DNA of 64,000 nt from an uncultured Clostridia bacterium. GTDB lineage: Bacteria > Bacillota > Clostridia > Oscillospirales > JAAYOS01. Position 1 is the stretch's first letter. Every line of letters starts with the position of its first letter. Shown in pieces: positions 1-64,000 of the stretch. Position numbers and translations under genes: made by a program. The DNA is taken from the NCBI GenBank assembly GCA_947593925.1, contig CANQDU010000002.1:186001-250000 (forward strand). The letters are read 5' to 3'. Below the pieces are notes generated by a model. That model worked only from the letters and a program-made list of their open reading frames with translations, did not search any database and had not been told where the DNA came from.

Positions 1-412
1 AGCGCCTCGCGCCGCCGGAGAATACCTCGGCGGCGGTGTCCGCGCCGAAGAGGCGCGCCCGCGCGCCGCGCTCCGCGATGTACGCCGCCGTCTGGATGTT
101 CGCGAGCGCATGGTCGAGCCGCCCGCCGAAGGCACAGCAGGCGGCGACGTCGTCGCACCCGCGCTCGAGCGCGTACTTCGCGGCGAGCATCGTGTCGGTG
201 TCGTCCTTGACGGATGGGAAGCGGACTATCGGGATACCCGCCGAGTCGGGCGCGTCCGCCGAGTCAAAGTCGCCGATGACGGCGTCCGGCGTGACGCCGA
301 GCCGCGCGGCGTACTCGTACCCTCGGTCACACGCGAGGACGAGGTCGAACCGCCCACAGACGCCCTCGCGGGAGAAGTCCCCGCCGGATATTATAAGACA
401 GCTTTTGCCCAT
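1..412 (-). CDS. thiN: Thiamine pyrophosphokinase (partial, C-terminus off the left edge)
   Basis: Minus-strand reading from ATG at 412: MGKSCLIISGGDFSREGVCGRFDLVLACDRGYEYAARLGVTPDAVIGDFDSADAP...FPSVKDDTDTMLAAKYALERG; GDFDS and KDDTD motifs typical of TPK. ORF track lists only antisense ORFs here. Confidence 0.85.
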   Translation of the reverse strand, partial: MGKSCLIISGGDFSREGVCGRFDLVLACDRGYEYAARLGVTPDAVIGDFDSADAPDSAGIPIVRFPSVKDDTDTMLAAKYALERGCDDVAACCAFGGRLDHALANIQTAAYIAERGARARLFGADTAAEVFSGGARR

Positions 413-486
413 GACCGTCCCTCCGTGGTGTCGTTGATATCAAGAGTATAGCACCCGCCCGGGGCGCGGTCAAGACGCGGGCGCGG

Positions 487-1041
487 TCAGCCTTCGCATA
501 GGGTTTCGTAAAACGAGTAGTCTACGGAGCCGCTCATCTTCTCCAACGCGCCTTCTTCAAGCTCTTTTACCATCAGGCAGTCCGGGTGAGGCAGATGTAT
601 GTTCGGTCCGGCCTCGATCCCGAATAGGTAACTCGGCTGAAAGCCGCGAGATCTGTAATTGTCGGGGTTTCCCTCGACTAGCACGGCCTTGACCCCCAGA
701 GACTTGGCTTTTTCAAAGCCGTATTCCAGCAGGTCCTTTGAGATGTGCTGCCTTTGCAGCTCTGTTTTTACGGCCACGGGCGTCAGCATCAGCAGCTCAT
801 CCTCGTACCTTCCCTCGATGTGGAACCTTGAGAACATGGCGTATCCCACTACCTCGTCATATTCATTGACCATTATGAGCTCCAGCTCCGGGAGGTAATA
901 TTTCTTTCGGCGAATTTCTTCGACCAGCCGCCGGACGGTCCTGCCTTCCTCCGGACTGTCCCATTTCGCGAAGACGTCCTCGACGAGCTCCAGCGACGGA
1001 AGAAGGTATTTTTCCTCCATCGACTTGATTATCCTTTGCAC
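487..1041 (-). CDS. GNAT family N-acetyltransferase
   Basis: VGYAMFSRFHIEG...LTPVAVKTELQRQHISKDLLEYGFEKAKSLGVKAVLVEGNPDNYRSRGFQPS; GTG start at 1041 preceded by AGGAGG. Confidence 0.75.
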   Translation of the reverse strand: MQRIIKSMEEKYLLPSLELVEDVFAKWDSPEEGRTVRRLVEEIRRKKYYLPELELIMVNEYDEVVGYAMFSRFHIEGRYEDELLMLTPVAVKTELQRQHISKDLLEYGFEKAKSLGVKAVLVEGNPDNYRSRGFQPSYLFGIEAGPNIHLPHPDCLMVKELEEGALEKMSGSVDYSFYETLCEG

Positions 1042-1213
1042 TGTGTTTCCTCCTATATGTCTATTTGCGTATATCATACCACCGAAATCCGCAAACCGCA
1101 ACATCCTGCGCGGGACGCGGCGCGGAGCGGGTCGAATGCGGTATGCGCAAAGTTTCGCTCGGTTTCACCCTTGCTACGGCGCTATAATATCCGGGTGGAC
1201 AGGGGGTGCGGAT

Positions 1214-2080
1214 ATGCGGACGGTCTATATTGACGAGCTGTTCCTGCTTAATCTTGCGGCGGACTATATCCTGCTTTACGGCGCGGCGCAGACCTCCGCC
1301 GCCCACTACAGCCGCCTTCGGCTGCTCGCGGGCGCGGCGTTCGGAGGACTGTACGCCGTCGCGGCGTATCTGCTTCCGGCGGCGGGGAGCCTCCCCGCGA
1401 AATTAGTCTCCGCCGCCGTGATGCTTCTTGCGGCGTTCGGATACGTCTCGCGGCGGCTTTTCCTCCGCCGCGCGGCGGCGCTTGCGGTATATTCCGCGAT
1501 AATGGGCGGCGCGGCATACGCGCTTTCGCTTGCCATGGGCGCGGACGCCCGGGGAGGGATGATCTATGCTCCGTGGACGCTCCGCGCCGCCATACTTGCG
1601 AGCGCGGCGGCGGTGGGCGCGGTAAGTATCGCCTCGCGCGGAAGCTCCCGTCAGCGAGAAAGCGGGAGCGTCCGCATAAGGCTGACGCTCGGCGGGAGAA
1701 CGGCGGAGTTTTCGGCGCTTCGGGACAGCGGGAACACCCTCCGCGACCCGCTCGACGGCTCGCCGGTGCTTGTCGTCGAGGTGGACGCGCTCGCGCCGCT
1801 CTTCCCGCCGGAGACTCTGCGGCTCCTGCGCAGTCCGTTCCCGGCGGACGTGATGGAGAAGCTGCCGCCGGAGGTGAAGTGGCGGCTCCTGCCGTTCGTG
1901 ACCGCCGCGGGCTCGCGGCTCGCGCCGGCGTTCCGGCCGGACTCGGCGGAGGCGGACGGCCGGAAAATACATATCCTCGCGGCGGTGTGCCGCGAGCCGC
2001 TCGGAGCGTTCCCCGCGCTCATAGGAGAAATAGAAGGGGAGAGGAGGGAGACCCGTGAGCATCTTGAAAAGGCTTCTTGA
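1214..2080 (+). CDS. spoIIGA: Sigma-E processing peptidase SpoIIGA
   Basis: [24 protein letters not shown]..., multi-TM N-terminus, [18 protein letters not shown] aspartyl protease-like motif, immediately upstream of sigE. Confidence 0.88.
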
Positions 2081-2765
2081 ACGCATACGCGGCGCGGCTG
2101 CGCGGCTGCGCGGAGGATTTCTGCACTATGTCGGCGGAAGCGAGCTCCTGCCCGCGCCGCTTCCGCCGGATGAGGAGGCGCGGCAGATACAACTCCTCGC
2201 GGAGGGCTCCGCCGAGGCGCGAAAGACGCTTATCGAGCACAACCTGCGCCTTGTCGTGTACATAGCGCGGAGATTTGACAACACCGGCGTCGGGCTGGAG
2301 GACCTCGTCTCGATAGGCACGATAGGGCTTATCAAGGCGATAAACACCTACGACCCCGCAAAGAAGATAAAGCTCGCTACCTACGCCTCGCGCTGCATAG
2401 AAAACGAGATACTGATGTACCTCAGAAAAAACTCCTCGCGGCGGGGAGAGATCTCGATAGACGAACCTCTCAGCACCGACTGGGACGGCAACGAGCTCCT
2501 TCTAGGGGACGTGCTCGGCACCGAGCCGGACGTCGTACACCGTCCCGTAGAGGACGAGGCGGACAGAATGATGCTCCGCGCGGCAATTGAACGGCTGTCC
2601 GTCCGCGAGAGGGACATCATCACCCGCCGCTTCGGGCTCGACGGCAGGCCGGAGCAGACGCAGAAGGAGGTGGCGGACGCGATGGGTATCTCCCAGAGCT
2701 ACATATCCCGCCTCGAGAAGAAAATTATAGCGAGGCTGAAAAGGGAAATAAAGAAAATGATGTGA
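2055..2765 (+). CDS. sigE: RNA polymerase sporulation sigma factor SigE
   Basis: [69 protein letters not shown]; sigma-70 region 2/4 motifs, after spoIIGA. Confidence 0.92.
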
Positions 2766-2879
2766 AACGCTTGCGTCGGGACGGTTTTTGTCGTAAAATA
2801 TTTACGGCGTATGCCGGGCTTTTTTCAAATATCAACTTTTCGGAGCGGCGGAACGCCGCGCCGTGTTTATGAGGTAAAA

Positions 2880-5249
2880 ATGGAAAATACAGAGAAAAAC
2901 GTCACAACTCTCCCGATGCTTATACTGCGCGGGCTCACCGTGTTCCCGCGCATGATAATGTTCTTCGACGTCGCGCGCGAAAAGAGCGCCGCCGCTATCG
3001 ACGCGGCGCTGCGCTCCTCCGATCAGCTCGTGTTCCTCGCCGCGCAGAAGGACGTCCAGCAGGAAGACCCGTCGCCGGACGAGGTCTACGAGGTAGGCAC
3101 GGTCTCGAAGGTGTGCCAGGTGTTCAAGCTGCCGGACGAGACCGTCCGCGTCCTCGTGGAAGGGCTCTACCGCGCCCGCCGCGCCGGGGTCGCGAACGAG
3201 GGCGGCTGTTACGTCGCCGACGTCGAACGGCTCGAGGACAGGCCGTCCGCAAGGATGTCGGCAAAGCGGCTCGAGGCGCTTGTCCGCCACGCGCACAGCG
3301 AGTTTGAGCGGTACGCCGAAATGTCGCCGCGCATCTCGCAGGAGATACTTCACGGCGTACTCGGCGCGGACGACGCATCCTACCTCTCCGACTACATAGC
3401 CCAGAACCTCCCCGTGGCGGTAGAGGCAAAGCAGTCTATACTCGAGGAGCTGCGCGTGGCACAGCGCCTCGAGAGCGTCGCGGCGCTGCTCGAGAGCGAG
3501 ACCGAGATAATCGAGCTCGACCGGGGCATACAGTACCGCGTGCGTCAGCGAGTGGGGCAGAGCCACAGGGAACAGTTCCTGCGCGAACAGCTCCGCGCCA
3601 TTCGCGAGGAGCTCGGCGAGGAGCCGGAGGAGACCGGCGCGGAGGATTACCGCCGCCGCATAGCCGAGCTGGAGCTCGCTCCGGAGTACAAGGAAAAGCT
3701 TACCAAGGAAGTGGCGCGGCTCGAGATGATGCACCCGTCGTCCGCAGAGGCGGCGGTCTCGCGCACCTACCTCGACACCGTCCTCGAGCTCCCGTGGAAC
3801 GTCGAGACAAAGGACAACACCGACCTCACCCGCGCCGCCCGCATACTCGACAGGCAGCACTACGGCCTCGAGAAGGTCAAGGAGCGCATACTCGAGTTCC
3901 TTGCCGTGCGCAAGCTGAAGCCGGACATAGGCGGGCAGGTGATCTGCCTTGTCGGTCCTCCGGGAGTCGGCAAGACCTCTATAGCGATGAGCCTCGCCTC
4001 CGCCATGGGACGGAAGACGGCGCGTCTCAGCCTCGGCGGCATACGCGACGAGGCGGAGATACGCGGCCACCGCAAGACCTACGTCGGCGCCATGCCGGGG
4101 CGCATAATGAACGCCCTCGCGCAGGCGGGCTCGAAGAACGCCGTGCTCATCCTCGACGAGGTGGATAAGCTCGGTGCGGACTTCCACGGCGACCCCGCCG
4201 CGGCGCTTCTTGAGGTGCTTGACGCTGAGCAGAACCACGCCTTCCGCGACCACTACATAGAGATACCCTTCGACCTCTCGCAGACGCTGTTCGTCACCAC
4301 GGCGAACACTCTCGACACCATACCGCGCCCGCTGCTCGACCGCATGGAGGTAATAGAGCTCTCGAGCTACACCGACGAGGAGAAGATGAAGATAGCGACG
4401 AAGTACCTTCTCCCGAAGCAGATGGCAAAGCACGGACTCACACCCAAGACCATGCGCGTTGACGGAAAGGCCATACGGGACGTCATCACGCTCTACACGA
4501 GGGAGAGCGGCGTCCGCGGTCTCGAGCGCGAGCTCGCTTCGCTCTGCCGCAAGGCGGCAAAGAAGGTGGCCTCCGGAGAGGAGTCGGTCCACATCCGCGC
4601 GCGCGACCTCGAGACGCTTCTCGGGCCGCACCGCTACAAGCCGGAGCGCCGGAGCGGACGGGACGAGGCGGGCGTCGTCTGCGGCCTCGCATGGACGTCT
4701 GTCGGCGGAGAGATACTTGAGACCGAGGCCGGCGTCATGCCGGGCACCGGAAAGATAGAGCTCACCGGCAACCTCGGCGACGTCATGAAGGAGAGCGCCC
4801 GCGCCGCGATAAGCTATATCCGTTCGGTGGCGGACGAGCTCGGCATAGACCCGGACTTCTACAAGACAAAGGACATACATATCCACTTCCCGGAGGGCGC
4901 GATACCGAAGGACGGGCCTTCCGCCGGCGTCACGATAGCGACGGCGATATGCTCGGCGCTCCTCGGCGCGCCGGTCCGCTCGGACGTCGCCATGACGGGA
5001 GAGATAACCATTCGCGGCCGCGTCCTGCCGATAGGCGGCCTCAAGGAAAAGACGATGGCGGCGTATCGGAACGGCATCCGCACGGTGATAATACCCGAGG
5101 ACAACGAGAGCGACCTCGCGGAGATAGACCCGACCGTCCGCTCGGCGCTGAACTTCATCACGGCGGGGAGCGCGCTCGACGTGTTCAAGGCCGCCATTCT
5201 GCCCGTAGGAAGCAAGGAGCCTGCAAAATATGCCGATAAATCTGCATAA
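2880..5249 (+). CDS. lon: ATP-dependent protease La (Lon)
   Basis: GPPGVGKTS Walker A, ILDEVDKLG, PKDGPSAGVTIATA catalytic Ser motif; ATG at 2880. Confidence 0.95.
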   Translation: MENTEKNVTTLPMLILRGLTVFPRMIMFFDVAREKSAAAIDAALRSSDQLVFLAAQKDVQQEDPSPDEVYEVGTVSKVCQVFKLPDETVRVLVEGLYRARRAGVANEGGCYVADVERLEDRPSARMSAKRLEALVRHAHSEFERYAEMSPRISQEILHGVLGADDASYLSDYIAQNLPVAVEAKQSILEELRVAQRLESVAALLESETEIIELDRGIQYRVRQRVGQSHREQFLREQLRAIREELGEEPEETGAEDYRRRIAELELAPEYKEKLTKEVARLEMMHPSSAEAAVSRTYLDTVLELPWNVETKDNTDLTRAARILDRQHYGLEKVKERILEFLAVRKLKPDIGGQVICLVGPPGVGKTSIAMSLASAMGRKTARLSLGGIRDEAEIRGHRKTYVGAMPGRIMNALAQAGSKNAVLILDEVDKLGADFHGDPAAALLEVLDAEQNHAFRDHYIEIPFDLSQTLFVTTANTLDTIPRPLLDRMEVIELSSYTDEEKMKIATKYLLPKQMAKHGLTPKTMRVDGKAIRDVITLYTRESGVRGLERELASLCRKAAKKVASGEESVHIRARDLETLLGPHRYKPERRSGRDEAGVVCGLAWTSVGGEILETEAGVMPGTGKIELTGNLGDVMKESARAAISYIRSVADELGIDPDFYKTKDIHIHFPEGAIPKDGPSAGVTIATAICSALLGAPVRSDVAMTGEITIRGRVLPIGGLKEKTMAAYRNGIRTVIIPEDNESDLAEIDPTVRSALNFITAGSALDVFKAAILPVGSKEPAKYADKSA

Positions 5250-5829
5250 CGCCGAATTCCTGCGCTCCGCCGCGGGAAAGAGCGGCTTCATACGCGACGG
5301 ACTGCCTAAGGTGGTGTTCGCGGGACGCTCAAACGTCGGAAAGAGCTCAACGATAAACGCCATACTCAACCGCAACTCGCTTGCCCGCGTGAGCGAAAGC
5401 CCCGGCAAGACCGCGCACGTCAACTACTTCTCGATAGACGGGAAGGCTTATCTTGTCGATCTGCCGGGCTATGGCTTTGCGAAGGTCTCGCAGAAGGAGC
5501 GGGAGAGATGGGGCGAGATGATGGAGGACTACTTCGCCGACCGCGAGGCGGGACCCGCGCTCTGCGTCCTCATCGTAGACAGCCGCCACGCGCCCACCGC
5601 CGACGACCGGAACATGTGCGACTACTTCCGTCAGTGCGGGTATCCGTTCATCGTCGCGGCGAACAAGTCGGACGGGCTGAAGAAAAGCGCGCGGGAGGAT
5701 GCGGTGCGGACTATCCGCGAGACGCTCACGCTCGACGAGCGCGACCCGGTCATTCTCTACTCCGCACGGAAGAAGGAGAACGTCGAACCCCTCCGCGCGG
5801 CGGTCATAGCCGCGTGGGAAGGGAAGTAA
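5230..5829 (+). CDS. engB: Ribosome biogenesis GTP-binding protein YsxC/EngB
   Basis: GRSNVGKSSTINAIL, DLPGYGFA, NKSD; downstream of lon. Confidence 0.93.
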   Translation: MPINLHNAEFLRSAAGKSGFIRDGLPKVVFAGRSNVGKSSTINAILNRNSLARVSESPGKTAHVNYFSIDGKAYLVDLPGYGFAKVSQKERERWGEMMEDYFADREAGPALCVLIVDSRHAPTADDRNMCDYFRQCGYPFIVAANKSDGLKKSAREDAVRTIRETLTLDERDPVILYSARKKENVEPLRAAVIAAWEGK

Positions 5830-5850
5830 AGCAAATCCAGAGACAACAAC

Positions 5851-5885
5851 AAACGAGGCACGGCAAAAAAAGCCGTGCCTCGTTT
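5851..5885. terminator. Bidirectional intrinsic terminator
   Basis: Perfect 14-bp stem aaacgaggcacggc/gccgtgcctcgttt between convergent engB and GH18 gene, with A/T tracts. Confidence 0.8.
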
Positions 5886-5900
5886 ACTTATGTTGAAGTT

Positions 5901-7541
5901 TTATCCCAGCAGAGCCGCCACGTTGAGCCACGCGGCGGCGTCCCGCGCCTCGGGGATGAGTCCGAGCCGCCACACCGACACTCCCGTGACGCCGAAGAGA
6001 CGCATGAGGTCGAGCTTTTCGCCGATGCTCCGCTCGTCCTCGTACCACAGGAAGAAATTCTGTCCGTCCTCGGTGCTGTAGGTGAGGTACGGGTTGCCGA
6101 GCGCGGACGACCATCCCATCGTCGCGCCGCCCTCGATGCGGCTAAGCACCGTATCGTAGGTCGGGTACAGCGGCTCGGTGGAGGTTAGCTTGCCGGCGGC
6201 GTCGGTCTCCCACGCCATCGCCGTCATGCTGACGGCAAGGGCGAGCTTCGATTTGTCGCGGACGCCGGTCTTCGGGTCGCACGCCGCGCGGAGCGAGTAG
6301 TAGACCGAGTTTATCGGGGTGAGCGCGGAGTTTTGGAAGAAGGTCGAGCCGAGGAGGTTTTCTTCCATCTGCCTCGGCGCGTAGTCATGCGCCATGAGTA
6401 TCACCTTGTCCGCAAGCTCGCCTATAGCGCGGTAGTCGTATCCGTCGAAGTAGGCCCCGTCGGCGGTAGCGGGCATCACCGCGACGTAGAGGGTGAGCCC
6501 CGCCGACTCGAGCGCCCCGTCGAGCTCGCGAAGGAAGAGCGCGAACGGCTCGCGGGCGGAGAAGCGCAGTCCCTCAAAGTCTATGGTCGCGCCGTCGAGC
6601 CCGAGCTTCTTTATCTCGCCGAGTATCATATCCACGGCGGCGGAGCGGTTCTCCGGCAGGGAGAATGCATCAACAAACTCGGCGCTCGTCACGTTTGTCA
6701 TAACGACGTCGAGGTGCATGGTGACGCCGCTGTCATGCAGCGCCTCCGTGACCTTTTCGTATCCGTCCGGCACGCAGTATTCGTTCCCGCCGGACGTAGT
6801 GGTGACGAGCCGCGGAGCGCCGTCCTCTATGCGCATACGGCTCCAGCCGAGGCTCACCGCGTCGAGCGTCTTTGCAAGCTCCAACTGGCTGTATGAGGAT
6901 ATGGCGTAGAAGGCGTGCCGCCATCCGAGCGGGGAGACGCGGCGCTCGTAGACGCGCACGAGCATCGCCGCCGCTTCCTCGCGTTTCGCGTATCCCTCCG
7001 GGGCAAAGGTGGTCTTCGTGACGCCGGTCGTCATACCGATGTCATAGGCGACCGAGATGTATCCCTTGTCCTCGGTGACGTCGGTGAACGGAAATCCGTC
7101 CCAGCTTTCGGACGCCTCCGCCGCGCCGCCGTATCCGAGCGCGCGGACGAGCATCACCGCCATCTCGCGGCGGGTTATCGCCTCCGTAGGACGGAACTTT
7201 CCGCCGGCATCGACCGCGCCGTGCTTTGCCGCCGCGTTTACGTATGTGCGGGACCAGCGGCCCGCGATGTCGTCAAACGCGTCCTCCGGCTCCTCCGACC
7301 AGCCGAACATTCTGAAAAGTATCGTCGCAAATTCCTCGCGGCTGATAGTCCTGCCAGTGCCGAACAGTCCGCCGCCGACGCCGCCCATCAAACCGTACTC
7401 CTTTGCCTTTAGAACGGCAGTCCGCGCCCACTCGGCGGCTGGCATATCCGAGTACGGCTCGCCCGAGGGCGCGGCTGAGGCGGAGACCGCCGGCAGAAGC
7501 ATGATAACCGCGAGCACGAACGATATAAGTCTTTTACGCAT
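5901..7541 (-). CDS. Secreted S-layer-homology protein with glycoside hydrolase family 18 domain
   Basis: Signal peptide MRKRLISFVLAVIMLLPAVSASA, SLH repeats (TISREEFATILFRMFGW, AITRREMAVMLVRALGY), GH18-like LDGATIDFEGL. Confidence 0.85.
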   Translation of the reverse strand: MRKRLISFVLAVIMLLPAVSASAAPSGEPYSDMPAAEWARTAVLKAKEYGLMGGVGGGLFGTGRTISREEFATILFRMFGWSEEPEDAFDDIAGRWSRTYVNAAAKHGAVDAGGKFRPTEAITRREMAVMLVRALGYGGAAEASESWDGFPFTDVTEDKGYISVAYDIGMTTGVTKTTFAPEGYAKREEAAAMLVRVYERRVSPLGWRHAFYAISSYSQLELAKTLDAVSLGWSRMRIEDGAPRLVTTTSGGNEYCVPDGYEKVTEALHDSGVTMHLDVVMTNVTSAEFVDAFSLPENRSAAVDMILGEIKKLGLDGATIDFEGLRFSAREPFALFLRELDGALESAGLTLYVAVMPATADGAYFDGYDYRAIGELADKVILMAHDYAPRQMEENLLGSTFFQNSALTPINSVYYSLRAACDPKTGVRDKSKLALAVSMTAMAWETDAAGKLTSTEPLYPTYDTVLSRIEGGATMGWSSALGNPYLTYSTEDGQNFFLWYEDERSIGEKLDLMRLFGVTGVSVWRLGLIPEARDAAAWLNVAALLG

Positions 7542-7613
7542 AGCGTCACTTCCTTTTCCGGCTCACAAAGTCCTTTGGTATGATTGTAGCACATCCTCGC
7601 GGACAATACAAGC

Positions 7614-8366
7614 TCAGTCCGGCGGCTCCGCCACTATGTCGTAGTCGCCGTAGAGCTCGCGAGGGGAAGCGCCTGTGTCCTCGAGATATGTATACGCCTC
7701 CGGCACGTCTCCCACTATCACCGTCTCGGCGACGACGACCTTGGACGACACCCTCGTCGAGGTCTCGTAGCCCGGCAGAAGTACGGAAATATCCGCCGTC
7801 ACGGTGACAATCATCTGGTGGCGCGTCTGATTTATCCCGGCGGTCACGAGCGCCGTGGAGAAGTCCGCCTCCGCCGTCCCGACCGGCACGACCAGCACGG
7901 GTATCTCCGGCCCGCGTCCGCTGAACAGCTCGCCGTCGATGATGTTCCCGAGCGGGATGGCGAGCTCGGAGGTGTCCATTTTGTTTATCCTCTCGAGCAC
8001 GAGCGCCGTTATATCGGTCTTGAGCCGGTTTATGGCGGACATATTCGTCTTCAGCGCCGTGACCTTCCCGGAGGCGTCCTTTTCGAGCAGGACGAGGTCG
8101 TCGTAGCCCGCTCCGCTCTCGGCTATCTGCTCGTTGACGGCGCTGTTTATCACCTCGCCCGCGAGGTACGCGACGCGGCTTGCCGCAAGCTGTTCCACCA
8201 CGGGGCGGAGCCTCCTCTGGAACCACGCGAACATCAGCGCCGCCACAGCGAGCAGTACGACAAGCCGCACAAGCATACGCCGCCCGAAGCTTCTCCGCCC
8301 GGATGCCGCGCGGCGCGCTCTTCGCCGCGCCAGCACCGTCCTAAGCGACGACACTATCCTCCGCAT
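7614..8366 (-). CDS. yunB: Sporulation protein YunB
   Basis: MRRIVSSLRTV...INSAVNEQIAES...NMSAINRLKTDITALVLERIN...IPLGNIIDGELFSGRGPEIPVLVVPVG; YunB family. Confidence 0.85.
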   Translation of the reverse strand: MRRIVSSLRTVLARRRARRAASGRRSFGRRMLVRLVVLLAVAALMFAWFQRRLRPVVEQLAASRVAYLAGEVINSAVNEQIAESGAGYDDLVLLEKDASGKVTALKTNMSAINRLKTDITALVLERINKMDTSELAIPLGNIIDGELFSGRGPEIPVLVVPVGTAEADFSTALVTAGINQTRHQMIVTVTADISVLLPGYETSTRVSSKVVVAETVIVGDVPEAYTYLEDTGASPRELYGDYDIVAEPPD

Positions 8367-8481
8367 ATAAACACCTCCCGCCGTATCAAGTGTATGCGCC
8401 GCCGCCTGTCCCGTTGCGCATAATTCGGCGATATGCGGGCAAGTATAATGCCGAGCGACAGAATTTCGGGAGGCGGGGCAG

Positions 8482-9159
8482 TTGCAGATACTCTTTGTGA
8501 GGGCCATCATCCTCTATGTTACGATAATCGCCGCCATGCGCGCCATGGGCAAGCGGCAGCTCGGACAGCTCTCGGCAAGCGAGTTCGTTGTGGCGATGAT
8601 GATAAGCGAGCTCGCGTCAATACCCATGCAGGACAACAACATTCCCTTGCTCTACGGGCTGATACCCATTATAGTCCTCGTTGGGCTGGAATACATCTCC
8701 GCCTTCGGGGCGCTGAAAAGCCTGCGCTTCCGCGCGATCGTGAGCGGCCGGCCGGCGATAGTCCTAAGAGAAGGAAAGATAGATCAGCGCGAGCTGCATC
8801 GCAGCCGAATGTCGGTGGACGAGCTCATAGAGGAGCTCCGCAAGAAGGGTATAACCGACCTTGGCACCCTGCGGTACGTCATTCTCGAGCCGGGCGGAGA
8901 GGTGAGCGCCATACGTTACTCCGCGGACGACAGCGCGACGCCAAAGAACCTCGGCGTCACCCCGAAGGAGCACGGTCTGCCGATGACGATAATAAGCGAC
9001 GGGCGGGTGATAGGCCGCAACCTCGCGCTTCGCGGCATGGACAGAAGCGGGCTTGAGAAGTGGCTCCGCGAGAACGGCCACCCGTCGCCGGAGAGGATAT
9101 TTCTCATGACGATAGACGACATCGGCAAGATATACGTCGAACGCAAGGAGGAGAGCTGA
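8482..9159 (+). CDS. DUF421 (YetF-like) membrane protein
   Basis: ILYVTIIAAMRAMGKRQLGQLSASEFVVAMMISELASIPMQD...GRPAIVLREGKI; DUF421 hallmarks. Confidence 0.87.
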   Translation: MQILFVRAIILYVTIIAAMRAMGKRQLGQLSASEFVVAMMISELASIPMQDNNIPLLYGLIPIIVLVGLEYISAFGALKSLRFRAIVSGRPAIVLREGKIDQRELHRSRMSVDELIEELRKKGITDLGTLRYVILEPGGEVSAIRYSADDSATPKNLGVTPKEHGLPMTIISDGRVIGRNLALRGMDRSGLEKWLRENGHPSPERIFLMTIDDIGKIYVERKEES

Positions 9160-9536
9160 TGCGCTACCTTCTGATAGGTCTCGCGGTGCTCGTGGCGGTC
9201 GGGACGGTCTGCGTCGTCTCCGGCATCACGCTCGAGCGGTGCATGGACGAGATCTCAGAAGAACTCACGTTATCGGAGGAGAAGTTCGAGGCGGGCGACA
9301 TTCACGGCGCGCTCGAGCTTGCGCAGTCTGCTCGCGGGCGCTGGGAGACGTCGAGGCAGTTCTTCGGCGCGGCGCTGCACGGAGAAGCGTCCTCCTCGGC
9401 GGAGAGAAGGCTTGACGTGCTCATCCGCCTGCTCGAGAGCGACCCAGCCGCCGCGGCGGAGGCATACTCGGAGGCGATAGAGGAGCTTCGGCTGATAGGC
9501 GACGGCGAGCGCCTGACGCTCGGAAATCTCCTCTGA
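9159..9536 (+). CDS. DUF4363 family protein
   Basis: ATG overlaps the DUF421 stop; small single-TM protein, DUF421-DUF4363 pairing common in Firmicutes. Confidence 0.65.
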   Translation: MRYLLIGLAVLVAVGTVCVVSGITLERCMDEISEELTLSEEKFEAGDIHGALELAQSARGRWETSRQFFGAALHGEASSSAERRLDVLIRLLESDPAAAAEAYSEAIEELRLIGDGERLTLGNLL

Positions 9537-9539
9537 CTC

Positions 9540-11604
<2,065 letters not shown>

Positions 11605-11678
11605 GAGATTTACTTTACAGACTTTGAGGTGCGAAAAAACGATGTAAGTTTACTAACTTTACAGCATATGATGAAATG

Positions 11679-11708
11679 AAGGACGGTGCACCCGCACCGT
11701 CCTTTTTT
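11679..11708 (+). terminator. Intrinsic terminator downstream of ligA
   Basis: aaggacggtgc-accc-gcaccgtccttttttt. Confidence 0.75.
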
Positions 11709-11771
11709 GCTGTTCAGGAATATTCGCCGAGGACAGGCATATCTTTTCAGTGGACAAGGGGGTGCGCCGGT

Positions 11772-12668
11772 ATGGACTACTTTATTTCGCGATATCTCGG
11801 GGCGTGCGAGCTGCTTCCGTCGAGGCTCCGCTTGCGGGCGCTCGCCGTGCGCGAGGCGCTTATGGCGGAGGCGGAGGAGATACGCCTCCGCGCGGGGAGA
11901 GCGCCCGCGGTCGCGTCGGCGTCCGGCGAGCACGACCTCGACGGCCCGCCCGTGACCCCGGACGACATCCTCGACACTCTGACGCGGGCGGCGAGGGGGT
12001 CGCTGCACACCTTCGCGGGCGAGCTGGCGGCGGGATTTCTCACCGCCGCCGGAGGGTACCGCCTCGGCGTCTGCGGACGCGCTGCGATGAGCGGCGGGGA
12101 ATGCGTCGGACTGCGGGAGTTCTCGTCGCTCGACCTCCGCATATCCAAGGAGGTGCGCGGCGCGGCGGACGGTATTTTCGGGGAGATATGCTCCGGCGGA
12201 CGGGTGCGTTCAACGCTTATCGTCTCGCCTCCGGGCGGCGGGAAGACGACGCTGCTCCGCGACCTCGTGAGAACGGTGAGCGACCTCGGTTTTCGCGTTT
12301 CGCTTGCGGACGAGCGCGGCGAAATAGCGGCGTGCTCCGGCGGAGTTCCGGGCTTTGACGTGGGCGCGCGGACCGACGTGCTCTCGGGCGCGCCGAAGGC
12401 TTGGAGCGCGCTCACGCTGCTCCGCGCCATGAATCCGCAGGTTTTGGCGCTCGACGAGATAACCGACCCCGCCGACGCCCGCGCGCTACTGCACGCCTCC
12501 GGCTGCGGGACGGCGGTATTCGCGACGGTACATGCCGCTTCCCCGGAGGAGGCCATGACGCGCCCCGCGCTCGCCGGCGTCATACATATTTTCGAGAAGG
12601 CGGTGCGGATAGAGCGCCGCGAGGACGGGCGGAGGGCGAGCATATCCGATATGCCGCGCCGCACATGA
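11772..12668 (+). CDS. spoIIIAA: Stage III sporulation protein AA
   Basis: SPPGGGKTTLLRDLVRTVSD, ADERGEIAAC..., ALDEITDPAD; first gene of the spoIIIA operon. Confidence 0.93.
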   Translation: MDYFISRYLGACELLPSRLRLRALAVREALMAEAEEIRLRAGRAPAVASASGEHDLDGPPVTPDDILDTLTRAARGSLHTFAGELAAGFLTAAGGYRLGVCGRAAMSGGECVGLREFSSLDLRISKEVRGAADGIFGEICSGGRVRSTLIVSPPGGGKTTLLRDLVRTVSDLGFRVSLADERGEIAACSGGVPGFDVGARTDVLSGAPKAWSALTLLRAMNPQVLALDEITDPADARALLHASGCGTAVFATVHAASPEEAMTRPALAGVIHIFEKAVRIERREDGRRASISDMPRRT

Positions 12669-13159
12669 TGCGGGCCGTCGGCGCCGCGCTCGTGATACTC
12701 GGCTCGTCCGGCGCGGGTGTGGCGGCGTTCCGCGCCGCCGCCGCGCGGGTGAGGACGCTTTCATCATATGCGGCGATGCTCGGCGTGCTGAGGCGCGAGA
12801 TATATCCGGAGCTTGCGACGCTCGAGGAGGCGCTTTCGGCGGCCGTCCGCGCGGACGCCGCGCCGGACTTCGCGGGAAGCGTGCTCCGCGGTATGCGCTC
12901 GCGCGGAGGCGCGGACGCCTCCGAATGTTGGCTTGAAGCGTGCTCCGCCGCGCCGAGCGAGATACGCGGGATACTCGCGGAGCTTGCGACGCTCCTCGGA
13001 CGGTGCTCTGCGGAGGAACAGAGCAGAGCGCTAGAGAAGGCGGAACTGCGTATAGAGCGCCTCCGCGACGCGGCGGAGGACGAGCGGCGGCGCTCGGGAC
13101 GGATGTATATAACCTTCGGGATATGCGGAGGAGCTGCCGCGGCGGTGATGCTCCTTTAG
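12665..13159 (+). CDS. spoIIIAB: Stage III sporulation protein AB
   Basis: Overlaps spoIIIAA stop; RTLSSYAAMLGVLRREIYPELATLEEAL; position in operon. Confidence 0.88.
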   Translation: MMRAVGAALVILGSSGAGVAAFRAAAARVRTLSSYAAMLGVLRREIYPELATLEEALSAAVRADAAPDFAGSVLRGMRSRGGADASECWLEACSAAPSEIRGILAELATLLGRCSAEEQSRALEKAELRIERLRDAAEDERRRSGRMYITFGICGGAAAAVMLL

Positions 13160-13175
13160 AGAAAGGGATGTCTGT

Positions 13176-13370
13176 GTGCAGGTAGACCTGATATTCAGAA
13201 TAGCGGCGATAGGCATACTCGTCGCGGTCCTCAATCAGCTTCTCGTGCGCTCTGGGCGAGAGGAGCAGGCGATGATGACGACGCTTGCGGGACTTGTCGT
13301 GGTGCTCATGATACTCCTTCAGGAGATAAACAACCTGTTTGAGACGGTGCGCACCCTCTTTGGGCTTTAG
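13176..13370 (+). CDS. spoIIIAC: Stage III sporulation protein AC
   Basis: 64 aa, 2 TM; VDLIFRIAAIGILVAVLNQLLVRSGREEQAMMTTLAGLVVVL. Confidence 0.92.
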   Translation: MQVDLIFRIAAIGILVAVLNQLLVRSGREEQAMMTTLAGLVVVLMILLQEINNLFETVRTLFGL

Positions 13371-13376
13371 AGATGT

Positions 13377-13769
13377 ATGGAAACTGCGTTGAAGGCCGCC
13401 GTCGCGGGACTTACGGCGGTGGCGGCGGTGCTTGCCTTAAAGAGGGACAATCCCGCCGGAGCGTTCGTGCTCGCCCTCGCCGTCGGAACCGTAATACTGT
13501 CGGCGGCGGCGGGGATCTTCTCTCCCGCGGCGGAGTTCCTTTCGGAGCTTGCGGAGGCGGCGGGACTCTCGGGCGAGACACTCGGCACGCTCCTTCGCGT
13601 GCTTGCGGTGGCCAGCGCCGCACACATAGCCTCGGAGAGCTGCCGGGACGCGGGGGAGCGCGGCGTCGGAGCCGCGATAGACCTCGCGGGCGGGGCGGCC
13701 GCGCTTGTCGTATCGCTGCCGCTTCTCTCGGCTGTGTTTTCATTCTTGCGTGGCTTTGCGGCGCACTAG
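13377..13769 (+). CDS. spoIIIAD: Stage III sporulation protein AD
   Basis: METALKAAVAGLTAVAAVLALKRDNPAGAFVLALAVGTVIL; position in operon. Confidence 0.92.
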   Translation: METALKAAVAGLTAVAAVLALKRDNPAGAFVLALAVGTVILSAAAGIFSPAAEFLSELAEAAGLSGETLGTLLRVLAVASAAHIASESCRDAGERGVGAAIDLAGGAAALVVSLPLLSAVFSFLRGFAAH

Positions 13770-14815
13770 CGGCGGAGCTCCACCCCCACAGCGTAGGGGA
13801 GGAATACGACGCCGCCGCGCCGGATATGTCGTTTGACATTCCCTCCGAGGCGGCGGACTTCCTCGGCGGGAGCCCGGAGAATATGACGCTCGACGAGGGA
13901 ATTGGCGCTCTTGCGGAGGGCGTAGCCTCGCACTCCGGCGGGATACTCCGCGCCGCCGCGCTCCCCGCCGTGACGGTGCTCACGGCGGCGCTCTTCTGCG
14001 GCGCGGCGGAGACGGCGTTCGCGGGGCGGGACAGGACGATGAAGGTCATACCGCTCGCGGGAGCGCTCGCGATAGTCGCGGCGGCGGGCTCCGACCTCGC
14101 GTCGCTTATGGACATGGGGCGGAGCGCGGTCGAGACCCTCAACTCCTTCTCGAAGGGACTTCTCGCGTCGCTCGCGGCGGCGGGAGGCGTACTCGGCTCG
14201 CCGGGAGGCGCGGCGGCACGGTACACGGCGGCGATGATCTTTTCGGACGCGCTCGCAACGGTGATAGAGCGCGCAGCCGTACCCGCGCTCTACGTGTACG
14301 TCGCGGTCGCAGCTGCCGACGCGGCGGTGGGCGGAGACTCGCTTTCGGGGCTCGCGAAGCTGATAAAGAGCGCCGTGACAGCCGCGCTCGGCACGCTGCT
14401 TGCGACGTTCACACTCTACCTTGCCCTCAGCGGCATAGCGGCGGGCGGCGCGGACGCGCTCGCGATAAAGGCGGCAAAGACGGTCATATCGAACGCGGTG
14501 CCGGTGGTGGGCGGAGTGTTGAGCGACGCGAGCGAGACGGTGATAGTGTCCACCCGCGCCGTGCGGAGCACGGCGGGGATAACCGGACTTATTGCGTTCG
14601 CGGCGCTGGTGCTCCCGCCGTTTCTCCACATCGGTTTACGCTACCTGTTCCTGAAGCTCGCGGCGGCGGTAAGTCCGCTCGTGTGCGAGGGACGGCTTTC
14701 AAAGCTCATCGAAAATCTTACCGGGGCGTTCGGTATGCTGCTCGGGATGCTGGGGGCGTGCTCGCTCATTACGCTCGTCTCCGCGCTGAGTATGATCTCG
14801 CTCTCGTCGGGATAA
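13742..14815 (+). CDS. spoIIIAE: Stage III sporulation protein AE (start uncertain, no canonical start codon near the signal sequence)
   Basis: Multi-TM; PALYVYVAVAAADAAVGG..., LPPFLHIGLRYLFLKLAAAVSPL. Coordinates use an in-frame ATT at 13742. Confidence 0.82.
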   Translation: MLAWLCGALAAELHPHSVGEEYDAAAPDMSFDIPSEAADFLGGSPENMTLDEGIGALAEGVASHSGGILRAAALPAVTVLTAALFCGAAETAFAGRDRTMKVIPLAGALAIVAAAGSDLASLMDMGRSAVETLNSFSKGLLASLAAAGGVLGSPGGAAARYTAAMIFSDALATVIERAAVPALYVYVAVAAADAAVGGDSLSGLAKLIKSAVTAALGTLLATFTLYLALSGIAAGGADALAIKAAKTVISNAVPVVGGVLSDASETVIVSTRAVRSTAGITGLIAFAALVLPPFLHIGLRYLFLKLAAAVSPLVCEGRLSKLIENLTGAFGMLLGMLGACSLITLVSALSMISLSSG

Positions 14816-14857
14816 CTAAAACAGCGCCGTCCGCGCGGCGCTCTGTGAGGCGGAACA

Positions 14858-15334
14858 ATGGAATTCATACATAACTGGATAGTCGGGATATGCGCGGCGT
14901 CGATACTCTACGCCGCCGTGTATTCGCTCGCGCCGGAGGGCGCGGCAAAGCGCGCCGTGCGGCTCGCCGGAGGCGCGTGCGTGCTGATAGCGGTCTGCGC
15001 GCCGATAGCGAAGGCGGATCTCAGCGTCCTCGCGCTCGAAGCCGGGGAGCTCTCGGACGAATACGCCGCCGAGGCGGAGCGCATGGAGCGCGAAAGGTTT
15101 GAGTTTATGAGGTCGGTCATAGAGGAGAAAGCGAAAGCATATATTTTGGACAAAGCGGATGAGCTGGGGGTGGCGTGCGACGTAGACGTGATGTGCTCCG
15201 ACGAGGAGGGCGTGCCGGTGCCGGTATCGCTGCACGGAGTCTTGACTGGAGACGAGGACGCGCGCGAGCGCCTCGCGGACGCCGTTGCACGCGACCTCGG
15301 GATACCGCGCGCGTCGCAGAGCTGGGGGAGCTGA
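14858..15334 (+). CDS. spoIIIAF: Stage III sporulation protein AF
   Basis: MEFIHNWIVGICAASILYAAVYSLAPEGAAKRAVRLAGGACVLIAV; position in operon. Confidence 0.9.
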   Translation: MEFIHNWIVGICAASILYAAVYSLAPEGAAKRAVRLAGGACVLIAVCAPIAKADLSVLALEAGELSDEYAAEAERMERERFEFMRSVIEEKAKAYILDKADELGVACDVDVMCSDEEGVPVPVSLHGVLTGDEDARERLADAVARDLGIPRASQSWGS

Positions 15335-15340
15335 CGGCGG

Positions 15341-15856
15341 ATGAGACAGGACGTCCTGAAAAAGCTGACGGAGGCGGCGAAGCGCTACAGGTATATGCTG
15401 ATAGTCATAGCGGCGGGCCTGCTCCTTCTGCTGCTTCCCACCGGGAAGAAGACCGAAAGCGAGCCTTCGTCCGCGCCGGACTTTGAAGCCTTCGAGCTTG
15501 CCGAGTTCGAGCGCAGGATAGAGAGCGCGCTTGAGAAGATAGACGGCGTGGGAAAAACGGAGGTGGTTCTGACACTGGGATCCACGATGGAGACTGTCTA
15601 CCAGTCCGACCTTACAAGCGACGAGCGGGACGGCTCCGCCTCCCGCAGGAGCGACACGGTGCTCGAGAACACCGGCTCCGGCACGCAGTCGGCGGTAGTG
15701 CGGGAGCGGATATATCCCAAGTTTCGCGGAGCGCTCGTGGTGTGCGAAGGAGCGTCGAGCGCAAGCGTTCGGCTGGAGGTGACCCGAGCAGTCGAGACGC
15801 TCACGGGCCTTTCCGGCGACAGCATCACCGTACTGAAGCGCGGAGCAGACCGATAG
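15341..15856 (+). CDS. spoIIIAG: Stage III sporulation protein AG
   Basis: Single TM then IDGVGKTEVVLTL...IYPKFRGALVVCEGA ring-building motif. Confidence 0.92.
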   Translation: MRQDVLKKLTEAAKRYRYMLIVIAAGLLLLLLPTGKKTESEPSSAPDFEAFELAEFERRIESALEKIDGVGKTEVVLTLGSTMETVYQSDLTSDERDGSASRRSDTVLENTGSGTQSAVVRERIYPKFRGALVVCEGASSASVRLEVTRAVETLTGLSGDSITVLKRGADR

Positions 15857-15877
15857 GTAAAGAGAGGAGTTCAGGCA

Positions 15878-16492
15878 ATGAAGAACGCAAAGATCTGGAA
15901 GAAGAACGCGGTGCTCGCCACCGTTATACTGTTCGTATGCGTGGCGGTGTACCTCAACTGGTCCTACGGGAGGGACGCGGCGGCCGTGGCGGAGGTCTCT
16001 CCGTCCCCGGCGGCGTCCGGAACGAAGGTGTCCGGCGGCGACGGCGGCGGCTCGACAGAGCTCTCGGCCGTGGGAGCGAGCACCGAGCCGGCGGCATCGG
16101 AGCCGTCGGGGGAGACGTCCGCAGCGGACGCGCCGGAGGCAAACGAATACTTTGCGGAAGCGCGACTCAGCCGCGAGCAGGCGCGGGCGAGCTCGATAGC
16201 GATACTCCGCGAATCGGGCGAGACCGAGACCGCGTCGCAGGAGGCGCGGGACGAGTCGATAGCGGCGGCGAACCTCATCGCCGCGAACGCTCTCAAGGAG
16301 GCGGAGATCGAAGGCCTCGTCATGGCAAAGGGCTTCAGTGACTGCGTCGCGTACATATCCGACGGCGGGATAGACGTCATCGTCGCCGCGCCGGAGGGCG
16401 GGCTTGTCAGCGAGCAGGTCTCTCAGATAAAGGACATAGTCCTCAGTAAGACGGATATCCCGATAGAAAACGTGAGGATAGTCGGGGCATGA
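15878..16492 (+). CDS. spoIIIAH: Stage III sporulation protein AH
   Basis: VYLNWSYGRD, C-terminal AKGFSDCVAYISDGGIDVIV; SpoIIIAH/SpoIIQ-interaction family. Confidence 0.92.
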   Translation: MKNAKIWKKNAVLATVILFVCVAVYLNWSYGRDAAAVAEVSPSPAASGTKVSGGDGGGSTELSAVGASTEPAASEPSGETSAADAPEANEYFAEARLSREQARASSIAILRESGETETASQEARDESIAAANLIAANALKEAEIEGLVMAKGFSDCVAYISDGGIDVIVAAPEGGLVSEQVSQIKDIVLSKTDIPIENVRIVGA

Positions 16493-16499
16493 CAAAACG

Positions 16500-16531
16500 G
16501 CGGACGGCGTGGCGGCACCGTCCGCTTTTTT
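16500..16531 (+). terminator. Intrinsic terminator downstream of spoIIIAH
   Basis: gcggacgg...ccgtccgc followed by TTTTTT. Confidence 0.75.
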
Positions 16532-16573
16532 GCGTCCGCACGGAGTAAGCCGGGACGGATCGCGGGAAATACC

Positions 16574-16602
16574 TTGTCTTTTTTCCGCGGGCGTGTTATA
16601 AT
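16574..16602 (+). promoter_or_regulatory. Sigma-A type promoter for asp23-nusB operon
   Basis: TTGTCT-17-TATAAT. Confidence 0.6.
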
Positions 16603-16651
16603 CGGAATATATACGGAGTAACCGTCACAATCTGCTTTGGGGGTGCGGAAA

Positions 16652-16987
16652 ATGCCCGACAACAAGGAATACATCAGAAGCGAGGACGAGTTCGGAAGCA
16701 TCAGCATATCCGAGGAAGTGATATGCTCGATAGCGTCCGCCGCCGTGGGAGAGGTGAAGGAGTTTACGCTCGCCGGCGGAAGGGGCAGAGCCGTGCGCGT
16801 GACCCTCGGAGACGCCTCCGCCTCGGTGGACATAGCGGTCTCTGTAAAGCGCGGCACGAAGATACCCTCTGCGGCGGCAGAGCTTCAGAAGGCGGTCACG
16901 CAGGCGCTCGAGGCGATGGCGGGACTTCCGACCGACAACGTCAACATTCACGTCGTAGGGCTTGACCCCGTGGAGGAAAAGAGCTGA
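16652..16987 (+). CDS. Asp23/Gls24 family envelope stress response protein
   Basis: GSISISEEVICSIASAAVGEVKEF...GLPTDNVNIHVVGL. Confidence 0.87.
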   Translation: MPDNKEYIRSEDEFGSISISEEVICSIASAAVGEVKEFTLAGGRGRAVRVTLGDASASVDIAVSVKRGTKIPSAAAELQKAVTQALEAMAGLPTDNVNIHVVGLDPVEEKS

Positions 16988-17484
16988 TGACAAGACGTGC
17001 CGCGCGCGAGGCAGCGCTGCAGATAGTTTTTGAGATGAGCTTCAAGCTGCCGTATGAGGCGGCAAACTGGCGTCTCAGCGACGACGGACTGAAGAGCCTC
17101 TCCGACCAGACCGAGCTTTTTGACATGCCGATAGACAGCGATTCTCTCGGCTACATAAACGCGGTCGTAAACAACATCGTCGAGCACTATGACGAGATAG
17201 ACGGTTATATCTCAAAGTATTCCCACGGCTGGAAGATCTCGCGGATAAGCCGGATATGCCTCGCGGTGCTGCGGCTGTGCATCTGCGAGCTCAGATATAT
17301 GAGCGACACGGTGCCCGCCTCGGTCGCGATAAACGAGGCGATACGCATGCTCAAGTGCTACGATGCGGACGACAGCGCGCCCTTTGTCAACGGCATCCTC
17401 GGCGCGTACTACCGCTCGGAGCACGGCGGAGAAGCGCCGGAGCTTGCGGAGGAGGCGTCCGAGCCGGAGGACGAGACAAAGTGA
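16987..17484 (+). CDS. nusB: Transcription antitermination factor NusB
   Basis: RRAAREAALQIVFEM...SVAINEAIRMLKCYDADDSAPFVNGILGA. Confidence 0.92.
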   Translation: MTRRAAREAALQIVFEMSFKLPYEAANWRLSDDGLKSLSDQTELFDMPIDSDSLGYINAVVNNIVEHYDEIDGYISKYSHGWKISRISRICLAVLRLCICELRYMSDTVPASVAINEAIRMLKCYDADDSAPFVNGILGAYYRSEHGGEAPELAEEASEPEDETK

Positions 17485-18449
17485 GCCTCTTTCTCGGCTT
17501 TGACACCTCGAATTACACGACCTCAATAGCCGCCGTCTGCGGCGGCGAGGTTGTGGGAAAGAAGCGTCTGCTCGACGTGAAGCCGGGCGAGCTCGGCCTT
17601 CGGCAGAGCGACGCGGTGTTCGCACACACAAAACGCCTCCCCGAGCTTGCGGAGGCGCTGTTTTCTTGTATCAGCGGCAGTATCGCCGCCGTCGCGGCGT
17701 CCACACGTCCGCGCGCCGTCGAGGGCTCGTACATGCCCTGCTTCCTCGTCGGCGAGGGACAGGGGAGGACGCTCGCGGCCGCCGCCGGCGTACCGTTTTA
17801 CGCTGTGTCGCACCAGCAGGGACACATTGCCGCCGCCGCGTGGTCGGCGGGGAGATTTGATTTGCTCGACCGTGAGTTTCTCGCGTACCACGTCTCGGGC
17901 GGCACGACCGAGCTTCTTCACGTCACGCCCGGGGAGGACGGACTACCGGTCTGCCGCCGCGTCGGCGGCACGGCGGATCTCGCGGCGGGACAGGTGATAG
18001 ACCGCTGCGGAGTCGCGCTCGGACTCGGGTTCCCGGCGGGGCCGGAGCTTGAACGCCTCGCCCTCGAAAGCGAGCCGGTGAGGCCGTTCCTGCCGAAAAC
18101 CTCCGGCGGAGATTTCTCGCTTTCCGGCATCGAAAACAAGTTCCGCGAGCTGATAGGCGCGAGGCCGCCGGAGCATATAGCGCGGTTCGTGATAGAGAGC
18201 GTGTCTGCGGTGCTCGAGCGCGCGGCGGCGCGCGCCCTAGAGGAGCGTCCCGGCCTCGAGCTTCTCTGCGCCGGAGGCGTAATGTCAAACGGAATAATAC
18301 GCGCACGGTTTGAGGACAGGTTCGGCGCGCACTTCGCCGAGCCGTCCTTTTCAAGCGACAACGCCTGCGGCGTCGCGCTGCTCGCGGAGAGACTTTACAC
18401 GAGGGAGGGGAGAGAATGGAACGCACGGTCTACACCGTCTCGGAGATAA
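17481..18449 (+). CDS. TsaD/Kae1-like (peptidase M22 family) protein, paralog type
   Basis: FLGFDTSNYTTSIA, SHQQGHIAAAAW (H..H metal motif), AYHVSGGTTELL, GGVMSNGIIR; GTG start at 17481. Confidence 0.8.
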   Translation: MSLFLGFDTSNYTTSIAAVCGGEVVGKKRLLDVKPGELGLRQSDAVFAHTKRLPELAEALFSCISGSIAAVAASTRPRAVEGSYMPCFLVGEGQGRTLAAAAGVPFYAVSHQQGHIAAAAWSAGRFDLLDREFLAYHVSGGTTELLHVTPGEDGLPVCRRVGGTADLAAGQVIDRCGVALGLGFPAGPELERLALESEPVRPFLPKTSGGDFSLSGIENKFRELIGARPPEHIARFVIESVSAVLERAAARALEERPGLELLCAGGVMSNGIIRARFEDRFGAHFAEPSFSSDNACGVALLAERLYTREGREWNARSTPSRR

Positions 18450-19675
18450 CGTACCACGTCAAGATGCTCGTCGAGAGCGACCGAGCCCTCGCGGACGTCT
18501 ATGTCTCCGGCGAACTCTCAAACTATAAGACATACCCCTCCGGCCACCACTACTTTACCCTCAAGGACGCGGAAAGCACGCTGAAGTGCGTCATGTTCCG
18601 GGGGGACGCATCAAAGCTCCGCTTCAAGCCGGAGAGCGGAATGAAGGTCATCATCCGCGGCCGCGTCGCGGTCTACCCGCGCGACGGCGCGTACCAGCTC
18701 TATGCCTCCGAGATGATACCGGACGGCGTGGGCGCGCTCTACGTCGCATACGAGCAGTTAAAGCAGAAGCTTGAGAAAAAGGGCTATTTTGACGAGGCGC
18801 ACAAGAAGCCGATACCGAGGTATCCCGCGAAGATCTGCCTTGTAACCTCTCCCGCCGGCGCGGCCGTGCGGGACATGCTCCGCATACTCGGAGGACGCTG
18901 GCCGGTGGCGGAGGTCGTTATTGTCCCGACGCGCGTGCAGGGCGAGGAAGCTCCGGCGGAGATAGCCGCCGGCATCGACTACGTTAATAAGCACATCCCT
19001 TGCGACCTCATCATCACGGGGCGCGGCGGCGGTTCGATAGAAGACCTGTGGGCGTTCAACGACGAGCGGGTGGCGGACGCCATATTCCGCTCGAAGATAC
19101 CCGTGATAAGCGCCGTCGGCCACGAGCCGGACTTCACCATATCCGACTCGGTGGCGGACCTCCGCGCGGCGACGCCGTCGAACGCGGCGGAGCTCGCCGT
19201 GCCGGACGCGGACGAGGTAAGGATACAGCTTGACGGCGCCGGCGCGCGCCTCCGCGCGCTTGCCGACCGGCACATACGGCTCGCGCGGATGCGCCTCGAC
19301 GCGCTCGCGAAAAAACCGGTCTTTTCCGGCCCGGAGGGGACGCTCCGCGAGAGGCGGCACCGCCTCGACCGCGCGGAGAGCGCCTTCCTCGGCGCGGCGG
19401 AGAAGAAGGTCGAGCGGGAGAGGGCAAAGCTGTCGCGGATAGCGGCGTCGCTCGACGCACTGAGTCCGCTCGCCGTCCTCGCGCGCGGCTACTCCATCGC
19501 GAGTCTGCCGGACGGCACGGCGGTCCGAAGCGTAAAGACGCTGAAGCCGGGCATGGCGCTCCGGCTGAGGTTTGCGGACGGCACGGCGGAGGCTGCGGTG
19601 ACCGCCGGCGCGCCGAAGCGGCGGCGGAAGCCCTCCGACACGGACGAGCCGCCCGAGCAGCTTGAGATATTATAA
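18416..19675 (+). CDS. xseA: Exodeoxyribonuclease VII large subunit
   Basis: YTVSEITYHVKMLVESDRALADVYVSGELSNYK, GRGGGSIEDLWAFNDE, VISAVGHEPDFTISD. Confidence 0.95.
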   Translation: MERTVYTVSEITYHVKMLVESDRALADVYVSGELSNYKTYPSGHHYFTLKDAESTLKCVMFRGDASKLRFKPESGMKVIIRGRVAVYPRDGAYQLYASEMIPDGVGALYVAYEQLKQKLEKKGYFDEAHKKPIPRYPAKICLVTSPAGAAVRDMLRILGGRWPVAEVVIVPTRVQGEEAPAEIAAGIDYVNKHIPCDLIITGRGGGSIEDLWAFNDERVADAIFRSKIPVISAVGHEPDFTISDSVADLRAATPSNAAELAVPDADEVRIQLDGAGARLRALADRHIRLARMRLDALAKKPVFSGPEGTLRERRHRLDRAESAFLGAAEKKVERERAKLSRIAASLDALSPLAVLARGYSIASLPDGTAVRSVKTLKPGMALRLRFADGTAEAAVTAGAPKRRRKPSDTDEPPEQLEIL

Positions 19676-19691
19676 TTCGAGGTGATTATAT

Positions 19692-19934
19692 ATGGCGGAA
19701 AAGAAGAAGCCGAGCTTTGAACAGTCGCTCAAAAGGCTCGAGGAGATAGCGGCTCTGCTCGAAAACGGAGAGACGCCTATCGAGGAGTCGCTGAAGCTCT
19801 TCGAGGAGGGCGCAGCGCTCCTCAAGGACTGCAATAAGATCCTCGAGGAAGCGGAGAAGAAGGTGAGCATCCTCGCCGGAACATCCGAGGAGGGCGAGCC
19901 CGTCACCGAACCGTTCGGGGGAGCGGAGGAATGA
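19692..19934 (+). CDS. xseB: Exodeoxyribonuclease VII small subunit
   Basis: SFEQSLKRLEEIAALLENGETPIEESLKLFEEG. Confidence 0.94.
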   Translation: MAEKKKPSFEQSLKRLEEIAALLENGETPIEESLKLFEEGAALLKDCNKILEEAEKKVSILAGTSEEGEPVTEPFGGAEE

Positions 19935-20800
19935 GCGCGCACCGCGACGCGCTCGCGCGCGAGGTAAACGCCGTGCTTGACGCGCTCCTGCCGGAGGGCG
20001 GCGAGATGTCGCGCCTGTACGAGGCGATGCGATACAGCGTCCTGAACGGGGGAAAGCGTCTCCGCGCGGTGATGCTCCTCGAGTTCTGCGAGCTGTTCGG
20101 CGGCGACAAAGAGCTTGCGATGAGGTTCGCGTGCGCCCTGGAGTGCATACACGCCTACTCGCTCATCCACGACGACCTGCCCTGCATGGACGACGACGAT
20201 ATGCGCCGCGGAAAGCCGTCCTGCCACATAGCGTTCGGTGAGAATGTCGCCGTGCTCGCGGGCGACGCGCTCCAGACCTTTGCCTTCGAGCAGATGGCGC
20301 TGGCGGCGGCGGAACGTCCGTCGGTGGGATTGGAAGCTCTGCGCGTCGCGGCGAGCGCCGCCGGTCCCGCGGGGATGTGCGGCGGGCAGCTCCTAGACCT
20401 GGAGAACGAGACGCGGCGCGCCTCCCGCGCGCGGCTCGAAATCACCTGCCGCCTCAAGACCGGCGCGCTCATCTCCGCCGCCTGCGAGATGGGCGCGATA
20501 CTCGGCGGCGCGGACGCCGCCGGGCGCGCGGCGGCGCGGAAGTACGCGGAGGGCGTCGGCCTCGCGTTCCAGGTGATGGACGACCTGCTCGACGTTGTCG
20601 GCAGCGCCGAAAGCTTCGGCAAGGCCACCGGCGCGGACGCTCGGCGCGGAAAGAGCACGTTTGCCTCCGAGCTCGGCCGCGAGGAGTGCGAAAGGCTCAT
20701 CCGTTCCCTCACCGACGGGGCGGCGGCAACGATAAGAGACATACCCGGCTCGGAGGAGCTCACGGCGCTCGCCGAAGAGCTTGCCCGGCGCAGCTTCTAG
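19931..20800 (+). CDS. ispA: Polyprenyl synthetase (farnesyl/geranyl diphosphate synthase)
   Basis: GGKRLRAVM, DDLPCMDDDDMRRGKP (DDxxxxD), QVMDDLLDVVG. Confidence 0.93.
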   Translation: MSAHRDALAREVNAVLDALLPEGGEMSRLYEAMRYSVLNGGKRLRAVMLLEFCELFGGDKELAMRFACALECIHAYSLIHDDLPCMDDDDMRRGKPSCHIAFGENVAVLAGDALQTFAFEQMALAAAERPSVGLEALRVAASAAGPAGMCGGQLLDLENETRRASRARLEITCRLKTGALISAACEMGAILGGADAAGRAAARKYAEGVGLAFQVMDDLLDVVGSAESFGKATGADARRGKSTFASELGREECERLIRSLTDGAAATIRDIPGSEELTALAEELARRSF

Positions 20801-20825
20801 GCACTACATTCGGAAAGGTGACAAG

Positions 20826-21296
20826 ATGTTTATTCCGTATCTGTCCATATCGGCGGCGGTGAGCTTTCTCACCGGCAACAGGATAATAAACGCCGCCGTT
20901 GCGGCATGGCTTATAGCTCAGGTGACGAAGGTAATAGTGGAGTCGCTCCGCCTGAAGCAATTCGTGTGGAGGCGGTTCTTTGTCGGCTCGGGCGGGATGC
21001 CCAGCTCGCACTCCGCCTGCGTCTGCGCGGCGACGGTCGCGGTAGCGCGCGTCGCGGGGATACAGAGCGTCGAGTTCGGCATATCCGCGATATTCGCGTT
21101 CATCGTGATATTTGACGCGGTGAACGTCCGCCGCGCGGCGGGGGAGCACTCCCACGTCCTCAACGTCATGATACAGAGCGCGGACAAGCAGTCCCCCGAG
21201 CTGTTCGGGCGGCAGATGAAGGAGCTTCTCGGTCACACGCCGCTTCAGGTGTTCGTGGGGATGCTCCTGGGCGTCGCCGTGGGCTTCTTTATGTAA
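20826..21296 (+). CDS. Divergent PAP2 family (DUF212) membrane protein
   Basis: NAAVAAWLIAQVTKVI...VGSGGMPSSHSACVCA...FDAVNVRRAAGEHS. Confidence 0.88.
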   Translation: MFIPYLSISAAVSFLTGNRIINAAVAAWLIAQVTKVIVESLRLKQFVWRRFFVGSGGMPSSHSACVCAATVAVARVAGIQSVEFGISAIFAFIVIFDAVNVRRAAGEHSHVLNVMIQSADKQSPELFGRQMKELLGHTPLQVFVGMLLGVAVGFFM

Positions 21297-21336
21297 TTGC
21301 GCTGTTTAATTCGTTAAACAGAATTTATTCCTCCCC

Positions 21337-21365
21337 TTGAATAAAGGGGAGGTTTGTGTTATAAT
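21337..21365 (+). promoter_or_regulatory. Sigma-A type promoter for OLE RNA
   Basis: TTGAAT (21337-21342)-17-TATAAT (21360-21365); predicted +1 near 21372, at the base of the RNA terminal helix. Confidence 0.65.
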
Positions 21366-21373
21366 AAGAAACT

Positions 21374-22014
21374 GCATAATGGTGGCGCAGTATCCTAGTC
21401 AGAGCAGCCGGCTCCTAGGACGGGCCTAAAAATCCGTTGAAGGGCACATCGATGAAGTCCCTGGTGTTTGCTTCTTTCGCCCAGACTGGGGTGGATGCTG
21501 GGGGTTAAGGTTTCAGGGCGGCTTGCAACGGCATGCATCCCCCGACCCTGTTTCCGTGGAGACCCGTTGTTGTGCCGTACTCCTATCGGACGCGCGAAAG
21601 CGCCCCGGGGTAATCGGTACGAGGCGGGGTGAAACCTGTATTGCGGTGCGAAAGGCCGCTTGCGGCCCGTGTAGCGCTGTGTGCAGCGTAGCCTGCCTTG
21701 AGTGGGCATGGCGGATCCGGGATCAGGCGGGTTCGACGCCGGCCGCGGCGGACTCGTTATTGCTCGAAGAAATCATGCCTGCAAAAGAGGCTAAGAGTCG
21801 GTTTGCCTGCTGTGGAAATCACCTAGGCTGTCCGAGACTGATGTCTGGGGCGGCGAAAGGATTGCAGTACGGACTAAGTGGTAATCCGGTACCCGTTTTG
21901 GGCGAGGGCTTCAAAGGGAAACCGCCCCCTGCGGCGACGCGGGGCAGCCCTCCGTGGAAATCAGACCGGACCTAAGCCGTAAGATTTACTTTCGCTGCCG
22001 CCACTTTATTATGC
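21374..22014 (+). ncRNA. ole: OLE RNA (ornate large extremophilic RNA)
   Basis: Non-coding gap between ispA/PAP2 and the oapA-like gene in the xseA-xseB-ispA-OLE-oapA-dxs-tlyA-nadK-argR-recN context; terminal helix GCATAAT-g-GTGGCG-CAG (21374-21390) with CTG-c-CGCCAC-ttt-ATTATGC (21995-22014); internal hairpins including GCGC-GAAA-GCGC (21592-21603) and GGCCG-CTTG-CGGCC (21654-21667). Confidence 0.9.
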
Positions 22015-22078
22015 GTATCCCGCCGTAAATGCGGCGGGACGGAGCTTGTAATTTTTTAATTCAAGGAGCGGATATTTT

Positions 22079-22711
22079 ATGGAAGGCGACCGAAGTAGCA
22101 CCGAACCGAAACGAAGCGACGCGCGGCTTACCGACAAGAAAAAGAAGCCGCCGTCATCAAAGAAGAACTTCAACCCGCGCTGGATAATAACCCTGTTCTT
22201 TGTAACTATGGCGATATCCATGACGATGTCGTTTGTCGCAAACGAGGCGCTGCGCGGAGTGGGAGACATAGTCGCGTTCTGTGTGCTCGGTTTTTTCATA
22301 CTGCTCGGTATAGTTTTTGACGTTATAGGCGTTGCCGTGACCGCGGCGGACGAAAAGCCGCTCAACTCCATGGCCGCCCGCAAGGTGAACGGCGCGCGCG
22401 AAGCGCTCGCTCTCGTGCGGTCGGCGGACAAAGTGTCCTCCTTCTGCAACGACGTTGTGGGCGACATCTCGGGTATAATCTCCGGCGCTACCGGCGCCAT
22501 CATCGCCGCGCGCCTTGTCACGAGCTTCGACCTGCCGAACGTCATCGTGAGCCTGCTGATGAGCGGAATGATCTCCGCCCTCACGGTCGGCGGCAAGGCC
22601 GTCGGCAAGAGTCTCGCGATAAATCACAGCACGGTCATAGTCCACTATGCGGGGCGCGTGGTGTACTTTGTCAAGCGTCCCTTCACCTTCGGAAAACATA
22701 AGCAGAAATAA
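22079..22711 (+). CDS. oapA: OLE-associated membrane protein OapA
   Basis: Directly after OLE RNA; hydrophobic segments and FDVIGVAVTAADEKPLNSMAARKVNGAREALALVRSADKVSSFCNDVVGDISGIISGATGA. RBS AAGGAG upstream. Confidence 0.87.
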   Translation: MEGDRSSTEPKRSDARLTDKKKKPPSSKKNFNPRWIITLFFVTMAISMTMSFVANEALRGVGDIVAFCVLGFFILLGIVFDVIGVAVTAADEKPLNSMAARKVNGAREALALVRSADKVSSFCNDVVGDISGIISGATGAIIAARLVTSFDLPNVIVSLLMSGMISALTVGGKAVGKSLAINHSTVIVHYAGRVVYFVKRPFTFGKHKQK

Positions 22712-22740
22712 GACGGACACATAGGGACGGGGGTGTTTCG

Positions 22741-24564
22741 GTGTCCATCCTCGATGGGATACATTCCCCCGAAGACGTAAAAAAGCTGGATATGGCGCAG
22801 CTTGACGAGCTTTGTGCCGAGCTGCGCCGCGAAATAACGGACGGGGTGCTCCGCACCGGCGGGCACCTCGCCTCAAGTCTTGGCGCGGTGGAGATCATAG
22901 TTGCTCTTCATCGTGTTTTTTCGACTCCGAAGGACAAGATAGTCTTTGACGTAGGCCATCAGGCGTACGCGCATAAGCTCCTCACCGGACGCCGCGAGCG
23001 GTTTGACACGCTCCGCCGCTTCGGCGGACTTTCCGGCTTTCCCGACCCCGCCGAGAGCGAGCACGACGCGTTCCGCGCCGGCCACGCCTCAACCTCGGTG
23101 TCCGCCGCGCTCGGCATGGCGCGGGCGAGGACGCTTAAGGGAGAGGACGGCAACGTCGTCGCCCTGCTCGGCGACGGAGCGCTCACCGGCGGGCTCGCGT
23201 ACGAGGCCCTCACCGACGCAGGACAGTCCCGCGAGCGCCTCATCGTCATACTGAACGACAACGAGATGTCGATAGCGCACAACGTCGGCGGCGTGGAGCA
23301 GATGCTCGGAAGACTGCGCCTCCGCCCGGGATACATGCGCGCGAAGGACAAGTTCCGCGCCGCCACGAGCAGAGGACGCATCGGACACACCCTGTACCGC
23401 TTCGTACACGGCGTGAAGCAGTTCCTGAAAAGTCTTATCATCCGCTCGAACATATTCGAGGACATGGGATTTACCTACCTCGGCCCGGTGGACGGGCATG
23501 ACGTGAAAAATCTCTGCCGTCTGCTCGAGCTCTCAAAGAGCTACGACGGGCCCGTTCTGATACACGCGATCACGGTCAAGGGCAGGGGATACGGCCCTGC
23601 GGAAAATGACCCGGAGAAGTATCACAGCGTCGCGCCGGCGGGAAGCGCAAAGCCGGGGATGAGCTTTTCCCGCGCGTTTGGGGACGCGCTCGTCGAGCTC
23701 GCGCGCGAGGACGGCAGGATATGCGCCATCACGGCGGCAATGGAGAGCGGGACCGGGCTCGAGAAGTTCGCGCGGGAGTTTCCCGAGCGCTTCTTTGACG
23801 TGGGCATAGCGGAGGAGCACGCTATGACGATGGCGGCGGGACTCTCGGCGGCGGGGATGAAGCCGGTGTTTGCCGTCTACTCCACCTTCGCGCAGAGAAG
23901 CTATGACGAGCTGCTGCACGACGTCGCTCTGCAAAACCTGCCGGTAGTTATAGCCGTAGACCGCGCGGGGCTCGTTGGCGAGGACGGCGCGACGCACCAC
24001 GGCATCTTCGACCCAGGGTTTCTCGCGCAGGCTCCGGGCGTCAGGATCTACTGCCCGGCAAACGCTGCGGAGACGCGGGAGTATCTGCGCCTCGCGCTCT
24101 CCTGCGGCGAGCCGTGCGCGATACGCTATCCCCGAGGGGGAGACGACGGCCGGTTCATCGGAGTTTCAAAGGGCGCGGCGGAGGTCATAAGAAGCGGCTC
24201 GGACGTGACGCTTGCCGCCTACGGGCACATGCTTTCAAACGCTATAGACGCCGCCGGTATCCTCGAAAAGCGCGGCGTCTCCGCCGAGATAGTGAAGCTG
24301 AATACTCTCTCGCCGCTCGACGCCGAAACGGTGTTTGCGTCCGCGCGGCGGACGGGGCGGCTCGTCATCGCGGAGGACTGCACCGCCGCAGGCTCCGCGG
24401 GTCAGCGCCTCGCGGCCGAAGCGGCGTGCGCCGGCGAGAAGTTCGGGATAAGGCTTGTGAACCTCGGCGACAGGTTCTGCACTCACGGCCCTACGGCCGA
24501 GCTCGAAAAATATTACGGCATCGACGCCGAGAGCATAGCGGAGGTGGCGCTGTGGCAAAAATGA
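22741..24564 (+). CDS. dxs: 1-deoxy-D-xylulose-5-phosphate synthase
   Basis: GGHLASSLGAVEIIVALHRVF, GDGALTGGLAYEALTDAG, LYTHVCG-type TPP motifs, transketolase C-domain. Confidence 0.95.
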   Translation: MSILDGIHSPEDVKKLDMAQLDELCAELRREITDGVLRTGGHLASSLGAVEIIVALHRVFSTPKDKIVFDVGHQAYAHKLLTGRRERFDTLRRFGGLSGFPDPAESEHDAFRAGHASTSVSAALGMARARTLKGEDGNVVALLGDGALTGGLAYEALTDAGQSRERLIVILNDNEMSIAHNVGGVEQMLGRLRLRPGYMRAKDKFRAATSRGRIGHTLYRFVHGVKQFLKSLIIRSNIFEDMGFTYLGPVDGHDVKNLCRLLELSKSYDGPVLIHAITVKGRGYGPAENDPEKYHSVAPAGSAKPGMSFSRAFGDALVELAREDGRICAITAAMESGTGLEKFAREFPERFFDVGIAEEHAMTMAAGLSAAGMKPVFAVYSTFAQRSYDELLHDVALQNLPVVIAVDRAGLVGEDGATHHGIFDPGFLAQAPGVRIYCPANAAETREYLRLALSCGEPCAIRYPRGGDDGRFIGVSKGAAEVIRSGSDVTLAAYGHMLSNAIDAAGILEKRGVSAEIVKLNTLSPLDAETVFASARRTGRLVIAEDCTAAGSAGQRLAAEAACAGEKFGIRLVNLGDRFCTHGPTAELEKYYGIDAESIAEVALWQK

Positions 24565-25364
24565 GGCTTGACGTGCTCCTCACGGAGCGCGGGATATTTC
24601 AGAGCCGCGAGCGCGCCCGCGCCGCGATAATGAGCGGCGAGATATTTGTCGCGGGCGTCCGCGTGGACAAGGCCGGCGCGTCGGTGCCGGAGGACGCGGA
24701 GGTGGAGTTCCGCGGCCGCGCGATACCGTATGTCAGCCGGGGCGGACTGAAGCTCGAAAAGGCGCTCGCAGTATTCCCCGTGAAGCTCGAGGGCGTCCGC
24801 GCGGCGGACGTCGGCGCATCCACCGGCGGATTTACCGACTGTATGCTCCGCAACGGCGCGGCGAAGGTCTACGCGATAGACGTCGGCTACGGACAGCTCG
24901 CGTGGTCTCTCCGCACGGACGAGCGCGTCGTCGTCATGGAGCGGACGAACATACGTAGTGTCACGCCGGATATGATAGGCGAACCGCTTGACTTTGCTTC
25001 GATAGACGTGAGCTTTATTTCGCTTCGGATAGTCCTGCCGTGTGTTAAACCTCTGCTCCGGGAGGGAGGAGAGGTCGTCGCGCTCGTGAAGCCCCAGTTT
25101 GAGGCGGGACGCGAGAAAGTGGGAAAGAAGGGCGTTGTCCGCGATCCGGAGACGCACCTCGAAGTCCTCGAAGCGTTCCTTGCCAACGCTCATGACGCCG
25201 GCTTTGCCGTAAAGGGTCTGGACTTCTCTCCGGTCAGAGGTCCGGAGGGCAACATAGAGTATCTTGCGTACCTCGCATGCGAGGGCGAGAGCGGAAATTT
25301 CGACCTGAAGCGGCTCGTGGAGAGCTCACATGCCGCGCTCGACGGAAGGGAGAGCGAAAGGTGA
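24552..25364 (+). CDS. tlyA: TlyA family rRNA (cytidine-2'-O)-methyltransferase
   Basis: RLDVLLTERGIFQSRERARAAIMSGEIFVAG (S4), DVGASTGGFTDCMLRNGA (SAM motif). Start GTG 24552 or ATG 24561. Confidence 0.92.
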   Translation: MAKMRLDVLLTERGIFQSRERARAAIMSGEIFVAGVRVDKAGASVPEDAEVEFRGRAIPYVSRGGLKLEKALAVFPVKLEGVRAADVGASTGGFTDCMLRNGAAKVYAIDVGYGQLAWSLRTDERVVVMERTNIRSVTPDMIGEPLDFASIDVSFISLRIVLPCVKPLLREGGEVVALVKPQFEAGREKVGKKGVVRDPETHLEVLEAFLANAHDAGFAVKGLDFSPVRGPEGNIEYLAYLACEGESGNFDLKRLVESSHAALDGRESER

Positions 25365-26212
25365 CGGCGGTAAAGTCTCTATTGATATACTCAAATCCCG
25401 AGCGCGACCCCGGCCTCCTGTACGCCGCGAAGGCGGAGCGCACCGCGCGCCGCCTCGGCGTCTCCGTCACGCTCTGCGACTCGCACTGCGGGCGAGCGGA
25501 GCTTCTTTCCCTGTTTTCCGGGCGGGACATGGCGGCGGTGCTCGGCGGGGACGGGACCATTCTTTCCGCCGCAGTTCCGGCGGCGGAGGCGGGAGTTCCG
25601 ATACTCGGGATAAACCTCGGCAATATGGGCTTTATGAGCGCGTTCGACGCCTCCGACGAAACCGCGCTCGCGACCGTGCTTGCGGGCGGTTACGTCACCG
25701 ACGAACGCGCCCTTCTTTCCGTGCGCGCGGAGCGCGGCGGCAAGGAGTTCTTCCGCGCGGCGGCGCTCAACGACGCCGTCATATCCGCGGGCGAGCTCGG
25801 AAGGATGGTGCGCGTTGAAATTTCCTGCGGCGGGAGCCGCGTGGCCGTCCTGCGCGGCGACGGTGTCATAGCCGCGACGCCGACCGGTTCGACGGCGTAC
25901 TCGCTCTCGGCCGGAGGGCCGATAATCGACCCGCGCTCCGACTGCATGGTTCTGACGCCGGTCTGCGCGCACACGCCATACGCGCGCCCTATTGTCCTGC
26001 CGCTCTGCTCCGAGGTGCGGCTGAAAGCGCCGGAGAGCGCCGTCCTGACGGTCGACGGCAGGCCGGGAACACGCCTCGAAGCGGGTGACAGTGTGCTCAT
26101 CGGCAAATGCGCCAAAAAAACTACGTTGATACGCTTGCAAAATTATGACTTTTATGGTATCATTGGTACGAAACTTTGGCAGACACAAATATCGGAGGTG
26201 GGCAATCTGTGA
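25361..26212 (+). CDS. nadK: NAD kinase
   Basis: VLGGDGTILSAAVPAAEAGVPILGINLGNMGFMS, TPTGSTAYSLSAGGPI; GTG start at 25361. Confidence 0.94.
   Translation: MTAVKSLLIYSNPERDPGLLYAAKAERTARRLGVSVTLCDSHCGRAELLSLFSGRDMAAVLGGDGTILSAAVPAAEAGVPILGINLGNMGFMSAFDASDETALATVLAGGYVTDERALLSVRAERGGKEFFRAAALNDAVISAGELGRMVRVEISCGGSRVAVLRGDGVIAATPTGSTAYSLSAGGPIIDPRSDCMVLTPVCAHTPYARPIVLPLCSEVRLKAPESAVLTVDGRPGTRLEAGDSVLIGKCAKKTTLIRLQNYDFYGIIGTKLWQTQISEVGNL
26135..26163 (+). promoter_or_regulatory. Sigma-A type promoter internal to nadK 3' end, driving argR-recN
   Basis: TTGCAA-17-TATCAT. Confidence 0.45.
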
Positions 26213-26667
26213 AAAAGGAACGTCACGAGAAGATAATCGAGCTTGTGAGGACAAGCAAGGTCGGCACACAGGATGAGCTCGTCGATATGCTGCGCGAAGC
26301 GGGCTACGACGTGTCTCAGGCCACTATTTCCCGGGACATCAAGGAGCTGCGGCTGCAGAAGGCGGCCGCCCCTTCTTTCGGATACAGGTACGTTCTTCCG
26401 GACGAGCGTCCGGACAGCACCACCGGCGACGAACGCCTTCAGGACATCTTCCGCAAGAGCGTCTACGGCGTGGACTACGCGGCAAACATCATCGTCATAA
26501 AGACCATGGCCGCCCTCGGAAGCGCGGCGTGCGCGGCGGTAGACGGCATGAAGTATGACGGCATAGTCGGCACCCTCGCGGGCGACGACACGGGGCTCAT
26601 CATAGTACGAAGCGAAGAACAGGCACACGAACTCTGCGAACAGCTGCGCGGACTTATCGAGGACTAA
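26209..26667 (+). CDS. argR: Arginine repressor ArgR/AhrC
   Basis: RHEKIIELVRTSKVGTQDELVDMLREAGYDVSQATISRDIKELRL; GTG start after GGAGGTGGGC. Confidence 0.93.
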   Translation: MKKERHEKIIELVRTSKVGTQDELVDMLREAGYDVSQATISRDIKELRLQKAAAPSFGYRYVLPDERPDSTTGDERLQDIFRKSVYGVDYAANIIVIKTMAALGSAACAAVDGMKYDGIVGTLAGDDTGLIIVRSEEQAHELCEQLRGLIED

Positions 26668-26668
26668 G

Positions 26669-28357
26669 ATGCTTCTCTTTCTGCAAATCGAAAACATAGC
26701 CGTGGTGGAGCGCGCGGAGGTCGAGCCGGGGGATAGGTTCAGCGTCCTCACCGGCGAGACCGGCGCGGGCAAGAGCATCGTTATCGACGCGATAAACGCC
26801 GTCCTCGGTGAGAGAATGCCGCGCGACCTCATACGCTCCGGCGAGAAGAGCGCCACCGTGAGCGCGTGCTTTTCGCCGCTTGAGCCGAGCGTGCTTCAAT
26901 GGCTCGAGGAAAACGGCTACGAGCCTGACGAGGACGGCTCGCTCATCATACGCAGGAGCCTGTCGTCGGACGGACGCAATCTCTGCCGGATAGGCGACCG
27001 CCCGGTGAGCGTGTCCGCGCTGAAAAAGCTCGGAGCGCTCCTTGTCAACATACACGGCCAGCACGACAGCGGACGTCTGCTCGACGAGCACGAGCACCTC
27101 GACTACCTCGACGGATTTGCGGGAGACGGCGAGCTTCTTGCGAAGTACCGTGCGGTCTGGAACGAACTGCGCGAAATACGCCGTGATATAGAAAAGCACA
27201 CCCTCGGCGAGGAGGAGAAGGCCTTCCGCGCGGACTTCCTTCGGCGGAGGATCGAGGACGTCGAGGGGGCGGAGCTCGAAGCGGGCGAGGAGGAGGAGCT
27301 TACCGCGCGGCGGAAGATCCTCCAGAGCGCGCAGAAGCTCTCCGACGCGGTGGATGACAGCATTTCCGAGCTCTACGGCGGCGAGGACTACTCCGGCGCG
27401 CTCGCGCTCATTGAGAGCGCGTCCGGCCGCATAGACGAGGCCGCGCAGACCGACGCGAGCCTCGCGGAGCTTGCCTCGAAGCTCCGCGACCTGCGCTTTG
27501 CCGCGGAGGACGCGGCGGACGACCTGAGAAGGCTCCGCGGCGAGTACGACTTCTCGCCTGAGGAAATTGACGAGGTGGAAAGCCGCCTCGACGTCATAAA
27601 TACGCTCGAGCACCGCTACGGCGGCACGGTCGAGACGCTGCTCCATGACCTTGACAAGTGGCGCGCGGAGCTTTCGGACATAGAGTCTTCGGAGGAAGCG
27701 CTTGAGGAGCTCCGCCGTCGCGAAACGGATACGCTGAAGCGCGCGGAGACGCTTGCGGACGAGCTCGGCGCGGTGCGCCGCGAGGCTGGCGTCCGCCTCG
27801 CCGAAGCGATAGAGCGCGAGCTCCGCGAGCTCGACATGCCGGGAGTGCGGTTTGTCACCGAGGTCGAAAAGAGCGCCCTCGGCGCGGACGGCGGCGACGG
27901 CGTCCGCTTCCTCATCTCCGCGAACGCGGGCGAGGAGCCGAAGCCGCTCAGCAGGATAGCCTCCGGCGGCGAGCTGTCGAGGATAATGCTTGCGATGAAG
28001 TCGGTGCTGACGTCGGGCGACGAAGTGGCCACGCTGATATTTGACGAGGTGGACTCCGGCGTGAGCGGGCGTGCGGCGCAGCGCGTCGCGGAAAAGCTCG
28101 CGAAGATCGCGCGCACGAGGCAGGTGCTCTGCGTGTCGCACCTGCCGCAGCTCGCGGCCATGGCGGACTGTCAGCTTCTCGTCGAGAAGCGCGAGCGGAA
28201 CGGCCGCACCTTCACGTCGGTGACAAATCTCGACGGCGAAGCTCGCGAACGCGAGCTCGCGCGCATCATCGGCGGCGAAGAGGTGACGGACACCATCCTC
28301 AAAAGCGCGCGTGAGCTCATCGACGCGGCGAACCGCTATAAACAGAATTTGAAATAA
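26669..28357 (+). CDS. recN: DNA repair protein RecN
   Basis: LQIENIAVVERAEVEPGDRFSVLTGETGAGKSIVIDAINAVLGER ... FDEVDSGVSGRAAQRVAEKL. Confidence 0.95.
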   Translation: MLLFLQIENIAVVERAEVEPGDRFSVLTGETGAGKSIVIDAINAVLGERMPRDLIRSGEKSATVSACFSPLEPSVLQWLEENGYEPDEDGSLIIRRSLSSDGRNLCRIGDRPVSVSALKKLGALLVNIHGQHDSGRLLDEHEHLDYLDGFAGDGELLAKYRAVWNELREIRRDIEKHTLGEEEKAFRADFLRRRIEDVEGAELEAGEEEELTARRKILQSAQKLSDAVDDSISELYGGEDYSGALALIESASGRIDEAAQTDASLAELASKLRDLRFAAEDAADDLRRLRGEYDFSPEEIDEVESRLDVINTLEHRYGGTVETLLHDLDKWRAELSDIESSEEALEELRRRETDTLKRAETLADELGAVRREAGVRLAEAIERELRELDMPGVRFVTEVEKSALGADGGDGVRFLISANAGEEPKPLSRIASGGELSRIMLAMKSVLTSGDEVATLIFDEVDSGVSGRAAQRVAEKLAKIARTRQVLCVSHLPQLAAMADCQLLVEKRERNGRTFTSVTNLDGEARERELARIIGGEEVTDTILKSARELIDAANRYKQNLK

Positions 28358-28663
28358 TTGTTTTCGTACGGTATCTTTACAAAAACAGTAATCATCCAAA
28401 AAGTCAATGAAGTCCGACGCGACAGAAAGCGGGGTGCCGAGTATATGTTGTGGTCCGAAAAAATCACTGAAATCAAAAACGAAAGCTGGGCTGAAGGCAA
28501 CGCCGAAGGCTTGGCTAAAGGCAATGCCGAGGGTTTGGTTAAAGGCAGAACCGAGGCTGCAGTTAACTTTGTTCGGAAAAACCTCATCACTATCGAGCAG
28601 GCCGCGGAAGAACTGGGCATCACCGAAGACGAATTTAAGCGTTTGATGGAAACCACCAAGTAG
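28358..28663 (+). pseudogene. C-terminal remnant of Rpn family (PD-(D/E)XK) transposase-like nuclease
   Basis: Low-complexity tail WAEGNAEGLAKGNAEGLVKGRTEAAVNFVRKNLITIEQAAEELGITEDEFKRLMETTK typical of Rpn C-termini; nuclease domain absent. Confidence 0.6.
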
Positions 28664-28689
28664 CGCGGCATCGAGTTTTGACAAACATT

Positions 28690-28719
28690 AAGGAGCAGTC
28701 ATGCGACTGCTCCTTTTGT
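28690..28719 (+). terminator. Intrinsic terminator
   Basis: aaggagcagtc-atgc-gactgctcctt followed by TTGTTTT. Confidence 0.8.
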
Positions 28720-28789
28720 TTTGCAGAAAAATCGGGTTTCTCCCATGCGCAGCGAAGCAAGCACATTTCGCGCCGACACGTCAGCGAAA

Positions 28790-29557
28790 TTATCTTAGAT
28801 ATTCACGCATCAAATCGTCCATTCCGTACATTCCCGGCTCCCTGCGCTCCGAGATGAACCTCGCGGCGCGGAGCGCGCCCTCCGCGAACACCGCGCGGCT
28901 CTGCGCCGTGTGCTTCAGCTCTATTATCTCGTCGTTTCCGGCAAATATGACCTCGTGCTCGCCGACGATGGTGCCGCCGCGTACCGAGCTTATGCCTATC
29001 TCTCCGCGCGGACGCTCGCGGCGGCGCTCGTGGCGGTCGTAGACGTACTCCGCCGAGCCGCCCTGCGCTCTGCGCGCGGCGTCCGCAAGCGTGAGGGCGG
29101 TGCCGGACGGCGCGTCGAGCTTTCTGCGGTGGTGACGTTCAAGTATCTCGATGTCGTAGCTGTCGCCGAGGACACCCGCGACCTCCTCCACAAGCGCCGT
29201 GAGGAGCGCTATGCCGAGCGACATATTCGCCGAGCGGAACACCGGAAGCTTCTCCGCCGCGCGCCGCACTTCCGCCTCCTGCTCCTCCGAGTAGCCGGTG
29301 GTGCAGAGCACGAGCGGAAGCGAGCGGGGTAGGGCGTAGTCAAGTATCCCGCGCAGGGCGGAGGGGTGCGAGCAGTCCACGAGGACGTCCACCGTGCCGG
29401 TATAGTCCGCCGGACTGCGGTATATCTCAAAGCCGGCCCTTTCCGAGCCGTTGATGTCTACGCCCGCGGCAATCTCAAAGGACGGGTCCTGCTTTGCCGC
29501 GTCCGCTATGAAGCCTCCGAGCCGTCCTCCGGCTCCGCAGAGAAGTATCTTCGTCAT
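28790..29557 (-). CDS. dapB: 4-hydroxy-tetrahydrodipicolinate reductase
   Basis: TKILLCGAGGRLGGFIADA, ERHHRRKLDAPSGTAL. Confidence 0.94.
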   Translation of the reverse strand: MTKILLCGAGGRLGGFIADAAKQDPSFEIAAGVDINGSERAGFEIYRSPADYTGTVDVLVDCSHPSALRGILDYALPRSLPLVLCTTGYSEEQEAEVRRAAEKLPVFRSANMSLGIALLTALVEEVAGVLGDSYDIEILERHHRRKLDAPSGTALTLADAARRAQGGSAEYVYDRHERRRERPRGEIGISSVRGGTIVGEHEVIFAGNDEIIELKHTAQSRAVFAEGALRAARFISERREPGMYGMDDLMREYLR

Positions 29558-29660
29558 TCCCTTCACCTCTGTCCCGCGCCGCGTGACGGCGGCGGGACGT
29601 CCCTTTCTTTAGAATTCAGGGGGCGAACGCTCGCCCCCTCGGATAGTTACCTGTTGAAAT

Positions 29661-30548
29661 TCAGCCGAGAAGCCCGTATTCCGTGAGAGTGTCGCGGAGC
29701 ATCTTCTCGTTTGCCTCGGTCATCTCGACGAGCGGCATGCGCGTCGGCCCGACGCCCATGCCCATCATGTTCATCGCCGCCTTGACCGGTATCGGATTAG
29801 TCTCTATAAAGAGGGCGCGCATGAGAGGATAGTATTTGTAGTGCAGCTCGCGCGCCCGCTCGAAGTCGCCTTCGAGGCAGGCGTGGGAGAGCTCGACCAT
29901 CGCGCCGGGGAGGATATTCGAGAGGACCGAGATTATTCCCTTCGCGCCGAGGGACATCATCGGCAGCGTCGCGCTGTCGTCCCCGCTCCAGATATTGAGA
30001 TCGTCGCCGCAGGCCATTCTTGTGCGGCTGACGAGCTCGAGGTCGCCGCTAGCCTCCTTGACGCCGTTGATGTTCGGGTGCTTTGAGAGCTCCTTGTAGG
30101 CGTCCACGGTGAAGCCCATGCCGGTGCGGCTCGGAATGTTGTAGAGGATTATCGGGATGTTCACCCTGTCCGCGACGGCCTCGAAGTGGCGGACAAGTCC
30201 GCGCTGCGTCGTCTTGTTGTAGTAGGGGGTGACCATCAGGAGCGCGTCCGCACCGCTCTTCTCGGCGTTCTGGCTCATCATGATGGCGTGAGCCGTGTCG
30301 TTCGAGCCGGTGCCGGCTATTATCTTTATCCTGCCCGCTGCGCGCTTTATCGCGTACTCGACGGTGGCGAGGTGCTCGGGGATGGTCTGCGTGGGCGCTT
30401 CACCGGTGGTGCCGCAGACGACGAGCGCCTCGACCCCGGCGGCGATCTGCTGCTCGATTAATTCACCGAGCTTCTCGAAGTTGACAAAATCGGATGTGAA
30501 CGGAGTGATTATCGCCGTACCTACTCCCGTAAAAATCGGCTGCTTCAT
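29661..30548 (-). CDS. dapA: 4-hydroxy-tetrahydrodipicolinate synthase
   Basis: FTGVGTAIITPF, CGTTGEAPT, YNIPSRTGM, GVKEASGD. Confidence 0.95.
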   Translation of the reverse strand: MKQPIFTGVGTAIITPFTSDFVNFEKLGELIEQQIAAGVEALVVCGTTGEAPTQTIPEHLATVEYAIKRAAGRIKIIAGTGSNDTAHAIMMSQNAEKSGADALLMVTPYYNKTTQRGLVRHFEAVADRVNIPIILYNIPSRTGMGFTVDAYKELSKHPNINGVKEASGDLELVSRTRMACGDDLNIWSGDDSATLPMMSLGAKGIISVLSNILPGAMVELSHACLEGDFERARELHYKYYPLMRALFIETNPIPVKAAMNMMGMGVGPTRMPLVEMTEANEKMLRDTLTEYGLLG

Positions 30549-30602
30549 AATTTTCGGCTCCTTTTGCAGAATGTCGTAAGTTGATAGGACTGCATGATGC
30601 GT

Positions 30603-31676
30603 TCAGTCGATGTAACCCTCCGCGCAGAGCAGCTCCGCGAGCTGCACCGCGCCTCCGGCGGCGCCGAGAAGGGTGTTATGAGAGAGCGAAACGAACTTGT
30701 AGTCGTACTGCGTATCCTCGCGCAGACGTCCTACCGACACCGCCATGCCGCCCTCGAGCTCACGGTCGAGGCGGGTCTGCGGACGGTCGGGCTCCTCGAA
30801 GTAGTGGATGAACTGCTTCGGGGCGCTCGGCAGCGCGAGCGACTGCGGCCGCGCGCGGTAGCCCGCCCACGCGGCCTTTATTTCCTCTACGGAGGGCTTC
30901 TCCTCAAAGGACACGAACACCGCCGCGAGGTGACCGTCGGTGACGGGGACGCGGATGCACTGCGTCGTGATGGACGGCGTCACGGCGTTCACGATAACGC
31001 CGTTTTCGATGTGACCCCAGATCTTCAGCGGTTCGAGCTCGCTCTTTTCCTCCTCGCCGCCTATGTAGGGGATGACGTTATCTATCATCTCCGGCCAGGT
31101 CTCGAAGTTCTTGCCCGCGCCGCTTATCGCCTGATAGGTGCAGGCGAGCACCTTCGTGGGACGGTACTTCAGCAGCGGATGGAGCGCCGGAACGTAGGAC
31201 TGTATCGAGCAGTTCGACTTCACTGCAATGAGGCCGCGCTTTATTCCGAGGCGCTTTCGGAAGCTGTCTATCACCCGAATGTGCTCCGGGTTTATCATGG
31301 CGACGACCATCGGAACGTCCGGGTCGCCGCGGTGCGCGGAGTTGTTGGATATGACCGGGCACTCGCGCTTCGCGTACTCGAGTTCGAGCGCGTAGATCTC
31401 CTGCTTTGTCATGTTGACGGCGGAAAAGACGAAGTCTACCTCGCCTGCTATTTTGTCGATGTCCGCCGTGGCGTCGAGAACTGTCATGTTCGCCGCGCTC
31501 TCCGGCATCGGCTCGCTCATCATCCAATGCGCCGCGTCGCGGTAGAGCTTGCCCGCCGAGCGGGGAGAGGCGGCGAGAGCCGCGAGCTCGAACCACGGAT
31601 GCTTGCTCACAAGCGTCACGAACCGCTGCCCGACCATGCCGGTAGCGCCGATGACGCCGACTCTGTACTTTTTCAT
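30603..31676 (-). CDS. asd: Aspartate-semialdehyde dehydrogenase
   Basis: KKYRVGVIGATGMVGQRFVTLV, VKSNCSIQS, QAISGAGK. Confidence 0.94.
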   Translation of the reverse strand: MKKYRVGVIGATGMVGQRFVTLVSKHPWFELAALAASPRSAGKLYRDAAHWMMSEPMPESAANMTVLDATADIDKIAGEVDFVFSAVNMTKQEIYALELEYAKRECPVISNNSAHRGDPDVPMVVAMINPEHIRVIDSFRKRLGIKRGLIAVKSNCSIQSYVPALHPLLKYRPTKVLACTYQAISGAGKNFETWPEMIDNVIPYIGGEEEKSELEPLKIWGHIENGVIVNAVTPSITTQCIRVPVTDGHLAAVFVSFEEKPSVEEIKAAWAGYRARPQSLALPSAPKQFIHYFEEPDRPQTRLDRELEGGMAVSVGRLREDTQYDYKFVSLSHNTLLGAAGGAVQLAELLCAEGYID

Positions 31677-31724
31677 CTTGATCTCCTCCGAATGTATGCC
31701 GTTTATCAAGTTATCAAAAAGCCG

Positions 31725-31752
31725 TTGAAAAAACGACAAAATGTGCTATAAT
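31725..31752 (+). promoter_or_regulatory. Sigma-A type promoter for SpoIID-like gene
   Basis: TTGAAA-16-TATAAT. Confidence 0.55.
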
Positions 31753-31856
31753 AGAGAGGTGCTTTGTTTACATAATATGCGGGACTCCTCCCGCCGGATA
31801 TAATTGTAGCACAGCATGTACTTTCTGTCAACGCAAACCCCGTTCGGAGGAACAAA

Positions 31857-33677
31857 ATGAAACGATTTACTTCTTTCCTGCTTGTACTTGCGCTCCTTCT
31901 CGGCGGCGAGGCTTTTGCCGCGGGCGAAGGAGTCGGATTTATCCCCGCTACCGGAGAGGATGCGGCGGACCCGTTCGCGTCCGCCGAGCCTGCCGCATCC
32001 GCAGCACCCGAGGCTTCCCCCGAGGCGGCACAGCCGGCGTCCTACGTCCCGACTGACGTTGACCCGGCTTCCGTCACATACCCCGTAGAGTGCGAGCCGG
32101 AGGAATACATCGTCCGCGCCGGACTGTTCTACGGCTCGACGGCGCTCGCCTCCGCGAACCTCCAGAACTTTGACGGCTCGGGGTACATGTTCGGCTGGTA
32201 CGACAAGGACGGAGTTTTCACCGCCGTCGGCTACACCTCACAGGAGAGGATAACGACCTTCTCCGACCGCAATATGTACGTCAAGGACAGCACTTACTAC
32301 GACTCGATGGGTCCCTCCGGCGCGACGTCGATAGGCGCGTACCATGTCCAGACGCCGGACTCCTACCCGACCTATCAGGCGGCGCTCGCCGCCGCCGGAG
32401 CATATACTTCGGCGTTCCCGGCATACATAAACGGTGAATGGCGCGTCCGCGCCGGCTCCTACCGCTCGTCCGGCGCGGCAAGCGAGGCCGCGGCGTCGCT
32501 CGGCGTGCCGAACGGCACGGTCGTCGGCGCGTCCAATACCTGCTACACGGTGGCGGTGACGCCCACCGGGACCATCATATTCGAGTTTGACAACGGCGGC
32601 GACCGCTTCGGCATACGCCCGATAGGCTCGGAGGAGCCTGTCACCTGGCACAAGGGCTACAAGTGGGCGGGCGGCTTTGAGTACAAGCGGAATTCGTCGG
32701 GCTCGCTCGTCGTTATAAACGTCGTCGAAATAGGCGACTATACCAAGGGGGTCATACCCTACGAGATAGGCACCAACTGGACCGAGGAGGGCACGAAGGT
32801 AGGCGCGGTCTGCGCCTCGAGCTACGTCGTATTCAATAAGAACCGCCACAGCGCCTACGGCTTCGACGTCTGCAACACCGACCACTGCCAGGTCTATCAG
32901 GGACTGAACCGCGCCACCGCGCAGTCGAACGCTTACTGCGACGCCGTCGCGGGTCTCGCGATGTTCTACGACGGCAAGATATGCGACACGGTCTACCACT
33001 CCACGAACGGCGGCTACACCGAGGACGCGGTAAACGTCTGGGGTGTGGACTACCCGTATCTGAAGGCCGTGCCCGACACCTACGAGGATCTTGACCGCGC
33101 TCAGTACGGGCGCTGGAGCTACACCTACACCGGCGAGGAGATAGCGCGGGTACTCAACCAGAAGAACTACTCCATCGGCACCGTCACAAAGGCTTGGGTC
33201 GAGAAGTTCACCCCTGCGGGGAACGTATACACCGTGAGCTTTATGGACGCGAGCGGGAAGAAGCTGAGTTTTTCAAAGGAAGCGGCGCGCACCATCCTCA
33301 CAAGCAGCTCCCTCGGAAAGGGTACGCGGAGCCAGCGGTACACTATCTCGAGCGGGACGGTGGACATCGTTGCGGGCGAGAGCGGGACGTCGATCTCCGC
33401 CTCCACCGCGCAGGTCATAGGTGCGGACGGCAGCGTTCAGGGACTGCGGAACCCCGGCGAGGTGTATGTTCTGACGGCTTCCGGCACCGACGTTCTCCGC
33501 TCGGAGTCCACAAGCGGAGTGTTCGTCGTAAGCGGAACCGGTTGGGGCCACAACGTCGGCCTCAGCCAGTGGGGAAGCCGCGGCCGCGCCGAGGCCGGCT
33601 GGGACTATGTGTCTATCCTCGAATACTACTACACCGGCGCAAAGGTCATGAACATACAAGAGGTACTGGGCCGATGA
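31857..33677 (+). CDS. Secreted SpoIID/LytB domain protein
   Basis: Signal peptide; [25 protein letters not shown]...[12 protein letters not shown]-like region, [53 protein letters not shown]. Confidence 0.9.
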
Positions 33678-34693
33678 AAAAGAGCGATTTTTGGTACGAG
33701 CTCCCCGAGGAGCTGATAGCGCAGACGCCGTCCCCCGAACGGGACGGCTCGTCGCTTATGCTCCTTGACAAGACGACGGGTGAATACTCATTCCACGTCT
33801 TCCGCGAGATAGCGGACTTCCTTCGCGAGGGCGACCTTCTCGTTATGAACGACTCGCGCGTCCTTCCCGCGCGGCTTATCGGCGCGCGGAGCGGAGGCGG
33901 CGCGGCAGAAGTCCTGCTGCTCCGCGAGCGCGAGGGCGGTCTTTGGGAATGTCTCGTGCGCCCCGGACGGAAGCTCCGCCCCGGCGCGCGCGTCACCTTC
34001 GGGGATGAGCTCTCCTGCGAGATAGTGTCCGTCGAGGAGGGAGGAAACCGCCTCGTCCGGTTCGAGTACGACGGAATATTTCTCGAGATACTCGAGCGGC
34101 TCGGACGGATGCCGCTCCCGCCGTACATCAAGGAGACCCTCGACGACCCGGAGCGCTACCAGACGGTCTACTCAAAGCACCTCGGCTCCGCCGCCGCACC
34201 GACGGCGGGACTCCACTTCACCGAGGAGCTGCTGCAAAGGATACGGGAAAAAGGCGTGGAGGAGAAGTTCGTAACTTTGCACGTCGGGCTCGGGACCTTC
34301 CGCCCGGTGAGCGAGGACGAGATAGAGGACCACCCCATGCACTCCGAATTCTGTATCCTGCCGGAGGACACCGCCGAGGCCGTGAGCCGCGCGAAGCGGG
34401 AGGGACGGCGGGTGATCTCCGTCGGGACGACCTCCTGCCGCGTGCTTGAGACCTTCGCGCGTGACGACGGGACGATGGAACCGGGCTCGCGTTGGACGGA
34501 CATCTTCATCTATCCCGGTTACAGGTTCAAGGCCGTTGACGCGCTCATAACGAATTTCCATCTGCCGGAGAGCACGCTTATAATGCTCGTCTCGGCGCTC
34601 GCGGGAAGGGAGCACATCCTCGAGGCTTACAGGGCTGCGGTCGAGCATAAAATGCGTTTCTTCTCGTTCGGGGACGCTATGTTCATTCATTGA
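33674..34693 (+). CDS. queA: S-adenosylmethionine:tRNA ribosyltransferase-isomerase
   Basis: [54 protein letters not shown] overlaps upstream stop. Confidence 0.95.
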
Positions 34694-34727
34694 TTTTACG
34701 GAGATAATTCGGAAAGGCGGATACGTT

Positions 34728-36914
34728 ATGCCGATAAAAGCAAACAAGAACGCGAACACCATACGCATACTCACAAACAACACCGAGTACCAGATAAAGG
34801 TCGATAAGTTCGGCATACTCAAACACGTCTGGTACGGCCGGCCGGTCTGGGACGATATGGATCATCTCCTCGACTATCCCGGCATAGGCTTCGCCGGAAA
34901 CATCCACGAGTCGGGCGACCGGCGCGAATACTCGCCGGACACGCTTCCGCAGGAGTACGGATGCAGCGGCGGCGCGGACTACCGCGTACCGTCGATAAGC
35001 GTCGTATTTCCGGACGGCTCGCGCACGGTCGATCTCCGCTACATCGGCTACACGATAGAGAAGGGGAAGTATTCCATCCCCGGCCTTCCCGCCGTCTACG
35101 CCTCCGATGACGACGCGGAGACGCTTGAGATATACCTTCAGGACGTCGCAAGCGAGCTCGTGGTGCGCCTCCGCTACGGCGTCCTGCCGCAGTACGACGT
35201 CATCACGAGGAGCGCCGTTATCTCCAACAAGGGAAGCGAGCCCGTTCGCCTCGAAAACGCCATGAGCTTCTGCCTCGACATTCCGTTCGGTGAGTGGGAC
35301 AGGATGACCTTTGTCGGCCGTCACGCCATGGAGCGCGTGCCCGACCGTCAGCCGGTAGACCCCGGCATACACGAGAGCTCGAGCGCGAGGGGCGCGTCGA
35401 GCCATCAGCAGAACCCGTCCGTCATACTCTGCTCGAAGGACTGCACCGAGACAACGGGCGAGTGCTACGGCGCGGCGCTCGTCTACAGCGGGAGCTTCAA
35501 GACTCAGGTGGAGCGCGACCAGCTCGGCGGAACGCGCCTCACGATGGGTATAAATCCCGACCTCTTCAGCTGGGAGCTCGGGGCGGGGGAGGACTTCTAC
35601 ACGCCCGAGGCAATAATCACATACAGCGGCGAGGGCTTTGACCGCCTCTCGCAGAACTTCCACGGCGTCATACGCAACAACGTCTGCCGAGGGAAGTACA
35701 AGCTCGCGCCGCGTCCCATACTCATAAACAACTGGGAAGCGACCTACTTCAACTTCGACGATGAAAAGCTTGCCGCGATAGCGGAGCAGGCGGCGGAGCT
35801 CGGCGTGGACCTCTTTGTGATGGACGACGGGTGGTTCGGCAAACGCTCAAGCGACACGTCCGGCCTCGGCGACTGGACGGTCAACGAAAGCAAGCTGAAG
35901 GGCGGACTCAAGCCGCTTGTTGACAGGGTAAAGAGCTTCGGGATGAAGTTCGGTATATGGTTCGAGCCGGAGATGATAAGCGAGGACAGCGACCTCTTCC
36001 GCGCGCACCCCGACTGGGCGATCGCCGTTCCGGGACGCGCGCCGGTGCTGAGCCGCAGTCAGCTCCTGCTCGACCTCACGCGCGCGGACGTCCGCGAATA
36101 CCTCTACGGCGCGATAAGCGCCATACTCACAAGCGCGGATATATCCTATGTGAAGTGGGACTTCAACCGGAGCATCTGCGACTGGTACTCCCACGGCATA
36201 CCGAAGGATCGCATGGGCGAGATGCCGCACCGCTACATGCTCGGTCTGTACGAGCTTCTCGAACGTCTCACGCACGACTTCCCGGACGTGTTGTTCGAGG
36301 GCTGCAGCGGCGGGGGAGGACGCTTCGACGCCGGTATGCTCTACTACACGCCGCAGATATGGTGCAGCGACGATACCGACGCCTACGAGCGCACGAAGAT
36401 ACAGTACGGCACGAGCTTTATATATCCCGTCTCCGCCGTCGGCTCGCACGTCTCCGCCGTCCCGAACCATCAGACCGGCCGCGTGACGCCGCTCGAGGCG
36501 CGCGCAGTTACCGCCATGGCGGGGAGCTTCGGATATGAGCTCGACCTCGGTAAGCTCTCGGACGCTGAGAAGGCCGCCGTGAAGGAGCAGACGGCGCGCT
36601 TCCGGAAGTACGACGACCTCATCCACAACGGCAGCTACCACCGCCTCTCCGACCCGACGGCGGACAAATTCGCCGCGTGGGAATATGTGTCCTTTGATAA
36701 GACCGAGGCGCTTGTCCACGGCATGGTCTTCCGCACCGAGCCGAGCGCGATGCGCTATCGTATTCGTCTCCGCGGCCTCGACCCTGAGAAGCTCTACCGC
36801 TTCGACACCGACGGAAAGATATACTCCGGCACGGCGCTGATGAACGGCGGGATACTTCTCCCGCGCACGTGGGGAGACTATGCGCCGTTTGAGCTGCACT
36901 TCACAGAGTTCTAA
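34728..36914 (+). CDS. Alpha-galactosidase (GH36)
   Basis: NNWEATYFNFDDEKL, FVMDDGWFGKRSSDTSGLGDW, YVKWDFNRSICDWYS. Confidence 0.93.
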   Translation: MPIKANKNANTIRILTNNTEYQIKVDKFGILKHVWYGRPVWDDMDHLLDYPGIGFAGNIHESGDRREYSPDTLPQEYGCSGGADYRVPSISVVFPDGSRTVDLRYIGYTIEKGKYSIPGLPAVYASDDDAETLEIYLQDVASELVVRLRYGVLPQYDVITRSAVISNKGSEPVRLENAMSFCLDIPFGEWDRMTFVGRHAMERVPDRQPVDPGIHESSSARGASSHQQNPSVILCSKDCTETTGECYGAALVYSGSFKTQVERDQLGGTRLTMGINPDLFSWELGAGEDFYTPEAIITYSGEGFDRLSQNFHGVIRNNVCRGKYKLAPRPILINNWEATYFNFDDEKLAAIAEQAAELGVDLFVMDDGWFGKRSSDTSGLGDWTVNESKLKGGLKPLVDRVKSFGMKFGIWFEPEMISEDSDLFRAHPDWAIAVPGRAPVLSRSQLLLDLTRADVREYLYGAISAILTSADISYVKWDFNRSICDWYSHGIPKDRMGEMPHRYMLGLYELLERLTHDFPDVLFEGCSGGGGRFDAGMLYYTPQIWCSDDTDAYERTKIQYGTSFIYPVSAVGSHVSAVPNHQTGRVTPLEARAVTAMAGSFGYELDLGKLSDAEKAAVKEQTARFRKYDDLIHNGSYHRLSDPTADKFAAWEYVSFDKTEALVHGMVFRTEPSAMRYRIRLRGLDPEKLYRFDTDGKIYSGTALMNGGILLPRTWGDYAPFELHFTEF

Positions 36915-36916
36915 AC

Positions 36917-37135
36917 TTCACAAGAAAGAGGTTGCGGGCGTAGCCCGCAACCTCTTTCTTGTGAGGCCGTCGGACAGAGCGCAGCTCTGCCGACGGCATG
37001 CGCTGCGCTTTGCGCCTCGACGGCTTCGCCGTCTTCGACGCACGCTACGCGAGAAGTATTTTCGGCGACGTACACGCCGCCGCCGAAAATGATTTGACTC
37101 TATTCGCCGCCTTCGGCGGCGAACTCTGCGAGGCT
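36917..37135 (+). repeat. Dispersed modular hairpin element, copy A (downstream of alpha-galactosidase)
   Basis: Starts with ~22-bp hairpin (36917-36965); then ccgtcgg..ccgacgg, GCGCTGCGCTTTGCGCCTCGACGGCTTCGCCGTCTTCGACGCAC, CGCCGCCGAAAATGATT, CGCCGCCTTCGGCGGCGAACTCTGCGAGGC; modules shared with copies B and C. Confidence 0.75.
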
Positions 37136-37149
37136 TCTTTGCAAACTGA

Positions 37150-37180
37150 AACCGGCGGGCGCGAAACGCGCCCGCCGGTT
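37150..37180. terminator. Hairpin/terminator candidate
   Basis: aaccggcgggcgcg-aaa-cgcgcccgccggtt, 14-bp perfect stem between convergent genes. Confidence 0.55.
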
Positions 37181-37235
37181 ATTGTTTGCGGTGTTATGGT
37201 TGTAAGATGCGCGGCGCACCGTTGCACGCACGCAT

Positions 37236-38114
37236 CTACGCTCTCCGCCAGAGGAGAGTATTGTTCGAGAGCTCCGCAGTGACGCGACCCAGGCTCTTCA
37301 TCCAAGTGAGGTAGGAGCGCACGGTGGCGCCGATGAGCGCGTGCTGTTCGAAGGTCATCGCAAGCGAGAACTCCTCAAACACCCGCCGGAGAAGCGGGTC
37401 AAAGGTCATCGGCGCCGCGAGGAGGCGTTCTATCCTGTCCGCCGTGTCGTGCGTCGCCGCGATGTTGAAGTCGGCGAGCTCGGTTATGTCCTCCGCCGCG
37501 TCCGCGTGGGACGGGACGAACAGCTTTGCCCGGAGCGTCTTCACCTTGTCGAGCGTCGCGAGGTACGCTCCGACGTCGTAGACGAACGCTATGCCGTACT
37601 TCTCAAGCGTCGCGCGGCTCGCGAGGCAGTCCGCGAGGTAGACGACGTCGTCCGGCGTGCGAAATCCCACCATGTCGAGGAAGTGGCCGGGCAGGGGAAT
37701 GACCTCAAACCCATCCGGCATCACCTCCGGCGTCAGCGGCTCGGCGTCGCTCGGCTCCGCGAGGAGGAACTTTCGACGGAGCTCGTCCGGCGGACATCCT
37801 CCGTAAAGCAAGGACGGCTCAAGCGTCGGATGCCGCACAAAGCCGAGCTCCGCGCCGGGCGCGTAGATCCTGCAGCCGGTCCTGTCCTGAAGAAATTTGT
37901 TGCCGCCGATGTGGTCGGCGTGGGAGTGGGTGTTGTATATGGCGCGGAGACGCCAGCCGTTCTCGTCGAGCAGGCGGCGGACCTTCTTAGCCGCGTCCCT
38001 GTCTCCGCCGCTGTCTATGAGGCAGACGTCGCCGCCGTCCAGCCGCACGAGCCCGATCTTTGCGGGGCACTGAAGATAAAAGCTGTTTCCCGAGGCAAGA
38101 GTCAGTTCGTACAT
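37236..38114 (-). CDS. MBL-fold metallo-hydrolase
   Basis: MYELTLASGNSFYLQCPAKIGLVRLDGGDVCLIDSGGDRDAAKK, THSHADHIGGN. Confidence 0.88.
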   Translation of the reverse strand: MYELTLASGNSFYLQCPAKIGLVRLDGGDVCLIDSGGDRDAAKKVRRLLDENGWRLRAIYNTHSHADHIGGNKFLQDRTGCRIYAPGAELGFVRHPTLEPSLLYGGCPPDELRRKFLLAEPSDAEPLTPEVMPDGFEVIPLPGHFLDMVGFRTPDDVVYLADCLASRATLEKYGIAFVYDVGAYLATLDKVKTLRAKLFVPSHADAAEDITELADFNIAATHDTADRIERLLAAPMTFDPLLRRVFEEFSLAMTFEQHALIGATVRSYLTWMKSLGRVTAELSNNTLLWRRA

Positions 38115-38115
38115 A

Positions 38116-39114
38116 TCAGTCCCCAAACCTCTTGATGTAGTCCTCGCAGAACGCGTCGATCTTCGCGTCATACGCCGCATCGACTATTCTGTCGCCGGCA
38201 AGCAGCCTCTCTATCGCCATCCTTGCGCCGACGCTGAACGGTACGGTACAGACAAACGACGGCACGAACCGCTTGATCTTCGTCGTGTCGAAGACCATGC
38301 TCTCCGCCTTGTCGCCGAGGAGACCGCCCTTGTACTCGGGGAGCTTCCGCGCGATATAGTCGCTCGGGACGTGGAGAATATTCGGCTCCACGCCGAGTAT
38401 TTCGCACTCAATTTCGATTATACGGTCCCAGCTCAGAGCCTCGTCGGAAGTGATGTGGAACGCATGCCCCACGGCCTGAAGGTTTCCCACAAGCCCGCAG
38501 AAAGCCTTCGCGAAGTCGGTGTTGTGCGTCACTGTCCAGAGCGAGCGCCCGTCCCCGTGGACGACCGTGGGCTTGCCCGCGAGCATCCTCGCGGCGTAGG
38601 TCCACTGGGTCTTCGCTCCGGAGAGGGGGACTATCAGCTTGTCTCTGCCGTATGTGTGCGACGGACGCACGACGGTGGCGGGGAAGCCGTCCTCCCGGAA
38701 GCGGCGGAACAGCGCCGCCTCCGCGTCCGCCTTGTTCTGCGAGTAGTCCCAATACCGGTTGCCGAGGGGATTGCTCTCGGTGATGGGGTAGGAGGTTATC
38801 GGCTTTGAGTAGGCGGAGGCGCTGGAGACGAAGATGTACTGCTTTGTCCTGCCGCCGAAGAGGCGGAAGTCCCGCTCGACGTCCTCCGGCGTGTAGGCTA
38901 TCCAGTCGGCGACGGCGTCGAAAACAAGACCGTGCAGAAGCTCCTGCACGGTCTTTTCGTCCCTGATGTCGCCAATGAGATACCTTGCGCCGAGCAATTC
39001 ATACCCGCGGTCGGAGCCGCGGTTGAGGAGGAACACCTCATGCCCAGAGCGAAGCAGACTTTCGGTGACGGCGGAGCTTATCAGCCCCGTCCCTCCGATA
39101 AAAAGTATCTTCAT
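38116..39114 (-). CDS. NAD-dependent epimerase/dehydratase family protein
   Basis: MKILFIGGTGLISSAVTESLLRSGHEVFLLNRG; extended SDR. Confidence 0.87.
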   Translation of the reverse strand: MKILFIGGTGLISSAVTESLLRSGHEVFLLNRGSDRGYELLGARYLIGDIRDEKTVQELLHGLVFDAVADWIAYTPEDVERDFRLFGGRTKQYIFVSSASAYSKPITSYPITESNPLGNRYWDYSQNKADAEAALFRRFREDGFPATVVRPSHTYGRDKLIVPLSGAKTQWTYAARMLAGKPTVVHGDGRSLWTVTHNTDFAKAFCGLVGNLQAVGHAFHITSDEALSWDRIIEIECEILGVEPNILHVPSDYIARKLPEYKGGLLGDKAESMVFDTTKIKRFVPSFVCTVPFSVGARMAIERLLAGDRIVDAAYDAKIDAFCEDYIKRFGD

Positions 39115-39123
39115 GGCCGCCGC

Positions 39124-39744
39124 TTACTTGAGTCCCGCAAGCTCGAGCGCCTTTATGATGAGATCGACCGACGAATCGTCGTCTATGAGGCCGGTGTTTA
39201 TCGTGAGGTCGTAGTTGTCGAGCTCGTCCCAGGTGCGGTTGGTATAGTAGTTGTAGTAGTTGCGGCGGCTCTTGTCCATACGGCGCAGATAGTTCTCACG
39301 CTCGCGGTCGGTCTTGAGCTCGGGCGAGTCCTCGACAAGGAAGGCCATGCGCTTCTCAAGCGGAGCGGTGATGAACACGCGGAGCAGATCCTTGCGCTCG
39401 CGGAGGATGAAGTCTGCACAGCGCCCGACTATAACGCACGGGTTCGCGGAGACCTTGCGGATGACCTCCGCCTGTATGTTGAAGAGCGTGTCGTTGGTAA
39501 GTACGTCCGAGCCGCCGAAGAACAGCGAGCGCGAATTGTAGTTGCCGGTGACTATCGAGTAGAGCAGGCTGTTGGACGGCCTTTCGTCGGCGTTCTCAAA
39601 GAGCGCCTCGGTAAAGCCGCTGTCCCGTGCGGCGATGGAGAGGAGCTCCTTGTCATAGAAGGGAATACCGAGCTTCTTTGCGACATTCTGCCCTATGACG
39701 CGTCCGCCGCTTCCGTAGTACCTGTTTATCGCGATGATTGCCAT
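39124..39744 (-). CDS. Cytidylate kinase-like family protein
   Basis: IIAINRYYGSGGRVIGQNVAKKLGIPFYDKELLSIAARDSG...RCADFIL. Confidence 0.88.
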   Translation of the reverse strand: MAIIAINRYYGSGGRVIGQNVAKKLGIPFYDKELLSIAARDSGFTEALFENADERPSNSLLYSIVTGNYNSRSLFFGGSDVLTNDTLFNIQAEVIRKVSANPCVIVGRCADFILRERKDLLRVFITAPLEKRMAFLVEDSPELKTDRERENYLRRMDKSRRNYYNYYTNRTWDELDNYDLTINTGLIDDDSSVDLIIKALELAGLK

Positions 39745-39869
39745 GATCTGACCCCCTTCGAAGAACTTATTTTTCTATACACATTATACACCGTCGCCGG
39801 TCAATAATCAAGAGCATCCTGTGTACTTTGTCCGCTAAATTTAGCAAAACCGCTGTCAAATAAAATCCT

Positions 39870-40388
39870 TTACAGAAGCAAAGGACTGTAAAGTTGCTTG
39901 CTTGTTTTACCGAGGAAATCTCCCAATATCCTTGCCGTTTCGGTGAGACCCGAGAGATCTTCTTCGTCAAATGTTCCTGTAGAAGGACTGTCTATGTCGA
40001 TAACGCCGAACAGCTCTCCCGCCGCGTATATCGGCACGACTATCTCGGAGGAGGACGCCGCGTCACATGCGATGTGGTTTGTACACTTATGTACGTCCTC
40101 GACGATCTGCGCGCGGTTCTCCGCTACAGCCGTTCCGCAGACCCCGGAGCCTGGCTCTATCCGCACGACGGCGGGCTTGCCTTGGAACGGCCCGAGTATC
40201 AAAACTCCGTCCTTCATAAGGTAGAAGCCCGCCCAGTTTGTGTCGCGGAGCTCCATCTTGAGCAGCGCGGAGAGGTTTGCGAGGACGGCGGCGACGTCGT
40301 CCGTCTCAGCCGTGATCTTTTCAGCGTTCACGTTGATATAGGCGTAGGTCTCGCGCTTGGTTTCAAACTCTCTGTATTCTATATCCAT
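39870..40388 (-). CDS. Free methionine-(R)-sulfoxide reductase-like GAF domain protein
   Basis: TNWAGFYLMKDGVLILGPFQGKPAVVRIEPGSGVCGTAVAENRAQIVEDVHKCTNHIACDAASSSEIVVPI; GVCG and HIACD cysteines. Confidence 0.88.
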   Translation of the reverse strand: MDIEYREFETKRETYAYINVNAEKITAETDDVAAVLANLSALLKMELRDTNWAGFYLMKDGVLILGPFQGKPAVVRIEPGSGVCGTAVAENRAQIVEDVHKCTNHIACDAASSSEIVVPIYAAGELFGVIDIDSPSTGTFDEEDLSGLTETARILGDFLGKTSKQLYSPLLL

Positions 40389-40398
40389 AGGTTCTTCC

Positions 40399-40875
40399 TC
40401 AGTCAAAATGAATGTGGCAGTAGCCGCCGGGGTTCTTTTCGAGGTATTTCTGGTGGTACTCCTCGGCGGGGTAGAAGTTCTCCAGCGGCTTCAGCTCCAC
40501 GGCAAGAGGCTTGTCATACCCGCGCGCGAGCTCGGAGAGCATACGCTCCGCCGTCTCCGCGTCCGAGGGGTCGGTGTAATATATGCCGGTGCGGTACTGT
40601 ATGCCGTAGTCCTCGCCTTGATGGTTCACGGCGGTGGGGTCTATAACGGCAAAGTATTTTCGGAGCAGAGTCTCAAGCGTGAGCCGCGACGGGTCGTATT
40701 TCACATATACGGTCTCGGCGTGGCCGGTGTGCTCGTGCTTAACCTGCTCGTAGGTGGGATTTGCCGTGGGGCCGTTCGCGTAGCCGACGGTCGTCTCAAG
40801 CACTCCGGGGATGAGGTCGAAGTACTTCTGGCAGCCCCAGAAGCACCCTCCGGCGAGGTATATTTCCTTTGTCAT
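40399..40875 (-). CDS. msrA: Peptide-methionine (S)-S-oxide reductase
   Basis: IYLAGGCFWGCQKYFDLIPGVLETTVGYANGPTANPTYEQV. Confidence 0.95.
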   Translation of the reverse strand: MTKEIYLAGGCFWGCQKYFDLIPGVLETTVGYANGPTANPTYEQVKHEHTGHAETVYVKYDPSRLTLETLLRKYFAVIDPTAVNHQGEDYGIQYRTGIYYTDPSDAETAERMLSELARGYDKPLAVELKPLENFYPAEEYHQKYLEKNPGGYCHIHFD

Positions 40876-40887
40876 ACCGTCACTTCC

Positions 40888-41346
40888 TTACCTGTTTTCG
40901 TCAGAAGTCAGCGCCTTTATCTCGCGCAGGAAGCTGTCCACGTCCTTGAACTGGCGGTAGACCGAGGCGAAGCGGACATACGCGACCTCGTCTATCTTTC
41001 TCAGCTCGCCGAGGACCATTTCGCCGATCTCCTGCGACGTAGCCTCGCGCACGAGGCTGTTCTGAAGGCTCTGCTCGATGTTGCTCACGGCGGCGTTCAG
41101 AACGTCCAGCGTCACGGAGCGCTTCTCAAAGGCGCGGAGCATAGCGTTTAGGACCTTCTCGCGCGAGAATGCCTCGCGCGAACCGTCCCGCTTTATGACG
41201 ATTATAGGCATGCTCTCCACTTTTTCGTATGTAGTGAAGCGCCTCGAGCATTCGAGACATTCGCGGCGGCGTCGGATGCTCCCGTCCTCGGTGGGTCGGG
41301 AATCGACGACCTTACTGTCGGTGTGACCGCAAAACGGACATTTCAT
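40888..41346 (-). CDS. nrdR: Transcriptional repressor NrdR
   Basis: [44 protein letters not shown]. Confidence 0.96.
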
Positions 41347-41432
41347 AGCAAAACCTCCAATATTCGGCGGTTTCAATACCGCAAAAGTTCTGATATAATG
41401 TTATCGGTACGGGAAAGGAGAGTGCGCTTTCA

Positions 41433-41669
41433 ATGAAAAACAAAAGAACATCCTCGGAGCTTGCCCTGTGGCTGGCGAAAAGGGGACTCCAATTTGCCTC
41501 ACTTGCGATGTTTATCGCTTACATATTTCTATTATACACCGAAACGGCAATTTTTCAAGCGGAATTTGCGCTTCGCCATGCCGCCTGCGAATTTTGCTCG
41601 GTGGGCTCGTCCGTCCTGCTCCTTGCGCTCCTCTCGGCGCTCATAGTGCAGGACAGGCTCGGTGAGTGA
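41433..41669 (+). CDS. Hypothetical small membrane protein
   Basis: 78 aa, hydrophobic segments, start codon after AAAGGAGAG. Confidence 0.5.
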   Translation: MKNKRTSSELALWLAKRGLQFASLAMFIAYIFLLYTETAIFQAEFALRHAACEFCSVGSSVLLLALLSALIVQDRLGE

Positions 41670-41673
41670 ACAC

Positions 41674-41726
41674 TTGAAGCCTCCCAAATTACATGGTATA
41701 ATGTTAGAAACGATTTTTGGGAGGCT
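41674..41726 (+). promoter_or_regulatory. Promoter embedded in an RBS-containing inverted repeat
   Basis: TTGAAG-17-TATAAT inside agcctcccaaa (41678-41688)...tttgggaggct (41716-41726); the right arm holds GGGAGG. Confidence 0.6.
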
Positions 41727-41732
41727 CGCCCG

Positions 41733-42437
41733 ATGAAGGTACGCTCACAGTCCGCCTTGCCGGCTATAATGATGGTGGTCGCGATATTTGCGGCCATCCT
41801 TTCCGCCGCGCGCGTCATACAGCTTTCGCGCTGGAACTCTCTCCTCCGCGAAGGATTTGAACCCTCCGGCGCGGTGTACGATCCCGCCTCGCCGGACGTC
41901 TTTGAGGGTGTGCCTTCGCCGGACTTTGCTGAGATCGAGGGCGGGGTCTTCACGCTTGAGAAAAGCCTCATCTACTACGACCGTCCGGGCGGCGCGGCGG
42001 TCCTCACGCTCGAGCCGGGAGAGTATTTCGCCGCAGGATCTTCCGAGGACGCCGAAAACGTCTACGGCGAGCGGAGCCTGCCCGTGTCGGACGGCTGGCG
42101 CTGTGTCCGGCCGTTCGTGAAGAGCGGGGAGGAGCCGGGAGAACGGCTCTATGTAAAGACGGCGGATCTGCTCCGCGCGATAGAGACCGTTCTTCCCGAG
42201 GGCGAGCCGGAGAACTGCGCCATCGGCGGTGAGAACGGCGCGGCGCGCGCCATGACTCCGGCGGAGCGGACGCTTCTCGCAAACGACATCGCGCTGTATG
42301 ACGCGGGAATATACTGCTCATCGGACCTTGAGGTCGGCATATTCGAGGCGCGCACGGTCTTTACCGGCGTCGCGGGACTTGCGCTGATATGCTGGTCGAT
42401 AGTTCTGTTCCGGTTTGGCGGACGGGAGAAGGAGTAG
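41733..42437 (+). CDS. Hypothetical membrane-anchored protein
   Basis: N- and C-terminal TM segments, central soluble domain; no family recognised. Confidence 0.65.
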   Translation: MKVRSQSALPAIMMVVAIFAAILSAARVIQLSRWNSLLREGFEPSGAVYDPASPDVFEGVPSPDFAEIEGGVFTLEKSLIYYDRPGGAAVLTLEPGEYFAAGSSEDAENVYGERSLPVSDGWRCVRPFVKSGEEPGERLYVKTADLLRAIETVLPEGEPENCAIGGENGAARAMTPAERTLLANDIALYDAGIYCSSDLEVGIFEARTVFTGVAGLALICWSIVLFRFGGREKE

Positions 42438-42441
42438 TGAC

Positions 42442-42900
42442 ATGAGTGAATTTGCAACCGTTCTAAGCGACGGAGAGATATACCTACGCCTTGACCGCAC
42501 CGTCGGCCGGGACGACGACATCGGACGCGTACCTGCGTTCATCTTCACCGTTTGCCGCTGCTCGGACGACGAGGAGGTGGGCGGCTGCGACCTGCGCGTG
42601 GGTCACAGCGGCAGGGACGCGTACTACTCGACCTACTACGGCGGCAACATCGGCTACCACATCGACCCGTCGTTTCGCGGGAACAGGTACGCCGCGAAAG
42701 CGTGTCTTCTGCTTTTCCGGCTCGCGAAGGAGAAGGGGATGGACAGAGTCTACATCACCTGCGACCCGTCAAACCCGGCTTCAAAACGCACCTGCGAGCT
42801 TGCGGGCTGCGAATTTGTCGAGCGCACGGATATCCCGTCCGATAACTCGATGTATGCGGAGGGAAAGCGCGAGGTGCTTGTTTTCCTCAAGCGGCTGTAA
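42442..42900 (+). CDS. GNAT family N-acetyltransferase
   Basis: NIGYHIDPSFRGNRYAAKACLLLFRLAKEKGMDRVYITCDPSNPASKRTCELAGCEFVE. Confidence 0.87.
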   Translation: MSEFATVLSDGEIYLRLDRTVGRDDDIGRVPAFIFTVCRCSDDEEVGGCDLRVGHSGRDAYYSTYYGGNIGYHIDPSFRGNRYAAKACLLLFRLAKEKGMDRVYITCDPSNPASKRTCELAGCEFVERTDIPSDNSMYAEGKREVLVFLKRL

Positions 42901-42918
42901 CGGGCCGAGGCAGAAGAT

Positions 42919-42956
42919 AAAGAGCTCACCGTGAAGATTTTCACGGTGAGCTCTTT
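42919..42956. terminator. Bidirectional intrinsic terminator
   Basis: aaagagctcaccgtgaa-gatt-ttcacggtgagctcttt, 17-bp stem. Confidence 0.8.
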
Positions 42957-43127
42957 TTAGAAATACCACTCGTCGTCGGTGGTATTTTTTTGTCCTTCGG
43001 CGTGTTTATCGGGCTCGCTCGGGACATAATGGATACAGTCGCTTCCGCCGATGCCCGGCGGCGCGGCCATCGAAAGCGTGCAGATGCCGTCCTGCTGGTA
43101 GACGCACTTGTTTGAACACTCTATCAC
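42957..43127 (-). CDS. Small Cys-rich protein (DUF1540-like)
   Basis: VIECSNKCVYQQDGICTLSMAAPPGIGGSDCIHY; four Cys; GTG start at 43127. Confidence 0.6.
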   Translation of the reverse strand: MIECSNKCVYQQDGICTLSMAAPPGIGGSDCIHYVPSEPDKHAEGQKNTTDDEWYF

Positions 43128-43201
43128 CGTTCCCACCCCCTTAAAGCCGTGATTAGCTTGCCTCACGGCGCTGAAAAAATTCCTGTGAGTTTGGAGAAGT
43201 T

Positions 43202-44161
43202 ATGAAAAAGAGCGCTCTTTTTATTCCGGTCGCGGCCGCTGCCGCCGCCATGTTCCTTTTTTCTTCGATTTCGGGGGAGCCGGAGCCGATACGGGTAACG
43301 ACGACCGAAGCGGTGACGACGTCCCGCCTGATAAGCGTATCCGGCGACGGCGCTCTCGAGGCGTACCGCGTCCGCAGGCTCGGCGTCCGCGGCTATGCGG
43401 AGGCGGAGCGGATATACTTAAACGTCGGCGACGATGTGGCGGAGGGTCAGGTGATAATGACGCTTCGGCCGGCGGACGAGCCGGCCTCCGCTTTGGAGGA
43501 GCTTGTCTCGGAGGCGGACGTCGCGTCGCTTTTCGACGGCGGCGCGACGGAAAGCTCCGTCTTTGCCGACGCCCTTGCCGAGCGGGAGCTTGTAAGCCCG
43601 TTTGACGGCGTTCTCACGCGGCTCTCCGTGGCGGAAGGCGAGCAGGCGTCTCCGTTCGAGGCGATAGCCGAGGTGAGCGACGTCAGCCGGATACGTGCGA
43701 GGGTTCGCCTCGGCGAGGAGAATACGAGGCTCGTCGAGGTAGGAATGCCCGCCTCGGTGACAAGCGGCGGCGTGAAATACGACGCCGTGGTAATAGAAGT
43801 CTCGCCGGTCGTGCGCGGCTCGGGCGGCATCACCGGCACGTCCGCGCGGTACTGCGAAGCCGTGCTTGAGCTGTATTCGCCGGACGGCGCCGTTCCCGGA
43901 GCCTCCGCCTCCGCCGTGATATACGCGGAGCGGCGAACGGGGATGCTGCTTCTTCCGTTTGAAGCGATCGGACAGGACAAGAACGACCTCGAGTACGTCT
44001 ACGTCCTCGAGGACGGCGCGGCGCGGCTCTGCTATGTGACCTCCGGCGAGGAGTTCGGCGCGCAGGTGGAGATACTCTCCGGCGTCGCGCCGGGCGAGAC
44101 GGTAATAGTCAGCGCGGAGGGCGAGCTGTATAACGACGCGCCGGTGGAGGCGGAAGAATGA
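43202..44161 (+). CDS. Efflux periplasmic adaptor subunit (HlyD/MacA-like)
   Basis: N-terminal TM; LVSPFDGVLTRLSVAEGEQASPFEAIAEVSDVSRIRARVRLGEENTRLVEVGMPASVTSGG. Confidence 0.82.
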   Translation: MKKSALFIPVAAAAAAMFLFSSISGEPEPIRVTTTEAVTTSRLISVSGDGALEAYRVRRLGVRGYAEAERIYLNVGDDVAEGQVIMTLRPADEPASALEELVSEADVASLFDGGATESSVFADALAERELVSPFDGVLTRLSVAEGEQASPFEAIAEVSDVSRIRARVRLGEENTRLVEVGMPASVTSGGVKYDAVVIEVSPVVRGSGGITGTSARYCEAVLELYSPDGAVPGASASAVIYAERRTGMLLLPFEAIGQDKNDLEYVYVLEDGAARLCYVTSGEEFGAQVEILSGVAPGETVIVSAEGELYNDAPVEAEE

Positions 44162-45345
44162 AGGCGCGCGACATACTCCGCTTCTCGCTTCTCAACGCCT
44201 TTCGCGGAAGGCTCCGGACGGCGCTCACAGTATTTGCCGCCGCCGTGAGCGTCGCGGCGACGATACTGGTGTTTGCAGTGGGGATGTTCGCGCGGAACGC
44301 CGTCTCCGAACAGCTCGACGCGCTCGGGATAAGCGGCGTCAGCGTCTATCCTAAGAAGGTCGCGGCGGACGGCGGCCTTCGTCTCGACCCGTCCGACGCC
44401 GTCACGGTAATGAAAGAGGTCGAGGGGGTAGACAACGCCCTCGCCGTCGTGATAAGATATGGTTCGTACACGATGAAGAACTGGCAGGGGAACGCCGTTA
44501 TATTCGGCACCGGCGCGGGGCTCGGCGACCTGCTTGACGTCGAGCTGCTCTACGGACGGTTCTGCGACGAAAGCGACCTGCGCGGAAGCGCAAACGTCGT
44601 CGTAGTTGACGAGGAATTTGCGGAGACGGTCTACGGACGCGCAAACATCGTCGGGAAAACGATGAGGCTCACGGCGGGTTCGTCGCGGGAGTTTACGGTC
44701 GTTGGCGTGATAAGCTCGCAGAGCGGCGGCATGCTGCCGCTGCTCGGTGACGCGCTTCCGCACTTTTTCTACGTCCCGATAAGCACGCTCTCGGGAATGT
44801 GCGGCAAGGACGGCGCAGATCAGCTGCTCATAGGCTCCGACGATCCTGCGGCGGTCGAAAATGTGATAGCGCTTCTCGAGCGCGTCCACGCCGCGCCAAA
44901 CTCTCTCAGAAGTGAGGACATCAGCGGGCTCCGCGAGGATATAAACGGCGTCACGCGGAGCGTCGGACTGTTTATCACTGCCGTCGGCGGGATCTCCGTG
45001 CTTATCGCGGGCATCGGCATCATGAACACCATGCTCTCGACGGCGGCCGAGCGGCGCAGAGAGGTCGGCATTTACATGTCGCTCGGCGCGAGGCGGCGCG
45101 ACATAGTTCTCGGGTTTATCGTTGAGGCCGGCGTCATTTCGACGCTCGGCGCGGCGGTCGGAGCCGCCGCCGCATACGCCGCGCTGTATGTTGCGGGAAG
45201 GATATTCTCGCTCGACCTTACGCCGAAACCGCTGTATATTGCGGCGGCTGTGACCGCGGCGGCGTGCTGTGGGGCGCTGTTCGGCGTCCTTCCGGCGGTA
45301 AGAGCGTCCAAAATAGACCCGATAGAGGCTTTGCGGGAGATATAA
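44158..45345 (+). CDS. ABC transporter permease (MacB/FtsX-like)
   Basis: MacB_PCD N-term and FtsX C-term: GGISVLIAGIGIMNTMLSTAAERRREVGIYMSLGARRRDIVLGFIVEA. Confidence 0.9.
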   Translation: MKARDILRFSLLNAFRGRLRTALTVFAAAVSVAATILVFAVGMFARNAVSEQLDALGISGVSVYPKKVAADGGLRLDPSDAVTVMKEVEGVDNALAVVIRYGSYTMKNWQGNAVIFGTGAGLGDLLDVELLYGRFCDESDLRGSANVVVVDEEFAETVYGRANIVGKTMRLTAGSSREFTVVGVISSQSGGMLPLLGDALPHFFYVPISTLSGMCGKDGADQLLIGSDDPAAVENVIALLERVHAAPNSLRSEDISGLREDINGVTRSVGLFITAVGGISVLIAGIGIMNTMLSTAAERRREVGIYMSLGARRRDIVLGFIVEAGVISTLGAAVGAAAAYAALYVAGRIFSLDLTPKPLYIAAAVTAAACCGALFGVLPAVRASKIDPIEALREI

Positions 45346-45347
45346 AT

Positions 45348-46106
45348 ATGTTGAAATTTGTGAAAGAACCGAATATTCCCGACGAAAAAGTTACCCATGT
45401 GCTGCTCGGAGAAAGATACGCCGATAAGCTCGCCCCGGCGATCAAACGCCTCGGCGTCACCGTTGTGACGCTCGGGGCGGGGAGAGGTCTTGACGAAAGA
45501 GTGGCGTATCACGCCGACATGACGGCGCACCATCTGGGCGAAAACCGGTGGATAATGCTTAAATCTGTTCGAAAAGAAGCTGAAAAGCTGGGAAATATCG
45601 AGATAATAGACCCAAATATCGAGCTTTCGCCGCAGTATCCGAATGACGTCGCGCTGAACGTGCTGCGCCTCGGCGGATATGCCTACGGAAAGCGTTCCGC
45701 AGTGTGTTCGGCCCTTCTCGAACATTTGTACCATAGGGGAGTCGAGTTTATCGACGTCCGGCAGGGGTACGCCAAGTGCTCTGTGTGCGTCGTAAGTCGG
45801 CGCGCCGCCATCACGGCGGACGCGGGACTGGCGTCCGCGCTCGAGGCTCACGGCGTCGACGTACTGCGGATAAGCCCGGGACATATACGTCTCGACGGCT
45901 ACGACAGCGGATTTATCGGCGGCGCGTCCGGTTTGCTCGCGCCGGACGTTCTGGCGTTCACCGGACGGCTCGACGGTCATCCGGACGCCGGCAGGATACA
46001 TAGCTTCCTTGAGCGGCACGGCGTGCGCCCGCTGGAGCTGACGGAAAAGCCGCTGTATGACGTAGGCTCCGTTTTGCCGCTCGCCGTTGGCTCCAGCCCG
46101 AGATAG
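45348..46106 (+). CDS. DUF6873-like GME-fold protein
   Basis: HLGENRWIMLKS..., DVALNVLRLGGYAYGK..., QGYAKCSVCVVSRRAAITADAGLASALEAHGVDVLRISPGHIRLDGYDSGFIGGASG. Confidence 0.7.
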   Translation: MLKFVKEPNIPDEKVTHVLLGERYADKLAPAIKRLGVTVVTLGAGRGLDERVAYHADMTAHHLGENRWIMLKSVRKEAEKLGNIEIIDPNIELSPQYPNDVALNVLRLGGYAYGKRSAVCSALLEHLYHRGVEFIDVRQGYAKCSVCVVSRRAAITADAGLASALEAHGVDVLRISPGHIRLDGYDSGFIGGASGLLAPDVLAFTGRLDGHPDAGRIHSFLERHGVRPLELTEKPLYDVGSVLPLAVGSSPR

Positions 46107-46446
46107 AAACGGCGCGGTCGGACGGCAGCGCAAATAATCGACGGCCGAACAGACCGCAGATAGTCGGAAGTGATGAACTTAAAGGTCATTGAGAGATACA
46201 GCGACACGGGTCGTCGAAATACGCGGCGCGGCAAATTCGAAAGCTCCTTATAAATATAGTGCCGTGATGCAGCTCACACGGAACACGCCTCGGACGGTTG
46301 GAAATAGTCCGTGAGATTGATATACTCCGAGCGAGGTTCGATATACCCTAAGAGACTCCGAGAGACCCCGAGAGGGGTTTGAGAGGGCTTTCGACGCTGC
46401 AAAAGCGGTTTTACCCTCCTCTCAATTCAACAAAATTTTTATTTTG

Positions 46447-46475
46447 TTGACAAATGTGTTTTTGTGTGCTAGACT
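46447..46475 (+). promoter_or_regulatory. Sigma-A type promoter for tyrosine recombinase
   Basis: TTGACA-17-TAGACT; -35 overlaps inverted repeat caacaaaat-tttt-attttgttg (46428-46449). Confidence 0.65.
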
Positions 46476-46544
46476 GTATATGTAAGCAAGCGGCCTCTCC
46501 CCTCGGCCTGTGCCGACGGGAAAACCGCCAAAGGAGGTCAAACT

Positions 46545-47579
46545 ATGGACTACCGCAAGGAAGCGTCGCCGCTTATACGCGACTTTCTTACATATCACGA
46601 GACGATACGCGGACACTCGAAGCTCACCGTCAACGAATACTTTCTCGACCTGCGCACATTCTTCCGATACCTGAAGCTCTCGCGCGGGCTCGTCCCCGAG
46701 GATACTCTGTTTGAGAATATCCCCGTTGACGACGTGGATCTTCCGCTCGCGGCGTCGGTAACGCTCGCGGACGTCTACGGCTTTATGAGCTACCTCAGCC
46801 GCGACCGCGAGCGCCGTCACAACTCGCCCGAGTCCGGCTCCGGGCTGAACGCGGTTAGCCGCTCGCGCAAGATATCGTCTCTGCGCTCGTTTTACAAGTA
46901 TCTGACGGTGAAGGCTCAGCTCCTCGAGGAAAATCCCATTCAGGGATTGGACTCCCCGAAGCTTAAGCAGTCCCTCCCCCGCTATCTGACGGTCGATGAG
47001 AGCCTTGCGCTTCTGAACGCCGTAGACGGCGAAAATCGCGAGCGCGACTACTGCATCCTCGTCATATTCCTCAACTGCGGGCTGCGTATATCAGAGCTTG
47101 TGGGGCTGAATGTCTCGGACATCAACGGCGACACGCTCCGCGTGCTCGGCAAGGGCAACAAGGAGCGCACGGTCTATCTCAACGACGCCTGCGTGGACGC
47201 CATAAACGACTGGCTCGCCGTCCGCTCCGGCATAACGCTCGAGGGACCGCACCGCGCCGCTCTGTTCGTGTCCGCGCGGCGTCACCGCCGCGTCTCCACC
47301 GACGCGGTACACGCCATGGTCAAGCGCACTCTGCTGAAGGCCGGGCTCGACGCATCCAAGTACTCCTCGCACAAGCTCCGCCACACGGCGGCGACGCTGA
47401 TGCACCGCAACGGCGTCGATGTTCGTACGCTTCAGGAGGTGCTCGGCCACGAGAACCTCAACACGACGCAGATATACACCCACGTCGCAAGTGAGGACCT
47501 TCGCTACGCGGCGGACGCAAACCCACTCGCCAATGTGAAGCGCCGCGCGTCCGCGCCGAAAGACGGCGAAGAAGACTAA
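46545..47579 (+). CDS. Tyrosine recombinase (XerC/D-like)
   Basis: LNCGLRISELVGLNVSDI, SSHKLRHTAATLMHRNGVDVRTLQEVLGHENLNTTQIYTHV. Confidence 0.92.
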   Translation: MDYRKEASPLIRDFLTYHETIRGHSKLTVNEYFLDLRTFFRYLKLSRGLVPEDTLFENIPVDDVDLPLAASVTLADVYGFMSYLSRDRERRHNSPESGSGLNAVSRSRKISSLRSFYKYLTVKAQLLEENPIQGLDSPKLKQSLPRYLTVDESLALLNAVDGENRERDYCILVIFLNCGLRISELVGLNVSDINGDTLRVLGKGNKERTVYLNDACVDAINDWLAVRSGITLEGPHRAALFVSARRHRRVSTDAVHAMVKRTLLKAGLDASKYSSHKLRHTAATLMHRNGVDVRTLQEVLGHENLNTTQIYTHVASEDLRYAADANPLANVKRRASAPKDGEED

Positions 47580-47606
47580 AAAAGAAGCGATTTCAAACGG
47601 AACTTC

Positions 47607-48425
47607 TTATTCTATGAAAAAACTGCCTTTATGACTGTCAGCTATAATTCTGACAACAACTTTTCCGGATACGGCTACATCAAAAGATTCCGTTCCTATA
47701 TCGTGCTCATCAAAAATGACATTCCCATCCGCATCCTGTATTTCAATGGAGATCGTCCCGCTGTCGGTCGTTACATCAATATGGAGCATATCCGTCTTTG
47801 GGTGAATGTTTTTCTTCATGGTTCCGTCAAGAGAGCTATATCTGCCTGTCCATCTGCTATACCCTTCGCTGCCGACATAACCGATCCTTATTGCACTTCT
47901 GCCGCTTTCAATGCCCAAAGTTCTTGTCAAGAAAATACTGGCAAAGGATATTAATATAACACTAAGGATGGTAACGATAGAAAAGATCCAGGGTTTGCGA
48001 ACCGTCTTTTTGTATTCTCGGATGTCCTCGTCGGTAGTGTGCAATTCAAACGGTTTTCCGTCGTTTTCCTTTTCTACGATGAGAAGCTCCTTGTTGTAAG
48101 AGCCTCCGGTCGTTGCGATTTTACCGCCGTTTTTCGCCCACGGGCGAAAAACGGCTTTTCCCACGGAATAATCAAGATTTAAATTCTTAAATAACACACG
48201 ATAGCCGAAATCCTCCAAAAAAGACGCATATTCTGTGGCACTTTGTTTCGATTTTTCTCCGACAAATTCTACCGCGTAGCGATATTTCCCCGGTTCGCAA
48301 TCCGTAAACTCATACCATGCCCTGCCTGTACGAACAAGACGGCAGCCTTTATCCGCCATTTTATTCAGCCAGTTTTCCTGCCTTTTCAGGAAGCCCCAAA
48401 AGAAACGATAATATTTTTTACTCAT
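47607..48425 (-). CDS. DUF2812 domain-containing membrane protein
   Basis: FFWGFLKRQENWLNKMADKGCRLVRTGRAWYEFTDCEPGKYRYAVEF; adjacent PadR regulator. Confidence 0.85.
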   Translation of the reverse strand: MSKKYYRFFWGFLKRQENWLNKMADKGCRLVRTGRAWYEFTDCEPGKYRYAVEFVGEKSKQSATEYASFLEDFGYRVLFKNLNLDYSVGKAVFRPWAKNGGKIATTGGSYNKELLIVEKENDGKPFELHTTDEDIREYKKTVRKPWIFSIVTILSVILISFASIFLTRTLGIESGRSAIRIGYVGSEGYSRWTGRYSSLDGTMKKNIHPKTDMLHIDVTTDSGTISIEIQDADGNVIFDEHDIGTESFDVAVSGKVVVRIIADSHKGSFFIE

Positions 48426-48744
48426 ATTTTTCTCCCATAATATCCTCGGCGATTTTGACCAGTTCTTTTAGTCGAAGGATTTCTTTATTGCAGATTTCTT
48501 TTCCCGCGTCTGTGATGAGATATTCTTTTTTTCGTCCGCCTGCATTGCCGCACGGTATGATCCACCCCTTCTCTTCCAGAGATGTGAGCGCACCATACAG
48601 TGTTCCTGCCCCAAGCGCCAACCGACCGTTCGTTTTTTCTTCAATAAACTGCATGATCGCATATCCATGCCTCGGCCGATAAACCGAAAGCAAAACAAAA
48701 AATGTTACTTCAGTCAGTGCGCCGCCCTTTATATTGTCACGCAA
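48418..48744 (-). CDS. PadR family transcriptional regulator
   Basis: HGYAIMQFIEEKTNGRLALGAGTLYGALTSLEEKGWI. Confidence 0.92.
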   Translation of the reverse strand: MRDNIKGGALTEVTFFVLLSVYRPRHGYAIMQFIEEKTNGRLALGAGTLYGALTSLEEKGWIIPCGNAGGRKKEYLITDAGKEICNKEILRLKELVKIAEDIMGEKYE

Positions 48745-48761
48745 TTCTACGCCTCCTTTGC

Positions 48762-48806
48762 TACGGTTACCGTAATAAATATATCACTAACCGTAATATG
48801 TGTCAA
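48762..48806 (-). promoter_or_regulatory. padR promoter with two operator-like sites
   Basis: Minus strand TTGACA-17-TATATT; palindrome tacggttaccgta (48762-48774) and related ccgtaat site, TTACCGTAATA (48767-48777) / TAACCGTAATA (48788-48798), 21 bp apart. Confidence 0.6.
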
Positions 48807-49006
48807 GAGGATATTGAAAAATCACTCATTGTTCAACCCCTTCAACTGTACCGCCATCTTTATGAACAATAAAGAACGGCAACACAGAAAGCAAAATGCT
48901 TTCTGTGTTGCCGTTTATCTTTACTGGCGCCGATTTGATAGTATTTGAATTACTTTCTTAGGCATCGGCGGGAAAAGTTTCCCGCCTGTTTTTGTAATCA
49001 ACCGCT

Positions 49007-50032
49007 CTAATTTACGCTTACCTCTCCCGCGAGTATCCTTCTGTAATCCGCGAGGTTTTTCTTGAGCAGCGCCGGGGTGTCGAGCTGATACGGGCACTTC
49101 GACTTGCACTGCCCGCATTCGAGGCAGTTTTCGATGTTTTCCATCATGGCCTGCGCCTGCGGTGTGAGCTGTCCCGCGGACGGGGCGCGGCGTATGAGCA
49201 GCGACATCCTCGCCGCCGTGTTTATCTGTATTCCCGCGGGGCACGGCATACAGTAGCCGCAGCCGCGGCAGAAGTCGCCCGCGAGCTCCTTCTTCTCCTG
49301 CTCCACAAAGTCCCGCATCTCGTCGGTAAAGACCGGCGGCTTCTCGAAATAGCTGAGGAATTCGTCAAGCTCGTGCTCGCGCTGGACACCCCATATCGGA
49401 AGGACGGGGTACTGCCCCGCAAACGCGAACGCAATGTCCGAGCGCGTGATGAGTCCTCCGGCAAGCGACTTCATCGCGATAAAGCCCATATTCGCCTTCT
49501 CGGTCTTCTTCACGAGCTCTATCTCGCGGTCGATGGAGAGATAGCTGAACGGGTACTGGAGCGTCTCGTACAGGCCGGACTCGACCGCCTCCTCCGCGAC
49601 GGCTATCAGGTGCGCGGTGATGCCGATGTGACGGATCTTCCCCTGCTTCTTCGCCTCCTGCATGCACTCGTACATGCCGGTCCCGTCTCCGGGACGGTAG
49701 ACGCGGCCCGCGCAGTGGAACTGGTAAATGTCCACATAGTCGGTGCCGAGCTTTGCAAGCGACTCATCGAGCTGACTCCAGAACTGCTCCGGCGTGTGCG
49801 CCATAGTCTTTGTGGCGATGAATATTTTGTCGCGCATACCCTTGAACGCAATACCGAGCTTCTCTTCGCTGTCCGAATAGGCGCGCGCGGTGTCAAAGAA
49901 GGTCATTCCTCCCTCGTACGCCTTGCGGAGAAGCTTCACCGCCGTCTCGGTATCGTCGCGCTGAATGGGTAGCGCGCCGAACGCGTTCTGCGGCGTCCTT
50001 ATTCCTGTCGAGCCGAGCACTATTTCCTTCAT
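49007..50032 (-). CDS. Aldo/keto reductase with C-terminal 4Fe-4S domain
   Basis: FFDTARAYSDSEEKLG, KLGTDYVDIYQFH, CRGCGYCMPCPAGI...CLECGQCKSKCPYQL. Confidence 0.92.
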   Translation of the reverse strand: MKEIVLGSTGIRTPQNAFGALPIQRDDTETAVKLLRKAYEGGMTFFDTARAYSDSEEKLGIAFKGMRDKIFIATKTMAHTPEQFWSQLDESLAKLGTDYVDIYQFHCAGRVYRPGDGTGMYECMQEAKKQGKIRHIGITAHLIAVAEEAVESGLYETLQYPFSYLSIDREIELVKKTEKANMGFIAMKSLAGGLITRSDIAFAFAGQYPVLPIWGVQREHELDEFLSYFEKPPVFTDEMRDFVEQEKKELAGDFCRGCGYCMPCPAGIQINTAARMSLLIRRAPSAGQLTPQAQAMMENIENCLECGQCKSKCPYQLDTPALLKKNLADYRRILAGEVSVN

Positions 50033-50096
50033 TTCCGGTCTCTCCTTTTGCTCTTGAGTGTGTAAAGGTATCATACAATATGGAGCGCACTCCATG

Positions 50097-51215
50097 TCAA
50101 GCGTTTTCGTCCTTTGTTTCGGAGCTGTCGAAATCTGCGGGCTTGTCCTCCTTCGCCGACGGGGTCTCCCCTTCGACTTTCTCTGTCTCCGCGCTTCCCG
50201 GAGCCGCGTCTGCGGGAGCATCCTCGGGCTTTACGGGAGCGGCGCTCCTTTCCGCCGCGTCTCTCGGTCCGAGAGCGCCCGCGCCGGGGCCGCCGAGCTC
50301 CGGCGGCAGGACGGCGGGTTCGAGGTCGTCAAAGCCTATCCGCTCCTCGTTCTTCCGCTCCTCCGCGAGCGCGGGCTGTACGATATACTTGTCGGTTATC
50401 GGATATGTGCAGTAGACGGCGGCAAACCCCGCGAGCGAGAACATGATGAGCGGCACGGCAAGCAGCTCCACAAGCGAGTGGAGCATCGTCGAGACGACGA
50501 CTATCGCCACGACGCAGATCAGCGCAAGGAAGTTCCGTCCCAGACCGACGATGCCGAATATCGCGGCGTTCTTGATTATCTGACGGACGTTCAGATCGAC
50601 GGTCACGGCGAGCTGATAGAAGTAGTTGCGCATGAAGAGGTAGTAGATAAAGAGCACCGTCGTCACGCCGCGTATGACTATCGCAAACGCGCCGACCTCC
50701 TCTCCTGAGAGCGCGGAATAGTTCCAGTTCACATACATGATGAATGCGGCGATGATGTCGAGTATCCCAAAGAACAGCCCCTGCTTCCAGTTGGAGAGCG
50801 CACGCGAGAAGAAGTCGCTCGTCCAAGCGTGCTCCTCGCGGACAAAGTTCCGCAGAATGTAGGTAAGCCCCATCGTCGCCGGTCCGTATATGAGAAGCGA
50901 AATTATGAGCAGCGGAATGTGCAGCACGCCCGGAACATAGGTATAAAGCAGGCTGAGCATTCCGGGCAGCACCGGCAGGCTCACCGCCTCATCCGCCCCT
51001 ACGCCGGAGATGGCCGCGAGCCACGTGTAAAACACTCCGTACACCGCCACTATCACCGGAAGCAGGCAGATAAAATAGAACACATTGAACGCCACAAGGC
51101 GGAAAAACTTCCGCCCGACAAGCTCCCAGAAGTGGAAAAACGCGTTCTTCTGCGGTTCGTCCTTGTCAACGCCCTTGCCGGGCTTTGACCATATATCGTT
51201 GGAAAAAAGGCCCAT
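50097..51215 (-). CDS. YesL (DUF624)-family membrane protein with long acidic/Pro-Ala-rich tail
   Basis: MGLFSNDIWSKPGKGVDKDEPQKNAFFHFWELVGRKFFRLVAFNVFYFICLLPVI; C-terminal low-complexity tail. Confidence 0.78.
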   Translation of the reverse strand: MGLFSNDIWSKPGKGVDKDEPQKNAFFHFWELVGRKFFRLVAFNVFYFICLLPVIVAVYGVFYTWLAAISGVGADEAVSLPVLPGMLSLLYTYVPGVLHIPLLIISLLIYGPATMGLTYILRNFVREEHAWTSDFFSRALSNWKQGLFFGILDIIAAFIMYVNWNYSALSGEEVGAFAIVIRGVTTVLFIYYLFMRNYFYQLAVTVDLNVRQIIKNAAIFGIVGLGRNFLALICVVAIVVVSTMLHSLVELLAVPLIMFSLAGFAAVYCTYPITDKYIVQPALAEERKNEERIGFDDLEPAVLPPELGGPGAGALGPRDAAERSAAPVKPEDAPADAAPGSAETEKVEGETPSAKEDKPADFDSSETKDENA

Positions 51216-51412
51216 AAGTTCTTTCCTCCCGTAAAAGCCTTCGGCGGTTAGGATAAAGGTTTGGGGCGCTTCGTCACGCCCCAAGCTCACCCGGCGGCCG
51301 CACGCCCGCGCAATGTCGCGGGCGGCGCGGACGCCGCACCGTATTCGTTTGTCGCACCCGCCAAGGCAAGTCCGTACTTCTCTGATTAGGATACCATTAC
51401 ATAGCGGAAAAG

Positions 51413-52300
51413 TCAAGCGCGGGGATGGTAACGGTTGTAAGCGTCTCTCAGGCCGCGCATGAGCATCTGCGCGTAGAACTGTGTGGACGCCTTGTCGGTG
51501 TGCCCGAGTATCTCCTGAACCGTACCGAGGTCGGCGCCGTTTTGGAGCATATGCGTCGCGAGCGAGTGGCGGAGCGTCTGAGGGGTTATGTCCTTGCCGA
51601 GCTTGGTCTGCTCCTGATATTTTTTGAGTATCTTCCAGAGCCCCTGCCGCGTCATGCGCGTGCCGCCCGAGTTGACAAACAGCGCGGTCTCGCCGGGCAT
51701 GACGGCTATTTTGGAGCGGGCGCACTTCAGATAGTCGCTTATCGCGGTGACGGCGCTCGAGTATATGGGTATCATTCTTCCATGCTCGGACTCTCCCGCG
51801 CGCACAAATCCCGCGTTGAGGTTCACGTCCGAGAGGTCCATGGCTATAAGCTCGCTCACGCGGACTCCCGCCGCGTATAGCAGTTCGAGTATTGCGCGGT
51901 CGCGGTAGCCCTTGAAGTCTACCGGTTTTGGCTGGCTCAGGAGAAGCTCCACCTCGTCGCTCGTGAGGATCATAGGCTGCTTTTTCTCGGCCTTCGGCGG
52001 CGTAATGCCGTCAAACGGATTAAGCGAGCACTTCCCCGCCGACCAGAGATAGGCAAAGAAGCACTTCAGCGAGGCGAGCGTCCGAGTGATCGTGCTCGGG
52101 CTCTTGCCGCTCTCGGCAAGGTACGTTATATAGTCCGACGCATGCTCCGGCTTCACGGCGGAGAAGCTGCGCACCCCGCGCGTTCCTAGCCATTCCCCGA
52201 AACGGCGGAGATCGCGCATGTACGCCTCTACCGTATTCTCCGAAGCGCCCTTTGCGCCGCGCAGATATACCTCATATTTCCTGAGCTGCTGAACCTGCAT
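51413..52300 (-). CDS. xerD: Tyrosine recombinase XerD-like
   Basis: LLYAAGVRVSELIAMDLSDV, ITPQTLRHSLATHMLQNGADLGTVQEILGHTDKASTQFYAQM; downstream of spoIIM-like gene. Confidence 0.88.
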   Translation of the reverse strand: MQVQQLRKYEVYLRGAKGASENTVEAYMRDLRRFGEWLGTRGVRSFSAVKPEHASDYITYLAESGKSPSTITRTLASLKCFFAYLWSAGKCSLNPFDGITPPKAEKKQPMILTSDEVELLLSQPKPVDFKGYRDRAILELLYAAGVRVSELIAMDLSDVNLNAGFVRAGESEHGRMIPIYSSAVTAISDYLKCARSKIAVMPGETALFVNSGGTRMTRQGLWKILKKYQEQTKLGKDITPQTLRHSLATHMLQNGADLGTVQEILGHTDKASTQFYAQMLMRGLRDAYNRYHPRA

Positions 52301-52322
52301 TTTTTACTTCCTCTTTCCGAAA

Positions 52323-52913
52323 CTAGCTTATGAGCCGCGACGCGAGGCCGGCAAGCCACGGCGTCAGATAAATCTCAGCGAACACCGCCGCCGCAAGAAG
52401 CAGCAGTATCCCGGCCATGCGGACAAAAAACAGCGAATCGAAGATCCTCACGCCCTTGTACCTCCCCGAAACCGCGCCGGTTATGGCGGAGGAGATCGTA
52501 AGTCCCCGCGCCGCGATAACGAGAAAGCACGGTATCACGACCGCAAGCTCCACCGCGCCGGACGCCAGCGCAAGGAGCAGTCCCGCAAAGCCGTAGAGGC
52601 GGCAAAGCGCGGTCGCGGCAAAGGCAAGCAGAAATCCGCGCACCGCCGCGAGAAGCGGCTCGAGCAGAAATCCGATGAGCGTAAACCCGCAGAGTAGGGC
52701 GAGGGTCGGGTAACAGAACACGTCCCACACGGCGTCTGCGGCGCCGACCCGTCCGAGCTGCGGAACAACGTCGGACGGAAGCGGGCCGCCGTAAGCCGCG
52801 ACTATGCCTCCCGCGAGAGCCCCTATAATAAACGCCGCCGAGACCACCAAACCCGCCGCGCCGAGCCCTCCTCCGTCGGACGCGGCGCGAAGGCGAAGCA
52901 ATATCTTCTTCAA
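52323..52913 (-). CDS. SpoIIM-like multi-TM membrane protein
   Basis: ~5-6 hydrophobic segments, adjacent to xerD as spoIIM often is; weak primary motif evidence. Confidence 0.6.
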   Translation of the reverse strand: MKKILLRLRAASDGGGLGAAGLVVSAAFIIGALAGGIVAAYGGPLPSDVVPQLGRVGAADAVWDVFCYPTLALLCGFTLIGFLLEPLLAAVRGFLLAFAATALCRLYGFAGLLLALASGAVELAVVIPCFLVIAARGLTISSAITGAVSGRYKGVRIFDSLFFVRMAGILLLLAAAVFAEIYLTPWLAGLASRLIS

Positions 52914-52979
52914 AGCTCGTCCCTCCCCACACTATCGTATGATGCGCGGAAAAGGGATATGCCGAACCGACTCTTGCGG

Positions 52980-53113
52980 AGTTTACATAAAAGCGTATAC
53001 ATAATATACCACTGTTTTGCGTCAAAATCAAGCGTGACCCGCCTGTCGAGCGGATTTTCGGAGTTTTGCCCAAATTCTGCCGCCTATATTATGTAAACTG
53101 ATTTATGTAAACT
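52980..53113. promoter_or_regulatory. Inverted pair of tandem TTATGTAAACT-type motifs
   Basis: TTATGTAAACT on minus at 52980-52990 and on plus at 53089-53099 and 53103-53113, plus variant TTATGTATACG (minus); each pair has 14-nt period. Confidence 0.6.
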
Positions 53114-53290
53114 TCAAAAGAGCCGTTTTTTGTCAAGATGTAGTTGTTCAAAACTTTGCACAACCAGATATAAGCGCGGCGGCTTAGTTACCCCGAACAG
53201 TAAAAATGACCAAAACCTGCTCCTATCCTGCAAACTCACACAGGAAGACAAAAAGGACGGCGCTTCCGCGCCGTCCCGGATCTCTCTTCC

Positions 53291-53704
53291 CTATTTTCTG
53301 TTCTTTACGCGCTTCGGCTTTCCTCCCGAACCGAGAAGCGCTCCGGCGACGCTTCCGACCGCCAGAGCCGCCGCAGTCTTTAACGTTCCGGCGGTAAGCT
53401 CAAAGTCCTCGTACAGCGCGAGCCCCACGCACGCCAGCAGTATAAGCATGACGAGCGTAACGGCTCCGGCACACGGCAGAGCTCCTGCCCTACTTCTCTT
53501 CTCGGTTATGAACCCGCCGGCGAGCGCGCCGAGCACCGCCGCGATGTATACGGCTCCGCCGCCGTCTCCGAGCATTCCCCCAAGCACCAGCGCCGCCGCG
53601 CCCATAAGTATCAGCAGTGCCGCAAGCGTCCCGGACGCCCCGCCTATCACGGCGGAGACGGCAAATTTCTTCAGATCGAACGACTTCTTTTCCTCACCGC
53701 GCAT
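53291..53704 (-). CDS. TIGR04086 family membrane protein
   Basis: 136-aa 4-TM protein upstream of yajC-type neighbourhood, AVLGALAGGFITEKRSR. Confidence 0.72.
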   Translation of the reverse strand: MRGEEKKSFDLKKFAVSAVIGGASGTLAALLILMGAAALVLGGMLGDGGGAVYIAAVLGALAGGFITEKRSRAGALPCAGAVTLVMLILLACVGLALYEDFELTAGTLKTAAALAVGSVAGALLGSGGKPKRVKNRK

Positions 53705-53850
53705 TTCATCACCCCTAAACAGTTTCCTGCTTAAAGGTATTCGCCCAGATCAGAAAAAAGTACAAGCAAATCATAATCTGAGCGAGATGACGCTGCCTAT
53801 ACTTCGGACACAAAAAGTAGCGCGCACAGCGCGCTCCTTTTTGCCCAAAG

Positions 53851-54339
53851 CCTCGCAGAGTTCGCCGCCAAAGGCGGTTCCGCGCCGGTTCGCGCGGTTG
53901 AAGTTGGCGGCTTTGCCGCCAACTTCAAAAGCCTCGCAGAGTTCGCCGCCAAAGGCGGCGAATAAATTCCAATCATTTTTCCCGGCGGCGTGTACAATGC
54001 GCCCTCGAACCCATACCGCATCCATCCATCTACCGGGCGCATCAGACCTCGGCGCTTCGCGCCGACGTCCCGACCTTGTACTGCGCGGAGCGTGCGTCGA
54101 AGACGGCGAAGCCGTACTCCGCGCCGGTTCGCGCGGTTGAAGTTGGCGGCAACGCCGCCAACTTCGCGCAGGCGGAATTCATTTCCGCCGAGCATTTCAA
54201 TCGGAAGGGCTCCCAAACGGTCTACAGACCGTTTGGGAATTGCGTAGCGGAGCGTTCTCCGTTTGCCAGAGCGAAGCTCTGTCAAACGGTTTCGCGGGAA
54301 ACATTTTGCGGGCAAAGCCCGCAAAATGTTTCCCGCGAA
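53851..54339 (-). repeat. Dispersed modular hairpin element, copy B (downstream of yajC)
   Basis: Begins with perfect 23-bp hairpin with 3-nt loop (54291-54339); shares 45-nt identical block (54030-54074) with copy C; internal 46-nt direct repeat (53881-53926, 54120-54165). Confidence 0.78.
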
Positions 54340-54342
54340 GGT

Positions 54343-54714
54343 TTATTGTGCTTCCTCCGTGCTTGCGCCCTTGGAGGAGACCGCCCAGCGCATTATCTGG
54401 AATGTCATACCGTCTGCGCCGGAGGACTGAATTGTCAGCCGGTCGTCCTTTATCTTGACTATCTTGCCGACGAGACCGCCGCGCGTAGTCACCTCATCGC
54501 CGACGACGAGCTCGGACAACATCTTCTGCATCGACTTCTTACGCTTGTTCTCCGGGCGTATCAGCATGAAGTAGAACACCGCTATGATTATTCCGAACGG
54601 AAGTATCATCGTCAGTATGGAGCCGATATTGAGCCCCTGAGCGGCGCCCTCTGCCGCAGCGTCGGCGGCGGCGTCTCCCGCGGTAAGCATAAGAGTGAGT
54701 ATCTTTGTAAGCAT
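54343..54714 (-). CDS. yajC: Preprotein translocase subunit YajC
   Basis: ILPFGIIIAVFYFMLIRPENKRKKSMQKMLSELVVGDEVTTRGGLVGKIVKIKDD. Confidence 0.93.
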   Translation of the reverse strand: MLTKILTLMLTAGDAAADAAAEGAAQGLNIGSILTMILPFGIIIAVFYFMLIRPENKRKKSMQKMLSELVVGDEVTTRGGLVGKIVKIKDDRLTIQSSGADGMTFQIMRWAVSSKGASTEEAQ

Positions 54715-54803
54715 CGCTTGTCACCTCCTCATATTTGTTTTACCTTCTAATTATAGCCAAACGGCGGACGTTTGGCAAGGGTATAAGCGAAAATTCTTTT
54801 GTT

Positions 54804-55940
54804 TCAGGCGTAAAGCCGCCTGTCGAGCCGCTCCGACCACTCCCGACGGAACGCCTCGAACTCGTGCGCCTCGATGGCGGCGCGTATCCGCTCCATCAGC
54901 GAGTTGTAGAAATAGAGGTTGTGAATGACGGCAAGCCGCATCGAAAGCATCTCCTCCGCCTTGAACAGATGGTGGAGGTACGCGCGTGAGAAGTGCCGGC
55001 AGGTGTAGCAGCCGCAGTGCTCGTCTATCGGTCGTTCGTCCCGCTCGTAGGCGGCGTTGCGGAGGTTTATCCGTCCGTCGAGGGTGTAGACGTGCGCGTG
55101 GCGCGCGTTCCGCGCCGGCATTACACAGTCGAAGAAGTCTACGCCGCGCGCGACGCTCTCGATGATGTTTGACGGCGTGCCGACGCCCATAAGGTAGCGC
55201 GGACGGTCAGCGGGAGCCTCCGGGCAGACGTGCTCGAGTATGTCATACATCACCTCTGTGGGCTCTCCGACGGCGAGCCCACCTATCGCGTAGCCGGGAA
55301 GGTCGAGCTCGCGTATCTTCTTCATGTGCTCCACGCGGATGTCGGCATAGGCCCCGCCCTGATTTATCCCCCAGAGCACCTGACCGGGGTTCACGGCGTC
55401 CTCGGCGGAGTTGAAGTCCGCAAGCGCCGTATTGCAGCGCACAAGCCATCTGTACGTCCGCTCTGCAGAGCGCACGACATACTCGCGCGGGGACGGGTTC
55501 TCGACGCACTCGTCAAACGCCATCGCTATGTCCGAGCCTAGGCGGGACTGTATGCGCATGCTGCCCTCCGGGCTCATGAATATCCTTCTGCCGTCTATGT
55601 GCGAGCGGAACTCGACGCCCTCCTCGCGGATGTTCCTCAGCTCCGCGAGCGAGAATACCTGGAACCCGCCGCTGTCCGTCAGTATCGGGCGATGCCAGCG
55701 CATGAAGCCGTGCAGGCCGCCCATCGCCGCCACCGTCTCTTCGCCAGGACGGAGGTGCAGATGGTAGGTGTTTGACAGTTCCACCTGACATCCCACGCTC
55801 TCGAGATCGAATGCGTCGAGCGCGCCTTTTATCGCCGCCTGCGTGCCGACGTTCATGAAAACCGGCGTTTCGACCGTGCCGTGCGGCGTAGTGTACCGTC
55901 CCCGGCGCGCCGCGCCGTCGGTCGTGATAAGCTCGAACAT
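54804..55940 (-). CDS. tgt: tRNA-guanine transglycosylase
   Basis: PVFMNVGTQAAIKG, MGGLHGFMRWHRPILTDSGGFQVFSL, GGLAVGEP, zinc CYTCRHFSRAYLHHL. Confidence 0.96.
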   Translation of the reverse strand: MFELITTDGAARRGRYTTPHGTVETPVFMNVGTQAAIKGALDAFDLESVGCQVELSNTYHLHLRPGEETVAAMGGLHGFMRWHRPILTDSGGFQVFSLAELRNIREEGVEFRSHIDGRRIFMSPEGSMRIQSRLGSDIAMAFDECVENPSPREYVVRSAERTYRWLVRCNTALADFNSAEDAVNPGQVLWGINQGGAYADIRVEHMKKIRELDLPGYAIGGLAVGEPTEVMYDILEHVCPEAPADRPRYLMGVGTPSNIIESVARGVDFFDCVMPARNARHAHVYTLDGRINLRNAAYERDERPIDEHCGCYTCRHFSRAYLHHLFKAEEMLSMRLAVIHNLYFYNSLMERIRAAIEAHEFEAFRREWSERLDRRLYA

Positions 55941-56066
55941 TTTCCACCTCAGAGATTTCATATTCCTGCTGATTATACCAGAAAAACGCCGAAGTTACAA
56001 GAGGCAAAGCGGGCAGAGCCATGACACGCCGATGGGCGGTCATGGCTCTGTTTTGTCAGCCGTCAG

Positions 56067-56699
56067 CTATATGTTTCCGAATGAATTAAACCACGCTCTC
56101 TCTTCAAATGCCTTTTTCCTGGGCGCTGCCGGTTCGGCTTTCGCAATTCCGACAGGCAAAATACATACCAAGTCGTAATCGTCGGGTACCTTCAATATCT
56201 CCGCTATTTTATGCCCGATTTGATCCTCATCCGTAATATGACCTTCGTACCAACAGCTCTGGTACCCAAGTTCAATGATGGCAAGGAGCATATTTTCTAT
56301 TGCCGCGGAATAGTCCTGCACCGCAAAGCATCTGTCACGATAAGCATTCACCCTTTGAGTAAGAACACATATCATGCAAGTTGCTGTTTTTCCGACAGGC
56401 GGATCGATGACCTCATGTATTTTTTGAATGGTTTCCCTGTCATCTACGGCGATTAGACTTGTCGTTTGTTTATTACAGCCTGACGGGGCGCTTAAACCCG
56501 CTTCCATGATCGTTATTAAATGCTCCCTCGGAACAGGCGTCGAGAGATACTCTCCCCTATAACTGTGCCGATTTGCAATCGCATCCAAAATATTCAACTT
56601 GCTTAAAGCACCTCTCTTTTCAGAATGTTGAACTTTTGAGTAAAAGCCCCCATGACAAATCCTTAATGAAAACATGCTTTGCAGCAGCTCTCTGAGCAA
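56067..56699 (-). CDS. Nitroreductase family protein
   Basis: LDAIANRHSYRGEYLSTPVPREHLITIMEAGLSAPSGCNKQ. Confidence 0.88.
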   Translation of the reverse strand: MLRELLQSMFSLRICHGGFYSKVQHSEKRGALSKLNILDAIANRHSYRGEYLSTPVPREHLITIMEAGLSAPSGCNKQTTSLIAVDDRETIQKIHEVIDPPVGKTATCMICVLTQRVNAYRDRCFAVQDYSAAIENMLLAIIELGYQSCWYEGHITDEDQIGHKIAEILKVPDDYDLVCILPVGIAKAEPAAPRKKAFEERAWFNSFGNI

Positions 56700-56742
56700 A
56701 CCGTGCTTTCTCCAAGGTCGTTTCGGGTTGTTCTCCCGAAAC

Positions 56743-57258
56743 TTATCTCAGCTCGCCCGGCAGCAGCTCGTAATTTACCGTCGTCTGCGGAACGCCGAGC
56801 TGATCGGTCCACGAGTCTATATTTACGCTCGTCTTACGGAACCCCAGCGTCTCGTAGACGTGCTGTGCGCGGGTGTTCTTGAGGTTCGTGTCGAGGATTA
56901 TCTTAGGAGCTCCGCGCCGGAAGAGCTCGCGTATCAGCATACGCAGCAGCCGCTTTCCGTAGCCCTTCTCCTGCTTGTCCTCGCGGCAAATCTTTATTCC
57001 TATCTCCGCCGTGCCGTCCTCAAGGATGGAATAGCTCATCTCGCCTATCGGCTCTCCCTCAAGCTCGATGATGAGCCTACGGCGGCGGTCGTCACTGTCG
57101 TGGGAAAGAGACTCCGCTATCTGCTCGTCCGTCTCGTCAAGGCCGAGCGGGAACCCGGCGTGAGCCATCACACGTCCGTCCCGCCACCACTCGCCGAGGG
57201 TGTGCGCGTCAGCGGCGGTGGCGTCGCGGATAGTCAGTTCATTATCTTTAAGAAGCAT
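56743..57258 (-). CDS. GNAT family N-acetyltransferase
   Basis: TIRDATAADAHTLGEWW...EIGIKICREDKQEKGYGKRLLRMLIRELF. Confidence 0.88.
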   Translation of the reverse strand: MLLKDNELTIRDATAADAHTLGEWWRDGRVMAHAGFPLGLDETDEQIAESLSHDSDDRRRRLIIELEGEPIGEMSYSILEDGTAEIGIKICREDKQEKGYGKRLLRMLIRELFRRGAPKIILDTNLKNTRAQHVYETLGFRKTSVNIDSWTDQLGVPQTTVNYELLPGELR

Positions 57259-58224
57259 TCAGAAATCCTCCTCGCCGTTCGTGCCTTTACCGGAGCGGCG
57301 GACCTTCGCCCTGCGCTCCTTCTTCTTTTCCTTGAACATGTCGTGCCGGGCTATGCCGCGCTCTATCCTCTCGGTCTCGTCCGCGAGCTTTCGGTACTGC
57401 TCCCAGCGCTCGCGCGAGAGCGTCCCGCGCCGCAGAGCTTCGCTTACGGCGCATCCCGGCTCTCCGGAGTGCGTACAGTCGCGGAAGCGGCAGCCCTTCG
57501 CTATGACCGCCTCCACGTCCGGGAACGCCGCCGCGACTCCCGCGGCGTCAGTGACGCCGAACGACCGCATCCCCGGCGTGTCGATAACGCGCGCGCCGTT
57601 CGGCAGAAGTATCATCCGCCGGTAGGTCGTGGTGTGACGGCCGCGCCCGTCGGAGGCGCGAACCTCGCCGGTGTCCATGACGTGCCGCCCCGCAATCGCA
57701 TTGACGAGCGTGCTCTTTCCGACGCCGCTCGAACCGACGAGAGCTACGGTGCTGCCCGGTGCGAAGTAACGGCGCACCGCATCCATCCCCTCGCCGGTGA
57801 CGGCGCTCACGGCGTACACCTCCGCGCCTATCGCCGTCTCCGACGCGCGCAGGAGCGCATCCGCCGCGTTCTCATAGGTGTCCGCCTTGGTGAGCAGTAC
57901 CACCGGCGTCCCGCCGGACTGCCACGCCGCCGCGAGGTATCGTTCGAGGCGTCCGACGTTGAAGTCGTGCCCGAGCGCCTGCATTATAAGCACATAGTCG
58001 AAGTTTGCCGCCGCCGGCTGACGGCGCATGTCGTCCGGGTCCGTGGCGAGGCGGTAGAAGCAGGAGCGGCGCGGCAGGACCTCGCGAAGCAGAAAGTCCT
58101 CTCCTGTCTGCTCGAGCCTTACGCTGTCCCCGACCGTTACCGGCTCGCCGCCGGCGCGCGTCCTTGCGAAAATCTCTCTGCCGTCAAGCAGGCAGAAGCA
58201 TCCCGAGCGCTGTACCTCCAGCAC
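57259..58224 (-). CDS. rsgA: Ribosome small subunit-dependent GTPase A
   Basis: VVLLTKADTY, GSSGVGKSTLVNAIAGR, DTPGMRSFG, CRFRDCTHSGEPGCAV. Confidence 0.96.
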   Translation of the reverse strand: MLEVQRSGCFCLLDGREIFARTRAGGEPVTVGDSVRLEQTGEDFLLREVLPRRSCFYRLATDPDDMRRQPAAANFDYVLIMQALGHDFNVGRLERYLAAAWQSGGTPVVLLTKADTYENAADALLRASETAIGAEVYAVSAVTGEGMDAVRRYFAPGSTVALVGSSGVGKSTLVNAIAGRHVMDTGEVRASDGRGRHTTTYRRMILLPNGARVIDTPGMRSFGVTDAAGVAAAFPDVEAVIAKGCRFRDCTHSGEPGCAVSEALRRGTLSRERWEQYRKLADETERIERGIARHDMFKEKKKERRAKVRRSGKGTNGEEDF

Positions 58225-58419
58225 CTCGGCCTGTATTAAATTGTCATCGTTCAGAATATCGCCTCCCGAAAAGATGGTGTCAGGTGCGAGCTGCCTCGCA
58301 GAAAATGTCGTTATACCTCATAAAACATCTCTCCCTTCGGAAGCTTATTATCGTCGCGCGCATGGCGCGGTGCGACCGTGAGACCGGCGGGCACGGTTCC
58401 CCGTGCCTGCCGCGAAGCT

Positions 58420-60255
58420 TTACAGCTCCTTGACGCTTTCCGCCACCTTCTCGCTCCTGAACTGGTTGGTGTAGAGCTCATAGTAGTAGCCCTTCTTTGC
58501 CATGAGCTCCTTGTGGCTCCCCTGCTCTATCATCTCGCCGTTGTCTATGACGAGTATCCTGTCCGCGTCGCGGACGGTGGAGAGGCGGTGCGCTATGATG
58601 AAGCTCGTGCGGTTGCGGAGCAGCGTCTCGCTCGCCTTCTGAATTTTGACCTCGCTCTCGGTATCGACAGAGCTCGTCGCCTCGTCGAGCACGAATATCT
58701 TCGGGTCGGCGACTATGGCGCGCGCGAAGCTGATGAGCTGCTTCTGACCGGTCGAGAGCAGTCCGCCGCCCTCGCCGACCTCGGTGTCGTAGCCCTTTTC
58801 GAGCGTGCGGATGAATTCGTCCGCGCCGACCATCTTCGCGGCGTTCTCAATGTCCTCGTCCGAGGCGTCGAGGCGGCCGTAGCGAATGTTGTCGCGTATC
58901 GTCCCGCTGAAGAGGTGCGGCTGCTGGAGGACGTACCCGAGCCGCGACTGGAGCCAGAGCTGGCTCCGCTCGCGGATGTTCACGCCGTCGATGAGTATCT
59001 CGCCCTCCTGCGGCTCGTAGAAGTGGCAGACGAGGTTGACTATCGTGCTCTTGCCCGAGCCCGTCTCGCCGACGAGGGCGATGTTCTCGCCCGCGCGGAC
59101 CTTGAGATTGAAGTTCTTGAGGACCGGTTCGCCCTCGATGTAGCTGAAGCTGACGTTGCGGAACTCGACCTCGCCCTTCACGTCCTCCCAGTTCTCGCGC
59201 TTCGGGTCGAAGAGGTCGCCGTACTTGGCGATGACCTCGTCGCTGTCGCGGATGTCGCTCTCGGCGTTCAGAACATCTATGACGCGCTCTGCCGCCGCCT
59301 GGGACGACTGGAAGTCCGCAAAGATGCGCGCGAAGTTGCGTATCGGCTCGAACATCATGTTGCCCATGTTGATAAACAGGTTCAGCGTGCCGATGGAGAT
59401 GACCATGTTCGTCACATCCACGCCGCCCTTGACGAGCACCGCTCCGACCGCTATGCTGATTATCATCGACGCGACCGGCATATAGAGCGCGGAGATCATC
59501 GCGGCGCGCATGCTCGCGCCGCGCATGGCGGCGGTGGTCGAGAAGAACTCGCGGTTGTTCAGTTCCTCGCGCACGAGCGTCTTAGTCGTCCGGGCGCCCA
59601 TGATGCCCTCGTTTATCGCGGAGGTTATCATCGAGTTCAAGCGGCGGGTCTCGCGCTGATGGCGGAGTATCCGCTTCTGGAAGAAGACGCTGACAAGGGC
59701 AAGTATCGGCATGGCCGCGAGCAGTATGAGCGCGAGCCGCCAGTTGATGATGAACATTCCGACAAGCCCCGCGATTATCGCCATTATGCCCCAGCCGAGG
59801 TCGATGAAGCACCACGAGATGGTCTCGACCGTGCGGCTCACGTCGGTCGTGACGCGGGCGAGCAGGTAGCCGACCGACGTCTTGTCGAAGTAGCTGAACG
59901 AGAGCGTCTGGAGCTTGCGGAACTCCGCGTTGCGGATGTCCGCGTTGAGGTTTGCCTCAAGCGTTCCACAGGCGCGGCTGAACGCGAGCGTGAGCGCCGC
60001 GTACACGAGCTGCAGTCCGACCGCAACGAAGATGTAGAGCGAGATGCCGTTCATCGACATGGCTCCGATGAAGTCGTCTATAGCCCAGCTCGAGACGAGC
60101 TGTGAGCAGAAGTCGAGTATGCCTGTGAGCGCGCCCGCAAGCGCGGCTATCCAGATATACTTTTTGCTCATCGAGGCAAAGCCGAGGATCCTTCTCCACG
60201 TTCCCCAGTTTATCTTCTGATTTTGGTACTCTTTTTCTTTTATCGCGCTGTTCAT
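58420..60255 (-). CDS. ABC transporter ATP-binding/permease protein (heterodimeric exporter subunit)
   Basis: GETGSGKSTIVNLVCHFYEP, LSTGQKQLISFARAIVADPKIFVLDEATSSVD. Confidence 0.93.
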   Translation of the reverse strand: MNSAIKEKEYQNQKINWGTWRRILGFASMSKKYIWIAALAGALTGILDFCSQLVSSWAIDDFIGAMSMNGISLYIFVAVGLQLVYAALTLAFSRACGTLEANLNADIRNAEFRKLQTLSFSYFDKTSVGYLLARVTTDVSRTVETISWCFIDLGWGIMAIIAGLVGMFIINWRLALILLAAMPILALVSVFFQKRILRHQRETRRLNSMITSAINEGIMGARTTKTLVREELNNREFFSTTAAMRGASMRAAMISALYMPVASMIISIAVGAVLVKGGVDVTNMVISIGTLNLFINMGNMMFEPIRNFARIFADFQSSQAAAERVIDVLNAESDIRDSDEVIAKYGDLFDPKRENWEDVKGEVEFRNVSFSYIEGEPVLKNFNLKVRAGENIALVGETGSGKSTIVNLVCHFYEPQEGEILIDGVNIRERSQLWLQSRLGYVLQQPHLFSGTIRDNIRYGRLDASDEDIENAAKMVGADEFIRTLEKGYDTEVGEGGGLLSTGQKQLISFARAIVADPKIFVLDEATSSVDTESEVKIQKASETLLRNRTSFIIAHRLSTVRDADRILVIDNGEMIEQGSHKELMAKKGYYYELYTNQFRSEKVAESVKEL

Positions 60256-60257
60256 GC

Positions 60258-62066
60258 TTACACCTCCTCCGCCTGCATACTCTGTATGTCATAGGTGCGG
60301 CGGTAGATCCCGCCGAGCTTCAGGAGCTCGTCGTGCGTGCCTTCCTCGGCTATGCGGCCGTCCTTCAGCACGAAGATCTTATCCGCCTCCATGAGCGTGG
60401 TTATGCGATGGGAGATTATGATGGTAGTTGTTCCCTTGCGCCGCTCCTTCAGCGACGCGCGTATCTGCGCGTCGGTCTTGGAGTCAACGGCGCTAAGCGA
60501 GTCGTCGAAGATGAGTATATTGCTGTCGCCAATGAGCGAGCGCGCTATCGCGACGCGCTGCTTCTGACCGCCGGAGAGCGTTACGCCGCGCTCGCCTACA
60601 ACTGTGTCGTAGCCCTGCTCGAAGGACTCTATGTCGTCGTGAATGGCCGCGACCTTCGCTGCCTCGTAGACGCGCTCCGGCTCGGGTGTTTCGAGCTTGA
60701 TGCCGATGTTCTGCATTATCGTCTTCGAGTAGAGGAACGGCTCCTGGAGGACTATTCCGATGTGGTCGCGGAGATAGTGCTTGCTCATTCTGTTTATGTC
60801 CTCGCCGCCTATTGTGATGTGACCCGAATTCACGTCGTAGAGCCGCTGGAGCAGCTGCGCGAGCGTGCTCTTGCCCGAGCCGGTGCCGCCGAGTATCGCG
60901 ACGGTCGAGCCGCCCTCGATGTGCATGTTGAGCCCGTCGAGCACCTTCTGACCCTTCTCGTAACCGAAGGTGACGTCCCGGAAGTCGATGTCGCCGCCGA
61001 GCGGAGGCGTGCTGCCGTTCTCGTTTTCATCCTCCGGCTTGGCGTTCAGCACCTCCTCGATACGCCCGACCGATATGAGCGAGCGTCCGAGGTCGGAGAG
61101 GACGCGGCCGAAGTTGCGGAGCGGCCAGATGAATATGTACACGTAGCTCATGAAAGCCGTGTACTCGCCTACCGAGAGGCTCTGGTCCTTCACCGCGAAT
61201 ATTATCCCGAAGATGCCGACGAGCGCTATCTGTATGCCGCTCACAACGTCGAGCCCGCTCCAGAGGTTTGCAAACATGTTGTTCAGCTTTACCGTGCGGC
61301 GGCGGAGCTCCTCGTTACTCTTGAGGTACTTGTCGAGCTCGAAGCGCTCGCGTCCGAACGCACGGACTACGCGCGTACCCGTCAGGTTCTCCTGCGCTAT
61401 CGTGTACATGTCCGACTCCTGGTTCTCAAGCTCGATAAAGAGGTTCTGTATCCGCTTGAAGAATATCATCGACGTTATGACGATGAACGGAGCAAGCGAC
61501 AGAGTTATGAGCGCGAGGCGCAGGTGCAGGTTCGCCATGACTATGAGTCCGACGACGAAGAGGCAAATCGTCCTCACAAACTCAAGGAGCGTGCCGCTGA
61601 TGAAGCGGCGCAGAGTCTCCATATCGTTTGTTGCGCGCTGGATGAGGTCGCCCGTCTGGACGGTGGCGTGATAGCGGAACGGGAGGCTCTGCACGTGCGA
61701 ATACACGCGGTCGCGCAGGCGCTTTATCATGCCCTCGCTCGCCTTGCTGTTGACGTAGGTGCGAAGGAATGTGAGAAGTCCGCTCGCGAGGCGGAAGCCT
61801 ATCATCGCCGCCGCCATTATGAGCAGGCTGCGGAGCGCGTCCACGCGCAGGGCGCTCTCCCCTCCTATCATGTCAATGAACCACCGGAAGTAGCCGGGTA
61901 CGTCCACCGGCTTCGAGTCGAGAACCGAGTCGATAGTCACCGACATAACAAGCGGGCTGACAAACGACAGGTATATCTCAACAGCCATGAATACCAGTCC
62001 GACAGCGAGCAGCCACTTAAATCCCTTTAGGTAACCAAGCAGCGCTCTTAACCGCTGATTGTTCAA
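60258..62066 (-). CDS. ABC transporter ATP-binding/permease protein (heterodimeric exporter subunit)
   Basis: GGTGSGKSTLAQLLQRLYD, LSGGQKQRVAIARSLIGDSNILIFDDSLSAVD (degenerate Walker B Glu->Asp). Confidence 0.93.
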   Translation of the reverse strand: MNNQRLRALLGYLKGFKWLLAVGLVFMAVEIYLSFVSPLVMSVTIDSVLDSKPVDVPGYFRWFIDMIGGESALRVDALRSLLIMAAAMIGFRLASGLLTFLRTYVNSKASEGMIKRLRDRVYSHVQSLPFRYHATVQTGDLIQRATNDMETLRRFISGTLLEFVRTICLFVVGLIVMANLHLRLALITLSLAPFIVITSMIFFKRIQNLFIELENQESDMYTIAQENLTGTRVVRAFGRERFELDKYLKSNEELRRRTVKLNNMFANLWSGLDVVSGIQIALVGIFGIIFAVKDQSLSVGEYTAFMSYVYIFIWPLRNFGRVLSDLGRSLISVGRIEEVLNAKPEDENENGSTPPLGGDIDFRDVTFGYEKGQKVLDGLNMHIEGGSTVAILGGTGSGKSTLAQLLQRLYDVNSGHITIGGEDINRMSKHYLRDHIGIVLQEPFLYSKTIMQNIGIKLETPEPERVYEAAKVAAIHDDIESFEQGYDTVVGERGVTLSGGQKQRVAIARSLIGDSNILIFDDSLSAVDSKTDAQIRASLKERRKGTTTIIISHRITTLMEADKIFVLKDGRIAEEGTHDELLKLGGIYRRTYDIQSMQAEEV

Positions 62067-62210
62067 AAGTATCCCTCCAAACTAAAGATATGTGCAAACG
62101 GCCGCAACCCTCGACCGCGTTGCCTCGAAAAGATCATGCTCCGCATAAGGCGCTTTCGCCCTACGGACGCTGCGGGACGGCGCACGTCCCCGGAGGATTC
62201 GCTTTCACGC

Positions 62211-62243
62211 GCAAAAAAAACTGCGGGCGTCTGCCCGCAGTTT
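62211..62243 (-). terminator. Intrinsic terminator (minus strand)
   Basis: Minus strand aaactgcgggc-agac-gcccgcagttt followed by T8. Confidence 0.75.
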
Positions 62244-62289
62244 GCTGAAGTCGTATTTCCACGGGCTCGGCCCGCGGACAGGAAAAAGC

Positions 62290-62427
62290 CTATCCCAAGA
62301 CCGGCAGATATTCATTTTTGGGCGCAGTACCCCTATTGCAGACAGCCCTGAATATGCGGAGAATGCTGTCGCAAGCCGCGTCATTGAAGTTATAGCCGTG
62401 CTCGAAACGCTCTGTTGTCCTGCTCAT
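62290..62427 (-). CDS. Hypothetical 45-aa small protein
   Basis: MSRTTERFEHGYNFNDAACDSILRIFRAVCNRGTAPKNEYLPVLG; promoter upstream and terminator downstream; not in ORF track because of its length. Confidence 0.4.
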   Translation of the reverse strand: MSRTTERFEHGYNFNDAACDSILRIFRAVCNRGTAPKNEYLPVLG

Positions 62428-62496
62428 CCTGCCGATCCCCTTTCTTTAAGAATAAATGCGGAGCTGCGTGAAAGCGTTTTCACCCCACAGCTATAA

Positions 62497-62525
62497 ACTA
62501 TACCACAGCCCGCAATATCTGTCAA
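62497..62525 (-). promoter_or_regulatory. Consensus sigma-A promoter (minus strand)
   Basis: TTGACA-17-TATAGT on the minus strand. Confidence 0.65.
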
Positions 62526-62621
62526 GAGATATTTTCAAAAAATTACAAGCAAACGAAATGCCCAATACTCCCCGCTACCGAACGACTTCTCGCCCCGCTC
62601 TCCGGCGCGCTTCGAGCGCCG

Positions 62622-62980
62622 GCCTCGCAGAGTTTTGCCGCCAAAGGCGGCGAAATAGGTTTCAATCATTTTCGGCGGCGGCGTGTAAAATGCGCCCTCG
62701 AACCCATTACTGCATCCAACTTCCTACCGGGCGCATCAGACCTCGGCGCTTCGCGCCGACGTCCCGACTTTCTGCTGATTGCAGGAGAAAATACCTCTCG
62801 TGAAGAGTGCGTCGAAGACGGCGAAGCCGTCGAGGCGCATAGCGCAGCGCTTACTGTCGGTAGGGCTTCGCCCTATCCGACAGTTTCACTTGGAATTGCG
62901 CAAGCGCAGTTCCAAGTGAACTTCTCGCTGCAAATTGGTAAGGGGGGCAGACAAAGTCTGCCCCCGCGATTTGCAGCGAA
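62622..62980 (-). repeat. Dispersed modular hairpin element, copy C (downstream of SLH gene)
   Basis: Shares CCTCGCAGAGTT..GCCGCCAAAGGCGGCGAA, TCAATCATTTTCGGCGGCGGCGTGTA, 45-nt block (62724-62768), GTGCGTCGAAGACGGCGAAGCCGTCGAGGCGCA with copies A/B; ends in long hairpins next to the SLH stop codon. Confidence 0.78.
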
Positions 62981-62983
62981 TTA

Positions 62984-64000
62984 TTAGTACAGTCCGTAGA
63001 GGAGCTTCGCGCCCTCGGCGCGGGTGACGTTCGCGCCGGGACGCACCGTACCGTCGCTGTATCCGGTGACGATGCCGAGATTTACGAGCACCGAGACGTA
63101 CTCGCGCGCGTACTCAGGTATGGCGGATGCATCGCTGAACGGTACCGTCGTGTCGGAGTAGCCCTTCGGGAGCGTTCTGCCGATTATCGTCATTATCTCG
63201 GCGCGGGTGATGGTAGCGTTCGGGTCGAAGAACAGGCTTCCGTCCTTTGCACCCTTGCCGTTGATTATACCCTCCAGGTACATGGCGACCACCGCGCCGC
63301 GCGCATACTCGGGTATCGAGTCCATATCGGTATACGGCAGGGACGCCGACTCATAGCGCGCGGTGTCGATGCCGAGGTAATTTGCCATCATCTCCGCAAA
63401 CTCGACTCTTGTCAGCGCGGCGGCCGGCCGGAAGCTCATGCTCCCGTCGGAGGATACGGTATAGTTCTTCTCAAGCGCTCCCCTGTCATACAGGTAATCG
63501 ACATAAGGAGCGGACCAGTGTTCGCCGACGTCGCCAAAAACGCTCTTTGCCGAGGCCTTGCCGAGCTCGAGGCTGTGACGGATGAGGTTGCCGTCCGGGT
63601 CGGACACGGTGACCGTGAGGCGGTGCAGCATCCCGTCCTGCGGATCGGCGACTATCGCCGCAAAGAGCAGCGTGGATGCGTCGTAGTAGAAGCCGGTACG
63701 CTCGCCGTCCATCGTCACGCGGACGCCGGAGGGATCCACCGCTTCCCCGCCGTCAGACAGCTTCGCGGTCACAAGTACCGAGCCGGGCGTTATCGCGGAG
63801 TCTGTTTTAACATCGCTGAGAGTCGGTACGGCGGACGACGCGGCCGCGTCCCTTCCAGCGACTATCTGGTCGAGGTAGAGGGTGCCGGTCTTGCGCTCGG
63901 AGTTCACAAGCGATACCGAGAGGCTCGTGACCTCTGCGGCTCCGGCCGGCAGAGCGAGGCTCACCGCCTTATATCCGTTGAAGTCGAGAGTTACGGGAGT
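62984..64000 (-). CDS. S-layer homology domain protein (partial, N-terminus off right edge)
   Basis: Three SLH repeats (ALTRVEFAEMMANYLG, TITRAEIMTIIGRTL, NVTRAEGAKLLYGLY); frame open to the window edge. Confidence 0.85.
   Translation of the reverse strand, partial: TPVTLDFNGYKAVSLALPAGAAEVTSLSVSLVNSERKTGTLYLDQIVAGRDAAASSAVPTLSDVKTDSAITPGSVLVTAKLSDGGEAVDPSGVRVTMDGERTGFYYDASTLLFAAIVADPQDGMLHRLTVTVSDPDGNLIRHSLELGKASAKSVFGDVGEHWSAPYVDYLYDRGALEKNYTVSSDGSMSFRPAAALTRVEFAEMMANYLGIDTARYESASLPYTDMDSIPEYARGAVVAMYLEGIINGKGAKDGSLFFDPNATITRAEIMTIIGRTLPKGYSDTTVPFSDASAIPEYAREYVSVLVNLGIVTGYSDGTVRPGANVTRAEGAKLLYGLY

Follow-up and report, generated by a model that had tools for sequence, protein, structure and literature searches.

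A complete OLE RNA with a covarying terminal helix and a probable promoter of its own in an uncultured Oscillospirales bacterium

The stretch of DNA analyzed here (64,000 nucleotides, hereafter the window) contains a genuine and complete OLE RNA, an ordinary, typical member of a well-described family. The data together are best explained by a full-length RNA of ~640 nt that probably has its own promoter and would act in a membrane RNP with OapA, OapB, OapC and bS21, a reading to which we assign a probability of about 93%. Few conserved bacterial RNAs of unknown biochemical function are as large as OLE RNAs, and this locus is a further clean and complete case, in which all known partners are present and a strong MpfA is not.

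The Rfam OLE model (RF01071) matched the forward strand at 434.9 bits (cut-off 50; E = 2.2e-124), and the match spanned positions 1–616 of the 616 in the model, with no truncation. It was the only Rfam model to exceed its gathering score within the window, and the only OLE copy in the genome (1.87 Mb in 19 contigs). The original prediction, made from the sequence alone, had named the RNA as OLE and proposed a search with the OLE model as a check; this search, and the oapA gene directly downstream, bear the identification out. The gap between the DUF212 gene (ending at 21296) and oapA (starting at 22079) had been described as free of credible reading frames. No gene-like ORF was found in it, and its frames of 104 and 150 amino acids overlap the RNA. 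The predicted folding energy of the RNA was 3.1 SD lower than that of dinucleotide shuffles, and its minimum free energy (MFE) structure joins both ends. Coordinates of all features are listed in Table 1.

Table 1. Features of the OLE locus and genes for partner proteins. Positions are those of the window unless preceded by a locus label.
Feature	Position	Strand	Remarks
ispA (farnesyl diphosphate synthase)	19931..20800	+	NF045485 above cut-off
DUF212 "divergent PAP2" gene	20826..21296	+	PF02681, E 1e-42; between ispA and OLE
Terminator-like hairpin, CCTCCCCTTGAATAAAGGGGAGG then TTTGTGTTAT	21330..21352	+	Between DUF212 gene and OLE RNA; shares bases with the -35; consensus match only
Putative sigma-A-type promoter, TTGAAT-17-TATAAT	21337..21365	+	Extended -10 (TG); 10 of 12 matches; about 8 nt upstream of terminal helix
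OLE RNA	21366..22020	+	Full-length RF01071 match; predicted RNA ends about 21371/21374 and about 22014
Terminal helix core, 5' strand GTGGCG	21382..21387	+	Pairs with 21999-22004; outer extension 21374-21380
Long-range helix, 5' strand CAG-tat-CCTAG	21388..21398	+	Partner 21823-21830; absent from RF01071 drawing
P4 hairpin, CGGGCCTAAAAATCCG	21421..21436	+	Conserved A-rich loop, TAAAAA
22-nt insertion relative to OLE consensus	21650..21671	+	GC hairpin at variable stem tip; contains the hairpin at 21654
GGCC palindromic loop	21741..21744	+	Matches L9.3; all commonest loop types of relatives carry GGCC
Long-range helix, 3' strand CTAGG-CTG	21823..21830	+	Pairs with 21388-21398
Terminal helix core, 3' strand CGCCAC	21999..22004	+	Pairs with 21382-21387; outer extension 22008-22014
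oapA, membrane protein partner, 210 aa	22079..22711	+	Homologue adjoins OLE in 29/30 loci
dxs	22741..24564	+	TIGR00204 above cut-off
OapB candidate, 97 aa	L116:3798-4091	-	Flanked by map and infA; closest solved structure OapB 7k9b, E 3.3e-6
OapC (YbxF, L7Ae family)	L117 about 3326-3571	-	Between rpoC and rpsL

The genes around the RNA run in the order spoIIIAH, asp23/yqhY, nusB, tsaD-like, xseA, xseB, ispA, DUF212, OLE, oapA, dxs, tlyA, nadK, argR and recN. This agrees with the order first read from the sequence, from xseA through ispA, a PAP2 gene and the RNA to recN, and extends it upstream by the four elements from spoIIIAH to the tsaD-like gene. (The TsaD-like protein between nusB and xseA, at 17256-18446, is encoded by a 397-aa frame from 17256, and its true start probably lies further in.) The yqhY gene ranks high among published OLE neighbors (PMC12265935). 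Among named species, Oscillibacter valericigenes and Butyricicoccus pullicaecorum also have the locus. By OapA, the nearest named relatives are uncultured "Lapin" Clostridia MAGs (97 and 95% identity), followed by Oscillospiraceae MAGs; we take "Lapin" to refer to rabbit samples. The host, itself an uncultured Clostridia MAG, had been predicted to be a sporulating, Clostridia-like organism, and the SpoIIIAH and SpoIID genes present in the window fit a spore-forming host.

For the analysis of conserved pairing, 104 full-length OLE RNAs from relatives within the order and from GTDB genomes were reduced to 82 non-redundant sequences at 92% identity and aligned. Their ends were located with an nhmmer profile; anchoring with regular expressions had recovered 31 of 110 loci, some of them wrong. 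The consensus ends are drawn unpaired in the RF01071 structure line. In the alignment, 95.5% of the cells in the six-pair core of the terminal helix were paired, with all six pairs formed in 62 of the 82 RNAs and at least five in 80. When partners were shuffled 1000 times, 80.4 ± 1.0% were paired (maximum 83.8%) and no shuffle reached the observed value; partner shuffling keeps the relatedness among the sequences, and the difference does not amount to a formal probability. Two-sided changes were found at four of the six pairs, the second pair, for example, occurring as TA (40), CG (26), GC (5) and AT (3), and the compensatory types were spread over many different lineages. With the 3' strand offset by 1, 2 or 4 bases, pairing fell to 28–40%, and offsets of -3 and +3 left 87% and 74% paired, respectively, because this strand is compositionally repetitive.

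The terminal helix is thus real and supported by covariation, which was the check proposed for it in homologous loci. Of the 16 pairs originally drawn, however, the 6-bp core is the part that stands. The outer register GCATAAT/ATTATGC was paired in 40% of the full set, and the outer extensions differ among OLE RNAs in both length and register. The inner CAG/CTG extension (21388-21390 with 21995-21997) was paired in only 78% of cells. The published OLE model places a P1 in domain 2 (PMC12265935), and the terminal helix is probably this P1. The Rfam structure could be extended by this covarying helix.

The same CAG takes part in a long-range helix that was paired in 98.8% of cells among the 82 RNAs, with some two-sided changes. 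We infer that this helix corresponds to the published P2 and lies near an OapA site, a palindromic OapA site having been described in or near P2 (PMC12265935). A local hairpin at 21393-21420, also part of the original prediction, reuses the CCTAG of the long-range helix and is not conserved: it was paired in 67% of cells overall, and several of its pairs were kept in only 19–38 of the 82 RNAs. Since the bases of the CAG/CTG extension and of this hairpin are shared with the better-paired long-range helix, these two elements probably do not represent the functional pairing, even though the single-sequence MFE structure adopts the end-closing form. All strings quoted in the original prediction, its three hairpins included, are present where it placed them, but the other two hairpins, GCGC-GAAA-GCGC (21592-21603) and GGCCG-CTTG-CGGCC (21654-21667), occupy variable stem tips, and relatives in the order do not conserve them.

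OLE RNA forms dimers, and the published cryo-EM structure assigns the A-rich loop of P4 to dimer bridge B1 and the L9.3 palindrome to the kissing-loop bridge B3 (PMC12286853). Both contact sequences, TAAAAA in the P4 loop and GGCC in the palindromic loop, are intact, and at the level of sequence the OLE RNA of the window retains its dimer contacts. We considered the possibility that this copy is a decaying, non-working pseudogene, since it scores 434.9 bits compared to 470 for the best relatives and carries the 22-nt insertion. The full-length match, the conserved helices and loops, the intact promoter and genes for OapA, OapB and OapC, and the conservation of OLE in congeners all argue against decay, which we regard as extremely improbable.

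The predicted start from the promoter upstream of the RNA falls near 21371-21374, the latter being where the outer terminal helix begins. Among the 79 loci with enough upstream sequence, 66 had a -10 box located 4–19 nt before the core helix, compared to a mean of 16.5 and a maximum of 27 in 200 shuffles, and 38 of these 66 had a -35 as well. OLE thus probably has its own predicted start site in Oscillospirales, with most relatives sharing the promoter position, and the conserved promoter predicts where the RNA begins. A dedicated OLE promoter was not found in the open papers searched, a set that does not include the 2006 discovery paper. The OLE cluster of H. halodurans has been reported as one polycistronic RNA (PMC12265935), so that a dedicated promoter may not supply most of the OLE RNA. 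Accordingly, the sole source of the RNA might be a long ispA-to-recN transcript from which it is processed, the promoter-like site being fortuitous. The recurrence of the -10 box at about the same place, often with a -35, and the terminator-like hairpin upstream of the promoter make this unlikely.

At the other end, a terminator-like hairpin occurred within 130 nt past the terminal helix in 21 of the 82 loci, compared to 0–5 in shuffled sequences. Between OLE and oapA in the window, there is a GC hairpin at 22019-22038 (some form of which is present among congeners, L024 and L026) with a T run that comes 13 nt too late for a canonical terminator; the 3' end is therefore not explained by such a terminator here. 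We consider it fairly probable that in Oscillospirales OLE is an autonomous transcription unit, with a conserved extended -10 sigma-A promoter at the closing helix, a terminator in some lineages, and regulation separable from that of the isoprenoid/DNA-repair cluster, unlike in H. halodurans.

The position of the RNA directly upstream of oapA, with no canonical terminator between them (22015-22078), would also suit a mere structured leader of an oapA-dxs mRNA, a cis-regulator rather than a free-standing RNA. The terminator-like hairpins in relatives speak against such a leader, as does the known abundance of the OLE homologue as an RNP RNA (PMC12265935). Five OapA loci had no OLE nearby (L078, L088, L092, L103 and L108), but OLE was present elsewhere in four of these genomes. 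The OLE–OapA partnership may thus survive separation of the two genes, which speaks against a leader acting purely in cis and hints at a partnership in trans; several of the contigs concerned are short, and separation is not certain for each. Overall, we find a leader role highly unlikely. The fifth genome, the Ca. Butyricicoccus stercorigallinarum MAG (L092), has an OapA gene, and no OLE was found in it. Another genome (G014) has two OapA genes, one beside OLE and one apart (contigs C41 and C94), reflecting either a paralogue or a mixed bin.

The protein encoded directly downstream of the RNA is OapA: in 29 of 30 loci a homologue adjoins OLE, and the remaining locus is on a short contig. OapB was sought by gene position and the candidate then compared with solved structures; it matched nothing in Pfam or NCBIfam, and the similarity is hence modest. 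Two KOW matches from Pfam, in frames of 142 and 176 aa, were rejected as OapB: one (L113) maps to the L24 gene within the ribosomal cluster and the other (L114) is presumably NusG. A second L7Ae protein (L118) was likewise set aside as OapC, being YlxQ-like. The genome also encodes bS21. A search of the genome for CNNM/MpfA gave nothing above cut-off; the sub-threshold match was OapA itself (16.3 bits to CNNM), for which weak CNNM homology has been published (PMC11332333). As judged from predicted genes, OapA, OapB, OapC and bS21 are all present with no strong CNNM/MpfA, which matches published profiles.

Within the order, the same 43 of 99 genomes carried both OLE and OapA, and the other 56 carried neither. 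Strong CNNM matches (E below 1e-20) were found in 4 of the 43 genomes with OLE and in 49 of the 56 without (Fisher p 9e-16, with kinship ignored). These counts independently reproduce, inside one order, the published OLE/OapA association (43/43 compared to 0/56) and the OLE/MpfA anticorrelation (PMC11332333). The four exceptions with OLE/OapA plus a strong, MpfA-type CNNM are G042, G048, G053 and G088. An apparent loss of OLE in a congener (G004) was rejected, as its contig stops inside dxs and the absence is an assembly gap.

We propose that the ~640-nt RNA is transcribed most likely from its own sigma-A-type promoter, with a start at or next to the terminal helix, and that read-through from ispA-DUF212 may be an additional source. 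The RNA would fold with a closing terminal helix, a long-range, P2-like helix and a standard domain 1, and, together with OapA, OapB, OapC and bS21, would form a membrane-associated RNP. Assembly and membrane location have been demonstrated experimentally for the Halalkalibacterium homologue, and in H. halodurans coping with cold, alcohol, high Mg2+ and poor carbon sources depends on the RNP (PMC11332333, PMC12265935). By homology, the RNP described here may have the same role in stress.

Compared to known systems, the locus is closest to the full-length RF01071 type, with which it shares the whole model, the conserved sequence blocks, the partner genes, the paired ends and a neighborhood of ispA, oapA, dxs, tlyA, argR, recN and yqhY. 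It differs from this type in its hairpin insertion in one stem tip and in the DUF212 gene that separates ispA from OLE, an arrangement seen in 11 of 30 loci, including this one. The host resembles the small-genome gut Bacillota MAGs, being one itself. However, the OLE RNAs of that group have P7–P9 shortened or missing and their genomes largely lack OapB and OapC, whereas the copy in the window matches the model throughout, with all partners present. With the MpfA/CNNM Mg2+ transporters, the locus shares a weak similarity between its OapA and the CNNM domain, while the genome yielded no stand-alone CNNM protein.
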